Source: an uncultured Clostridia bacterium (GTDB lineage: Bacteria; Bacillota; Clostridia; Christensenellales; Borkfalkiaceae). Taken from it: 43,447 nucleotides of DNA. The notes beneath the pieces are model-generated. The model was not told where the DNA came from. It made no database searches and was given only the letters and a program-made list of their open reading frames with translations. The position numbers and the translations under genes were made by a program. Location: positions 1-43,447 of the forward strand of contig CANQBG010000011.1 of NCBI GenBank assembly GCA_947588985.1. The letters are read 5' to 3'. The first letter of the stretch is position 1, and each line of letters begins with the position of its first letter. Of the stretch, positions 1 to 43,447 are shown piece by piece.

Positions 1-887
<887 letters not shown>

Positions 888-933
888 TTAAATTTTTACG
901 CTCCGCACGGGCGGAACGCAACATCACACGGAT

Positions 934-964
934 ATTATACCCCCCCCCCGTATGCGTTTGTCAA
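934..964 (-). promoter_or_regulatory. Promoter of the collagen-like lipoprotein gene with a G10 spacer tract
   Basis: On the minus strand TTGACA (964-959) and TATAAT (939-934) are both perfect but lie 19 bp apart. Ten of those spacer bases are an uninterrupted G run (949-940) directly abutting the -10 box. Two bases fewer would give the optimal 17-bp spacer. Slipped-strand changes in such tracts are a known on/off switch for bacterial surface genes. Confidence 0.85.
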
Positions 965-1086
965 GCGTTTGAAGGGTCTTTTCAGAAAATTTTTTTTGAA
1001 GGCGGGCGGGCGCGGGAAAATGCCGAAAAAAGGGCGTAAGCGGGGAAAAATCGGCGGGGAAACGGCGGAAACCGCGGGAAAATGAT

Positions 1087-1115
1087 TTGACCTTTTGCGC
1101 GATCCCGCATATAAT
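1087..1115 (+). promoter_or_regulatory. Promoter of the EamA transporter gene
   Basis: TTGACC (1087-1092), 17-bp spacer, TATAAT (1110-1115). The expected transcription start (about 1122) is only about 7 nt before the ATG at 1129, so the mRNA has almost no leader and no real Shine-Dalgarno site. Confidence 0.8.
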
Positions 1116-1128
1116 AAGGTAGATCCCT

Positions 1129-2112
1129 ATGAAAATCAAACGCTCGCTCGGGGTCCTTCTCATCCTCGGCGCGGCGGCCTCCTTCGCCCTCATGAACTAC
1201 TTCGTGAGTGCGGCGGGAGCGTTGCCCGTGATGCAGAAGGTGTTCTTCCGAAACCTCATCGCCACCTTTCTCGTGCTCATCCCCCTCCTCTGTGAAAAGC
1301 AAAAGCTGCGGATCAAGGGGAAGGAGACGCTCTTTTGGCTATTTTTGCGCGCCGCCATCGGATTTTTGGGCGTCGTCCTCAATTTTTACGCCATCGACCA
1401 CATCGGGAGCATTTCCGACGCCTCCATGCTCAACAAGCTCTCCCCCTTCTTCGCCATCCTCTTCTCGGTGCTTCTGCTCAAAGAGCGGCCCAAGCTCCCC
1501 GAAATTTTCTTCGTTCTCATGGCGTTTGCGGGGGCCATGCTCGTGATACGGCCGAGTTTTTCCATGGAAGTCCTCCCGGCGCTCGCGGGATTTGCGGGCG
1601 GCGCGTGTGCGGGATTTGCCTACACCTGCGTGCGCGTCCTCGGCCTCAAGGGGGAGCGCGGCGCCATCACCGTATTCTTCTTCTCGGCCTTCTCCACGCT
1701 CGTCTCCCTGCCCTTCTTCATCGCGTTCTACACACCCATGTCCGCATGGCAGCTGACGGCGCTGCTGCTTTCGGGCGTCTCCGCCGCGGCGGGACAGTTC
1801 TTCATTACGGCCGCCTACCGCTTGGCCCCCGCCAAGGAGATCGCCGTATTCGACTATGCGCAGGTCATCTTCGCGGCTCTCCTCGGCTATTTCCTCCTCG
1901 ACGAACTGCCCGCGCCCCTGAGCTTTGCGGGGTACGCCGTCATCTTCCTCGCCGCCTTTTTGCGCTACGGCTACGGCCTCTTCCTCCAAAAAAAGCAGAC
2001 GCGCTCCTCCCCTCCGGAGGCGCCCGCCCCGCCTGAGCCCGCCTCCTCCGCGCCCGAGGCCGTTTCCCCGCCGGAAGAGACAAATGACGCGCCGCCCGAA
2101 AATTTGCCGTGA
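1129..2112 (+). CDS. EamA/DMT-family transporter
   Basis: A 327-residue polytopic protein of the drug/metabolite transporter superfamily. The two EamA repeats, about ten hydrophobic helices, span roughly residues 1-285. Typical sequence is seen in the first repeat (FFRNLIA, LNFYAIDHIGS, KLSPFFAILFSVLLLKE) and in the second (DYAQVIFAALLGYFLLDELP). The helices are followed by a cytosolic tail of about 40 residues rich in Pro, Glu and Ser, which is not part of the family core. The substrate cannot be read from sequence; relatives export metabolites, amino acids or drugs. It stands alone between its own promoter and the promoter of the next gene. Confidence 0.9.
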   Translation: MKIKRSLGVLLILGAAASFALMNYFVSAAGALPVMQKVFFRNLIATFLVLIPLLCEKQKLRIKGKETLFWLFLRAAIGFLGVVLNFYAIDHIGSISDASMLNKLSPFFAILFSVLLLKERPKLPEIFFVLMAFAGAMLVIRPSFSMEVLPALAGFAGGACAGFAYTCVRVLGLKGERGAITVFFFSAFSTLVSLPFFIAFYTPMSAWQLTALLLSGVSAAAGQFFITAAYRLAPAKEIAVFDYAQVIFAALLGYFLLDELPAPLSFAGYAVIFLAAFLRYGYGLFLQKKQTRSSPPEAPAPPEPASSAPEAVSPPEETNDAPPENLP

Positions 2113-2117
2113 AATTG

Positions 2118-2146
2118 TTGCATTTTTTCCCGTGATGTAGTAAAAT
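2118..2146 (+). promoter_or_regulatory. Promoter of the LPG-synthase-type membrane protein gene
   Basis: TTGCAT (2118-2123), 17-bp spacer, TAAAAT (2141-2146), 21 bp before the ATG at 2168. The ribosome binding site CGGAGA lies at 2155-2160. Confidence 0.65.
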
Positions 2147-2167
2147 AATGGAAACGGAGAAATTTCC

Positions 2168-3427
2168 ATGAACGAAGAAGGTCATCCCGCGGAGAAGGGG
2201 CCCATCCTGCCCGATCCCGGCGAGATACAACAACCGAATGCGGCAGACGGCACGCCCGCCGAAACGCTTTCCTCTGCGGACAAGCTCTCTGCGCAGATCG
2301 TGAAGCACAACGACGAAAGTACCGCTTCCAAAAACCGCAAATGGTGGCTGAAAACGGCGCTCCTCTTGCTACTCATCGGCGTCTCCATCTTTTTGCTGTT
2401 CAGCATCACCGATTCCCTCACGGAAGAGAGCATCAAGAGCTTCCCCGCCCTCATTCGCGGCGTGGATCTCAAGTGGCTCCTCGTGCTGTGCGCCGTCATT
2501 TTGGGCTATATCCTCTTCGAAAGCGCGAAGTATTTCTACCTCCTCTATATTTCGACGAAAAAACACTTCTTCCGCGCCTCGGTGAAGGTGATGTTCCTCG
2601 GGAAGTATTACGACGGCATCACCCCCCTCGGGACGGGCGGCCAGCCCTTCCAGATCTACTATCTGCACAAGAAAAACGGCATCCCCGCCGGCGTTGCGAC
2701 GGCCGTGCCCCTCGTGAAGTACACGATCTCGACCTTCGTCTTTTGCGCCCTCGCCGTCGTGCTCTTCTTGGTCGCGCCCACCTTCCTCAAAGAATCGGGA
2801 AACATCGCCCTGACCACCACCTTGCTCGCCATTGCGTGGATCTCGATGCTATTCAACCTGCTTGTGCCCGTGCTCATCATCGCCTTCTCCCTCTTCCCCA
2901 ACTTCGGGACAAAGACGATCGCGTGGATCGTGAGCACGCTCGCGCGGCTCAAGATCGTGAAGCACAAGTATCGGGTGATGCACAAATACATCTATGAAAT
3001 GCGGGAATACCGCACTTCGCTCCGCGCCATCCTCAAGAAGTGGTGGCACTTCATCCCCCTCGCCGTCATCGGCCTGTGCAGCACCGTCTTGAGCCTTTCG
3101 ACGCCCTTCTTCGTCGTCATCGCGTTTGCGGGAGTTACGCCCACCTTCGAGCTCTTTTTGCAGATCCTCTGCCTCTCGATGATCTCCTTCTACTCGGCCT
3201 CCCTCGTGCCGACGCCCGGCAACAGCGGCGCCTCGGAAACGACGGCCTCCCTCATCTTCGCCACGGCGCTCTCCTCCTCCGCGGGCGGCGCGCTCGGCTG
3301 GGTCATCCTCATCTGGAGATTGCTCACCTTCTATATCTACATCCTCGCGGGCCTCGGGATCAACGTCTTTGAGATCGCCCGGAGCGCATACAGGCGGCAC
3401 AGAGCCGCAAAGCACGCAGACGCATAA
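2168..3427 (+). CDS. Lysylphosphatidylglycerol synthase TM-domain / UPF0104 flippase-like protein
   Basis: A 419-residue protein: a polar cytosolic N-terminus of about 58 residues, then multiple membrane helices. The family signature GKYYDGITPLGTGGQP sits around residue 145, and a second conserved block, SLVPTPGNSGASE, around residue 350. This is the membrane half found at the N-terminus of MprF and in the AglD/UPF0104 family; there is no aminoacyl-transferase domain. Homologues are implicated in lipid flipping or polyprenol-linked glycan steps; the substrate here is not known. Preceded by its own promoter and followed by a strong bidirectional terminator. Confidence 0.85.
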   Translation: MNEEGHPAEKGPILPDPGEIQQPNAADGTPAETLSSADKLSAQIVKHNDESTASKNRKWWLKTALLLLLIGVSIFLLFSITDSLTEESIKSFPALIRGVDLKWLLVLCAVILGYILFESAKYFYLLYISTKKHFFRASVKVMFLGKYYDGITPLGTGGQPFQIYYLHKKNGIPAGVATAVPLVKYTISTFVFCALAVVLFLVAPTFLKESGNIALTTTLLAIAWISMLFNLLVPVLIIAFSLFPNFGTKTIAWIVSTLARLKIVKHKYRVMHKYIYEMREYRTSLRAILKKWWHFIPLAVIGLCSTVLSLSTPFFVVIAFAGVTPTFELFLQILCLSMISFYSASLVPTPGNSGASETTASLIFATALSSSAGGALGWVILIWRLLTFYIYILAGLGINVFEIARSAYRRHRAAKHADA

Positions 3428-3448
3428 ACCCCGTAACATTACAAAAAG

Positions 3449-3483
3449 AACGGCCTTACCTCAGACATGGTATGGCCGTTTTT
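3449..3483. terminator. Bidirectional intrinsic terminator between convergent genes
   Basis: AACGGCC / GGCCGTT, continued by an inner TACC / GGTA pair, with an 8-nt loop and T-runs on both sides. It serves the plus gene ending at 3427 and the minus gene ending at 3501. The loop and right arm contain a copy of the CATACCATGTCTG motif (3474-3462, minus). Confidence 0.85.
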
Positions 3484-3500
3484 CGTGTGATGGGGGGATT

Positions 3501-3977
3501 TTACGCCTGCGGAGGGAGGGAGACGATCGTCGCAACGGCCTTCTTTCCGCTCACGACGAGATAGCAATAGCTCGGCTCGAGATAGGCCCCGAGCGCGCCC
3601 GGGTTGACGCACAGCACACCGTCTTGCTCGTCGATGGCCGCGACGTGGGAATGGCCGTAGAGCGCGACGGTGCAGCCGAGCTCCTGCGCGCGGAGCCACA
3701 GCCGCGTGAGGCTGGACTTCACGCCGTATTTATGGCCGTGACAGCAGAGGATCTTCACGCCCTCCACTTCGAGCACGCGCTCGTCCTCGCCAAGGCCGAT
3801 ATCGCAGTTCCCGCGGAGGACGATCGTCTTATCCGGGTACTGCTCGCGCGTTTTCCGCATGTCCGCCGCCCCGTCCCCGAGGTGGATGACGTAGTCGTTT
3901 TCCCCGAAGAGATGGCCGATGCGGTCGATCGCGCTGCGCTTCCCGTGCGTATCCGAGAGGATGACCAGCGTTTTCAT
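3501..3977 (-). CDS. YfcE/MJ0936-type metallophosphoesterase
   Basis: A 158-residue calcineurin-like phosphoesterase. Metal-binding motifs are visible in order: SDTHG (residues 8-12), HLGDGA, RGNCD, CCHGH and the terminal GHSH. Length fits the compact YfcE class, which hydrolyses phosphodiesters in vitro; the natural substrate is unclear. ATG 3977 overlaps the rdgB stop (ATGA), which fixes the start and indicates translational coupling. It is the last gene of ade-rdgB-this gene. Proximity to a nucleotide-pool-cleaning enzyme hints at a nucleotide-related substrate, but that is inference. Confidence 0.9.
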   Translation of the reverse strand: MKTLVILSDTHGKRSAIDRIGHLFGENDYVIHLGDGAADMRKTREQYPDKTIVLRGNCDIGLGEDERVLEVEGVKILCCHGHKYGVKSSLTRLWLRAQELGCTVALYGHSHVAAIDEQDGVLCVNPGALGAYLEPSYCYLVVSGKKAVATIVSLPPQA

Positions 3978-4549
3978 AGTTGATTTTTGAGCGCGGTGAG
4001 GGCGCGGCCACGGTGGGAGACCGCGTTTTTCTCCTCCTCGCTCGCCTCCGCGAACGTCTTTTTGAGGTCGTCGGAGAAGAAGAGCGGGTCGTAGCCGAAG
4101 CCGTTTTTCCCCCTCTCCTCCGTGAGGATGCGGCCGTAAGTCCTCCCCTCGGCGGTGAGCTCCCGCCCGTCGGGATAGACGAGCGCGACGGCGCACACGA
4201 ACCATGCCCGCCGGTTTTCCACGCCCTGCAGGTTTTGAAGGAGCAGCGCGTTGTTGCCCGCCGTCCAGCCCGCGGGGGCGAACAGCTTTGCGTACCGCGC
4301 GCTATACACGCCCGGCGCGCCCCCCAAGGCCTCCACGGCAAGGCCGCTGTCGTCGGCAAGGGCGGGGAGCCGGGTAGCCTCCCCCACGGCCCGCGCCTTT
4401 ATGAGGGCGTTTTCGAGGAAGGTCTCGCCCGTCTCCTCCACGTCCTCCGAAAATCCCGCTTCGGCCGCGGAGAGCAGTTCGAAGTCGGGCAAAATTTCGC
4501 GGATCTCCCGGATCTTATTGGGATTGCTCGTCGCGATCACAAGTTTCAT
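3974..4549 (-). CDS. rdgB: XTP/dITP diphosphatase (RdgB/HAM1)
   Basis: A 191-residue non-canonical purine NTP pyrophosphatase, removing ITP, dITP and XTP from the nucleotide pool to protect DNA and RNA. Family motifs: SNPNKIREI at residues 8-16, FLENALIKA near residue 44, and DDSGL followed by GGAPGVYSARYA near residues 67-86. Full length. The start at 4549 overlaps the adenine deaminase stop by 4 nt and follows GGAGGAAG. Adenine deamination makes hypoxanthine, so pairing with an inosine-nucleotide-cleaning enzyme is a sensible functional link. Confidence 0.95.
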   Translation of the reverse strand: MKLVIATSNPNKIREIREILPDFELLSAAEAGFSEDVEETGETFLENALIKARAVGEATRLPALADDSGLAVEALGGAPGVYSARYAKLFAPAGWTAGNNALLLQNLQGVENRRAWFVCAVALVYPDGRELTAEGRTYGRILTEERGKNGFGYDPLFFSDDLKKTFAEASEEEKNAVSHRGRALTALKNQL

Positions 4550-6270
4550 ACTTCCTCCAAGGGGACAAACGAGAACTTTTCGAGATCAAAGAGGCCCGTG
4601 TCCAAAAGTTTTAATTTGGGAATGACGGCAAGGGAGAGGAATGCGAGGGTCATGAAGGGCTCGTAGCACTCCTTCACCCCCATTTTCCGCGCCTTTTCGG
4701 TGATCTCGCCCGTGCGCGCGATGACTTCGGAGGCCTCGGCCGAGCTCATGAGCCCCGCGATGTCGAGGGCGAACACGTCCTCCTCCGCCTCCGAGACGAG
4801 GGCCATGCCGCCGCCCGCCCCTTCGAGAAGCCCGACGACGCGCGCCATCGCCTCGTCGCTGTCCCCGAGGATGACGAGATTGTGGCTGTCGTGCGCGACG
4901 GAGATGCCGATCGCGCCGCCGCGGAGGCCGTACCCCTTCACGAGGCCGAGGCCGATGTTGCCCGTCGCGCGGTGCCGTTCGACGACGGCGAGCTTGCAAT
5001 ACTCCGTCCCCTTCACCTCGAGCTCGCCCGCGGGGGCGGGAAGGAAGGTCTCACTCGTATAGAGGCCGTGCGGCGCGACCTCCATCGCACGGAGCCTGCC
5101 GCCCTTTGCCACGATCTTGAAGTCCGCCGCCTTGACGGGCTTCACCTTCACCGTGCTCTTGACCGCCGCGGGAAGGTAACGGCTGTTCGCCTCGAAGCGC
5201 GCCTTGCCGTTTTCCGCCACGAGGACGCCGCGCTTGAATACGGCCGAGACGCGGAAGTTTTCCATGTCGTCGATGAGGGCGATATCGGCGTAGTAGCGGG
5301 GCGCAATGGCACCCATGTCCGAGAGTCCATAGCACTCGGCCACATTGAGGGTGGCCATGGCGACGGCGTATTCGGGGGCAAGACCGGAGGCGACGAGGCG
5401 GCGGAGCGCGTCGTCGAGATGGCCGCGGGCGGCGAGGTCCTTGGCGTTTTTATCGTCGGTACACAGGAGATAGCGGCGGAAGTTGTAGCCGTCGATGGCG
5501 TCCTTCGCGTCGGCAATGTTGTTGGCGGAGGACCCGCAACGGATCTGAATATACATTCCGCGCGCGACTTTTTCCCTGCACTCTTGCGCGGAGAGCGACT
5601 CGTGGTCGGTGACGACGCCCGCGCAGCGGTAGGCGTTGAACCCGTCGCCGGAGACGCCCGGCGCATGCCCATCTACGGGCTTGTTTCGGACATGGGTGGC
5701 CTCGATCTTGCGTAAGACCTCCTCGTCCCCCGCGAGCACGGCGGGGAAATTCATCATCTCTCCGAGCCCGAAGAAGAGGTCCCGCCCGATCTCGTGCTCC
5801 GTCTCACGGCTGTCCAACACGGCGCCGCTCGTCTCGAACGGCGTGGCGGGCACGCAGGAAGGAAGTTGCAAAAAGACGTCGAGCGGACACTGCCCCTCGC
5901 AGCTGAGGCGGGAGAAGGCCTCCTTGATGTACTCCGCCCCCGCGACGCCGCACACGTTGACGATCTCGTGCGGATCGGCAACGACGCCCGTCGTCCCCCG
6001 CGGCACGGCGAGAAGGGCCCACGCCTCGGGCGAGAGCATGGAGCTCTCGATATGGATATGCGCGTCGATGAGCCCGGGAATGGCGATACGGCCCGCTGCG
6101 TCGTATTCGCGCACGGCCTCGTAGCCCCTCCCGATCCCAACGACGCGGCCGTCTGCCACCGCGATGTCGCCTTCCTCGAGCTTGCCCGTAAACACGTTGA
6201 AGATGCGGGCATTTTTGATGACAAGATCGCTCTTTTCGCGCTTCATCGCGCAATCGATGAGATGCTTCAT
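4546..6270 (-). CDS. ade: Adenine deaminase (EC 3.5.4.2)
   Basis: A 574-residue amidohydrolase-superfamily enzyme converting adenine to hypoxanthine and ammonia for purine salvage. Metal-site motif GLIDAHIHIES at residues 66-76 (His71, His73), then PRGTTGVVADPHEI and HAPGVSG downstream. The C-terminal part carries the family block GLVKGYGLRGGAIG. Length is that of bacterial Ade. ATG 6270 follows AGGAAGGAG with a short gap; an internal Met9 has no ribosome binding site. First gene of a three-gene operon behind the promoter at 6303-6331. Confidence 0.95.
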   Translation of the reverse strand: MKHLIDCAMKREKSDLVIKNARIFNVFTGKLEEGDIAVADGRVVGIGRGYEAVREYDAAGRIAIPGLIDAHIHIESSMLSPEAWALLAVPRGTTGVVADPHEIVNVCGVAGAEYIKEAFSRLSCEGQCPLDVFLQLPSCVPATPFETSGAVLDSRETEHEIGRDLFFGLGEMMNFPAVLAGDEEVLRKIEATHVRNKPVDGHAPGVSGDGFNAYRCAGVVTDHESLSAQECREKVARGMYIQIRCGSSANNIADAKDAIDGYNFRRYLLCTDDKNAKDLAARGHLDDALRRLVASGLAPEYAVAMATLNVAECYGLSDMGAIAPRYYADIALIDDMENFRVSAVFKRGVLVAENGKARFEANSRYLPAAVKSTVKVKPVKAADFKIVAKGGRLRAMEVAPHGLYTSETFLPAPAGELEVKGTEYCKLAVVERHRATGNIGLGLVKGYGLRGGAIGISVAHDSHNLVILGDSDEAMARVVGLLEGAGGGMALVSEAEEDVFALDIAGLMSSAEASEVIARTGEITEKARKMGVKECYEPFMTLAFLSLAVIPKLKLLDTGLFDLEKFSFVPLEEV

Positions 6271-6302
6271 GGGCTCCTTCCTATCGGTATCTTGCTATCT
6301 TT

Positions 6303-6331
6303 ATTATAACAACACCGCCCCCGAAAGTCAA
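6303..6331 (-). promoter_or_regulatory. Promoter of the ade-rdgB operon
   Basis: TTGACT (6331-6326), 17-bp spacer, TATAAT (6308-6303), about 33 bp before the ade ATG. Confidence 0.85.
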
Positions 6332-6358
6332 GGACGGCGAAATAGATTTTTGTTCCCC

Positions 6359-6406
6359 GCCCGCATTCTTTTCTGCGGGCTTCGCCCCTCCCGTCTGCAT
6401 AGACGG
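6359..6406 (-). terminator. Two hairpins after the XRE gene (weak terminator candidate)
   Basis: CCGTCT/AGACGG (6391-6406) and GCCCGCA/TGCGGGC (6359-6380) lie between the XRE gene stop and the ade promoter. Neither has a clean U-tract on the minus strand, so termination here is only possible. Confidence 0.35.
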
Positions 6407-6407
6407 C

Positions 6408-6656
6408 CTACTTGAAGTCGATGTCGAGTTCGTCCCCCGTGAAGGCGGGGTCGGAAAAGAACTCCTGCGGCGAGACCTCCAGCGTCCTTAGCAAAATGAG
6501 CAGAGTGCGCAAATAGATATCTTTGTTCTTATTCTTGCGGATACTGCGGTACGTCTCATAGGAAACGGCCGCGCGGTTGCAAAGCGTGTAGACCCCCATC
6601 TTCTTCTCTTTTCGGATCGTCTCCAATTTTTCCGCGATAAACTCATTCAACAGCAT
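6408..6656 (-). CDS. Small XRE-family HTH regulator
   Basis: An 82-residue protein that is essentially one Cro/C1-type helix-turn-helix domain: helices around FIAEKLETIRKEKKMGVYTL, NRAAVSYETYRSIRK and YLRTLLILLRTL, followed by an acidic tail. The codons are visibly more AT-rich than in neighbouring genes, which suggests a different origin. No good Shine-Dalgarno precedes ATG 6656. Just upstream lies a perfect 11-bp inverted repeat next to a divergent promoter, so it most likely regulates itself and the divergent transcript. Confidence 0.85.
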   Translation of the reverse strand: MLLNEFIAEKLETIRKEKKMGVYTLCNRAAVSYETYRSIRKNKNKDIYLRTLLILLRTLEVSPQEFFSDPAFTGDELDIDFK

Positions 6657-6671
6657 ACCAATAGTTTATCG

Positions 6672-6711
6672 AAAATCACCACCGAAATATCTGTGTTAGA
6701 GTGGTGATTTT
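6672..6711. promoter_or_regulatory. Palindromic operator candidate (AAAATCACCAC / GTGGTGATTTT)
   Basis: Perfect 11-bp arms (6672-6682 and 6701-6711) separated by 18 bp, ending one base before the -35 box of the plus promoter and about 15 bp upstream of the XRE start. The placement fits the binding site of the adjacent XRE protein. Confidence 0.7.
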
Positions 6712-6712
6712 G

Positions 6713-6741
6713 TTGACTTTTCAAAATTAGTATGCTATGAT
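6713..6741 (+). promoter_or_regulatory. Strong divergent promoter with extended -10
   Basis: TTGACT (6713-6718), 17-bp spacer, TATGAT (6736-6741) preceded by TGC, an extended -10. Faces away from the XRE gene; the start is expected near 6748. Confidence 0.85.
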
Positions 6742-6747
6742 AAAAGA

Positions 6748-6808
6748 AAAAAGGAGAAACGTGCCGAAGCGTTGGGGGAGCGGGCGGTGTCCGTCCGCTC
6801 CTTTTTTT
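6748..6808 (+). ncRNA. Candidate small RNA (about 60 nt), promoter to terminator
   Basis: Between the extended -10 promoter and a strong intrinsic terminator there is room only for about 60 nt. The 5' part is purine-rich and contains AAGGAG (6751-6756) followed by a GTG at 6761, so it could be an sRNA, a leader-peptide attenuator, or an anti-SD-like decoy. No known family recognised. The palindrome next to the promoter suggests control by the XRE protein. Confidence 0.5.
6777..6808 (+). terminator. Intrinsic terminator of the short transcript
   Basis: GGAGCGGGCGG (6777-6787), loop TGT, CCGTCCGCTCC (6791-6801); 11 pairs in RNA including one G-U, followed by seven T. Confidence 0.9.
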
Positions 6809-6846
6809 GTGAAAATTGCAGAACGCTTTCGATACGAATCGAATGC

Positions 6847-6875
6847 TTGCAAGATCATAAGAAGCGTGTTATAAT
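6847..6875 (+). promoter_or_regulatory. Promoter of the small membrane protein gene
   Basis: TTGCAA (6847-6852), 17-bp spacer, TATAAT (6870-6875). Leader of about 60 nt to the ATG at 6944. Confidence 0.75.
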
Positions 6876-6943
6876 ACCCATCCCAAGCGATACATGGGCA
6901 AGACGCCCGCATCGTCATGCTGTAAAAAACAAAGGAGTTTTCC

Positions 6944-7183
6944 ATGATCATTGCCGTCGTTATCCTCTCCGTACTCACCATTTTGTTTGCGGTCGGAAGC
7001 GCGATCTATTTCTTCCGTTGGCGAAAGACCTTCATTGCCTTGCGCCTTGCGATCGCGATGTTGGAAACGGTCCAAGAGGACTACGAGATCCCCGATTGGC
7101 AGCTCAACGATCATTATCTTACGCTCGCGCATAAAAAAGTGACCGAAGAGATCGATAAGGCAAACCGTAAGAAAAACCGTTAA
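6944..7183 (+). CDS. Small single-span membrane protein, unknown function
   Basis: A 79-residue protein not recognised as a named family. One hydrophobic helix at residues 1-24 (MIIAVVILSVLTILFAVGSA), then a charged cytosolic region ending in a Lys/Arg-rich tail (KANRKKNR). Start supported by AAAGGAG 7 nt upstream of ATG 6944. It has its own promoter and a strong hairpin after it, so it is a stand-alone unit. The size and layout suggest an accessory or regulatory membrane peptide; no function is proposed. Confidence 0.75.
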   Translation: MIIAVVILSVLTILFAVGSAIYFFRWRKTFIALRLAIAMLETVQEDYEIPDWQLNDHYLTLAHKKVTEEIDKANRKKNR

Positions 7184-7190
7184 AGTTTCG

Positions 7191-7223
7191 AGCGCCCCGC
7201 CTTCCAATGGAAGGCGGGGCGCT
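7191..7223. terminator. Perfect 15-bp hairpin between convergent genes
   Basis: AGCGCCCCGCCTTCC / GGAAGGCGGGGCGCT with loop AAT. There is no T-run on either side, so it may act as an mRNA 3'-end stabiliser or a U-less terminator for the genes ending at 7183 (plus) and 7259 (minus). Confidence 0.6.
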
Positions 7224-7258
7224 ATCCCTGCATGAAGCGTTTGGACAGAGGGCGCGCG

Positions 7259-9331
7259 TCAGATTTTTCTGCGCATGCGGAGGGCGTTGCAGACGGCGAG
7301 GAGCATGACGCCGACGTCGCCAAAGATGGCCGCCCAGATGGGGAGCGCGAAGAGGCCCGTAGAAGTCGCTACAAGCGAGGCAGCCATAAGCAGCGCCTTC
7401 ACGGCGATGGAGAACGCGATGTTCTCCTTGACGATACGGCCCGTCTTTTTGGCCGCCCGGATGGCCTTGGGTAGGGCGGAGAGCTTATCGCCCACGAGGA
7501 CGAAGTCGCTCGCCTCGACGGCCGCGTCGCTTCCCAGCCCCCCCATCGCCACGGAGACGTCGGCCGCCGCCATGACGGGGGTATCGTTGATGCCGTCGCC
7601 CGCGTAGAGGAGGGGTCCGCCCGCCTTGAGCGATGTGGCGAACTCCTGCTTTTGGGCGGGGAGCAGGCCCGCGTGCACCTCGTCGATGGGGAGCTCCTTG
7701 AGGACGGCTGCGGCGCGCGCCTCGCTGTCCCCCGTGAGGACGGCGATTTTTTCGACGCCGCAAGTTTTGAGCGCGGTGAGGGCGGCATTCGCCTCGGGGC
7801 GGACGGCGTCCTCGATCTCGACGTAGCCGACAAAGCGGCCGTCTTCCGCGACGTAGACGACGGAAGAGAGGGAATCCACGGCGGGAACTTCGACGCCGTT
7901 TTCCCGCATGAGGCGGAGGCTTCCCACGAGGATCTCTTTGCCTTCGACCTCCGACGCGATACCCATGCCCGCGATCTCCCGTTCATTTTCAGAAACGTAC
8001 GGCGTCTTTACGCCTGCAAACGCCTGCGCCAAGGGGTGGCTTGAACCCTTCTCCGCGCTCGCCGCAAGGAGCAAGGCGCGTTCCTCGGAGTAGCCCTTCA
8101 CGGAGAATTTTCCCTCGGTAAGCGTGCCCGTTTTATCAAAGACGGCGACCTTCACCTTGGCGAGCTCGTCGAGGTAGACGGCGCCCTTCGTGAGCACGCC
8201 CTCCCGCGCGAGGTTGCCGACGCCCGAAAAGTAGGCGAGGGGCACGGAGATGATGAGCGCACACGGGCAGGAGATGACGAGCAGTTCGATGGCGGGCGTC
8301 AGCCAAGCGGCGAAGTTGAATCCCTGGAAGAGGGGCGGGACGACGGCGACGAGGAGGGCGAGGAGCACGACGACGGGCGTATAGACGCGGGCGAACCGCG
8401 TGATAAATTTCTCGGGCTTGGCCTTTTGCTCGGTGGAGTTTTCCACGAGGTCCAAGATCTTCGCGACGGCGCTCTCCGAGGCGGGGCGGATGACTTCGGC
8501 GCGGACGGCGTTTCCCTCGTTGACGCACCCCTCCAAAAGTTCGTCGCCCGCCTTCACCTCGCGCAGCGCGCTCTCGCCCGTGAGCGACTTGGTATCGAGC
8601 GCGGTCTCCCCCTCCAAAAGGCGGCAGTCCACGGGCACCTTGTCGCCGCGGCGGAGCAGGATGACGTCGCCCGTTTGCAGTTCTTCGGGATCCACTTCCT
8701 CCTGCTGTGCGCCCTTGATCAGGATGGCGGAGCTGCTCTTTAAGGCCACGAGGCGGGTGATGGCGTTCCGCGAGGAGCCGACGGCGATCGATTGCAGAAG
8801 TTCCCCCACTTCATAGAGGAGCATGACGGCCGCGCCCTCGAGCGATTCCCCGATGGCAAAGGCGCCCACGGCGGCGATCGTCATGAGGAAGTTTTCATCG
8901 AGGAGGACGGAGGGATGGAATCCCCCGCGGAACATCCGGGGGAAGCTCAGGGCGACGTTTTGAAGGACGATCCACCCCGCGGCGAGGGCGGAGGCGAGAT
9001 AGAGGGCGAAGGAGACCCAGCGATTTGCGCCCAAGATCTCCAAGATGAGGGCGGGGAGGAAGAAGGCCGCGGAGCACGCGATGGAGACGATCTCCTTAAA
9101 GTGCCTCTCCTTCTTTCCGGGCGCGCCATCGACGATCTCCACCTCTTCGAAGTGCGAGATGACGTCGAGACAGCGCGCGAGGGTCTCGGCGTCTTGGTAG
9201 ACGAGCGAGACGCGCTGGTTGATGAAATCGGCATGGGCCTCCTCCACGCCCGCGAGCCTTTCGAGTTCCTCGGAGAGCTCGGCGGCGCAGGCGGCACAGT
9301 CGAGATTGCGAATTCGGATGATTTTCTTCAT
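7259..9331 (-). CDS. cadA: P1B-type heavy-metal-transporting ATPase (Zn/Cd type)
   Basis: A 690-residue metal-efflux pump. In order: N-terminal heavy-metal-associated domain with the CAAC metal site (Cys12, Cys15), membrane helices, actuator TGES (251-254), the CPC transport motif (355-357) and DKTGT with the phosphorylated Asp399. GDGINDTP and the last two helices follow. The CPC motif and the ArsR-type sensor encoded just upstream favour Zn(II)/Cd(II)/Pb(II) export over copper. The start at 9331 follows GAGGAAG, 7 nt after the sensor's stop codon, so the two genes are co-transcribed and metal-inducible. Confidence 0.93.
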   Translation of the reverse strand: MKKIIRIRNLDCAACAAELSEELERLAGVEEAHADFINQRVSLVYQDAETLARCLDVISHFEEVEIVDGAPGKKERHFKEIVSIACSAAFFLPALILEILGANRWVSFALYLASALAAGWIVLQNVALSFPRMFRGGFHPSVLLDENFLMTIAAVGAFAIGESLEGAAVMLLYEVGELLQSIAVGSSRNAITRLVALKSSSAILIKGAQQEEVDPEELQTGDVILLRRGDKVPVDCRLLEGETALDTKSLTGESALREVKAGDELLEGCVNEGNAVRAEVIRPASESAVAKILDLVENSTEQKAKPEKFITRFARVYTPVVVLLALLVAVVPPLFQGFNFAAWLTPAIELLVISCPCALIISVPLAYFSGVGNLAREGVLTKGAVYLDELAKVKVAVFDKTGTLTEGKFSVKGYSEERALLLAASAEKGSSHPLAQAFAGVKTPYVSENEREIAGMGIASEVEGKEILVGSLRLMRENGVEVPAVDSLSSVVYVAEDGRFVGYVEIEDAVRPEANAALTALKTCGVEKIAVLTGDSEARAAAVLKELPIDEVHAGLLPAQKQEFATSLKAGGPLLYAGDGINDTPVMAAADVSVAMGGLGSDAAVEASDFVLVGDKLSALPKAIRAAKKTGRIVKENIAFSIAVKALLMAASLVATSTGLFALPIWAAIFGDVGVMLLAVCNALRMRRKI

Positions 9332-9338
9332 AACTTCC

Positions 9339-9689
9339 TCACAGGTTGCATTTCAGGTGCGCGCATGTCAGCTCCAACACGGCGACGACGTGCTCATCGG
9401 CAAGCGAATAGGCGATGGTCTGCCCGTCGCGGCGGGATTTGACGATGCCCGCGGCCTTCAAGAGGCGCAGTTGGTGGCTTACGGCGCTCTGCGTCCCCCC
9501 CACCGCTTCGACGATGTGAAAGACGCACATCTCGCCGTGGCGCAGGGCGAACAGGATTTTGAGACGGCTCGGTTCGGAGACGGCTTTGAACATCTCCGCG
9601 ACGCGCGAGACCTCTTCCGCGGGGGGCATGTTCGCCATCGCACGCTTCGCAGCGAGTTCGTGCTCGGCTTCGTGATCACAGGATCTCAT
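9339..9689 (-). CDS. ArsR/SmtB-family metal-sensing repressor, alpha-5 site type
   Basis: A 116-residue winged-helix repressor; the start is set at ATG 9689 behind GGAGG rather than at an in-frame ATG 36 nt upstream that lies inside the operator. DNA-reading segment TQSAVSHQLRLLKAAGIV is clear. In the last helix Asp98-x-His100-x10-His111-x2-Cys114 reproduces the spacing of the CzrA-type Zn site (D-x-H-x10-H-x2-H) with the last His replaced by Cys. Cys4, Cys55 and His58 could add a CadC-like site. It should release DNA when Zn or Cd binds, inducing the ATPase. Confidence 0.92.
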   Translation of the reverse strand: MRSCDHEAEHELAAKRAMANMPPAEEVSRVAEMFKAVSEPSRLKILFALRHGEMCVFHIVEAVGGTQSAVSHQLRLLKAAGIVKSRRDGQTIAYSLADEHVVAVLELTCAHLKCNL

Positions 9690-9707
9690 GGGACCTCCAA
9701 TATCAAG

Positions 9708-9727
9708 ATATGAATAACTGTTCATAT
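9708..9727. promoter_or_regulatory. ArsR/SmtB operator
   Basis: ATATGAA (9708-9714) and TTCATAT (9721-9727), a perfect inverted repeat with a 6-bp centre. It matches the SmtB/CadC half-site style and sits over the end of the -10 box and the start site. Confidence 0.8.
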
Positions 9728-9754
9728 ATTAACACATTCAAAAAACGCTGTCAA
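9726..9754 (-). promoter_or_regulatory. Promoter of the metal-efflux operon
   Basis: TTGACA (9754-9749), 17-bp spacer, TAATAT (9731-9726). The -35 box lies in the loop of the terminator of the preceding gene; the -10 overlaps the operator. Confidence 0.85.
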
Positions 9755-9762
9755 GCGTTTTT
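9740..9762 (-). terminator. Terminator of the rluA-type gene
   Basis: AAAAACGCT / AGCGTTTTT stem with a 4-nt loop and a T-run on the minus strand, 9 bp after the stop at 9771. Confidence 0.75.
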
Positions 9763-9770
9763 CGGAAATT

Positions 9771-10574
9771 TTACAAATTTTTTTGCGAGACGAAGGATTT
9801 TCCGTCGAGGTAGGCGAGCGCGCCGCCCGCGTGGAGGGTGAGCTGTTTGGAGAGGAGGCGCTGGCGGGTCATGTGCAGGGCGCGGTTTTTTTGGAAGTCG
9901 CCGTATTTCTGGTCCCCCGCGACGGGCAGCCCCGCGAAGGCGAGGTGGGCGCGGATCTGGTGCGTCTTGCCCGTGTGCAGGGTGACTTTGAGGAGGGAGA
10001 GCTCGCCGCGGCGTTCGAGGAGGTCGTATTCCGTGACGATCCTCTCCCCTCTTCCCAAATTATTCACGCGCACGCGCGAGGAGGCGGCGTCCTTTTCGAG
10101 ATAGGCGACGAGCCGGGCATGCGGAGCGGGGTCCCCGAACACGAGCGCATGGTAGATCTTCTCGACTTTTTTCTCGCGGAAGGCCGAAAGCAGAGCCTCG
10201 CTTGCGGACATGGTATGCCCGAAGATCATGAGACCCTCGGTGTTGCGGTCGAGGCGGTGGATGAAATAGGTCTCGCGCTCCTCCTTCAGGGCGGAGAAAA
10301 TTGCCTCCGCGCTCACCCCGCTCTCCTTATCGAGAACGGTGACGTTTTCATCGGAAAAGACGGGCGAAAAGACTTTTTTCGCCTCCTGCGCGGGGGTGAG
10401 ATAGTAGGCGACTTCGTCATGCGGTCTCAATGTGCAGTCCTCCCCCACCTTCACGCCGTTCACCCGCACTTCCCGCGCCCGCAGAAGGGACGGGAGCACG
10501 AGGGAGGCCTGCGCGTAGACGGCGTCTGTGAAGGCCTTTAAGGTGGTGGGCTCTGTGACGGTGAATTTTTTCAT
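9771..10574 (-). CDS. RluA-family pseudouridine synthase with S4 domain
   Basis: A 267-residue enzyme isomerising uridine to pseudouridine in rRNA or tRNA; the target site cannot be read off. An S4-like RNA-binding domain is at residues 1-65 (PSLLRAREVRVNGVKVG). The catalytic motif is HRLDRNTEG, with the conserved Asp, and LHTGKTHQIRAHLAFAGLPV is the later family block. The start at 10574 is chosen because the S4 domain begins there; no Shine-Dalgarno is visible. Its first 158 nt overlap the reading frame of feoB, an exceptionally long overlap (see findings). A CATACCATGTCCG copy is embedded in the gene (10217-10205). Confidence 0.9.
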   Translation of the reverse strand: MKKFTVTEPTTLKAFTDAVYAQASLVLPSLLRAREVRVNGVKVGEDCTLRPHDEVAYYLTPAQEAKKVFSPVFSDENVTVLDKESGVSAEAIFSALKEERETYFIHRLDRNTEGLMIFGHTMSASEALLSAFREKKVEKIYHALVFGDPAPHARLVAYLEKDAASSRVRVNNLGRGERIVTEYDLLERRGELSLLKVTLHTGKTHQIRAHLAFAGLPVAGDQKYGDFQKNRALHMTRQRLLSKQLTLHAGGALAYLDGKSFVSQKNL

Positions 10575-12282
10575 GGCAGACGAGATAGGCGGCAAGGCCG
10601 AGGGCGAGGATGGGCACAAGCAGATGCGGCATGCCCACGAGGAGGAAGTAGATAACATAGCACAGGAGCAGCGCGGAGAGCGTCTGCGCGGCGGCATAGA
10701 GGGTGGCGCGGAGGGGCCCCGTCTCCCGCGCCGTGGCGGCGATGGCCGAGACGCACGGCGAGCAGGTGAGCATAAAGACGGAAAGCGCGAAGGCGCTCTC
10801 GGGCGAGAAGGGAAATTCGCCGTAGAACATGGCGATAGCCCCCGCCACGTTTTCCTTGGCGACGAGGCCGGAGAGGGCGGCATAAGTGATGCGCCAATCC
10901 CCCATGCCCGCGGGAGCGAAGAGGAAGGAGAGTCTTCCGCAGAGTCTTGCGAGCATGCTTTCCTCCACGGCGCAGAGCGCAAAGGTCGGCGTAAAGGAGG
11001 AGAGCAGCCACGAAAAGACAAAGAAGGCGAGGACGACCGTCGTCACCTTTATTATAAACTGTTTTACCTGAAAGTGCAAGGCTTTGAAGGTAAATTTCGG
11101 GGAGGGAAGCTGGAGCGGGGCGAGTTCCATCACGAGCGGCGGCGTCTCGCCCTTGAGAAGGAGGAGCATGCAGAGCGCAAAGCCCGCGCCGAGCAGGTAG
11201 AGCAGGATGACGGCGGGGAAGGGATCGGGGAAGAAGGCGGAGGTGAGGGCAAGGTAGACGGGGAGCTTGGCCGTGCAGGAGAGATAGGGAAGGCTCAAAA
11301 TGACCCGCCGCTGCATCGCCCTGTCCTCGAGGCCGCGGGTGGAGGTCACGGCGGCCGCCGTACAGCCGAATCCCATGAGGAGGGAAAAGACGGCCTTGCC
11401 GGAGAGACCGACTTTGGAGAGCAGGCCGTCGGACAAAAAGGCGAGGCGGGAGAGCAACCCGCTCTCCTCGAAGAGGATGAGGAAGAGCTCCAAAAGGGCG
11501 ATCTGGGGCAAAAAGGACAGCACGCCCCCCATGCTCCGCAGAATGCCATCCGCAAGGAAACTGCGCAAAACGGGCGAGGAGATCGCTTGCGCGTACCCCG
11601 CGAGGACATCGGAAAAGAAGGCCTCCACGGCCCCCTTCATGAGGTCCCCCGGCATCCCCCGCGCAAAGGTAAGAAAGAAGGCCGAAAGCAGCAATGCGCC
11701 GAAGAAGGGAATCCCGAAAAATCCGCGGAAGAGCAGTCTGTCGAATTTGCCCAAGGTCTGCGGCGGGACGAAAAAGAGGCCACCCATGTCTGAAAGAGAC
11801 ACCTCGCGCGGTTCATGTTCGAAGAGTGCGGAGAGGTCCTTTCCCCCCACTTCTTCCGCGTCTTTCACGGGGACCTGCAGCCGCCGTTCGAGCGCGCCGC
11901 GGTCTATCCTTCCGCCCCTCTTCAAAAAATGCTTCCGCTTGGTGAGAACGAGCATGCACCGCCTTCCGCCGCGCGTGAGATCGCGCATGAGCGGGAGCGT
12001 CCGCCCGAGCGCGGCGTATTCCGAGACGAAGATGAGGGCGGCCTCGGGGCGCTCCTTGAGGTAGCGGCAGGCCTCGACCTCCTCCATGCTCCGCCCCTCG
12101 GCGGCATAGACGCCCGGGAGATCGACGAGCGTGAGCCGCTCTCCGCCCGCCGTCAGTTTCCCTTCGAGGGCCGTCACCGTGACGCCGTGCCAATTTCCGA
12201 CGCGGGCATGTCCGTGGGTGAGGCGGTTGAAGAGGGTGGATTTGCCCGCATTGGGGTTGCCGACGAGAAGGGCTACGCGCAT
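10417..12282 (-). CDS. feoB: Ferrous iron transporter FeoB (divergent, with out-of-frame C-terminal extension)
   Basis: A 621-residue Fe(II) permease with an N-terminal G domain: G1 GNPNAGKS (residues 8-15), G2 region GVTVT, G3 DLPG (54-57). The G4 position, normally NxxD, reads TKRK, so guanine recognition is probably lost or altered. The membrane part has the family cores LPYLSCTAKLPVY and TCSPCVSAIAATARETG. It is shorter than typical FeoB. After the last helix (about residue 570) the frame continues for some 50 Arg/His-rich residues that overlap rluA out of frame and are unlikely to be a real domain. ATG 12282 overlaps the feoA stop by 10 nt and follows GAGGGG. Confidence 0.88.
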   Translation of the reverse strand: MRVALLVGNPNAGKSTLFNRLTHGHARVGNWHGVTVTALEGKLTAGGERLTLVDLPGVYAAEGRSMEEVEACRYLKERPEAALIFVSEYAALGRTLPLMRDLTRGGRRCMLVLTKRKHFLKRGGRIDRGALERRLQVPVKDAEEVGGKDLSALFEHEPREVSLSDMGGLFFVPPQTLGKFDRLLFRGFFGIPFFGALLLSAFFLTFARGMPGDLMKGAVEAFFSDVLAGYAQAISSPVLRSFLADGILRSMGGVLSFLPQIALLELFLILFEESGLLSRLAFLSDGLLSKVGLSGKAVFSLLMGFGCTAAAVTSTRGLEDRAMQRRVILSLPYLSCTAKLPVYLALTSAFFPDPFPAVILLYLLGAGFALCMLLLLKGETPPLVMELAPLQLPSPKFTFKALHFQVKQFIIKVTTVVLAFFVFSWLLSSFTPTFALCAVEESMLARLCGRLSFLFAPAGMGDWRITYAALSGLVAKENVAGAIAMFYGEFPFSPESAFALSVFMLTCSPCVSAIAATARETGPLRATLYAAAQTLSALLLCYVIYFLLVGMPHLLVPILALGLAAYLVCHEKIHRHRAHHLKGLHRRRLRAGLPRAPVPSAGAGSAGERREGGGGLHIETA

Positions 12283-12491
12283 ACGATCCCCTCCGCGACG
12301 GCCCTTGCGAGGACGACGCAGGCGTACTCCGTCCCCACGAGGTAGGTGTGGCGCAGCGGCGTGCGGGCGAGGAGGACAAGGCGCGCGCCGGGGTAGATCC
12401 CGAGCACGGCGAGCCGAACACGCAGCGCGGGAGCAAGGGAGAAGGCGAGCGCGCGAACGGCGCTTCCGCACGGGACGTCGATAAGCTTCAT
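12273..12491 (-). CDS. feoA: FeoA-domain protein
   Basis: A 72-residue SH3-like FeoA protein, the cytosolic partner of FeoB. Family features: a start like MKLIDVPCG, the central LAVLGIYPGARLVLL block and the closing YACVVLARAVAEGI. Coupled to feoB by a 10-nt overlap. It has no recognisable Shine-Dalgarno, and a complete intrinsic terminator (12498-12535) ends only 6 nt before its ATG, so transcripts entering from the DUF378 gene should mostly stop here unless read-through is regulated. Confidence 0.85.
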   Translation of the reverse strand: MKLIDVPCGSAVRALAFSLAPALRVRLAVLGIYPGARLVLLARTPLRHTYLVGTEYACVVLARAVAEGIVCA

Positions 12492-12497
12492 GACTAT

Positions 12498-12535
12498 AAA
12501 AAATGCGGACCCGGCGAAAAATATGCCGGATCCGC
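12498..12535 (-). terminator. Terminator/attenuator between the DUF378 gene and feoA
   Basis: GCGGATCCGGC / GCCGGGTCCGC (11 pairs including one G-U), 9-nt loop, then ATTTTTT on the minus strand, ending 6 nt before the feoA start. Confidence 0.85.
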
Positions 12536-12550
12536 AAAATGAGCGGAAAC

Positions 12551-12796
12551 TTACGCTCTGTGCTCCTCGCGGACCACGCGGTTGCCGGAGAGCTTCAAGA
12601 CGCCATTGGTGATGATGGGCGAGATGATGAGCCAAAGCGCGGCAAGCGCAATGAGCGAGTAGACGATGATGGCCCCGATGGCGCGCGGCCCCTGGAAGAT
12701 CGCGGAAACGAGGTTGAAATTGAAGATCCCGAAGAGCCCCCAATTGAGCGCGCCCGTGAGTACGAGCACATAAGAAATCAGATTCGCAATGACCAT
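12551..12796 (-). CDS. DUF378 family membrane protein
   Basis: An 81-residue protein with two membrane helices and the DUF378 signature: LVLTGALNWGLFGIFNFNLV near the N-terminus and AALWLIIS in the second helix, then a short basic tail. Start at ATG 12796 is supported by AGGAGG 8 nt upstream; a longer in-frame start lacks a ribosome binding site. Function unknown in the family. It is framed by its own terminator downstream and that of the surface-protein gene upstream, so it is probably monocistronic. Confidence 0.88.
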   Translation of the reverse strand: MVIANLISYVLVLTGALNWGLFGIFNFNLVSAIFQGPRAIGAIIVYSLIALAALWLIISPIITNGVLKLSGNRVVREEHRA

Positions 12797-12869
12797 GGTA
12801 AATTCCTCCTGAACGCAGAATGTGAGATCCTGCAAAAGTTATGCGCGGAGGGCAAAAATTCGGGCAGAG

Positions 12870-12901
12870 AAAAAGCGGAACGGCCGCGCCGCTCCGCTTT
12901 T
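12870..12901 (-). terminator. Terminator of the large surface-protein gene
   Basis: AAAAGCGGAGCGG / CCGTTCCGCTTTT on the minus strand, 5-nt loop, one G-U pair, then T-rich, 20 bp after the stop at 12921. Confidence 0.75.
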
Positions 12902-12920
12902 ATGCGTCATTTCGGAAGGA

Positions 12921-15404
12921 TCATTCCGGCTTATCGGTGTTTTCCTTCTTATTCTTCTTTTTCTTGAGCGATTCGAGATCGACCTCTTCCACCGTCTGAT
13001 CGGAGGGCTTGATCGCGAACACGATGATGAGCGCGATGAACAGCACGCCGGCGATGGAGAAGAGAATGATGGCCGTGAGGTTATTCTGCAACCAAGGGCT
13101 GCGGCCGGGGACGGTGTCGCTCGTCTCCTCGATCTCGATGGCCTGGTAGGCCGTCGTCGAGAGGCCGATGAGCTTGGCGTCGGTGACGACGACTTCAACG
13201 AGGTAATACCCCACCCTCTGCGGGCAGAAGCTCAGGGAGGAATCGGGGTTCCACGCATAGGCGTTGTCCGTGCGATCCCACTCGTCGTCGTCCTCCGTGA
13301 CGTCGGAATTATAGGGGTTGATCTCCACGAGGCGGGAGCGGATAGATTCATCGAGCTGCTTCACGCCCTTCACCGCCTCCACGAGCTCGCTGTAGCTGAG
13401 CCCATCCTCGCCGGCGTTGTAGTAGTAGAGCTTGTACTCCGTCTTATAGCCGGAGAGGGCGATGATATCGAAGCTGGGGATGGTGAACGTCTTATCGCGC
13501 CGTCCGGGCGACTGCGTATCCTTCTCCTCGATAACGGGACCGCTGTAGCCGATGATGAAGTTGAACTCGGGGACGTTCTCGATGTCCCACACGTTGGAGG
13601 AGGAGAGCGAGACGATCTTGCCATCCTCATCGTAATACTTCATGGCGTTGCCCGCGGAATCCTGCGCGATGACGCGGAAGCGGTATTCCCCCTTCTCCTC
13701 GACTTCGATGCGGAGGTTGTTGTAGCGCAGCGAGGTGGAGCTGGAGGCCGAGCCGCCCGCGGCCGTACCCGGTTTGTAATAGTAGATGCTGAAGGTCAGG
13801 TTGCGGTAGTCCGCATAGTCGCTGCCGATGAGCCCGCGGAGGGACGGGAGATAGAGATAGGCGCCGTCGCCCGCGCTGACCTTCTCGGCCGCCTCATAGA
13901 CGAGGGTCTGATAGGCGTCTAAGGCCGCCTCGTAGTTCTCATCGGGGGTGTTTTCGGAAGTCTCCTCGTCCGCCTTGAGGTTGAGGAAGGCGGGGCCCTT
14001 CGCCTCGCGGTCTACGCGGATGTAGTCGAAGGAATTGGTCTCGGTCTTGGCCGTGTATTGCTCCTGCGTGGCGGTGCAGTCCGTAGGGGTCTCGAGCGGG
14101 TCGCCGTTTGCATCCTCTTCGATCTTCCCGGGGCACTTGAACTCCTTGCCCTCGGCGGTGAGTTCCTCGTATTCCTCCACGGTGCATTCATAGCCGCACA
14201 CGTCGCAGGTGTAGCCCACCGTCTCGGTCACGCCTTCGTTGCCGAACGTCTGCACGGCGCCGGGCTCGGCGTACCATGTGAGGTACACGAAATAATCGGA
14301 GTATGTGTTGTCGTCGAGACGGAAGCGGATGGAGACATAGGCGACTTCCTCTTCGGTATCCGACGTGGGCATGAAGTGGGTGGAAGTCGAAAGCGTCTTG
14401 TAGTCCGCGCTGTTCGTGGAGAGATCGGGCTTTTTGTAGTTGCCCTCCTCATCCTTTTCGAGCATATAGTAGTAGCGGCGAGTGGTATCGACGCGGTCTC
14501 TGCAGACGTCCATCGCCGTATAGGTGAGGCTGAACCGCTGGCCGAGCCGGAAGGCATAGACGGCCTCATTGATGACGAGGACGGGCTTGGCATTGTCCTG
14601 CACGCGGCTGTTGACGACCTCGAAGGTCTGCCCGTTGAGGGAGTGCATGTGGAGGCGCTGTTCCTTCTCCGCGCCCTCGGGAAGATGGGCCTCGAAGGTG
14701 AGCGGGACCTGCGGCTTGGAGGAGGACGGGTTGCTGTACTCGGCATAGTTGCCGCCGATGTTGGTGAACTTGCCCTCCGCCGTCTCTTCTCCGACGCTGA
14801 CGGAGACGGTGAACTCACCGGGCTCGCCCGATTCCCCGAAGGCCACCGAGACGACCGCGTCCGCCGTGTAGGAAACGAAGGCGTAGTCCTCTTCGGTGAG
14901 GTCCTCCTCTTTGCGCTCGTCGGACGCATTCAGGATCGCGACGCCGAGCGTGGTGCTCGTCTTGGAGAACACGAGCTTGTTGGTGGCGATGCCGTCTTTG
15001 GTGATGTTTTCCTCGGCGCTCTCGAAGGAGACCGTGAACCGGTCGAAGAGCAGCTCGGGGAAGGAGAATTCCATGGAGAAATAGCGGGCCGTGCCGGGCA
15101 TGATCAGCGCGGAGCCCGAAGCGTCCTCGGCGGCCTCAAACCATTTGAAGGCCAAAGAGCGCTGGAATTCCACGCTGCCGCCGTCCTTAAAGGAGAATTC
15201 CACCCAATTGGTCTTGCCCTCTTCGTCGGTATAGGTATCGACAATGGTGCCGTCGATGCCTTCGGAAAAGATGGCGTCGGGGCGGTAGGGATCGGCGGCG
15301 GCACTCGCCTTGGCCGCGGGAAGCCCCATCGCCAAACTGAGCGTCAGCACAAACAGCAGGGCGAGGGACGCGATCGCAATCAAACGTAGCTTCATCTTAC
15401 TCAT
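12921..15404 (-). CDS. Large secreted, C-terminally membrane-anchored surface protein with a rubredoxin-like Cys cluster
   Basis: An 827-residue protein not assigned to a named family. Signal peptide at residues 1-36 (hydrophobic core, cleavage near AKASAA), a long extracytoplasmic region rich in beta-type, acidic and Tyr-rich sequence, one membrane helix at 776-798, and a cytosolic Lys-rich tail. Residues 400-443 hold five cysteines: TCDVCGYEC (400, 403, 407), KCPG (424) and DC (443). CxxCGY resembles a rubredoxin or zinc-ribbon knuckle, odd in an exported protein. The start at 15404 follows GGAGC; an ATG 24 nt upstream lacks a site. It has its own promoter and terminator and is probably a cell-envelope sensor or adhesion protein; this is a guess. 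Confidence 0.8.
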   Translation of the reverse strand: MSKMKLRLIAIASLALLFVLTLSLAMGLPAAKASAAADPYRPDAIFSEGIDGTIVDTYTDEEGKTNWVEFSFKDGGSVEFQRSLAFKWFEAAEDASGSALIMPGTARYFSMEFSFPELLFDRFTVSFESAEENITKDGIATNKLVFSKTSTTLGVAILNASDERKEEDLTEEDYAFVSYTADAVVSVAFGESGEPGEFTVSVSVGEETAEGKFTNIGGNYAEYSNPSSSKPQVPLTFEAHLPEGAEKEQRLHMHSLNGQTFEVVNSRVQDNAKPVLVINEAVYAFRLGQRFSLTYTAMDVCRDRVDTTRRYYYMLEKDEEGNYKKPDLSTNSADYKTLSTSTHFMPTSDTEEEVAYVSIRFRLDDNTYSDYFVYLTWYAEPGAVQTFGNEGVTETVGYTCDVCGYECTVEEYEELTAEGKEFKCPGKIEEDANGDPLETPTDCTATQEQYTAKTETNSFDYIRVDREAKGPAFLNLKADEETSENTPDENYEAALDAYQTLVYEAAEKVSAGDGAYLYLPSLRGLIGSDYADYRNLTFSIYYYKPGTAAGGSASSSTSLRYNNLRIEVEEKGEYRFRVIAQDSAGNAMKYYDEDGKIVSLSSSNVWDIENVPEFNFIIGYSGPVIEEKDTQSPGRRDKTFTIPSFDIIALSGYKTEYKLYYYNAGEDGLSYSELVEAVKGVKQLDESIRSRLVEINPYNSDVTEDDDEWDRTDNAYAWNPDSSLSFCPQRVGYYLVEVVVTDAKLIGLSTTAYQAIEIEETSDTVPGRSPWLQNNLTAIILFSIAGVLFIALIIVFAIKPSDQTVEEVDLESLKKKKNKKENTDKPE

Positions 15405-15420
15405 GGTAGTTGCTCCATCA

Positions 15421-15436
15421 CGGGCCATAAGGCCCG
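15421..15436 (-). other. 5'-UTR hairpin next to the ribosome binding site
   Basis: CGGGCC / GGCCCG with a 4-nt loop, in the leader of the surface-protein mRNA and ending about 6 nt before its GGAGC. It could restrict ribosome access. Confidence 0.5.
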
Positions 15437-15461
15437 ATTCCTTTTTTCGGTTATCTGTTAT

Positions 15462-15490
15462 ATTTTACACGAAATTTCTCATGGAGTCAA
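15462..15490 (-). promoter_or_regulatory. Promoter of the large surface-protein gene
   Basis: TTGACT (15490-15485), 17-bp spacer, TAAAAT (15467-15462). Confidence 0.8.
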
Positions 15491-15607
15491 GCGGTATCGC
15501 CCGCTTTCGGAGAGAAATTCCGGATTTCACACGATTTTCAGAGGATTGCCCGCATCATACGCGCGAACGCGGGAGGAAAACAAGGCCGCTTTCCCGTTTG
15601 CGGCCAT

Positions 15608-16315
15608 TCAGACGAGTTTGACGGCGGAGCGGACGTCGAAGGCCTTCCACGGGATCTCGCCCGCGGGCGGCTCGGCCATGAACCGCATGCGCTCCTTGCG
15701 CACGGGGTGGGTGAAGGAGAGGGAATAGGCCCACAGCGCCAACTTCCCCTTCTGCGCCTTCTCGCCGCCGTATTTCACGTCCCCGAACACGGGGTGCCCG
15801 ACGCCCGCCATTTGCACGCGGATCTGATGGCTCCGGCCCGTGTGCAGCTTGATCTCCGCGAGGGCGTATTGCCCCCGTTCCTCCAGGATCCGATAGTCGA
15901 GCACCGCCGCCTTGGCTCCGTCCGTGCCCTGCGTGGAGAGGTAGACGGTGTTGTTGACGGTGTTCTTCTTGAGGTAGTTGGTGAGCCGCCCCTCCCGCTC
16001 GTTGGGGCAGCCGACGAGGACGGTGAGATAGCGTTTCTCGAAGTCCCCCTCCTTCATCTGCGCACACAGCCGGGCCGCCGCCTTGCTCGTCTTGGCATAC
16101 ACCATGACGCCGCCCGTTGGCCTGTCCAACCGGTGCACGAGCCCCAAATACACGTTGCCTTGCTTTTGATATTTGACTTTGAGATACTCTTTGAGCAGAT
16201 CGAGGAGGTTGTCGTCCCCCGTCTCGTCGGGGCAGGAAGCGAGGTTCTGCTCCTTCAAGACGACGAGGATGTGGTTGTCCTCATAGAGAATGGTGGGTTC
16301 GTAAGCGTTATCCAT
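15608..16315 (-). CDS. RluA-family pseudouridine synthase without S4 domain
   Basis: A 235-residue synthase, shorter than the one at 9771 because it lacks the S4 domain. Catalytic motif HRLDRPTGG near residue 66 with the conserved Asp, then LHTGRSHQIRVQMAGVGHPV and the C-terminal SFTHPV block. It likely modifies rRNA; the site is not predictable. ATG 16315 lies inside the end of the methyltransferase gene (8-nt overlap) and follows GGAGG, so the two genes are coupled and may act on the same RNA. Confidence 0.92.
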   Translation of the reverse strand: MDNAYEPTILYEDNHILVVLKEQNLASCPDETGDDNLLDLLKEYLKVKYQKQGNVYLGLVHRLDRPTGGVMVYAKTSKAAARLCAQMKEGDFEKRYLTVLVGCPNEREGRLTNYLKKNTVNNTVYLSTQGTDGAKAAVLDYRILEERGQYALAEIKLHTGRSHQIRVQMAGVGHPVFGDVKYGGEKAQKGKLALWAYSLSFTHPVRKERMRFMAEPPAGEIPWKAFDVRSAVKLV

Positions 16316-17168
16316 GGATGTAGATCCCTCCGGCGCCGCAGGGAAGCGCGATGCCCTCCTCGGTGGGGAGCCCGACCTCGTAGGCCTCGATCGTCCCCTT
16401 CTTGCCCTTTAAGGCGAGCTGTAAGATATTTGCGAGTACGGCGGGCTGCAATCCCGTCGTGTAGCTGTTGATGAGAAAAAAGAGCGGCTCCTCCGAAAGA
16501 AGCCCCGCGCAGAGTTCGACAAAGGGATAGAGCTCCGTCTCGAGTTTCCACATTTCGCCGCCCGGGCCCCGGCCGTAGGAGGGAGGGTCCATGACGATGG
16601 CGTCGTAACGGTTGCCGCGGCGGAGTTCGCGCAGGACAAACTTCTTGCAGTCGTCCACGATGTAGCGGATACCGCTCGAAATGCCCGAAAGGCGCGCATT
16701 CTCCCCCGCCCGCTCGACCATGCCCTTGGCGGCGTCCACATGCACCACCTCTGCCCCGGCCTTGGCCAGCGCAACGGTGGCCCCGCCCGTGTAGGCAAAG
16801 AGATTGAGCACTTTGACGGGCCGGCCCGCCGCCTTCACGAGCGCGGAGGTCTTGTCCCAATGGACGGCCTGCTCGGGGAAGAGCCCCGTGTGCTTGAAGC
16901 CCATCGGCTTCACGCGGAAGCGGAGTTCGCCATAGGAAATCTCCCAACTCTCGGGAATGGGCCGGCGGTATTCCCAGCTCCCGCCCCCCTTCTCGCTCCG
17001 GTGATAGACGGCGTCGAGACGGGGGTATGCAAAGAGGTCGCGCTGCGCCCGCCAGATGACCTGCGGATCGGGCCGGAGGAGGACGACGTCCTTCCAACGC
17101 TCGAGCTTATAGCCATCTCCCGTGGCGAGCACCGAATAATCCTGCCAATTCTCTGCCAAGCGAATCAT
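16308..17168 (-). CDS. Class I SAM-dependent RNA methyltransferase (COG1092-like)
   Basis: A 286-residue Rossmann-fold methyltransferase of the RlmI/COG1092 type. The SAM-binding block is VLNLFAYTGGATVALAKAG, then EVVHVDAAKG, and the catalytic-site motif MDPPSYGRGP near the middle. The N-terminal PUA domain of RlmI is absent. By family it methylates rRNA bases; the target is unknown. The start at 17168 is exactly 6 nt after a TATAAT box with a matching -35, so the mRNA is predicted to begin at the ATG itself; an in-frame start 108 nt upstream is therefore rejected. Confidence 0.88.
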   Translation of the reverse strand: MIRLAENWQDYSVLATGDGYKLERWKDVVLLRPDPQVIWRAQRDLFAYPRLDAVYHRSEKGGGSWEYRRPIPESWEISYGELRFRVKPMGFKHTGLFPEQAVHWDKTSALVKAAGRPVKVLNLFAYTGGATVALAKAGAEVVHVDAAKGMVERAGENARLSGISSGIRYIVDDCKKFVLRELRRGNRYDAIVMDPPSYGRGPGGEMWKLETELYPFVELCAGLLSEEPLFFLINSYTTGLQPAVLANILQLALKGKKGTIEAYEVGLPTEEGIALPCGAGGIYIHG

Positions 17169-17174
17169 GTGTCT

Positions 17175-17203
17175 ATTATAATGGATTGCGCGCGATTTGT
17201 AAA
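17175..17203 (-). promoter_or_regulatory. Leaderless-type promoter of the methyltransferase gene
   Basis: TTTACA (17203-17198), 17-bp spacer, TATAAT (17180-17175), then 6 nt and ATG 17168. Confidence 0.85.
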
Positions 17204-17275
17204 GTAAAATCGTGCCGAATGGAAAACTTTTCCGAAAAACTCGCCGCAAGGGCCGCCGGATCCTTAAAAGATACA

Positions 17276-17427
17276 CTCCCCGCTCGCTCCGCGAGGGGTC
17301 GGTATGAGGAGTGGGTCCCCCATTCTATCCCCCTATCCGGCGCGGCAAAGCCGCACCACCCTCCCCCCAATGGGGGTAGGGCGGAAGCAAGAAAGCTGCA
17401 AGAGCGAAAAGGGGCATACCATGTCCG
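17276..17427. repeat. Intergenic element with consecutive hairpins, plus one interspersed-motif copy
   Basis: The spacer between the GH51 gene and the methyltransferase promoter holds a run of compact hairpins: CTCGC-TCC-GCGAG (near 17283-17295), GCGGC-AAA-GCCGC (17342-17354) and CCCTCCCCCC-AAT-GGGGGTAGGG (about 17359-17381). A CATACCATGTCCG copy follows at 17415-17427. No coding frame fits. It resembles REP/MITE-like intergenic repeats of gut Clostridia, but only one copy is in this window, so family status is unproven. Confidence 0.5.
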
Positions 17428-17466
17428 AGGGGGAGCCTTCCGAATCGCTTTCGGGGCGGCCGAAAA

Positions 17467-19428
17467 TTACTTCCGGAAAACCAATACGGCGAAGCTGTGC
17501 GGCGGAAGGAGCGCGCTGTGCGGCGCCGTCGGCGCGACGTCTTTCGGGGAGATCTTCATGGGCTCGGAGAGGGTGTTGTAGTCCTTGAGGTCCCCCTCCA
17601 TCAGGATGATGCGGTTGAGTTCCCCGATCGCGTGGTCGGCCTCCACCTCGACGGGGACGGCCTCCTCCGTGGCATTGACGACTTTGAGATAGGTGAACCC
17701 GTCCCGTTCGGTGGCCGAGGCGAAGGTCATGGGAAGGTCGGTCTCAGCGGGGAGGGCGTAGTCGCCCGTGTAGAGGCTGTAGAGCTTCTGCACATAGTAG
17801 CTCGGGGAGCCGTAGGCGGACTTGCCGTCGAACCAGATGAGATCGGGGCTCCACTGCGTATAGCCGAGACGGCCGAAGAGGGGCGCATAGGACTTCATCA
17901 CGACGACGTCGGCATTGCGCTCCATACCCGTCATGAAGGCGGCTTCGGCAAGGGCGCCCTCCCAGCAGTTGGCCTGCGGCGCGTTGAAGAGGGCGCAGCC
18001 CGAGCCGGGGACGTGGGCGGCATACTCGCCGGCATACACCTTGCCCGCGCGGGGATAGCCGTCATAGACGTGCACATGGTCGTACAGCCATGCGGGGGAG
18101 ACGTAGAAGTGCTCATCGGCGCAGTAGACGAAATCGGGATTTTCCGTGAGTTTTTCGCGCACCCATTTCCACGCGTCGTAGTAGCTGTCCGTCTCGAAGG
18201 TCGGCCCCACCGTTCCGACGATCTTGAGGGCGGGATAGCGCTCGTGGATGCGTTTTTCGAAGAGCTCGAAGCGCTTATAGAACTCGTTGGGACGGGCCGT
18301 GCCGTCCTTCTGCACGGGAGAGGCCTCCCACTGCTCGTTGCCCACGCCGAGGTATTCGAGATCGAAGGGGGCGGGATGGCCGAGATCGGCGCGGAGCTTG
18401 CCCCACACGGTGTCGGGGCCGCCCAAGGCGAACTCGATGAGGTCGAGGGCCTCCTGCACATAGACTTCGAGCTCGGGATCGTCTACCGGGACGAACTCGG
18501 TGGACATATATTGGCAAGCGATGCCGACGGAGACGACGGGAAGCGGCTTGGCCCCGAGGTACTCCGCAAGGCGGAAATACTCGAAGTAGCCCACGCCGAG
18601 CGTCTGCCCATAGTGGGAATAGTCGGTGCGGAAGTTATTTTCGGGGCACGTGGCATGAACGGCCCAGCGGTTCCAATTTTGGCGGCGGCGCTCCTTCTCC
18701 CCCACCGATTCCTTCCAAAGGTAGCGGTTTTCGAGGCTGTTGCCCTCGACGACGCACCCCCCGGGGAAGCGCAAAAATCCGGGCTTGAGTTCGCGCATGA
18801 GCTCGACGAGGTCCCTCCGGAACACGCCGAGGACGGCGGTGCACGGCATCAACGAGAACTGATCGACGTGTACCATGCCCGCGGTCTGCAGTTCAAAAAC
18901 GAAATCTGCGCGCTCTGCGTCGGCCTTGGCCTTGAACGTCGCGGCATAGCGGTGCCACTTCCCGTCGGCACGCACCTTGAAGCGCCGCCCGAGCACGATC
19001 GTGCTTCCCGTGCGCACGCCCGCAAACACCTTGTCCCTATAATCATAGGAGCGGAGCCAGAAGGAGAGCTTGTACTCCTGCCCCTTGGTGAGGTAGACGC
19101 CGTCGTAGGCCTTGTTCTTCATGCCTGTGCCGCCCGCAGCCGCCGTAAGCCGCATATAGTGCGGGTTTTCCGCAAAGAGGGCGCGGTCCGTCTTGATCTT
19201 CAGGGCGACGTCCGCCCCCGCCGGATAGGCCTCCCAGCCGTAGCCGCCGTCGAAATCGACGACGTAGCGGTCCCACTCGCCGTGGACGTCCTTGGCCTCG
19301 AAGTTGCGGTTTTCGAGCATCTCGGCATAGAGGCCGCCGTCGAGGTCGTAGTTGAGGTCCTCAAAAAAGAGGCCGACGCCCCCTTCCTTCACGGGGACTT
19401 TGTTCTGCTGCGAAATGGTGATCTTCAT
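17467..19428 (-). CDS. abfA: GH51 alpha-L-arabinofuranosidase (EC 3.2.1.55)
   Basis: A 653-residue glycosidase releasing terminal arabinofuranose from arabinan, arabinoxylan or oligosaccharides. GH51 features: N-terminal GLFFEDLNYDLDGGLYAEML (20-38), a carbohydrate-binding-like beta region (about 50-195), the (beta/alpha)8 barrel with acid/base Glu365 in GVGNEQW, nucleophile Glu468 in VYAGEYAAH, and a C-terminal beta domain. No signal peptide, so it acts on imported oligosaccharides. ATG 19428 follows GGAGG. It starts 30 nt after the Na/Pi cotransporter gene and may be co-transcribed with it; no sugar regulator is nearby. Confidence 0.95.
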   Translation of the reverse strand: MKITISQQNKVPVKEGGVGLFFEDLNYDLDGGLYAEMLENRNFEAKDVHGEWDRYVVDFDGGYGWEAYPAGADVALKIKTDRALFAENPHYMRLTAAAGGTGMKNKAYDGVYLTKGQEYKLSFWLRSYDYRDKVFAGVRTGSTIVLGRRFKVRADGKWHRYAATFKAKADAERADFVFELQTAGMVHVDQFSLMPCTAVLGVFRRDLVELMRELKPGFLRFPGGCVVEGNSLENRYLWKESVGEKERRRQNWNRWAVHATCPENNFRTDYSHYGQTLGVGYFEYFRLAEYLGAKPLPVVSVGIACQYMSTEFVPVDDPELEVYVQEALDLIEFALGGPDTVWGKLRADLGHPAPFDLEYLGVGNEQWEASPVQKDGTARPNEFYKRFELFEKRIHERYPALKIVGTVGPTFETDSYYDAWKWVREKLTENPDFVYCADEHFYVSPAWLYDHVHVYDGYPRAGKVYAGEYAAHVPGSGCALFNAPQANCWEGALAEAAFMTGMERNADVVVMKSYAPLFGRLGYTQWSPDLIWFDGKSAYGSPSYYVQKLYSLYTGDYALPAETDLPMTFASATERDGFTYLKVVNATEEAVPVEVEADHAIGELNRIILMEGDLKDYNTLSEPMKISPKDVAPTAPHSALLPPHSFAVLVFRK

Positions 19429-19458
19429 GATGATATCCTCCGATCTGCATGGATAATG

Positions 19459-21153
19459 TTAGTCGATCGAATGCGCAATGTAGGTGATATGGTCTGCGGC
19501 GCGCTCCAAATTCCCCACGAGGTTGATGAACACGCCCGAGTTCTGCGGCTGACACTTGCCCTCGTTGAGCCGCTTGATGTGCCGTTCCACGAGGTCGCGG
19601 CGGTCCCTGTCGATCTCGTCCTCCAAGACGTCCACCTCCGAGAGCCGCTCCCCGTCCCGATAGAGGAAGGCCGCGAGCGAGAGCACATAGAGCCGCTTGA
19701 TCTTCTCGTACATCGCCCCGATCATCTCGAGGAATTCGTCGGAAAAGATGAGCTCGTCCTCCACATAATGGTGGGTGTATTTGGCCACGTTGTCGGCAAG
19801 TTCCCCGATACGCATGATGTCGTTCAAGACGTAGTGCATCTTGGACACGGTATTCTCGTCCTCGGTGACGAGCGACGCCGTGGAGATCTTCACGAGGTAG
19901 GAGACGGCGAGCTTATTGGCCTCCGCGAGCTCGCGGTTGTGTTCCGCGACCTTGTCGGCGCTCGCAACGTCCTTGGAGAGGAAGGCGTGGAAGGAGAAAT
20001 CGAGGGTGTCCATCGCGTAAGAAAACATCTTCCCCGACTGCTGGTAGAGATAGCCGAGGGCGACGGAGGGGCTGCGCATGATGCGCTCATCCAAGGGGCC
20101 GAAGATGACGTTTTCGCGCGGCGTTTTCTCCTCCTTGCGCGAGGGCACGAGGTGCTCCGCGAGCCACACAAACCCTTTGATGAAGGGCAAGAAGAGGAGG
20201 GTGTTGATGATGTTGAAGAGGGTGTGGAAGGTGGCGATCTGCAGGGCAAGCCCGAGGCCCGTCTTGCCGAACACGGCCATGTCCGCGGGGAAGAGAGAGG
20301 CGAGCACGGTATCCGCGAAATCCGGCCAGCACATCAAAACGATCATGAAGATGACCGCGCCGAGGAAGTTGAAGAGGAAGTGGATGACGGCCGCGCGCTT
20401 GGCATTGGGATTGGCGCCGAGCGACGAGATGAGCGCGGTGACGCACGTCCCGATATTGGAGCCGATGATGATGTAGAGGGCCGCGTTCCCGCCCCCGCCG
20501 ATCAGGATGGGCACGGGCAGGCTCGCCATGGTGAGAATGATGGCGTTGACGGCCGTAGACGACTGCACGAGCGCCGTGATCACGATGCCGATGAGAAGGA
20601 GCAGGAGAGGATCGCGGATGGTTTGGAGCAGCCCGGAGACGGCTTCAAACGCAGAGGAGCCCTCCTCGAAGGTGAGTGCGCCCGACATAAATTTGAGCCC
20701 CACGAAGATGAGGCCGAAAGCCGTGACGACGTTGCCGATCGAGCGCATCTTTTCGTGTTTGCTGAACATCGTAATGAACACGCCCGCGGCGGCCAAGCCG
20801 AAGAAGAACATGGTGAGTTCGGACCCGCCAAGCGCGATGACCCACGCATTGAGCGTCGTCCCGATGTTGGCGCCCATGATGATGGCCGTCGCCTGAAAGA
20901 GGGTCATGATGCCGGCGTTGACGAGACCGACGACCATGACCGTCGTAAAGGCCGAACTCTGCCCCATGATGGTGACGACGGTCCCGATCCCCACGCCCGC
21001 AAAGCGGCTCTTCGCCGTCTTATTGAGCATCTTCTCGAGTTTGCCGTGGGCGAGACGGGTCATATTGTCGGAAAGCATCTTCATTCCGACGAGGAAAGTC
21101 CCCATCCCACCGAGGATCTGCATGATGATTTTTACGATGTCCCATGCGCTCAT
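19459..21153 (-). CDS. Na+/phosphate cotransporter (NptA type) with PhoU-like tail
   Basis: A 564-residue protein. Two inverted Na/Pi-cotransporter repeats carry the paired signatures GQSSAFTTV (near residue 65) and QSSTAVNAI (near residue 200), each followed by GANIGTT or GSNIGT. From about residue 345 a cytosolic all-helical PhoU-like domain follows (MDTLDFSFHAFL ... DIMRIGELADNVAKYTHHY). It imports phosphate, or exports or balances it, driven by Na+. Start at ATG 21153 after AGGA; its promoter is 60 bp upstream. Confidence 0.92.
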   Translation of the reverse strand: MSAWDIVKIIMQILGGMGTFLVGMKMLSDNMTRLAHGKLEKMLNKTAKSRFAGVGIGTVVTIMGQSSAFTTVMVVGLVNAGIMTLFQATAIIMGANIGTTLNAWVIALGGSELTMFFFGLAAAGVFITMFSKHEKMRSIGNVVTAFGLIFVGLKFMSGALTFEEGSSAFEAVSGLLQTIRDPLLLLLIGIVITALVQSSTAVNAIILTMASLPVPILIGGGGNAALYIIIGSNIGTCVTALISSLGANPNAKRAAVIHFLFNFLGAVIFMIVLMCWPDFADTVLASLFPADMAVFGKTGLGLALQIATFHTLFNIINTLLFLPFIKGFVWLAEHLVPSRKEEKTPRENVIFGPLDERIMRSPSVALGYLYQQSGKMFSYAMDTLDFSFHAFLSKDVASADKVAEHNRELAEANKLAVSYLVKISTASLVTEDENTVSKMHYVLNDIMRIGELADNVAKYTHHYVEDELIFSDEFLEMIGAMYEKIKRLYVLSLAAFLYRDGERLSEVDVLEDEIDRDRRDLVERHIKRLNEGKCQPQNSGVFINLVGNLERAADHITYIAHSID

Positions 21154-21213
21154 ATCGTGTTCCTATGCGCCGAGGCTCCGGCCGACCCCGGCCGACGCGC
21201 CTTCGCAAGTACC

Positions 21214-21243
21214 ATTATAACAGGTGCCGCCGCCTTTTGTCAC
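21214..21243 (-). promoter_or_regulatory. Promoter of the Na/Pi cotransporter gene
   Basis: GTGACA (21243-21238), 18-bp spacer, TATAAT (21219-21214). About 54 nt of leader. Confidence 0.6.
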
Positions 21244-21263
21244 GCGATTTGCCGGGATTTCTC

Positions 21264-21284
21264 AAAAAAAGGGGCTGTCCGCCC
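21264..21284 (-). terminator. Possible terminator of the CPBP protease gene
   Basis: GGGC / GCCC with a 5-nt loop, then C and seven T on the minus strand, immediately after the stop codon at 21285. The stem is short, the T-run strong. Confidence 0.5.
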
Positions 21285-22115
21285 TCAGCGAATGCAGAAA
21301 AGCAGCCGAATGCGGGCAGACGGACGGGAGAGCCGCGCGGCCTCGCCCGGATGGCGCACGAGCCGCAGGGTGAAAAATACGATGGCCGCCGCCCCCAAGA
21401 GGACGGTGATACACACGGTGGGCACGTTCCACACGGCGTAAAAGTCCCACCGGCCGAGCTCGGAGACCAAGAGGCCGCAGAAGTTATACACAGCATGCAC
21501 CCATGCGCACATGCCGACGCCCGCCCCTTCGAGCATGCACACGCAGAGCATGGCCCCGATGAGGAAGGAATACCCCGCTTGCAATAGGCTCTGCGCCGTC
21601 CCGCCGCCCGCGAACACATTCAGAAGGTGCAATCCGCCGAAGAGCAGAGAACTGTTGACGACGGCGAGAGCGCGCCCCCGCGCGTCCGTTCCGTAGGCCT
21701 GCATAAGGAGCGGGAAGATGGTCCCGCGGAAGGAAAGTTCCTCAAAAAGCGCGACGCAGATACACTCCGCGGCAAGTAGGTAGACCGCGCCGCCCCATAC
21801 CATGACCGAGACAGACCCCTCCGAAAGCGCCCAAATGGGGAGATTGTTGATCGCGATACAGCCCGCCACGCAGAGGGCGGGAAGGGCGCGTTTCCCCCCG
21901 AAATGCAAGCTCTCCGAAAGCCCCATGCCGCACATCATGCCGAAAAAGACGAGGGCCGCCGCGAGCCGCACGAGCGCCAATCCCGCAAACGCCGCCTCCT
22001 TGCCCGCCAAAATTCCCCCGAGCGGGGGCACGGGAAGGCCGGCGAGGCCGACGACGAGCAGATAGCAGATGAAGGCCGACTCGAGGGGCCGTTTTCTCAG
22101 ATAGGCGAGCCGCAT
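21285..22115 (-). CDS. CPBP-family intramembrane glutamic protease (CAAX/Abi)
   Basis: A 276-residue polytopic membrane protein. The catalytic motif FEELSFRG (Glu125, Glu126, Arg130) is followed by the two family His helices, LLFGGLHLLN and CAWVHAVYN. Bacterial relatives cleave within membranes in processing, bacteriocin self-immunity or stress roles; the substrate is unknown. The start is placed at ATG 22115, 6 nt after TATAAT, instead of a start 69 nt upstream that would lie ahead of the promoter. Predicted leaderless. Confidence 0.88.
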   Translation of the reverse strand: MRLAYLRKRPLESAFICYLLVVGLAGLPVPPLGGILAGKEAAFAGLALVRLAAALVFFGMMCGMGLSESLHFGGKRALPALCVAGCIAINNLPIWALSEGSVSVMVWGGAVYLLAAECICVALFEELSFRGTIFPLLMQAYGTDARGRALAVVNSSLLFGGLHLLNVFAGGGTAQSLLQAGYSFLIGAMLCVCMLEGAGVGMCAWVHAVYNFCGLLVSELGRWDFYAVWNVPTVCITVLLGAAAIVFFTLRLVRHPGEAARLSRPSARIRLLFCIR

Positions 22116-22121
22116 GCCTTC

Positions 22122-22150
22122 ATTATACCCCACCGCGCCCCAAATGTAAA
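22122..22150 (-). promoter_or_regulatory. Leaderless-type promoter of the CPBP protease gene
   Basis: TTTACA (22150-22145), 17-bp spacer, TATAAT (22127-22122), then 6 nt and ATG 22115. Identical architecture to 17175-17203. Confidence 0.85.
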
Positions 22151-22177
22151 GAGGTGCGGCGCGAAATCCGAAAATTC

Positions 22178-22206
22178 TTGACAATTTCCCGCGCCCGTGC
22201 TATAAT
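22178..22206 (+). promoter_or_regulatory. Promoter of the lgt-like/FNT/cyuA operon
   Basis: TTGACA (22178-22183), 17-bp spacer, TATAAT (22201-22206): both boxes perfect. A leader of about 90 nt follows with a possible hairpin, TTTGC-loop-GCAAA inside AGGTC/GACCT (about 22240-22272). Confidence 0.9.
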
Positions 22207-22302
22207 TCGGGTAGGATATTTTCGGAACAATTTCCGCGCAGGTCCCCCTTTTGCGATCCGGCAAAGACCTCTCGGAAGCGTTCCCCATCCCCGGAGGCTT
22301 GT

Positions 22303-23070
22303 ATGTTCCCCGATCTCATCTTCCTCGGCTTAGATCTCTATCAATGGTGTATGCTCGTCGGCGTCATCGGCGCGCTCGTCGTCGTGCGGGTCTATTCCGA
22401 CCGCAAGGGCATCCCCGCAAAGCTGCAAAACCTCGTACTCATCACGGGCGTCGTCGCCGTCCTCGCGGGGTACGGGAGCGCGGTGCTCTTTCAGGGGCTC
22501 TACGACTTCGGCAAGACGGGCAACTTCGTCCTCGGGCCCAACACGGGCGCGACGTTTTACGGCGGACTCATCGGCGGGGCGGCCGTCTTTCTGCTCGGCT
22601 ACTTCCTCATCGGGAAAAAGCTGTGCGGCGACCTCCCCGTGAAATATTTCCGCGAAGTGACGAGCGTCGTCGCGTGCGGCGTCGTTTTGGCGCACGGCAT
22701 CGGGCGCATCGGCTGCTTCTGCGTGGGGTGCTGCTATGGGCGGCCGACCGAGGCATGGTATGGCCTCTTTCTGCCGGCCGTCGGGGAAAAGGTCATTCCC
22801 ACCCAGCTCATCGAGGCGGGGTTCCTCTTCCTCCTCTTCATCGTGCTCTCCGTGATCGCCTTCAAGACGCGGGTGAGCGCGCTCGGCGTCTACCTTGCGG
22901 CGTACGCCGTATTCCGCTTCTTCCTCGAATTTCTGCGCGCGGACGACCGCGGCGTCCTCTTCGGGACCCTTCTCTCCCCCTCGCAGATCTGGTCGATCGT
23001 CCTTCTCCTCGTGGGGATCGCCGCCATCGTGCTCTTCGCCGTATTCCCCAAAAAGAAAAAAGAGGTTTGA
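22303..23070 (+). CDS. Lgt-like prolipoprotein diacylglyceryl transferase family protein
   Basis: A 255-residue polytopic membrane protein with the Lgt fold: a HGIGRIGCF core near residue 137 and a C-terminal FRFFLEFLR segment. In classical Lgt the core reads R-x-x-N and continues to an essential Glu; here both positions are Cys (GRIGCFCVGCCYG). It is therefore a member of the Cys-rich Lgt-like branch rather than a proven Lgt. ATG 22303 follows CGGAGG. First gene of an operon with an FNT channel and a cysteine desulfidase; a link between this protein and thiol chemistry is speculative. Confidence 0.8.
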   Translation: MFPDLIFLGLDLYQWCMLVGVIGALVVVRVYSDRKGIPAKLQNLVLITGVVAVLAGYGSAVLFQGLYDFGKTGNFVLGPNTGATFYGGLIGGAAVFLLGYFLIGKKLCGDLPVKYFREVTSVVACGVVLAHGIGRIGCFCVGCCYGRPTEAWYGLFLPAVGEKVIPTQLIEAGFLFLLFIVLSVIAFKTRVSALGVYLAAYAVFRFFLEFLRADDRGVLFGTLLSPSQIWSIVLLLVGIAAIVLFAVFPKKKKEV

Positions 23071-23072
23071 CG

Positions 23073-23091
23073 CGCACCCCCCCCCGGTGCG
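23073..23091 (+). other. C9 tract inside a hairpin between the lgt-like and FNT genes
   Basis: CGCACC / GGTGCG (6 bp) with an all-C 7-nt loop; the C run is 23077-23085. It lies 3 nt after the lgt-like stop and 32 nt before the FNT start, so it could affect mRNA processing or be length-variable. Confidence 0.55.
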
Positions 23092-23122
23092 TTCTTTGGA
23101 AATCTTACTTTTGGAGGCAGCT

Positions 23123-23827
23123 ATGAAACTCTCGAAATCGGCCGTCCGGCGCAAATGCAGCTATGTGACGGAGGGCATCCTCGCGGGACTGCTCATCTCG
23201 CTCGGCGGGGCCGTCTTTCTCGCCTGTTACGACCCGGAAGTCTTTCTTCAACGCGTCGTCGGCGCCCTCCTCTTCCCGCTCGCCCTCGTCTGCATCTGCG
23301 TCCGCGGCTACGCCCTCTACACGGGGAAAATCGGCCTCGTGCTCGAAAATCATAAAAAGGAGGACGTCTCCCTCCTCCTTCTCTGCCTCCTCGGCAACCT
23401 CATCGGGACGGTCGTATTCGGCTATCTCCTCGGCTGGACCCTCCCCAACCTCAAGGCGACGGCCCTCGCCCTCTGCACGGGCAAGCTCGGGCAGGGCTAC
23501 GGCTTCGGCTTCTTGCGGGCCGTATTCTGCGGCATCCTCGTCTATCTCGCCATCGACGTCTATCGCAATCACAATAAGTCCGTCATCGGCGTCATGCTGT
23601 GCATCCCCGCCTTCATCCTGAGCGGCTACGAGCACTCCATCGCGGACATGTTCTACTTCGCCTGCGCGGGGATCGTCTCGGGCGAAGCCTTCCTCTATCT
23701 CCTGCTCATCATCCTCGGCAACTCGGTGGGCGCGCTCATCATTCCCGCCCTCCGCCTCGTAAAACCCAAGGAGGACGCGGAGAGCCCGTCCGCCGCGGAG
23801 GAAAGGCCCGAAGAGGAGGACGAATGA
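23123..23827 (+). CDS. FNT (formate/nitrite/hydrosulfide) family channel
   Basis: A 234-residue protein with about six membrane helices. FNT hallmarks: GNLIGTVVFGYLLG, GILVYLAIDVYRNHNK, PAFILSGYEHSIADMFYF and GNSVGALI. An acidic tail ends at the stop, which overlaps the next ATG (ATGA). FNT proteins pass small monovalent anions: formate (FocA), nitrite (NirC) or hydrosulfide (HSC). Because the gene is translationally coupled to a cysteine desulfidase that makes H2S, hydrosulfide export is the best guess; the pore residues cannot prove it. Start supported by TTGGAGG. Confidence 0.9.
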   Translation: MKLSKSAVRRKCSYVTEGILAGLLISLGGAVFLACYDPEVFLQRVVGALLFPLALVCICVRGYALYTGKIGLVLENHKKEDVSLLLLCLLGNLIGTVVFGYLLGWTLPNLKATALALCTGKLGQGYGFGFLRAVFCGILVYLAIDVYRNHNKSVIGVMLCIPAFILSGYEHSIADMFYFACAGIVSGEAFLYLLLIILGNSVGALIIPALRLVKPKEDAESPSAAEERPEEEDE

Positions 23828-25074
23828 ACGCCCCCGCCATCCTCGCCCTCCTGCGGGAGGAGCTCATCCCCGCCATGGGGTGCACGGAGCCCGTCGCCGT
23901 CGCCTATGCGGCCGCGATCGCGCGCGACGTCCTCGGCGGCATCCCAACCCGCGCGGAGATCGCCGTCAGCGGGAATATCTTAAAGAATGTGAAGAGCGTC
24001 ATCGTGCCGAACACGGGGGGAAAGCGCGGAATTGCGGCGGCCGTTCTCGCCGGCTTCGTGGCGGGCCACCCCGAGAGAAAGCTCGAAGTTTTGAAAGAGC
24101 TCACGGAGGAGGACCGCGCGCAGATCTCCGCCCTGCTCCAAACCCTCCCCGTCCCCGTAGAGAAAGCAAATTCGGGGTGCGTGTTCGACATCGCGCTCCG
24201 CGCCTTTTCCGAAACCGACGAGGCCTTCGTCCGCATCGAGGGGCGGCATACCAACGTTGTGGAAGTCACCAAAAACGGCGCGTCCATCCGCCGCGGCGAC
24301 CTCGTAAAGGAGGCGGAAATTCCCCCGCCCACCGTGAAAGAGATCGTGGAGTTCGCGGACATGGTACCCCTCGATGAGGTCAAACCCCTCCTCGAACGTC
24401 AACTCGAATACAACATGGCCATCGCGGAAGAGGGCCTTGCGAAGCCCTACGGCGCGCGGATCGGGAGCATCCTCCTCTCCGCCTTCGGGGGCGACGTGCA
24501 CACCCGCGCAAGAGCGTATGCGGCCGCGGGATCGGACGCCCGCATGAACGGCTGCGAACTGCCCGTCGTCATCGTCTCGGGGAGCGGCAATCAGGGCATC
24601 ACGGCCTCCGTCCCCGTCGCCGTCTACGCGAAACAACTCGGGGCAACGCACGAGCAGCTCCTTCGCGCCGTCCTTGTCTCCGACCTCGTCACCCTCCGTC
24701 TCAAGGCGGGCATCGGCAGGCTTTCGGCCTACTGCGGGGCGGTGAGCGCGGGCGTGGGTGCGGGCGCGGGCGTCGCCTACCTCCACGGCGGCAAGTTCGA
24801 CGAGGTGGCGCATACCGTCGCCAACGGGCTCGCTATCGCCTCGGGCATCGTGTGCGACGGAGCCAAGGCGAGCTGCGCGGCCAAGATCGCCTCGGCGGTG
24901 GACGCCGGCCTTTTGGGCTTCGAGATGTATCGAAGCGGCAGTCAGTTTTACGGCGGCGACGGCATTCTGGCCCGCGGCGTGGAATCGACGATCGACAACG
25001 TCGGCTGCGTCGCGCGGAACGGCATGCGCTCCACCGACGAGGAGATCATCCGCCTGATGATCGAAAATCTCTGA
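23824..25074 (+). CDS. cyuA: L-cysteine desulfidase (CyuA/UPF0597 family, 4Fe-4S)
   Basis: A 416-residue iron-sulfur enzyme of the serine dehydratase-alpha-like UPF0597 family, converting L-cysteine to pyruvate, ammonia and sulfide without PLP. Cysteines expected to hold the cluster are present: Cys20 in AMGCTEP, the Cys of AYCGAVSAG, and the pair VCDGAKASC with the family's 7-residue spacing. The family block SGSGNQGITASVPV is clear. It overlaps the FNT gene by 4 nt and is followed by a strong terminator. It likely detoxifies or uses cysteine, with sulfide leaving through the FNT channel. Confidence 0.9.
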   Translation: MNAPAILALLREELIPAMGCTEPVAVAYAAAIARDVLGGIPTRAEIAVSGNILKNVKSVIVPNTGGKRGIAAAVLAGFVAGHPERKLEVLKELTEEDRAQISALLQTLPVPVEKANSGCVFDIALRAFSETDEAFVRIEGRHTNVVEVTKNGASIRRGDLVKEAEIPPPTVKEIVEFADMVPLDEVKPLLERQLEYNMAIAEEGLAKPYGARIGSILLSAFGGDVHTRARAYAAAGSDARMNGCELPVVIVSGSGNQGITASVPVAVYAKQLGATHEQLLRAVLVSDLVTLRLKAGIGRLSAYCGAVSAGVGAGAGVAYLHGGKFDEVAHTVANGLAIASGIVCDGAKASCAAKIASAVDAGLLGFEMYRSGSQFYGGDGILARGVESTIDNVGCVARNGMRSTDEEIIRLMIENL

Positions 25075-25116
25075 GCGGCCCCTTCCGCACCCGTCCAAAC
25101 GTCCCCAAAAAACCAT

Positions 25117-25141
25117 AAAGGGAGGCCTAAGCCTCCCTTTT
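25117..25141. terminator. Bidirectional terminator after cyuA
   Basis: AAAGGGAGGC / GCCTCCCTTT, loop CTAA, with T-runs on both strands. Serves cyuA (plus) and the lipid kinase gene (minus). Confidence 0.9.
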
Positions 25142-25155
25142 CGATTGCCGAAAAT

Positions 25156-26058
25156 TCACACTTTTTTGTGCCGCGGAACGAAGAGTTCCACATGGTTTCT
25201 CAAAAGTTCCACATCGATATCTCCCGTGATGCCCTCCTCGCCGTCGAAGTCCCATGTGAGCTTTTCGTGGGTGGAGATGCGGACATGGTCCCCCCGAAAG
25301 ACCTCGATGTCCCGCTTCTTCACCTTCACGCCGACGACCATGAAGGCCGCGAGGGAGAAGTAGGCGCCGATGCGCCGGATGAGATTGGGCCGCTGCGCCT
25401 GCTGAATGATGGCGAGCTCCATGAGCCCATCCTGCATGCTCGCCTCCTTGTTGACGGGGAACCCCGCCACCGACCTGCCGTTCATCACGAACACGAGCAC
25501 GCCGTGCGTCTCGAAGCTGCGATCTCCGCACGTCCCCGAGACGGGAAAGACCTCGAGCTTGAGATTGCGGGTGAGACCGCGGAAGAAGTAGGCAAACCAG
25601 CCCCAAAATTTCTTGTCGCGCTGGGGCGTCTCGTAGGTGACGCTCGTGAGCGACCCCGCCGCGGCGACGTACATCGCGTAGCGTTCGCCGTTGATGAGCA
25701 TGCAATCGAGCTTTTCGGTGTGGCCGGAGAGGATGACGTTGAGCGCCCCGCGCAGAGAACGGGGGATGCCGAGCGAATGGGCGACGTCGTTGGCCGTCCC
25801 CGCGGGGAGATACCCGAGCCGCACATGGCTGCCCTTGAGCCCTTGGAGGACGTTGTTAAACGTCCCGTCGCCGCCCGAAAAGACGATCGTATCATATTCC
25901 TTCGCGCCCGCGCGCACCCGCTCCTCTAAATCCTGCGCACTCGACGTGGCTACCATGTCCACGGTGTAGGCTTCGGAAAGGCGCTTTTGAATGTAGGCGA
26001 GATGTTTTGTGATGTTGCCCTTGCCGCTGTTCGGATTGTAGAGAAAGAGGCATTTCAT
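25156..26058 (-). CDS. Diacylglycerol kinase-family lipid kinase (YegS/BmrU/DgkB)
   Basis: A 300-residue kinase with the family's ATP-site motifs: NPNSGKG (8-14) at the start, SGGDGT (61-66) and PAGTANDVAHSLG downstream. It phosphorylates a lipid, most likely diacylglycerol, for phospholipid recycling, or a related lipid. The start is placed at ATG 26058, 6 nt after TATAAT; an in-frame TTG 51 nt upstream lies before the promoter. Predicted leaderless. Monocistronic, ended by the terminator at 25117. Confidence 0.9.
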   Translation of the reverse strand: MKCLFLYNPNSGKGNITKHLAYIQKRLSEAYTVDMVATSSAQDLEERVRAGAKEYDTIVFSGGDGTFNNVLQGLKGSHVRLGYLPAGTANDVAHSLGIPRSLRGALNVILSGHTEKLDCMLINGERYAMYVAAAGSLTSVTYETPQRDKKFWGWFAYFFRGLTRNLKLEVFPVSGTCGDRSFETHGVLVFVMNGRSVAGFPVNKEASMQDGLMELAIIQQAQRPNLIRRIGAYFSLAAFMVVGVKVKKRDIEVFRGDHVRISTHEKLTWDFDGEEGITGDIDVELLRNHVELFVPRHKKV

Positions 26059-26064
26059 AGCACC

Positions 26065-26093
26065 ATTATAGCGCAAATGCCGCCGTTTGACAA
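26065..26093 (-). promoter_or_regulatory. Leaderless-type promoter of the lipid kinase gene
   Basis: TTGTCA (26093-26088), 17-bp spacer, TATAAT (26070-26065), 6 nt, ATG 26058. The promoter starts 9 bp after the stop of the upstream gene. Confidence 0.8.
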
Positions 26094-26101
26094 GAAATTT
26101 T

Positions 26102-26779
26102 TCAGGCAAAATACGATTTTGCGTCCAAAATCATTGCGACGATGAAAACCTGCAGATAGCGCAGATCTTTGGGGAAGAGCAGGCTATATTGCAGCTCCCC
26201 GAGCCGCCGCGCGGCCTGTTTTACGGCGCTGTTCCACACGGAAAACCGCGCGCCGTTCTCCGCGGCAAGCCCGGAAAGCGCCGAAAAGGCCCCCTCCACC
26301 GCCGCCCGCGCCTCCGCCTGCGTAAGGTCGCCGCGCTCGAGGCCGTTGGCCGTCTCATAGAGGAGGCGGGCGCAGCTATCCGCCGTTTTTATGTTGCTTT
26401 CCGCAAGCGAAACTTCCCCCTCCTCCGCGAGGCGAAATGCGGGAAATTCCGCTTCGATCACGCGCACGGAGACCCCGGTTGCGGACATGGTATGGGCGAT
26501 TTGCGTGGCGTCGGATTCCGCGTAGTAACAGGCGAGGACGACCGCGTCCTCCTTCTCCCAATAAAATCCCGCGCCGCCCGCGAGGTAGCTCTCCCCCGCG
26601 ACGGCCCCCACCGTGGCCGAATCGCAATCCCGCACCAGGAGGTAATAGGTGAGCTCCATGCGCACCCACGGGGCCCGATCGCGCCATGCAAAGACGCCCA
26701 CCGTGAGGGCACTTAAGAGAAAGAATAAAAAGAGCGCGGTGACAAACACTGTGCCGCCGCGTTGAAGGTTCAGCCGCAT
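26102..26779 (-). CDS. Membrane-anchored protein of unknown function
   Basis: A 225-residue protein not recognised. A basic N-terminus and one membrane helix (about residues 10-30) are followed by an extracytoplasmic region. Residues 60-110 have the rhythm of a SPOR-like peptidoglycan-binding fold (AGESYLAGGAGFYW ... DAVVLACYYAESDATQIAHTMSATGVSVRVI), but this is a visual impression only. The rest is helical. It is last in the RNase J gene string, 56 bp after the U32 peptidase gene, and carries a CATACCATGTCCG copy (26494-26482). A TACAAT box lies 5 nt before the ATG, without a convincing -35. Confidence 0.7.
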   Translation of the reverse strand: MRLNLQRGGTVFVTALFLFFLLSALTVGVFAWRDRAPWVRMELTYYLLVRDCDSATVGAVAGESYLAGGAGFYWEKEDAVVLACYYAESDATQIAHTMSATGVSVRVIEAEFPAFRLAEEGEVSLAESNIKTADSCARLLYETANGLERGDLTQAEARAAVEGAFSALSGLAAENGARFSVWNSAVKQAARRLGELQYSLLFPKDLRYLQVFIVAMILDAKSYFA

Positions 26780-26835
26780 ACCCTATTGTATGCGCGAAGC
26801 CATCGCCTTTACCACAAAATTCGCCGCCGGGGGGC

Positions 26836-28014
26836 CTATTTCCTGCGGCGCAGAATGTCGCCCGCGGAGAGCGGATAGGGGCTGTCCATCGTGTAAAGCC
26901 CCTGCACGAGCTTGGCGTCGTCCGTGGGGCCGTCGGGGCCCACAAGGGAAGCGACGGGGAAGGTCTTTCCGAAATTTTCGTCGGGGGAGAGCACCTCCAG
27001 CAAGTCGCCCGCATAGAAGCGCGACCGCATTTCGAGAGTGAGCCGCCCGTCCGCACAGGCGCGCACGACGCCGATGAAATCGCAACTTCCCGCCGTCTGC
27101 GAACCGGAGACCGACGTCGTGTGCGGGTTCTCCCCGAAGGCGTAGGCCGTGGTGTATGCGCGGTGGGTGAGCGTCTCGAGCTCCGAAGCGAGCGATTCCG
27201 ACCACCCCATGTCCAAGATGCGGCGGTAGCAATTGACGACGGTGGCGAGGTAATACTCGCTCTTCATGCGCCCCTCGATCTTGAAAGAGGAGACGCCCGC
27301 CTCCGAGAGCGCCCGAAGGTGCGCGCTCAGATTGAGGTCTTTGCTGTTGAGAAGGTAGGTCCCCTTTCCGTCCTCCTCGAGGTCGAGGCGGACGCCGTCT
27401 TTCGTCGTGAGGACATAGGGATCGCGGCAGGGCTGGGCGCACGCGCCGCGGTTGGAGGGGCGGCCCGCGAGGTAGTCCGAGAGATAGCAGCGGCCGCTGT
27501 AGGAGATGCACATCGCGCCGTGGACGAAGGCCTCGAGCTCGAGCGCGGGCACGCGGGCGTGGATCTTTGCGATCTCCTCCAAGGAGAGCTCGCGGCCCAA
27601 GACGACGCGCGTCGCCCCCTGTTCATACCAAAAGGCCGCCGCCTCGCAGTTTAAGGTGTTGGCCTGCGTGGAGATGTGCGCGGGAAGGCCGGGCGCGGTG
27701 CGGCGAAGGGTGCGAAAGACGCCGGGGTCGGAGACGAGCACGCCGTCTGCCCCCGCCTCTTCGAGGAAGCAAAAATGGCGCTCGAGCTCCTTGAAATCCG
27801 CATTCCGCGCGAAGATGTTTGCGCAGACATACACGCGCTTCCCTCGGGCATGGGCGGCACGGATGGCCTCTGAGAGCTCGGCTTCGGTGAAGTTATCGGC
27901 ATACGTCCGGAGGGAAAAATCCTTGCCGCCGAGGTAGACGGCGTCCGCGCCGTAGCGGAGGGCGAGCTTGCATTTTTCGGGATTGCCCGCGGGGGCCAAG
28001 AGTTCGCATTTCAT
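26836..28014 (-). CDS. trhP: U32-family tRNA uridine hydroxylase (TrhP-like)
   Basis: A 392-residue U32 'peptidase' protein. Opening ELLAPAGNPEKCKLALRYG, the barrel segment ADAVYLGGKDFSLR and the cysteine set GAMCISYSGRCY ... GACAQPC for a 4Fe-4S cluster are all present. U32 members TrhP/YrrN/YrrO hydroxylate U34 of tRNA using prephenate. The immediately upstream gene, overlapping by 4 nt, is a TrmR-like methyltransferase, the enzyme that methylates ho5U to mo5U, as in the Bacillus yrrMNO operon. That pairing makes the tRNA-modification role much likelier than proteolysis. Confidence 0.85.
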   Translation of the reverse strand: MKCELLAPAGNPEKCKLALRYGADAVYLGGKDFSLRTYADNFTEAELSEAIRAAHARGKRVYVCANIFARNADFKELERHFCFLEEAGADGVLVSDPGVFRTLRRTAPGLPAHISTQANTLNCEAAAFWYEQGATRVVLGRELSLEEIAKIHARVPALELEAFVHGAMCISYSGRCYLSDYLAGRPSNRGACAQPCRDPYVLTTKDGVRLDLEEDGKGTYLLNSKDLNLSAHLRALSEAGVSSFKIEGRMKSEYYLATVVNCYRRILDMGWSESLASELETLTHRAYTTAYAFGENPHTTSVSGSQTAGSCDFIGVVRACADGRLTLEMRSRFYAGDLLEVLSPDENFGKTFPVASLVGPDGPTDDAKLVQGLYTMDSPYPLSAGDILRRRK

Positions 28015-28577
28015 AATTTTTTACTGACGGCGAAGCCCTCGCCGTAATCATAGATTTGGGTGGAAAAATCGGGGTCGCCCTCGAGGAGAGCAAGGTACTC
28101 GCGGAGATGCGCAGCCAGCATCCTTCGCTTTGCGGGAGCCTGACCGCGTACCCAGCCGAAGAGCAACACGTCGTCGGAAAAGAGGAAGCCGCCCCGCTTT
28201 AAGAGCCGCTTGCAGTCGGGGAAATATCTGCGGTACTGCGCCTTGGGCCCATCCAAGAGGATGAGGTCGAAGGGCCCTTCGAGAAGGGGCAGGATCTCCC
28301 CCGCATCCCCTTCCAGAATGTGAATGGGGCCGGCTGCGCACTCGGCCGCGTTTTTCCGAAGCGCTTCGCAGCGGACGGGGTCGCGCTCCAATGCCGTCAC
28401 CTCCACGCCCGTCTCGTTTGCGAGCGCAATGGCGGTGTAGCCCTCCCCCGCGCCGATCTCGAGATAGCGGGAGGCATGAACCTCCCGCGCGATCCGCATG
28501 ATACAGCCGAGCGCCTCATCGCAGAGGGTGGGGTCCCGGCCCTGTTTTGCCGCCTCCCGGCGGGCGGAAAAGTCCAT
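28011..28577 (-). CDS. trmR: TrmR-like tRNA 5-hydroxyuridine O-methyltransferase
   Basis: A 188-residue class I O-methyltransferase of the caffeoyl-CoA/YrrM type: YLEIGAGEGYTAIALA SAM motif near residue 38, VTALERDPVRCEALRKNA, and FDLILLDGPKAQY with the FLFSDDVLLFGWVRG metal-site block. It is some 20 residues shorter at the N-terminus than Bacillus YrrM. The substrate assignment (5-hydroxyuridine 34 of tRNA) rests on its 4-nt overlap with the U32 gene. Its start shares one base with the stop of the preceding gene (TGATG), so all three are coupled. Confidence 0.8.
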   Translation of the reverse strand: MDFSARREAAKQGRDPTLCDEALGCIMRIAREVHASRYLEIGAGEGYTAIALANETGVEVTALERDPVRCEALRKNAAECAAGPIHILEGDAGEILPLLEGPFDLILLDGPKAQYRRYFPDCKRLLKRGGFLFSDDVLLFGWVRGQAPAKRRMLAAHLREYLALLEGDPDFSTQIYDYGEGFAVSKKL

Positions 28578-29197
28578 CAGCAGTACCTTCTCACGATGCG
28601 GTGCAGGATGGGGTAATCCGCGTTTTTGACGAGTTCGGGGAGCTCCCCGCCGCGGCCGTCGATGTGGTCGAAGATGACCTTTAAGACGGCGAGCTGATCG
28701 CGGTAAATTTCATGCTCCGAACACGCCGCGCGGAAGGCCTCATACTCGGTGCGGGCCGCCGCGACGTCCTCCCAATCGAGGTTGAAGAGGGTGACGAAAT
28801 ACGCCGTCTTATAGCGCCAGCCGTCGCCGCCGAGCCGCCTCAGGCTCTCGGCATAGTGCACGGCCGCGGGGATATCGTCGAGGCAGAGCTCGATACGAAG
28901 ATACATCTGATTGAGGGCGATGCGCATGAAGGGATAGAGAAGATGGTTGCGCGCGGCCTTATCCAAAATTGTCTTCGCACCATGGTAGTCGCGGACATGG
29001 TACCGCCCGATGAAGTGTTCTCGGATATTTTCGCGATAGACGTAGCCCGCGAACGTCCAAAGAATGAGAAGCAGCATCGCGATGCCGATCCCCCCGGGGG
29101 CGTATTGCCCATAGACGAAGCAGACGACGCTTGCCACCGCAAAGGCGAGCGCGCAGATCCCCAACAGGATGCAGGCGAGCGTGCAGTTCTTCTTCAT
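28577..29197 (-). CDS. Two-helix membrane protein with TPR-like helical region, unknown function
   Basis: A 206-residue protein not recognised. Two membrane helices at about residues 7-55 (CTLACILLGICALAFAVASV; GGIGIAMLLLILWTFAGYVY), then about 150 cytosolic residues that read as TPR-like helical hairpins (AKTILDKAARNHLLYPFMRI; AAVHYAESLRRLGGDGWRYK; AARTEYEAFRAACSEHEIYR). It lies between rnj (23 bp upstream) and trmR (1-nt overlap). A scaffolding role in the RNA-metabolism operon is conceivable but unsupported. Confidence 0.75.
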   Translation of the reverse strand: MKKNCTLACILLGICALAFAVASVVCFVYGQYAPGGIGIAMLLLILWTFAGYVYRENIREHFIGRYHVRDYHGAKTILDKAARNHLLYPFMRIALNQMYLRIELCLDDIPAAVHYAESLRRLGGDGWRYKTAYFVTLFNLDWEDVAAARTEYEAFRAACSEHEIYRDQLAVLKVIFDHIDGRGGELPELVKNADYPILHRIVRRYC

Positions 29198-29220
29198 GGT
29201 TTTCCTCCTTTCGGATGTGG

Positions 29221-31185
29221 TTATACGAGATTGACGATCGCCACGATCATGGGCGACTGCTTGGTCTTTTTGAAGAGATAATTCTTCACGGCCCGGCGGA
29301 TGGCGGCCTCCAATTCCTCCTTATCTGCGCCCGCGGCGCTCTCCACCGTCTTTTCGGTGACGCCCTTCAGCTCTCTGAGATAGTCGCGGTCCTCCGAGAA
29401 AATGACGCCGCGGCTCTCCACGATGGGCTCCCCGAGCAGTACGCCACCCGAGACGGCGACGGAGAGGATGAAGAGCCCCTCGCCCGACATGCGGAGCCTG
29501 TCCTTTAAGACTTCGCCCGTTGCGAGGTCCTCGAAGCCGCTTCCGTCGATGAGGCGGGCCCCCGCGGGGAAGCTCTCCCCCTGCTTTAAGCTCTCGTCCG
29601 TCAGCTCGACGCACACCCCGATATCGGGGATGAAGGTGCGGGAGGCGGGCATGCCGAGTTCCTGTGCGAGGAGGGCATGCAGGCGGAGGTGGCGGTATTC
29701 CCCGTGGACGGGAATGAAGAACTTGGGGCGAAGCAGCGAGTGCATGATCTTGTGCTCCTCGCGGCAGGCATGGCCGGAGACGTGGATCTTCTCGAGGCTC
29801 TCATAGACGACCTCCGCGCCCCGCTTCATGAGGTTGTTGATGACGCGGTGGATCATGCGCTCGTTGCCCGGAATGGGGCTTGCCGAGATGATGATGGTAT
29901 CGTTGGCGCCGATGGTCACTTTATTGAATTCGCCCGCCGCCATACGGGTAAGCGCGGACATGGGTTCGCCCTGTGAGCCCGTGGAGACGATGACGATCTC
30001 GCGGTCGAAGTAATTTTTGGTCTTTTCAACGTCTATGAGCACGCCCTCGGGAATGGTGATCTCCCCGATCTTGTTGGCCGCCTCCACGACGGAGAGCATG
30101 CTGCGCCCAGAGAGGGCGACTTTGCGGCGGTATTTCATCGCGATGTCGATGATCTGCTGGAGGCGGTGAACATTGGAGGCGAAGGTGGCGACGATGATGC
30201 GCCTGTCCGCGTGCTCCGCAAAGAGGTGCTCGAGCGTCGTCCCCACGACTTTCTCGCTCATGGTAAAGCCCGGGCGCTCGATGTTGGTGGACTCCCCGAG
30301 GTAGCAAAGCACCCCTCTTTTGCCATACTCTGCGAGCTCGGCAAGGTCGATGGGCTTGCCCGCGACGGGCGTCAAGTCGATTTTGAAGTCCCCGCTGTGG
30401 AAGATGACCCCATAGGGCGTCTCGACGGCGAGGGCGGTGGCCCCCGCGATGGAGTGGTTGACGTTGACGATGTTCACCGCAAACGTCCCCGCCTTGATCT
30501 TGTCCCCGGGGGCGACGGTAAGCAACTTCACGCTGTTCATGCGGTGCTCGCGGAGCTTGTTGTCCACGAGGGCGAGGGTGAGCTTGGTCCCATAGACGGG
30601 GGTCTCGGGGCGAAGTTCCTTCATGAGATAGGGCACGCCGCCGATGTGGTCCTCGTGGCCGTGCGTGAGGAATACCCCGCGGATCTTATTTTTGTTGGCG
30701 ACGAGGTAGGTGATATCGGGGAACACGAGGTCGATGCCCGGCATTTCCTCCGTAGGGAAGATGACGCCCGCATCGATGACGATGATGTCGCTGCCGTATT
30801 CGATGGCCGTCATGTTCTTGCCGATCTCTCCCACGCCGCCGAAGAAGAGGATCTTCACGGGCCGCTTGCCCTTCTCTCTGCCCTTCTTCGTCTTTCCGGA
30901 GTACTCCTTGGGCGTCTCCTTGGGCGCCTCCTTGGGCGCCTCGGCCGCCCGGCGTTTGCCTGCGGACTGCTTTTTGGAAGGGGCCTTCGCGGACATGGGT
31001 GCCCCGATCGGCGTTCCCGTCCCCTTTCTCGGCCGCTTTGCTGCGGGTACTCCGAGAGATCTTGCGGAAGATTTGGCGGAAGATTCGGCCTTCTTTTCTC
31101 TTTTGTAGGCCTCGATGCCGTTTAAGATGGCGAGCTCGATGGCGTTGCCCTTCTCTTGCGGCGTTTTTTTGTTTTTGCTGTTCAA
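29221..31185 (-). CDS. rnj: Ribonuclease J with a long basic N-terminal extension
   Basis: A 654-residue metallo-beta-lactamase/beta-CASP RNase, the 5'-3' exo- and endonuclease central to mRNA decay in Firmicutes. The enzyme core starts at KILFFGGVGEIGKN (residue 111); the zinc motif HGHEDH is at 175-180, and the beta-CASP and C-terminal domains follow. The first 110 residues are low-complexity Lys/Ala/Pro/Ser-rich (APKEAPKETPKE) and absent from Bacillus RNase J, possibly an RNA- or partner-binding tail. The start is a TTG at 31185, 7 nt after AAGGAG; no ATG fits. First gene of a likely five-gene unit ending at 26102. Confidence 0.94.
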   Translation of the reverse strand: MNSKNKKTPQEKGNAIELAILNGIEAYKREKKAESSAKSSARSLGVPAAKRPRKGTGTPIGAPMSAKAPSKKQSAGKRRAAEAPKEAPKETPKEYSGKTKKGREKGKRPVKILFFGGVGEIGKNMTAIEYGSDIIVIDAGVIFPTEEMPGIDLVFPDITYLVANKNKIRGVFLTHGHEDHIGGVPYLMKELRPETPVYGTKLTLALVDNKLREHRMNSVKLLTVAPGDKIKAGTFAVNIVNVNHSIAGATALAVETPYGVIFHSGDFKIDLTPVAGKPIDLAELAEYGKRGVLCYLGESTNIERPGFTMSEKVVGTTLEHLFAEHADRRIIVATFASNVHRLQQIIDIAMKYRRKVALSGRSMLSVVEAANKIGEITIPEGVLIDVEKTKNYFDREIVIVSTGSQGEPMSALTRMAAGEFNKVTIGANDTIIISASPIPGNERMIHRVINNLMKRGAEVVYESLEKIHVSGHACREEHKIMHSLLRPKFFIPVHGEYRHLRLHALLAQELGMPASRTFIPDIGVCVELTDESLKQGESFPAGARLIDGSGFEDLATGEVLKDRLRMSGEGLFILSVAVSGGVLLGEPIVESRGVIFSEDRDYLRELKGVTEKTVESAAGADKEELEAAIRRAVKNYLFKKTKQSPMIVAIVNLV

Positions 31186-31211
31186 TGGTTACTCCTTCTT
31201 CGAATTGTCAC

Positions 31212-31240
31212 AATATGTAGTCTCATAAGGATGCGTGCAA
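31212..31240 (-). promoter_or_regulatory. Candidate promoter of the rnj operon
   Basis: TTGCAC (31240-31235), 17-bp spacer, CATATT (31217-31212). Moderate match only. Confidence 0.45.
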
Positions 31241-31242
31241 AC

Positions 31243-31271
31243 AAAACGGGAGAGCCGTTTTGCGACTCTCC
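31243..31271 (-). terminator. Terminator of the giant coiled-coil gene
   Basis: GGAGAGTCG / CGGCTCTCC (one G-U), loop CAAAA, then CGTTTTG on the minus strand, 34 bp after the stop at 31306. Confidence 0.65.
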
Positions 31272-31305
31272 ACGTCCTGTTTGTAGGGAATGATCTCCGG
31301 TTGGA

Positions 31306-34300
31306 TCAGAAATCAAGGTCGGACTTCTCGACGATGGCGGTCTTGATGAGGCCCTCTTCGATCAGCTCTTCCTCGGTGCGGAAGGCGAACTCGGCGGCGT
31401 AATCCACCGTTTCGGGCTCCTCGAGCTTCACGGTGCCTACGCGCTCCATGAGGAGCTCGAGCAGACGGACCGTGCGCTTCAAGGCGACATTGCTCTTGAC
31501 CTTCATCATGAGCGGGGTGCGCTCATACATCTTGGTGTCGCCGGCGAACTTCTGGTGATAGACGGACTGCGGGAACTCCTCGGGATTGAGTGCGAGGAAT
31601 ACGCACAGCGTCTTGCCGCGGACGGCGATCTTGGCGATGGTATCGTTGTTGTAGGCGAAGCGATCGTTGGACCAGTTGACCTGCGACGTGATGTTGTTAT
31701 AGGAGAGGATCTCGTTCTTGAGGAGGCTATAGTATTCCTTGATGACCTCTTCGCTCTCGATGATCTTCGCCGTGAAGCTTCTCTTGAGGCGGGTCGTGAG
31801 CTCGGGCTCGGCGGCGGGCTCCTCAGCGGGCGCGACGGCCGCGGCGAGTTCCTCTTCGACAGGCGTTGCGGGAGCGGGCTCCTCAACGACTTCCTCGACA
31901 GGAGCGGGCTCTTCCGCTTCCTCAACGGGAGCAGGCTCCTCAACGACTTCTTCGACGGGAGCAGGTTCCTCGACGACTTCCTCTACGGGAGCGGGCTCTT
32001 CCGCTTCCTCAACGGGAGCAGGTTCCTCTGCGGGTTCCTCTACGGGAGCAGGCTCTTCCGCTTCCTCAACGGGAGCGGGTTCCTCTGCGGGAGTTTCTTC
32101 GACGGGCTCTTCGGCAGGGGTCTCCTCGACGGGTTCCTCTACGGGAGCTTCCTCGACGGGCTCCTCGGCAGGGGTCTCCTCAACGGGTTCCTCTACGGGA
32201 GCTTCTTCGACGGGCTCCTCGGCGGGAGTCTCTTCGACGGGCTCCTCGGCGGGAGTCTCTTCGACGGGTTCCTCGGCGGGAGTCTCTTCGACGGGTTCCT
32301 CAGCAGGGGTCTCCTCAACGGGCTCTTCGGCGGGAGCTTCTTCAACGGGTTCCTCATAGGCCGTCTCGACGACCTCGGCGGACTCGTTCTTCTGCTGTTC
32401 TTCCAAGAGCTCCTGCAGACGCTCATCGAGCATGCGGTTGATGCGTTCTTCGAGCGCGGCCTCTTCGGCGGCCTTGGCGGCAGCTTCCTCTTCGGCCTTC
32501 TTGGCGGCTTCCTCTTCGGCAAGGCGGGCGGCCTCTTCCTCAGCGAGGCGAGCGGCCTCCTCTTCGGCAAGGCGGGCAGCCTCTTCTTCCGCGAGACGGG
32601 CCTCTTCGGCGGCCTTGGCGGCAGCTTCCTCTTCGGCGGCCTTCTTCTGCTCCTCGAACAGGGCGGCTACGCGCTCCTCCACGAGGGCGTTGATGCGATC
32701 TTCCTCGGCCTTCTTCGCGGCTTCCTCTTCGGCAAGACGCGCGGCCTCTTCTGCGAGACGGGCCTCTTCGGCGGCCCTGGCGGCAGCTTCCTCTTCGGCA
32801 AGACGCGCTTCCTCGGCGGCCTTCGCGGCGGCTTCTTCCTCGGCAAGGCGGGCGGCCTCCTCTTCGGCGGCCTTGCGCTTCTCTTCTACGAGGCAAGCGA
32901 CCTTCTCGGCAAATGCGTTCTCTTCTTCGGCCTTCTTGGCGGCCTCTTCTTCCGCGAGACGAGCCTCTTCTTCGGCCATCGCGGCGGCTTCCTCTTCGGC
33001 AAGACGGGCCTCTTCTTCGGCCATCGCGGCGGCCTCGGCGTTCTTCGCCTCCTCGGCCTCCTTCAATTTCTCTTCGACGAGAGCGGCAACCTTGGCGGCA
33101 AAGGCTTCTTCCTCGGCGGCCTTCTTGGCGGCTTCCTCTTCGGCCTTTCTTGCAGCCTCTTCGGCGGCGGCGTTCTTCGCGGCCTCCTCTTCGGCGGCCT
33201 TCTTGGCGGCCTCTTCCTCGGCTTTCTTGGCAGCGATCTCGTTCTCGGCGGCCAGCTTGGCGTCTTCTTCCGCCTTGGCCTCCGCTTCCTTCGCGGCCTT
33301 CTCTTCCTCGGCGGCCTTGCGCTTCTCTTCCACGAGCCCGGCGACCTTCTCGGCCAGCTTCTCGTAATCCACAACTTCCTTCTCGTTTACGCGGAGCGCC
33401 GCAGCTTCCTCGGCGGCCTTCTTGGCGGCCTCCTCCTCGGCAAGCGCGCGCTTCTCTTCGACGAGGGCAGCCACCTTCTCGGCAAGGGCCTCGCAATCGA
33501 CCTCTGCCTCGCAGGTCCCGCACTGCTCGCCAAGGAGCTCCGCAACGCGCTGTGCGAGCGTCTCGTAGTCGAAGGGATCTTCCACGACGTCGGCCGTCTC
33601 CACGACTTCCGCGACGGGCTCTTCGGCGGCCTTGCATTCGGCGCACTTGGCCTGAAGCACTTCGACGACCTTTTCGGCAATGGCCTCGACGCCCACTTCG
33701 CTCACGGAGAGATCGAACTCGTGTTCGAGCGCCGTGGTGACGCTCTCAGCGACCAACTCGTAGTCGATGACGGGAAGCGTCTGGAGCACCTTCTCCGCAA
33801 TGACGTTTTCATCCGCAACGGGCACGCTGGCAGCGACCTTGTCTGCGATGTCGTCTGCATCGAGCGCCGGTACGGGCGGGATGGCGGCGACGACTTTGTC
33901 GGTGATGAGGTCGTAATCCACGGGCTGAATGAGCGCGGCTACCTTGTTGGAAATGAGCTCGTAGTCCACGGGCTGAACGGCCGCGGCCACCTTCTCGGCA
34001 AGTACCTCGTAGTCGAGGGTCTCCTTCTCTTCGGCGGCCGTCTCCACGACTTCCTCCTCTTTGGGCTCAAGCGCGGCGATCTTCTCTTCGAGCTGGAGCG
34101 TGACGGAGTTGATGACGCCGAGCAGTTCCTCGCGGAGCTGACCGATGGCCTCGCTCAACTGCTGGCCCTGACGGACGACTTCCTCGCTGTTGTCGCGCAG
34201 ACCCTGCTCGTTGAGTACGGCGAGCAGTTCTTCGCGGACGGAGCCGATGGTCTCGCTCGTCTTTTTGTCGCTCTTTTCGGCGGCCTCTGCGAGACGGTCC

Positions 34301-34746
34301 TCGATGTCCTCCACGCTCTCCACGACATGCTCCGCCTGCAACTCAAGGCGCTTTGCAAGGCGGGCTTCGAGAGCGGTAAGGTTGGCGGTGCCGACCATCT
34401 CCTGTCTAAGGGCGTTCACCGCTTCGGTAAGCCTTCTCTCAAGGTAGACGGCCATCTCGTCGGTGCGGCGATTGACGGCTTCGATGATGCCCTTGCGGAA
34501 GGTCTCGTTGTCGCTCTGCGTAGAATCATAGATTGCGCTGGTCTGCTGTGAGAGATACCTGATCTCGCGAACGACCGAATCCATGCCCTTCTGCACGCTG
34601 TCCACCACCGCCTGGTTCGCGGAGGACTGCTGGGCAGCCGTATACTGAAGTTCCTTCTTCATCGACTCCTTGAGTTCGTCGATCTTCCTCGTCATGCCGT
34701 TGTAGACACCTTGGAGGATGCGTTCTTCGTTGTTGTTGTTAGACAT
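31306..34746 (-). CDS. Giant Ala/Glu-rich coiled-coil repeat protein with conserved C-terminal domain
   Basis: A 1146-residue cytosolic protein (no signal or membrane helix). Residues 1-225 are helical and coiled-coil. From about 245 a repeat of the form (V/I)DYExLAEKVAALV recurs; two copies carry Cys pairs (KCAEC near 368, QCGTC near 408). About 430-800 is an uninterrupted charged coiled coil of AEEEAAKKAEEEA type, about 800-970 is a Pro/Glu spacer (EEPVEETPAEEP). The last 160 residues form a globular domain (SFTAKIIESEEVIKEYY ... VRGKTLCVFLALNPEEF) that I recognise as recurring in clostridial coiled-coil proteins without a known function. A scaffold or cytoskeletal role is plausible. Start after AGGTG; own promoter and terminator. 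Confidence 0.85.
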   Translation of the reverse strand: MSNNNNEERILQGVYNGMTRKIDELKESMKKELQYTAAQQSSANQAVVDSVQKGMDSVVREIRYLSQQTSAIYDSTQSDNETFRKGIIEAVNRRTDEMAVYLERRLTEAVNALRQEMVGTANLTALEARLAKRLELQAEHVVESVEDIEDRLAEAAEKSDKKTSETIGSVREELLAVLNEQGLRDNSEEVVRQGQQLSEAIGQLREELLGVINSVTLQLEEKIAALEPKEEEVVETAAEEKETLDYEVLAEKVAAAVQPVDYELISNKVAALIQPVDYDLITDKVVAAIPPVPALDADDIADKVAASVPVADENVIAEKVLQTLPVIDYELVAESVTTALEHEFDLSVSEVGVEAIAEKVVEVLQAKCAECKAAEEPVAEVVETADVVEDPFDYETLAQRVAELLGEQCGTCEAEVDCEALAEKVAALVEEKRALAEEEAAKKAAEEAAALRVNEKEVVDYEKLAEKVAGLVEEKRKAAEEEKAAKEAEAKAEEDAKLAAENEIAAKKAEEEAAKKAAEEEAAKNAAAEEAARKAEEEAAKKAAEEEAFAAKVAALVEEKLKEAEEAKNAEAAAMAEEEARLAEEEAAAMAEEEARLAEEEAAKKAEEENAFAEKVACLVEEKRKAAEEEAARLAEEEAAAKAAEEARLAEEEAAARAAEEARLAEEAARLAEEEAAKKAEEDRINALVEERVAALFEEQKKAAEEEAAAKAAEEARLAEEEAARLAEEEAARLAEEEAARLAEEEAAKKAEEEAAAKAAEEAALEERINRMLDERLQELLEEQQKNESAEVVETAYEEPVEEAPAEEPVEETPAEEPVEETPAEEPVEETPAEEPVEETPAEEPVEEAPVEEPVEETPAEEPVEEAPVEEPVEETPAEEPVEETPAEEPAPVEEAEEPAPVEEPAEEPAPVEEAEEPAPVEEVVEEPAPVEEVVEEPAPVEEAEEPAPVEEVVEEPAPATPVEEELAAAVAPAEEPAAEPELTTRLKRSFTAKIIESEEVIKEYYSLLKNEILSYNNITSQVNWSNDRFAYNNDTIAKIAVRGKTLCVFLALNPEEFPQSVYHQKFAGDTKMYERTPLMMKVKSNVALKRTVRLLELLMERVGTVKLEEPETVDYAAEFAFRTEEELIEEGLIKTAIVEKSDLDF
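31820..33480 (-). repeat. Low-complexity coding repeats (EEPVEETPA and AEEEAARLAEEEA arrays)
   Basis: The Pro/Glu array (about 31860-32350) and the Ala/Glu/Lys array (about 32440-33440) are nearly repetitive at DNA level. Length variation by slippage and assembly collapse are both possible here. Confidence 0.85.
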
Positions 34747-34786
34747 TGTTTCACCTCACAGCTTTCGCTATTTTTACTCAATACCT

Positions 34787-34815
34787 ATTTTACACTATCT
34801 TCACGCAAAAGTAAA
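34787..34815 (-). promoter_or_regulatory. Promoter of the giant coiled-coil gene
   Basis: TTTACT (34815-34810), 17-bp spacer, TAAAAT (34792-34787). About 35 nt of leader. Confidence 0.7.
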
Positions 34816-34949
34816 TATTTTTACGGAAAATTTTTTGGGGAATTTGCATTTTTTTTTGCGAAATGGGCCAAACTGAGGTGAAATTTTCCCGAAATCTGCC
34901 AACCGTGTCCGAATCCCGCCCGAAAATCACTTGTTTTCTTGAAAAAATT

Positions 34950-35753
34950 TTACAGCCGCTTGCGCGCCCTGCCCCGCAGGACGAGGCGATGACGGTTGTA
35001 AATCGCGCCCGTGACGAAGCAGATCATCATCCAGTAGAGGAAGAGGAGGAAGATGATGACGAGGGCGAGCGCGCCGTAGAGCCTCCCGCCCGCGGAGAAG
35101 CGCACGTACACGGCGAAGGCGAGGGAGGCCGCGAGCCAGCAGACGGCCGTGAGGAGACTGCCGGGGAGGGTGTCTGCGGGCCCCACGCGATAGGGGCAGA
35201 TGTAGGCATTGAGCATCCATGCCGCGAGGAAGCCCGTCACGAAGAGGAGCAAAAAGAGGGCGAGCGGGCCCAAGACGGGGGGCAAGAAGCGCACGGCGAT
35301 CGTCCCCGCGCATACCATGCCCCCCGCCGCGGCGAAATAGAGCAGCACGGCGAACGTCAGAAGGAGGGCGGAGAGCCGGACGCGCCACCCATGTTTCGGG
35401 CGCAGGTCGCCATAGATGATCTCCCCGCTGCGCCGCAAGTGATAGAAAAAGCCCGTGCTCGACCACAGCGTGGTGGCGAGAAAGAGCACGCCCGCCCCTT
35501 CGGAGGCGGCTTCCGCGCTTGTACGGAGCGTCTCGACGAGTTCGCGCGCCCATGCGTAGGGCGCAAGCGAGAGCAAGGCCTCCCCCGCCCATGCCGTCTT
35601 GCCGAAGAGCAGCGTCAGCCAAAAGAGAAAGGGCACGACGGAGGTGAGCAGGAAGAATACCAGCGTTCCCGCGATGGTGGTGTAGCGATGGGCGGTGAGG
35701 ACGGCATAGGCCTTCCGCACCCATGCCCATGCCCGAAGCAATTTGGCCTTCAT
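34950..35753 (-). CDS. YihY/BrkB-family membrane protein
   Basis: A 267-residue protein with about six membrane helices. Family features: a basic N-terminus leading into YTTIAGTLVFFLLTSVVPFLFW, WSSTGFFYHLRRSGEIIYG in the middle and LLFLYWMMICFVTGAIYNRHR near the C-terminus. The family was once called RNase BN; that activity is not supported, and function is unknown. The start is placed at ATG 35753 by family length; an in-frame ATG at 35813 directly abuts AAGGAG and would add 20 odd residues. No Shine-Dalgarno precedes 35753. Confidence 0.85.
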   Translation of the reverse strand: MKAKLLRAWAWVRKAYAVLTAHRYTTIAGTLVFFLLTSVVPFLFWLTLLFGKTAWAGEALLSLAPYAWARELVETLRTSAEAASEGAGVLFLATTLWSSTGFFYHLRRSGEIIYGDLRPKHGWRVRLSALLLTFAVLLYFAAAGGMVCAGTIAVRFLPPVLGPLALFLLLFVTGFLAAWMLNAYICPYRVGPADTLPGSLLTAVCWLAASLAFAVYVRFSAGGRLYGALALVIIFLLFLYWMMICFVTGAIYNRHRLVLRGRARKRL

Positions 35754-35820
35754 ACAAGGAGCATGCGCAAGCGGGCGGGAATCTTGCGCCGAGACCCCAT
35801 TTCCCCCACCCATCTCCTTA

Positions 35821-35840
35821 CCTATTTATATATATATAGG
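35821..35840. promoter_or_regulatory. AT-only palindrome upstream of yihY
   Basis: CCTATTTATATATATATAGG, a near-perfect 20-bp palindrome in GC-rich surroundings, containing TATAAA (35830-35825) on the minus strand. Probably the yihY -10 region, perhaps also a regulator site; no good -35 was seen. Confidence 0.5.
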
Positions 35841-36073
35841 GAACCCGCCATGCGCCTTGCGGGACGCAACAAAGGCGCTTTCCCCTCTCTCCGCGCCCTC
35901 TTTGGCCTTCGATGGCGGACATGGGTGCCCTCCTTCGCTCCTCCCAGGACATGGGTGCCCTCCCGCGCGAAGGCCGCTCTTTGACGGCTTATCCGCATAC
36001 CATGTCTGCGGTGCGGCGTTGCGTTTTGGAGACAGGCATACCATGTCCGAGAGCTTCGGCAGACGTAGAGCGC
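35841..36073. other. Non-coding spacer with clustered interspersed-motif copies
   Basis: The 320-bp gap between yihY and the SPFH gene has no convincing gene. It holds four copies of the interspersed motif: two direct copies of GGACATGGGTGCCCTCC-type sequence (35916-35927 and 35946-35957) and two of CATACCATGTCYG in opposite orientation (35996-36008 and 36037-36049). The third forms a small hairpin, CCGCA/TGCGG. The densest cluster of this motif in the window. Confidence 0.75.
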
Positions 36074-36103
36074 AAAAAAAGATGAGCCCGCGAGGAGCTC
36101 ATC
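36074..36103 (-). terminator. Terminator of the SPFH gene
   Basis: GATGAGC / GCTCATC, 9-nt loop, followed by seven T on the minus strand, 30 bp after the stop at 36134. Confidence 0.85.
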
Positions 36104-36133
36104 CGAAAGGATCGGGGCATCGGGCGGAAGGCG

Positions 36134-37273
36134 TCAGTCCTTCCGGCCCGTCAGTGCGGCGGTGAGCTGGGCGAGCAGATCGCCGTTCCCGCCCAACGTG
36201 AGGCTATCCACATGCTCGCAGATGCGCTCGAGATATTCGAGCTCCTTGAGCTTGTAGAGGGTGGCGTTCTCCTCCATGAGCTTGGCCGTGTTCAGGAGGG
36301 AGCGCGTGGACGCCACTTCCTCGCGGCGCGCGATGAGGTTGGCCTGCGCCCGCTTCTCCGCGACGAGCACGGTGTTCATGATCTCACGGATCTCCCCGGG
36401 CAGGATGATATCCTTGACGGCGGCCGAGCGGACCTCCACGAAGAGGGCGGGGGCACGCGCGCGGAGCTTTTCGAGCAGATAGGCCGAGAGCCCCTCCCGG
36501 TCCGCGAGGATCTCATCGAGCTTGAAGCGGCCGATGTATTCGCGGAGGGCGAGTTGGGCGGCGAGGTGCAGCGAACCCTGCCAATCGGAGACCTCGGTGT
36601 CGGCGCGCACGGGGTCGGTGACGACGTATTCGCACACGCAGTTGATGCGCAGCGAGACCTTGTCGGCGGTGAGGATCTCCTGCCCGACGAGGTTTTCCTC
36701 CGTAGGCGTGGCGGGAAGCTCGTGCGCCAAGATCTCGTGATTCACCTTCCAGAAGAAATGCCGCCCCGCGGGGAGCTGTTTTTCAAACTTCCCGTCGATG
36801 TAGAGGAGGCCGTAGTGGCCCTCGGAAATGGTGACTTCCTCATAGAAATCGACCCGCATCGTCTGGAACACTTCTCCGGGGAAATCCTCGGGGACGTAGG
36901 GCGTGGTGACGTCGGCCTTGAGAAAGGAGTTCTCGCCGTGCGTGTTCCAGAACGCATACACGCCCGGGGTGTACATCCCCGCATAGGCGCCGTCTACGAA
37001 GCGGAAGCCGAGTTCACCGCGCGCGACGACGAGCTCCGCCGTCTCGCTGCGGACATCCGCGTCTTTGAGGAGGGTCTTGACGTCGGCCTGCGTGCTCGAG
37101 ACGAGCCCGAAGTTATTCACGACCTCCACCGTCTTGCCGAAGAGGCCATGGTAGATGTGCCGCTTTTCGTCTTTACGGTACATGCCGTATTTCCCGGGGC
37201 GCAAGAGCCTCGCAAACTTGCCGCCCGAAAAGAGCAGACCGCGCTGATTTTCCTGAATGATGAGTTTCTTCAT
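36134..37273 (-). CDS. SPFH/Band 7 (slipin-like) protein
   Basis: A 379-residue member of the stomatin/prohibitin superfamily. The opening IIQENQRGLLFSGGKFARLL and a later VTISEGHYGLLYIDGKFEKQL look like two related beta modules, each starting the 'E-x-x-R/Y-G-L-L-F/Y' pattern. The SPFH core follows (LTADKVSLRINCVCEYVV ... LREYIGRFKLDEILADREGLS) with a C-terminal coiled coil (AEKRAQANLIARREEVASTR). No membrane helix; such proteins form membrane-associated rings. ATG 37273 follows AAGGAG. About 470 nt of non-coding, GC-rich sequence separates it from a very strong promoter at 37754-37782 on the same strand. Confidence 0.88.
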   Translation of the reverse strand: MKKLIIQENQRGLLFSGGKFARLLRPGKYGMYRKDEKRHIYHGLFGKTVEVVNNFGLVSSTQADVKTLLKDADVRSETAELVVARGELGFRFVDGAYAGMYTPGVYAFWNTHGENSFLKADVTTPYVPEDFPGEVFQTMRVDFYEEVTISEGHYGLLYIDGKFEKQLPAGRHFFWKVNHEILAHELPATPTEENLVGQEILTADKVSLRINCVCEYVVTDPVRADTEVSDWQGSLHLAAQLALREYIGRFKLDEILADREGLSAYLLEKLRARAPALFVEVRSAAVKDIILPGEIREIMNTVLVAEKRAQANLIARREEVASTRSLLNTAKLMEENATLYKLKELEYLERICEHVDSLTLGGNGDLLAQLTAALTGRKD

Positions 37274-37520
37274 GGCATTCTCCTTTCTATGCTTTCTATA
37301 CGAACGCGCATCGCGTCTCTTGCGGATCGGACACCCATGCGGACGGGCGGTGGTCATCGGTTGAGCGCACGCGCCCGCGGCTGACGGTCTCCCGCGGCGC
37401 GGCGTGTGCGGTATCCCCTCCGAACAGACCGGCCGTCCGTGCCCCACCCCGCCAAAGAGCGCGGGATCGGGCGCGGGTATCCTTTGCAAATTACTCCATC
37501 CTACCGGAAAGACTGTTGTG

Positions 37521-37753
37521 CATGCCCTTACGGGCATGGAAACCCTTTTCGAGGGGCGCCTTTACCACTTGGCTACCGAGGGAGATCCCCCGGGTGGGAT
37601 TCGAACCCACGGATGAAGCGGCTTTCGCCGCACGGCTCTCTTTCACAAGTGTGAGCCACACCGGCAAGGGCGGTACGCGCTCCACGGGAAACCCTTGCGC
37701 GCCGCGGGAACACGGATCTCTCCGAATGCCCCGGCCTTTGCCCTTACACGGGC
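37521..37753 (-). ncRNA. Structured RNA with tRNA-like arms in permuted order
   Basis: A near-perfect promoter transcribes a region with no real ORF. Reading 5'-3' on the minus strand: hairpin GCGGC-GAAA-GCCGC (about 37632-37619); a perfect tRNA T-arm, GTGGG-TTCGAAT-CCCAC (37610-37594); CCGGGGG (37593-37587); four bases, ATCT; CCCTCGG (37582-37576), which can pair with CCGGGGG over 7 bp (one G-U); TA; a D-arm-like GCC-AAGTGGTAAA-GGC (37573-37558); CUCGAAA like a tRNA-Ser(CGA) anticodon loop, but on a poor stem; hairpin ATGCCC-GTAA-GGGCAT (37537-37522). So the 3' half of a tRNA precedes the 5' half. It could be a permuted tRNA, a tRNA mimic or a scrambled remnant. No CCA is encoded. The remaining 37274-37520 is GC-rich, with no gene seen. 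Confidence 0.5.
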
Positions 37754-37782
37754 ATTATATCACAGCCGCGGCACGTTGTCAA
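37754..37782 (-). promoter_or_regulatory. Very strong promoter of the structured RNA / SPFH leader
   Basis: TTGACA (37782-37777), 17-bp spacer, TATAAT (37759-37754) with TGA directly before it (extended -10). Both hexamers are perfect; such promoters typically drive stable RNAs. Confidence 0.92.
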
Positions 37783-37821
37783 GCGGGCAAACGCATTTTG
37801 AGAGAATTTCCTCACTACGCC

Positions 37822-37853
37822 AAAAAAGCGCGATACTTCTACCGCGCCTTTTT
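37822..37853 (-). terminator. Terminator of tuf
   Basis: AAAAAGGCGCG / CGCGCTTTTTT with one bulged G and a 10-nt loop, the right arm ending in the T-run, 14 bp after the tuf stop at 37867. Confidence 0.8.
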
Positions 37854-37866
37854 GTGTTTTGTTCGC

Positions 37867-39087
<1,221 letters not shown>

Positions 39088-39170
39088 TTTGAGTTTTCCT
39101 CCAAATTTTTTTTATTTTTTGATAACTTTTTCCGCCGTTTGAGGGCGGAAGCGCAGCTATCTATCAATCA

Positions 39171-39197
39171 ATGATATCAAGCTGGATCGCTTGTCAA
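39171..39197 (-). promoter_or_regulatory. tuf proximal promoter (P2)
   Basis: TTGACA (39197-39192), 15-bp spacer, TATCAT (39176-39171) preceded by TGA (extended -10). Downstream leader contains hairpin TTCCGCC/GGCGGAA. Confidence 0.6.
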
Positions 39198-39202
39198 ATA
39201 CT

Positions 39203-39231
39203 ATTATAACCGATACCGAAAAAATTTGCAA
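39203..39231 (-). promoter_or_regulatory. tuf distal promoter (P1)
   Basis: TTGCAA (39231-39226), 17-bp spacer, TATAAT (39208-39203). Together with P2 it gives tuf independent expression from fusA. Confidence 0.75.
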
Positions 39232-39287
39232 TTACTTTACGGAAAATTTTTGCGTTTTTTTCAAAAATTGCCGTTTGCGTCAAATTT

Positions 39288-41372
39288 TTACTTGTTATCG
39301 GCCGAGCGGGTCTTTACGATCTTCTCGGAGATGGAGCGAGGCACTTCGTAGTAGTGGTCGAACTGCATGGTGAACTGTCCTCTGCCCTGCGTGCGGGAGC
39401 GAAGCTCCGTCGCATAGCCGAACATCTCGGAGAGCGGGATCTCCGCGTCGATGATCTTCGCACCGTTGCGATCGTCGGTATTCGTGATGTTGCCGCGGCG
39501 GGAGGAGACGTTGCCCATGAGGTCTCCGAAGTAATCCTCGGGGGTGATGATCTGCACCTTCATGATGGGCTCGAGGAGGACGGGTTTCGCCTTCTCCATG
39601 CCGTTTTTGAAGGCCATCGAGCCCGCGATCTTGAAGGCCATTTCCGAGGAGTCCACCTCGTGATAGCTTCCGTCGTAGACCTCTACCTTGAAGTCCACCA
39701 CCTCGTATCCCGCGAGGAAGCCGTTTTTGGCCGCCTCCTGAATGCCCTTGTCGATGGCGGGGATATATTCCTTGGGAATGGAGCCGCCCACGGTGAGATC
39801 CTCGAAGGCGTAGCCCGCGCCGGGTTCCTGCGGAATGAGCCGGATCTTGCAGTGGCCGTATTGGCCCTTGCCGCCCGACTGCCGCTTATAGAGCCCTTCG
39901 GCCTCGACGGCGTTTCTAAAGGTCTCGCGGTAGGCTACCTGCGGCGCGCCGACGTTGGCTTCGACGTGGAACTCGCGGAGAAGCCTGTCCACGATGATAT
40001 CGAGGTGCAACTCGCCCATGCCCGCGATGATGGTCTGCCCCGTCTCCTTATCGGTGTACGTCTTGAAGGTGGGGTCCTCTTCCGCGAGTTTGATGAGCGC
40101 GAGCGTCATCTTCTCCTGCCCGGCCTTGGTCTTGGGCTCGAGGGAGAGCTGGATGACGGGGTCGGGGAACTCCATCTTCTCGAGGACGATGGGATGCTTC
40201 TCGTCGCAGAGCGTGTCGCCCGTCGTCGTGTTCTTGAGGCCGACGATGGCGCAGATATCGCCCGAGTAGATCTCGTCGATGTCCTTGCGCTCGTTGGCGT
40301 GCATCTGCACGAGACGGCCCACGCGCTCCTTCTTCTCCTTGGTGGAGTTGTAGACGTAGGACCCCGCCTCGAGCACGCCCGAGTAGCAACGGAAATAGGC
40401 GAGGGAGCCCACGAAGGGGTCCGTCGCGATCTTGAAGGCGAGGCCGGCAAAGGGCTCCTCGTCGGAGGTCTTGCGCTCCTCTTCCGCCCCCGTCTTGGGG
40501 TTGATCCCGCGGACATGGTCTACGTCTACGGGGCTGGGAAGGAAGTGGATGACGGCGTCGAGAAGGAACTGCACGCCCTTATTCTTATAGGAAGAGCCGC
40601 AGAGCATGGGCACCGCTTCCATTTTGAGGCAACGCGCGCGAAGGCCCGCGATGATGTCCTCCTCGGAGAGGTCGCCTTCCTCGAAGAATTTCTCCATGAG
40701 CTCGTCCGAAGCGGAAGCCGCCTCCTCCACGAGCTTGGCGCGGTATTCCTTGGCGAGATCGAGCATGTCCGCGGGGATGGGTTCCTTGCGGAAGTCCTTG
40801 CCGAGATCGTCGTAGTAGATCTCCGCCTCCATGCGGATGAGGTCGATGATGCCGCGGAAGGTGGTCTCCTTGCCGATGGGAAGTTCCACGGGCACGGGGT
40901 TGGCCCCGAGACGCTCGCGGATCATCTTTTCCACGCGGAAGAAATCCGCCCCGTTGATGTCCATCTTGTTGACGTAGGCGATGCGGGGCACCTTGTAGGT
41001 GTCGGCCTGCCGCCAGACCGTCTCGGACTGCGGTTCCACGCCGCCCTTGGCGCAGAACGTCGCCACGGCGCCGTCCAAAACGCGCAGGGAGCGCTCGACT
41101 TCCACCGTAAAGTCAACGTGGCCGGGGGTATCGATGATGTTGAAGCGATGGCCCTTCCAGAAACAGGTCGTCGCCGCAGAGGTGATGGTAATGCCGCGCT
41201 CCTGCTCCTGGACCATCCAGTCCATGGTCGCGGCGCCCTCATGCACTTCTCCGATCTTGTGCGTCTTGCCCGTGTAGAACAGGATGCGCTCGGTCGTCGT
41301 CGTCTTGCCCGCGTCGATATGTGCCATGATCCCGAAGTTGCGGGTATGCAATAAGTCGTATTGTCTTGCCAT
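39288..41372 (-). CDS. fusA: Elongation factor G
   Basis: A 694-residue translocase GTPase. G1 AHIDAGKTT (17-25), switch I with [12 protein letters not shown]3 [10 protein letters not shown]4 NKMDINGAD, then domains II-V. The length is standard. Preceded 15 bp upstream by rpsG and followed by tuf. A GAGG element precedes ATG 41372. Classical position in the rpsL-rpsG-fusA-tuf cluster. Confidence 0.98.
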
Positions 41373-41387
41373 GTGCCTCTGCCTCTT

Positions 41388-41858
41388 TTAGAAACGGAAG
41401 TGCGCGAACGCCTTGTTCGCTTCCGCCATTCTGTGCGTATCCTCTTTCTTCTTTACGGAACCGCCCGTGTTGTTGTAGGCGTCCATGAGCTCGGCCGCGA
41501 GCTTCTTATAGGTCTCGCGCTCGGAACGCTTTCTCGTGTTGAGCACAAGCCAGCGGATGGCGAGCGTCTGACGGCGTTCGGGCCTGATCTCGATGGGGAC
41601 CTGATAGTTGGCGCCGCCCACACGGCGGGCCTTGACTTCGACCATGGGGGTGATGTTTGCAAGCGCCTGCTTGAAGATCTCCATGGGGTCCATGTTCATT
41701 TTCTCGCCCATCAGCGCGAATGCGTCGTACACGATCTTCTGTGCAACGCTCTTTTCACCGTCGAGCATGATCTGATTGATGAGTTTGGTGACGACCTTGC
41801 TCCCGTATAACGGATCGGGGAGGACGTCTCTCTTGGGAACATTCCCTCTTCTCGGCAT
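41388..41858 (-). CDS. rpsG: 30S ribosomal protein S7
   Basis: A 156-residue primary 16S rRNA-binding protein of the 30S head. Opening [20 protein letters not shown] and [20 protein letters not shown] are diagnostic. ATG 41858 follows AAAGGAGG. In E. coli S7 represses translation by binding the rpsL-rpsG spacer; here that spacer is unusually long and structured (see 41908-42098), so analogous control is plausible. Confidence 0.98.
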
Positions 41859-41907
41859 CGTGATTGCCTCCTTTTATCAATATTTTTGTTCACGGATCTT
41901 GCCGCGG

Positions 41908-42098
41908 GGACAATCTCCGTGCGGTGCGCCCGGGGGCGCAAATTAGGGCATTACCCTTCTTTTAAGCTATCGCTTGCCGCAGGGCGGTAGCGAATCTTCT
42001 CCCCCTCGCGGGGAATACTGCCTACCTTCATCGGGTTTCTTTGAATATTCCGAAATTCAGTAGGATGGGGTCCACGGACAGTTCCGTGCGGGTGCGCC
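41908..42098 (-). promoter_or_regulatory. Structured rpsL-rpsG spacer with duplicated 23-nt motif
   Basis: The 246-nt gap contains two related elements, GGACAATCTCCGTGCGGTGC (41908-41930 in full) and GGACAGTTCCGTGCGGGTGC (42076-42098 in full), one next to each gene. The second closes a CACGGA-ACTG-TCCGTG hairpin. Additional stems lie around 41965-42015. Candidate S7 binding or RNase processing sites. Confidence 0.6.
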
Positions 42099-42508
42099 TG
42101 AGCCTTACTTAGGGCGTTTTGCGCCGTATTTGCTGCGGGCCTGCTTGCGCTTTGCAACGCCTGCCGTATCGAGCGCGCCGCGGATGATGTGATAGCGGAC
42201 GCCGGGCAGATCCTTCACTCTCCCGCCGCGGATGAGGACGGAGCTGTGCTCCTGCAGATTGTGACCTTCGCCGGGAATGTACACCGTACCTTCCTGCTTG
42301 TTGGTCAACCTCACTCTCGCGATCTTGCGAAGGGCGGAGTTGGGCTTCTTGGGCGTCGTCGTCGTCACCTGTAAGCACACGCCGCGCTTCTGCGGGCAAC
42401 GGTCGAGAATGGGGCACTTGGATTTGAAGGCCTCGCGTTCTCTTCCCTTTTTGATGAGCTGGTTGATTGTGGGCATCTTGTTACCTCCTTGTAAATTTCG
42501 GAATATTC
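42043..42508. repeat. Perfect 15-bp inverted repeat flanking rpsL
   Basis: GAATATTCCGAAATT at 42043-42057 and its exact complement at 42494-42508. In the mRNA one copy lies just before the rpsL ribosome binding site and the other about 50 nt after its stop, so the two ends could pair. Confidence 0.9.
42105..42476 (-). CDS. rpsL: 30S ribosomal protein S12
   Basis: A 123-residue decoding-centre protein. MPTINQL start, [13 protein letters not shown] (with the Lys residues tied to streptomycin sensitivity in the wild-type form), [10 protein letters not shown] and [15 protein letters not shown] are canonical, as is the terminal [13 protein letters not shown] 42476 follows AAGGAGG. First gene of the str-type cluster. 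Its leader and trailer carry the 15-bp inverted repeat. Confidence 0.98.
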
Positions 42509-42579
42509 TCGGAATCTCACGATTCTAAGAAACGGTTTTTGCGCGCGAAAAAAGATACCATCTTTTCAGGCACTCTGCC

Positions 42580-42609
42580 ATTTTAGCAAACTTTTCTGCC
42601 CTTTGTCAA
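42580..42609 (-). promoter_or_regulatory. Promoter of the rpsL operon
   Basis: TTGACA (42609-42604), 18-bp spacer, TAAAAT (42585-42580) preceded by TGC (extended -10). The ~100-nt leader contains AAAAGAT-GGT-ATCTTTT, an AT-rich hairpin followed by T, perhaps an attenuator. Confidence 0.8.
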
Positions 42610-42734
42610 ATGAAATCACCGCCTTTTCGGAGAATTTTTCCCGAAATTTCGGGATTTTACACTTCCGCCGCCCCGAACCTTCCCCCTTTTCGAAGATTTT
42701 CCCGCCCCCGAAGCAATTTTTCTCGGAGAAAGTA

Positions 42735-42763
42735 TTGACAAATTGCGCAAAACGCGATATGAT
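42735..42763 (+). promoter_or_regulatory. Promoter of pgk
   Basis: TTGACA (42735-42740), 17-bp spacer, TATGAT (42758-42763); about 34 nt leader to ATG 42804. With the rpsL promoter this accounts for the 327-bp divergent gap, the rest of which shows nothing else. Confidence 0.88.
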
Positions 42764-42803
42764 AGATAAGGCATAAAATCAAAGGAAAGGAGAATTTTTC
42801 GCT

Positions 42804-43447
42804 ATGAACAAGATGACGGTCAAGGACCTCAAAGACTTAAAAGGCAAACGCGTGCTCGTGCGTTGCGATTTCAACGTCCCCATGAAGGACGGCAAGATCA
42901 CCGATGAAAACCGCATCATGGGCGCGCTTCCCACCATTCAATATTTAATGGAGCAGGGCGCCAAAGTCGTCCTCTGCTCGCACATGGGCAAGCCCCACTC
43001 CATCTTCTCCGAGGAAGTGAAGCTCAACAAGAAGGATAAGGCCAAGGTGGAAAAGGGCGAGACGACGGCGGAAGCCATCATCGAAAAGGCCAAAAAAGAC
43101 GAGCCCAAGAAGCTCACCCTCGCCCCCGTGGCGGCCCGCCTCAACGAACTCCTCGGCGGCAAAGTCACCTTCGCAAACGACGTCGTCGGCCCCGACGCGC
43201 AGGCCAAAGTCGCCGCGCTCAAAGAGGGCGAATGCGTGCTCCTCGAGAATCTCCGCTTCCATTGGGAAGAGGAGAAGAAGGACCTCGAATTCTGCAAAAA
43301 ACTCGCCGCCTTCTGCGACGTGTACGTCAACGACGCCTTCGGGACGGCCCACCGCTCCCACGCCTCCACGGCGGCCATCGTGGAATACGGCCTCGTCAAG
43401 ACGGCCGTGTGCGGCTTCCTCATCGAAAAGGAACTCACCGTGATGGC
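42804..43447 (+). CDS. pgk: Phosphoglycerate kinase (3' end outside window)
   Basis: The first 214 residues of a glycolytic kinase (1,3-bisphosphoglycerate + ADP to 3-phosphoglycerate + ATP). Family motifs: [20 protein letters not shown] (16-35), [16 protein letters not shown] and the substrate-site [14 protein letters not shown]. Between SHMGKP and [13 protein letters not shown] there are some 40 highly charged residues ([20 protein letters not shown]), where most bacterial PGKs have a linker of only about 15. The frame is intact and runs off the window. AAGGAG precedes ATG 42804 at a rather long spacing. Confidence 0.95.

Follow-up and report, generated by a model that had tools for sequence, protein, structure and literature searches.

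A conserved structured RNA with a circularly permuted tRNA-like domain upstream of SPFH/Band_7 genes

The partners of the ligases in bacterial RNA repair are poorly understood. The SPFH family has members that build rings, and Burroughs and Aravind reportedly described, in NAR in 2016, SPFH/Band-7 modules in RNA-repair operons together with a cognate, novel 'tRNA-like molecule'. Permuted arrangements of tRNA parts are known from two-piece tmRNA, in which the 3' tRNA part precedes the 5' part. Algae and an archaeon have circularly permuted tRNA genes, which are processed via a BHB motif to working tRNAs (PMC3978253). Two further papers place Y RNAs in rtcBA RNA-repair operons and describe YrlA as an RNA with a tRNA-like domain that binds a Ro60-like protein and can be encoded within rtc operons (PMC8394870, PMC7790460); YrlA-type Y RNAs are given there as 90-150 nt long with a Ro60-binding stem (PMC8394870). 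An SPFH gene is reported inside the rtc locus of Pseudomonas aeruginosa (PMC13086221).

The element described here lies in a 43,447-nt stretch of DNA from an uncultured Clostridia bacterium (the window), directly upstream of an SPFH/Band_7 gene, as is reported for the SPFH-associated tRNA-like RNAs of RtcB repair systems. It resembles YrlA (RF02553), whose consensus has a tRNA-like domain with permuted T-arm, closed acceptor and D-arm, a module that is present in the window's element. Unlike YrlA, the RNA is ~400-480 nt long, accompanies an SPFH gene instead of one for Ro60 (none found in the genomes searched), has extra conserved domains and scores far below the YrlA cut-off. With circularly permuted tRNA genes it shares a 3' half ahead of a 5' half, but it shows, at the level of sequence, no sign of a mature tRNA. 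Neither ARAGORN nor Rfam (Rfam 15, at gathering scores) finds a tRNA or tmRNA in the window, nor does Rfam find any other family there; the element differs from permuted tmRNA in this respect, the Rfam tmRNA models included, and in the presence of a D-stem. Because the gene context reportedly described by Burroughs and Aravind is like that here, the RNA would be filed with the already named, SPFH-linked tRNA-like RNAs; its permuted closed acceptor, its flanking domains and the loci lacking RtcB would be the features that we could not place in print. No title or abstract opening among the literature matches listed, whose coverage leaves out most subscription papers, names this RNA.

All sequence elements of the original prediction are found on the minus strand of the window at the predicted positions (Table 1). 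The near-perfect promoter was borne out, including a 17-nt spacer and a TG ahead of the -10 hexamer; shuffled sequence is expected to yield 0.1 promoter-like sites. The T-arm, CCGGGGG, four nucleotides, CCCTCGG, the dinucleotide TA separating this acceptor strand from the D-arm, and the D-arm itself follow the promoter on one strand in the order foreseen. This arrangement is beyond chance because SPFH genes of other genomes are preceded by the same order of parts. The leader fold also beats its own dinucleotide shuffles (z = -3.6; 0 of 200 shuffles as good). The predicted span was too short for the element, since the parts that are conserved in relatives reach from ~37747 to ~37352. The RNA would start at ~37747 and extend to just before the SPFH start codon. 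From 5' to 3', its layout is a P1-closed 5' domain, a pseudoknot or hairpin, the T-arm, the closed acceptor, the D-arm, an anticodon-like arm and a 3' domain; the tRNA elbow and acceptor are thus in circularly permuted order.

Table 1. Positions of the RNA's features, its promoter and the SPFH gene in the window; A3 and A4 are alignments and R3 is a family model described in the text
Feature	Position	Strand	Support
Promoter TTGACA-17-TATAAT with extended -10 (TG)	37782-37754	-	12/12 consensus match
P1, 5' strand AAGGGC, adjoining the inferred transcript start	37740-37745	-	Strands chosen by eye
P2 hairpin GGCGCGC...GCGCGUACC	37672-37703	-	Diverged form of family 5' motif GGUGCRCGAGG..CC.AAGYGUAUGCC
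P1, 3' strand GCCCUU	37666-37671	-	Strands chosen by eye
Possible H-type pseudoknot GUGU-GGCUC-ACAC-UUGUGAAAGA-GAGCC	37634-37661	-	Stems chosen by eye
Hairpin GCGGC-GAAA-GCCGC	37618-37631	-	No aligned counterpart in six relatives compared
T-arm GTGGG-TTCGAAT-CCCAC	37610-37594	-	Sequence; T-stem pairs in A3, A4
Acceptor stem, closed: CCGGGGG, loop ATCT (AUCU), CCCTCGG (CCCUCGG)	37593-37587, 37586-37583, 37582-37576	-	Swap test, A3, A4
D-arm GCCAAGTGGTAAAGGC = GCC-AAGUGGUAAA-GGC	37573-37558	-	86.7% of A4 cells paired
Anticodon-like hairpin CCC...GGG, degenerate in window	37543-37556	-	74.0% of A4 cells paired
Hairpin AUGCCCGUAAGGGCAU, without T-run	37522-37537	-	Leader folding
3' domain with GGAUACCG at 37416-37409	37352-37425	-	GGATACC/GATACC counts; window R3 match weak (9.2 bits)
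SPFH/Band_7 gene, 379 aa	36134-37273	-	Pfam PF01145, 96.5 bits

The SPFH protein contains no strongly hydrophobic segment (highest 19-residue hydropathy, 1.04), and its nearest solved relatives by sequence are stomatin, QmcA and HflK. Nine of the 103 genus genomes, that of the window among them, have its gene, and order-wide it is present in 10 of 396 at 1e-40. The element lies upstream of it in all eight genus genomes with enough sequence (the window, G084, G124, G028, G075, G004, G112 and G013); in the ninth, G132, the contig ends within the SPFH gene. An SPFH alignment scan of named genomes identified at least 526 relatives; the 80 best loci were taken from these, six of them from the genus SPFH genomes. 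A perfect T-arm occurs no more than 1500 nt upstream of SPFH in 75 of these best 80 of at least 526, and 66 of the 80 have the strict T-arm pattern. Among the 14 without the strict pattern, hardly any DNA ahead of the gene is available for two (L137 and L144), and nine (L080, L082, L107, L108, L113, L115, L116, L125 and L139) carry the 5' domain as detected by family model R2 at 30-60 bits. A hairpin of at least 6 bp immediately follows 50 of 88 perfect T-arms upstream of SPFH (best 80 of at least 526 loci), compared with 0 of 21 reverse-strand T-arms and 0 of 9 downstream T-arms from these loci, and with 1133 of 16,000 random positions. R2 covers the 5' domain but none of the tRNA-like part; in a search independent of SPFH it matched 3 of 391 class genomes, with SPFH directly downstream in all three. 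A DNA search of 61 genomes returned no full-length relative beyond the window, and no SPFH relative was found on viral contigs among 40 pattern-matching stretches.

The exception to this linkage is locus L006 (G051:C20), in which positions 1501-1564 hold a T-arm, an acceptor closed as a GCGCG hairpin and a D-arm, and give the top YrlA match, at 34.8 bits. In the ~3 kb examined there is no match to SPFH (none within ~1.5 kb), RtcB or WYL, and no ARAGORN tRNA. L006 would be either a lone copy or a different kind of permuted tRNA mimic, and given its presence the SPFH link may not be strict.

The acceptor strands CCCTCGG and CCGGGGG, whose covariation in relatives was the check proposed with the original prediction, do covary. 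In 68 sequences (the 66 loci from the best 80 of at least 526, the window and G084), the two strands form at least 6 continuous bp with their own partners in 49, as against 643 of 4556 swapped partners (14%) and 4.5% of the 3554 swaps in which the left strands differ at four or more of eight bases; the observed mean was reached by 0 of 2000 permutations. An acceptor helix of at least 4 bp is absent in 7 of the 68. In alignment A3, comprising the 31 of 66 loci that share one acceptor register, 88.8% of cells pair (T 100%, acceptor 94.6%, D 90.1%, anticodon-like 65.3%), and 69 are changed on both sides compared with 27 in shuffles; the count of further pair types in A3 is not above shuffles (137 of 500). 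Alignment A4, of the window and nine similar sequences, has 89.7% of cells paired (T 100%, acceptor 95.3%, D 86.7%, anticodon-like 74.0%) and 34 changed on both sides compared with 11.8 in shuffles. The 100% pairing of the T-stem is to be read with the selection of the loci by T-arm pattern, and all of the alignments A3 to A6 are chosen subsets of loci; A2 (the window and all of the 66 loci but L066 and L119, i.e., 64 loci) mixed registers and was excluded from the counts. The structures were named from the same sequences, so slid controls are biased toward them, and the shuffles and the swap test provide the stronger support.

The letters CUCGAAA, likened in the original prediction to the loop of tRNA-Ser(CGA), are present in the window, but they have a stem of just 3-4 bp and, judged by eye, are not kept in the two nearest relatives, G084 and G124; in these and in the window the anticodon-like arm has shrunk to CCC/GGG. 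A CUNNNAA-loop arm with a 5-bp stem follows the D-arm in G028, G075, L083, L135 and G351. Of the 66 loci (best 80 of at least 526), 29 have a hairpin with this loop between -70 and +110 relative to the T-arm, compared with 141 of 7920 random segments, and one match each in L066, L124 and L141 falls inside the acceptor hairpin itself. The loops vary among members, with CUGUCAA, CUGUUAA, CUGCUAA and CUUUCAA among others.

Outside the core, P1 pairs in seven of seven genus sequences with differing sequences, its strands having been chosen by eye. The P1-closed domain contains, upstream of the T-arm, the 5' motif GGUGCRCGAGG..CC.AAGYGUAUGCC. In alignment A6, which holds the 36 of 57 eligible loci that match the 5'-motif pattern, 324 of 324 cells pair, the pattern having fixed or restricted most outer-pair letters; one pair splits into 18 A-U and 18 G-C, its 5' side being free in the pattern and its 3' side limited to C or U. 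A looser count finds the motif in 38 of 66 loci (best 80 of at least 526). Just ahead of P1, a -10-like hexamer stands 3-9 nt before the GCAAG-like strand in 47 of 65 loci, compared with 435 of 3300 random segments. Between P1 and the T-arm, an H-type pseudoknot layout can be drawn by eye in seven of seven genus sequences, which differ in sequence; stem 2 of G084 has one mismatch (5 of 6 pairs), and full pairing between swapped strands is seen in 5 of 22 and 3 of 30 cases. In G112 and the window loop 1 has no base at all, a sterically tight arrangement. Many other family members show a 4-7-4 hairpin at this site instead.

In the 3' domain, GGATACC is found at the matching place in 54 of 66 loci and GATACC in 61 of 66 (best 80 of at least 526), compared with 357 and 768, respectively, of 6600 random 290-nt segments. 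The hairpin of this domain covaries in alignment A5 (42 of 52 eligible loci with GATACC), in which the helices are 82-88% paired and 119 cells are changed on both sides compared with 46 in shuffles.

The window itself belongs to a diverged subgroup of the family. Model R1, built without the window, gives 25.8 bits over the full length of its element, a score that decides nothing alone because R1 reaches 23.5 and 39 bits on tandem ordinary tRNAs. The matches of R2 (5.1 bits) and R3 (37438-37380) are the best in the 551-nt leader and lie where expected, but over the whole window R3 has higher scores at two unrelated sites (12.9 and 12.8 bits). R3 is likewise weak on the near relatives G084 (9.4 bits) and G124 (12.3 bits), and R2 finds neither. 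Higher scores come from four other members of the same genus, G004, G112, G028 and G075: 37-56 bits for R2 and 31-52 bits for R3. Their leaders can be aligned with that of the window, which is assigned to the family by synteny, by the acceptor, T- and D-arms and through these bridging relatives. In 291 class genomes R1 gave six matches, which are two WYL-RNA-SPFH loci and four tandem tRNA arrays. R3 gave no match at 1e-5 in 299 phylum genomes, an empty result that is uninformative for such a search. Models of the permuted T-arm/D-arm core also match tandem ordinary tRNA genes at L168-L171, with up to 39 bits.

Among the 68 loci with enough DNA (from the best 80 of at least 526), RtcB lies downstream of SPFH on the same strand in 41, and there is no match to it at all in 25. 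RtcB is present in 17 of 103 genomes of the genus and in five of the nine with SPFH (G028, G075, G084, G124 and G132), being adjacent only in G132; in G000, G004 (96% complete), G013 and G112 it was not found. The RNA-SPFH pair seems able to stand without this ligase, because RtcB was found neither in the window's genome (83.5% complete) nor in G004. Upstream of the RNA are two WYL-type genes in 45 of 59 loci with 3.5 kb of upstream DNA (from the best 80 of at least 526); in L087 the first matches Pfam WYL, and the second matches only a PADLOC WYL model and, below cut-off, Pfam WCX. In the window, unlike these loci, the RNA-SPFH pair lies directly behind the EF-Tu gene (37867-39087, minus strand).

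The RNA is conserved, covaries in its structure and is linked to the SPFH gene, and of the readings in the original prediction it is the tRNA mimic linked to this gene that the data support, by linkage in eight of eight testable genus genomes and by a covarying T-stem and acceptor hairpin. We consider it somewhat probable that the element forms the tRNA-like part of a conserved, structured RNA that serves as a dedicated partner of the SPFH protein; this reading is slightly weakened by the L006 element and by the R3 scores elsewhere in the window. The RtcB and WYL-type neighbors and the CUNNNAA hairpins also speak for it, and the loci lacking RtcB, the seven sequences lacking an acceptor helix, the incompletely paired anticodon-like helix and the divergence of the window's subgroup speak against it. 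Because of the analogy with YrlA, we favor a role as the RNA partner of SPFH and a scaffold in the handling of tRNA damage. The RNA would be to the SPFH protein what Y RNA is to Ro60, and its tRNA-shaped end, which would not be chargeable, may dock tRNA-handling enzymes such as RtcB or, alternatively, may act as a decoy for tRNA-cutting nucleases; damage and repair would then be handled on one scaffold. A large conserved RNA with a presumably unchargeable tRNA mimic would thereby accompany the gene of a scaffold-type protein, much as Y RNA accompanies Ro60. The models, the anatomy and the named loci, e.g., that of Oscillibacter valericigenes Sjm18-20 (L084), are provided for tests of function.

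The main rival is that the RNA is a cis-acting leader, the 5' untranslated region controlling the SPFH (-RtcB) transcript, in which the tRNA-like end would sense a nuclease, cut or uncut tRNA, or RtcB or SPFH itself. The promoter directly ahead of P1 fits a leader, as do the lack of a terminator between the RNA and the next gene (0 of 61 loci with one search pattern, and none in the window) and the placing of GATACC, which in 47 of 61 loci stands 122-160 nt ahead of the SPFH start. Against a leader, the T-arm is found 744-979 nt upstream of SPFH in 10 of 66 loci, nine of which have an extra ORF in between, although the RNA would still lead that transcript. We regard the leader as a possible reading, though a doubtful one. 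A further proposal, which elaborates the RNA partner of SPFH and which we put forward only tentatively as an unlikely one, is that the permuted, unchargeable mimic, with its changing anticodon-like loops, is a sacrificial target of tRNA-cutting nucleases held by an SPFH ring with RtcB; cutting of the mimic would report an attack or spare cellular tRNAs.

A true YrlA-type Y RNA binding a Ro60/Rsr protein would share the order of T-arm, closed acceptor and D-arm, and YrlA is the top Rfam match of the window at relaxed thresholds. Its score there is 22.5 bits against a cut-off of 69, and sub-cut-off matches (E up to 1) occur in 94 of 101 relatives, with none above cut-off. At 27 of 29 control loci from the YrlA search ARAGORN finds ordinary tRNA genes; the other two are L010, an element beside an SPFH gene, and L006. 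The TROVE/Ro60 domain was found in 0 of 101 genomes, that of the window (83.5% complete) included, in a search in which, of 14 controls, only Deinobacterium chartae was positive. Membership in YrlA was rejected on the score, on the breadth of the matches and on the missing TROVE gene, and we consider this identity very unlikely.

That the element is a permuted but working tRNA gene, circularized and cut into a mature tRNA like those known from some algae and one archaeon, is even harder to uphold. The arm order, the 7-bp acceptor stem and the anticodon-like arms of several relatives speak for it. The reservations raised with the original prediction proved justified, however, since just a short loop (~2-9 nt across the family) separates the two acceptor strands and the anticodon arm is degenerate or not seen in many members; no 5-bp anticodon stem with a 7-nt loop was found in the window. 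Extra conserved domains flank the core on both sides, and a possible pseudoknot adjoins it. At the Rfam gathering threshold, 13 of the 80 loci yielded nothing on the element other than weak tRNA matches (~30 bits) to the 3' half in L121 and L083. The alternative of a scrambled pseudo-tRNA is contradicted by the conservation across relatives and by ARAGORN, which finds no tRNA at the site in any of 60 loci scanned (of the best 80 of at least 526), the result by which decay was to be judged. The element is neither a tRNA gene nor decayed sequence. Remains of two tandem tRNA genes, the T-arm of one and the D-arm of the next, can be virtually dismissed: ordinary tandem tRNAs do give the identical arm order and score with the YrlA and R1 models, but the acceptor strands here pair and covary with each other, the element is linked to SPFH, and the same 60 loci hold no tRNA at the site.

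Several minor features were observed in and around these loci. An ORF family typified by L087:4152-4982, which has no Pfam or PADLOC match, lies just upstream of SPFH and has relatives in nine further loci; in 9 of these 10 loci, ~920-980 nt separate the RNA from the SPFH gene downstream of it. In the window, a 1146-aa ORF (31306-34746, minus strand) with long EEEAA/EEPVEE-type repeats perhaps encodes a coiled-coil structural protein. At several loci, GAUACCGC and GAUAACAGGC, from the 3' domain and the region of the anticodon arm, resemble what we take to be the peptidyl-transferase region of 23S rRNA, which may be chance. A second T-loop-like hairpin, GGGG-UUCAACU-CCCC, occurs ~22-42 nt before the T-arm in L073, L074, L077, L102, L105 and others, where it occupies roughly the place of the anticodon-like hairpin in other members.
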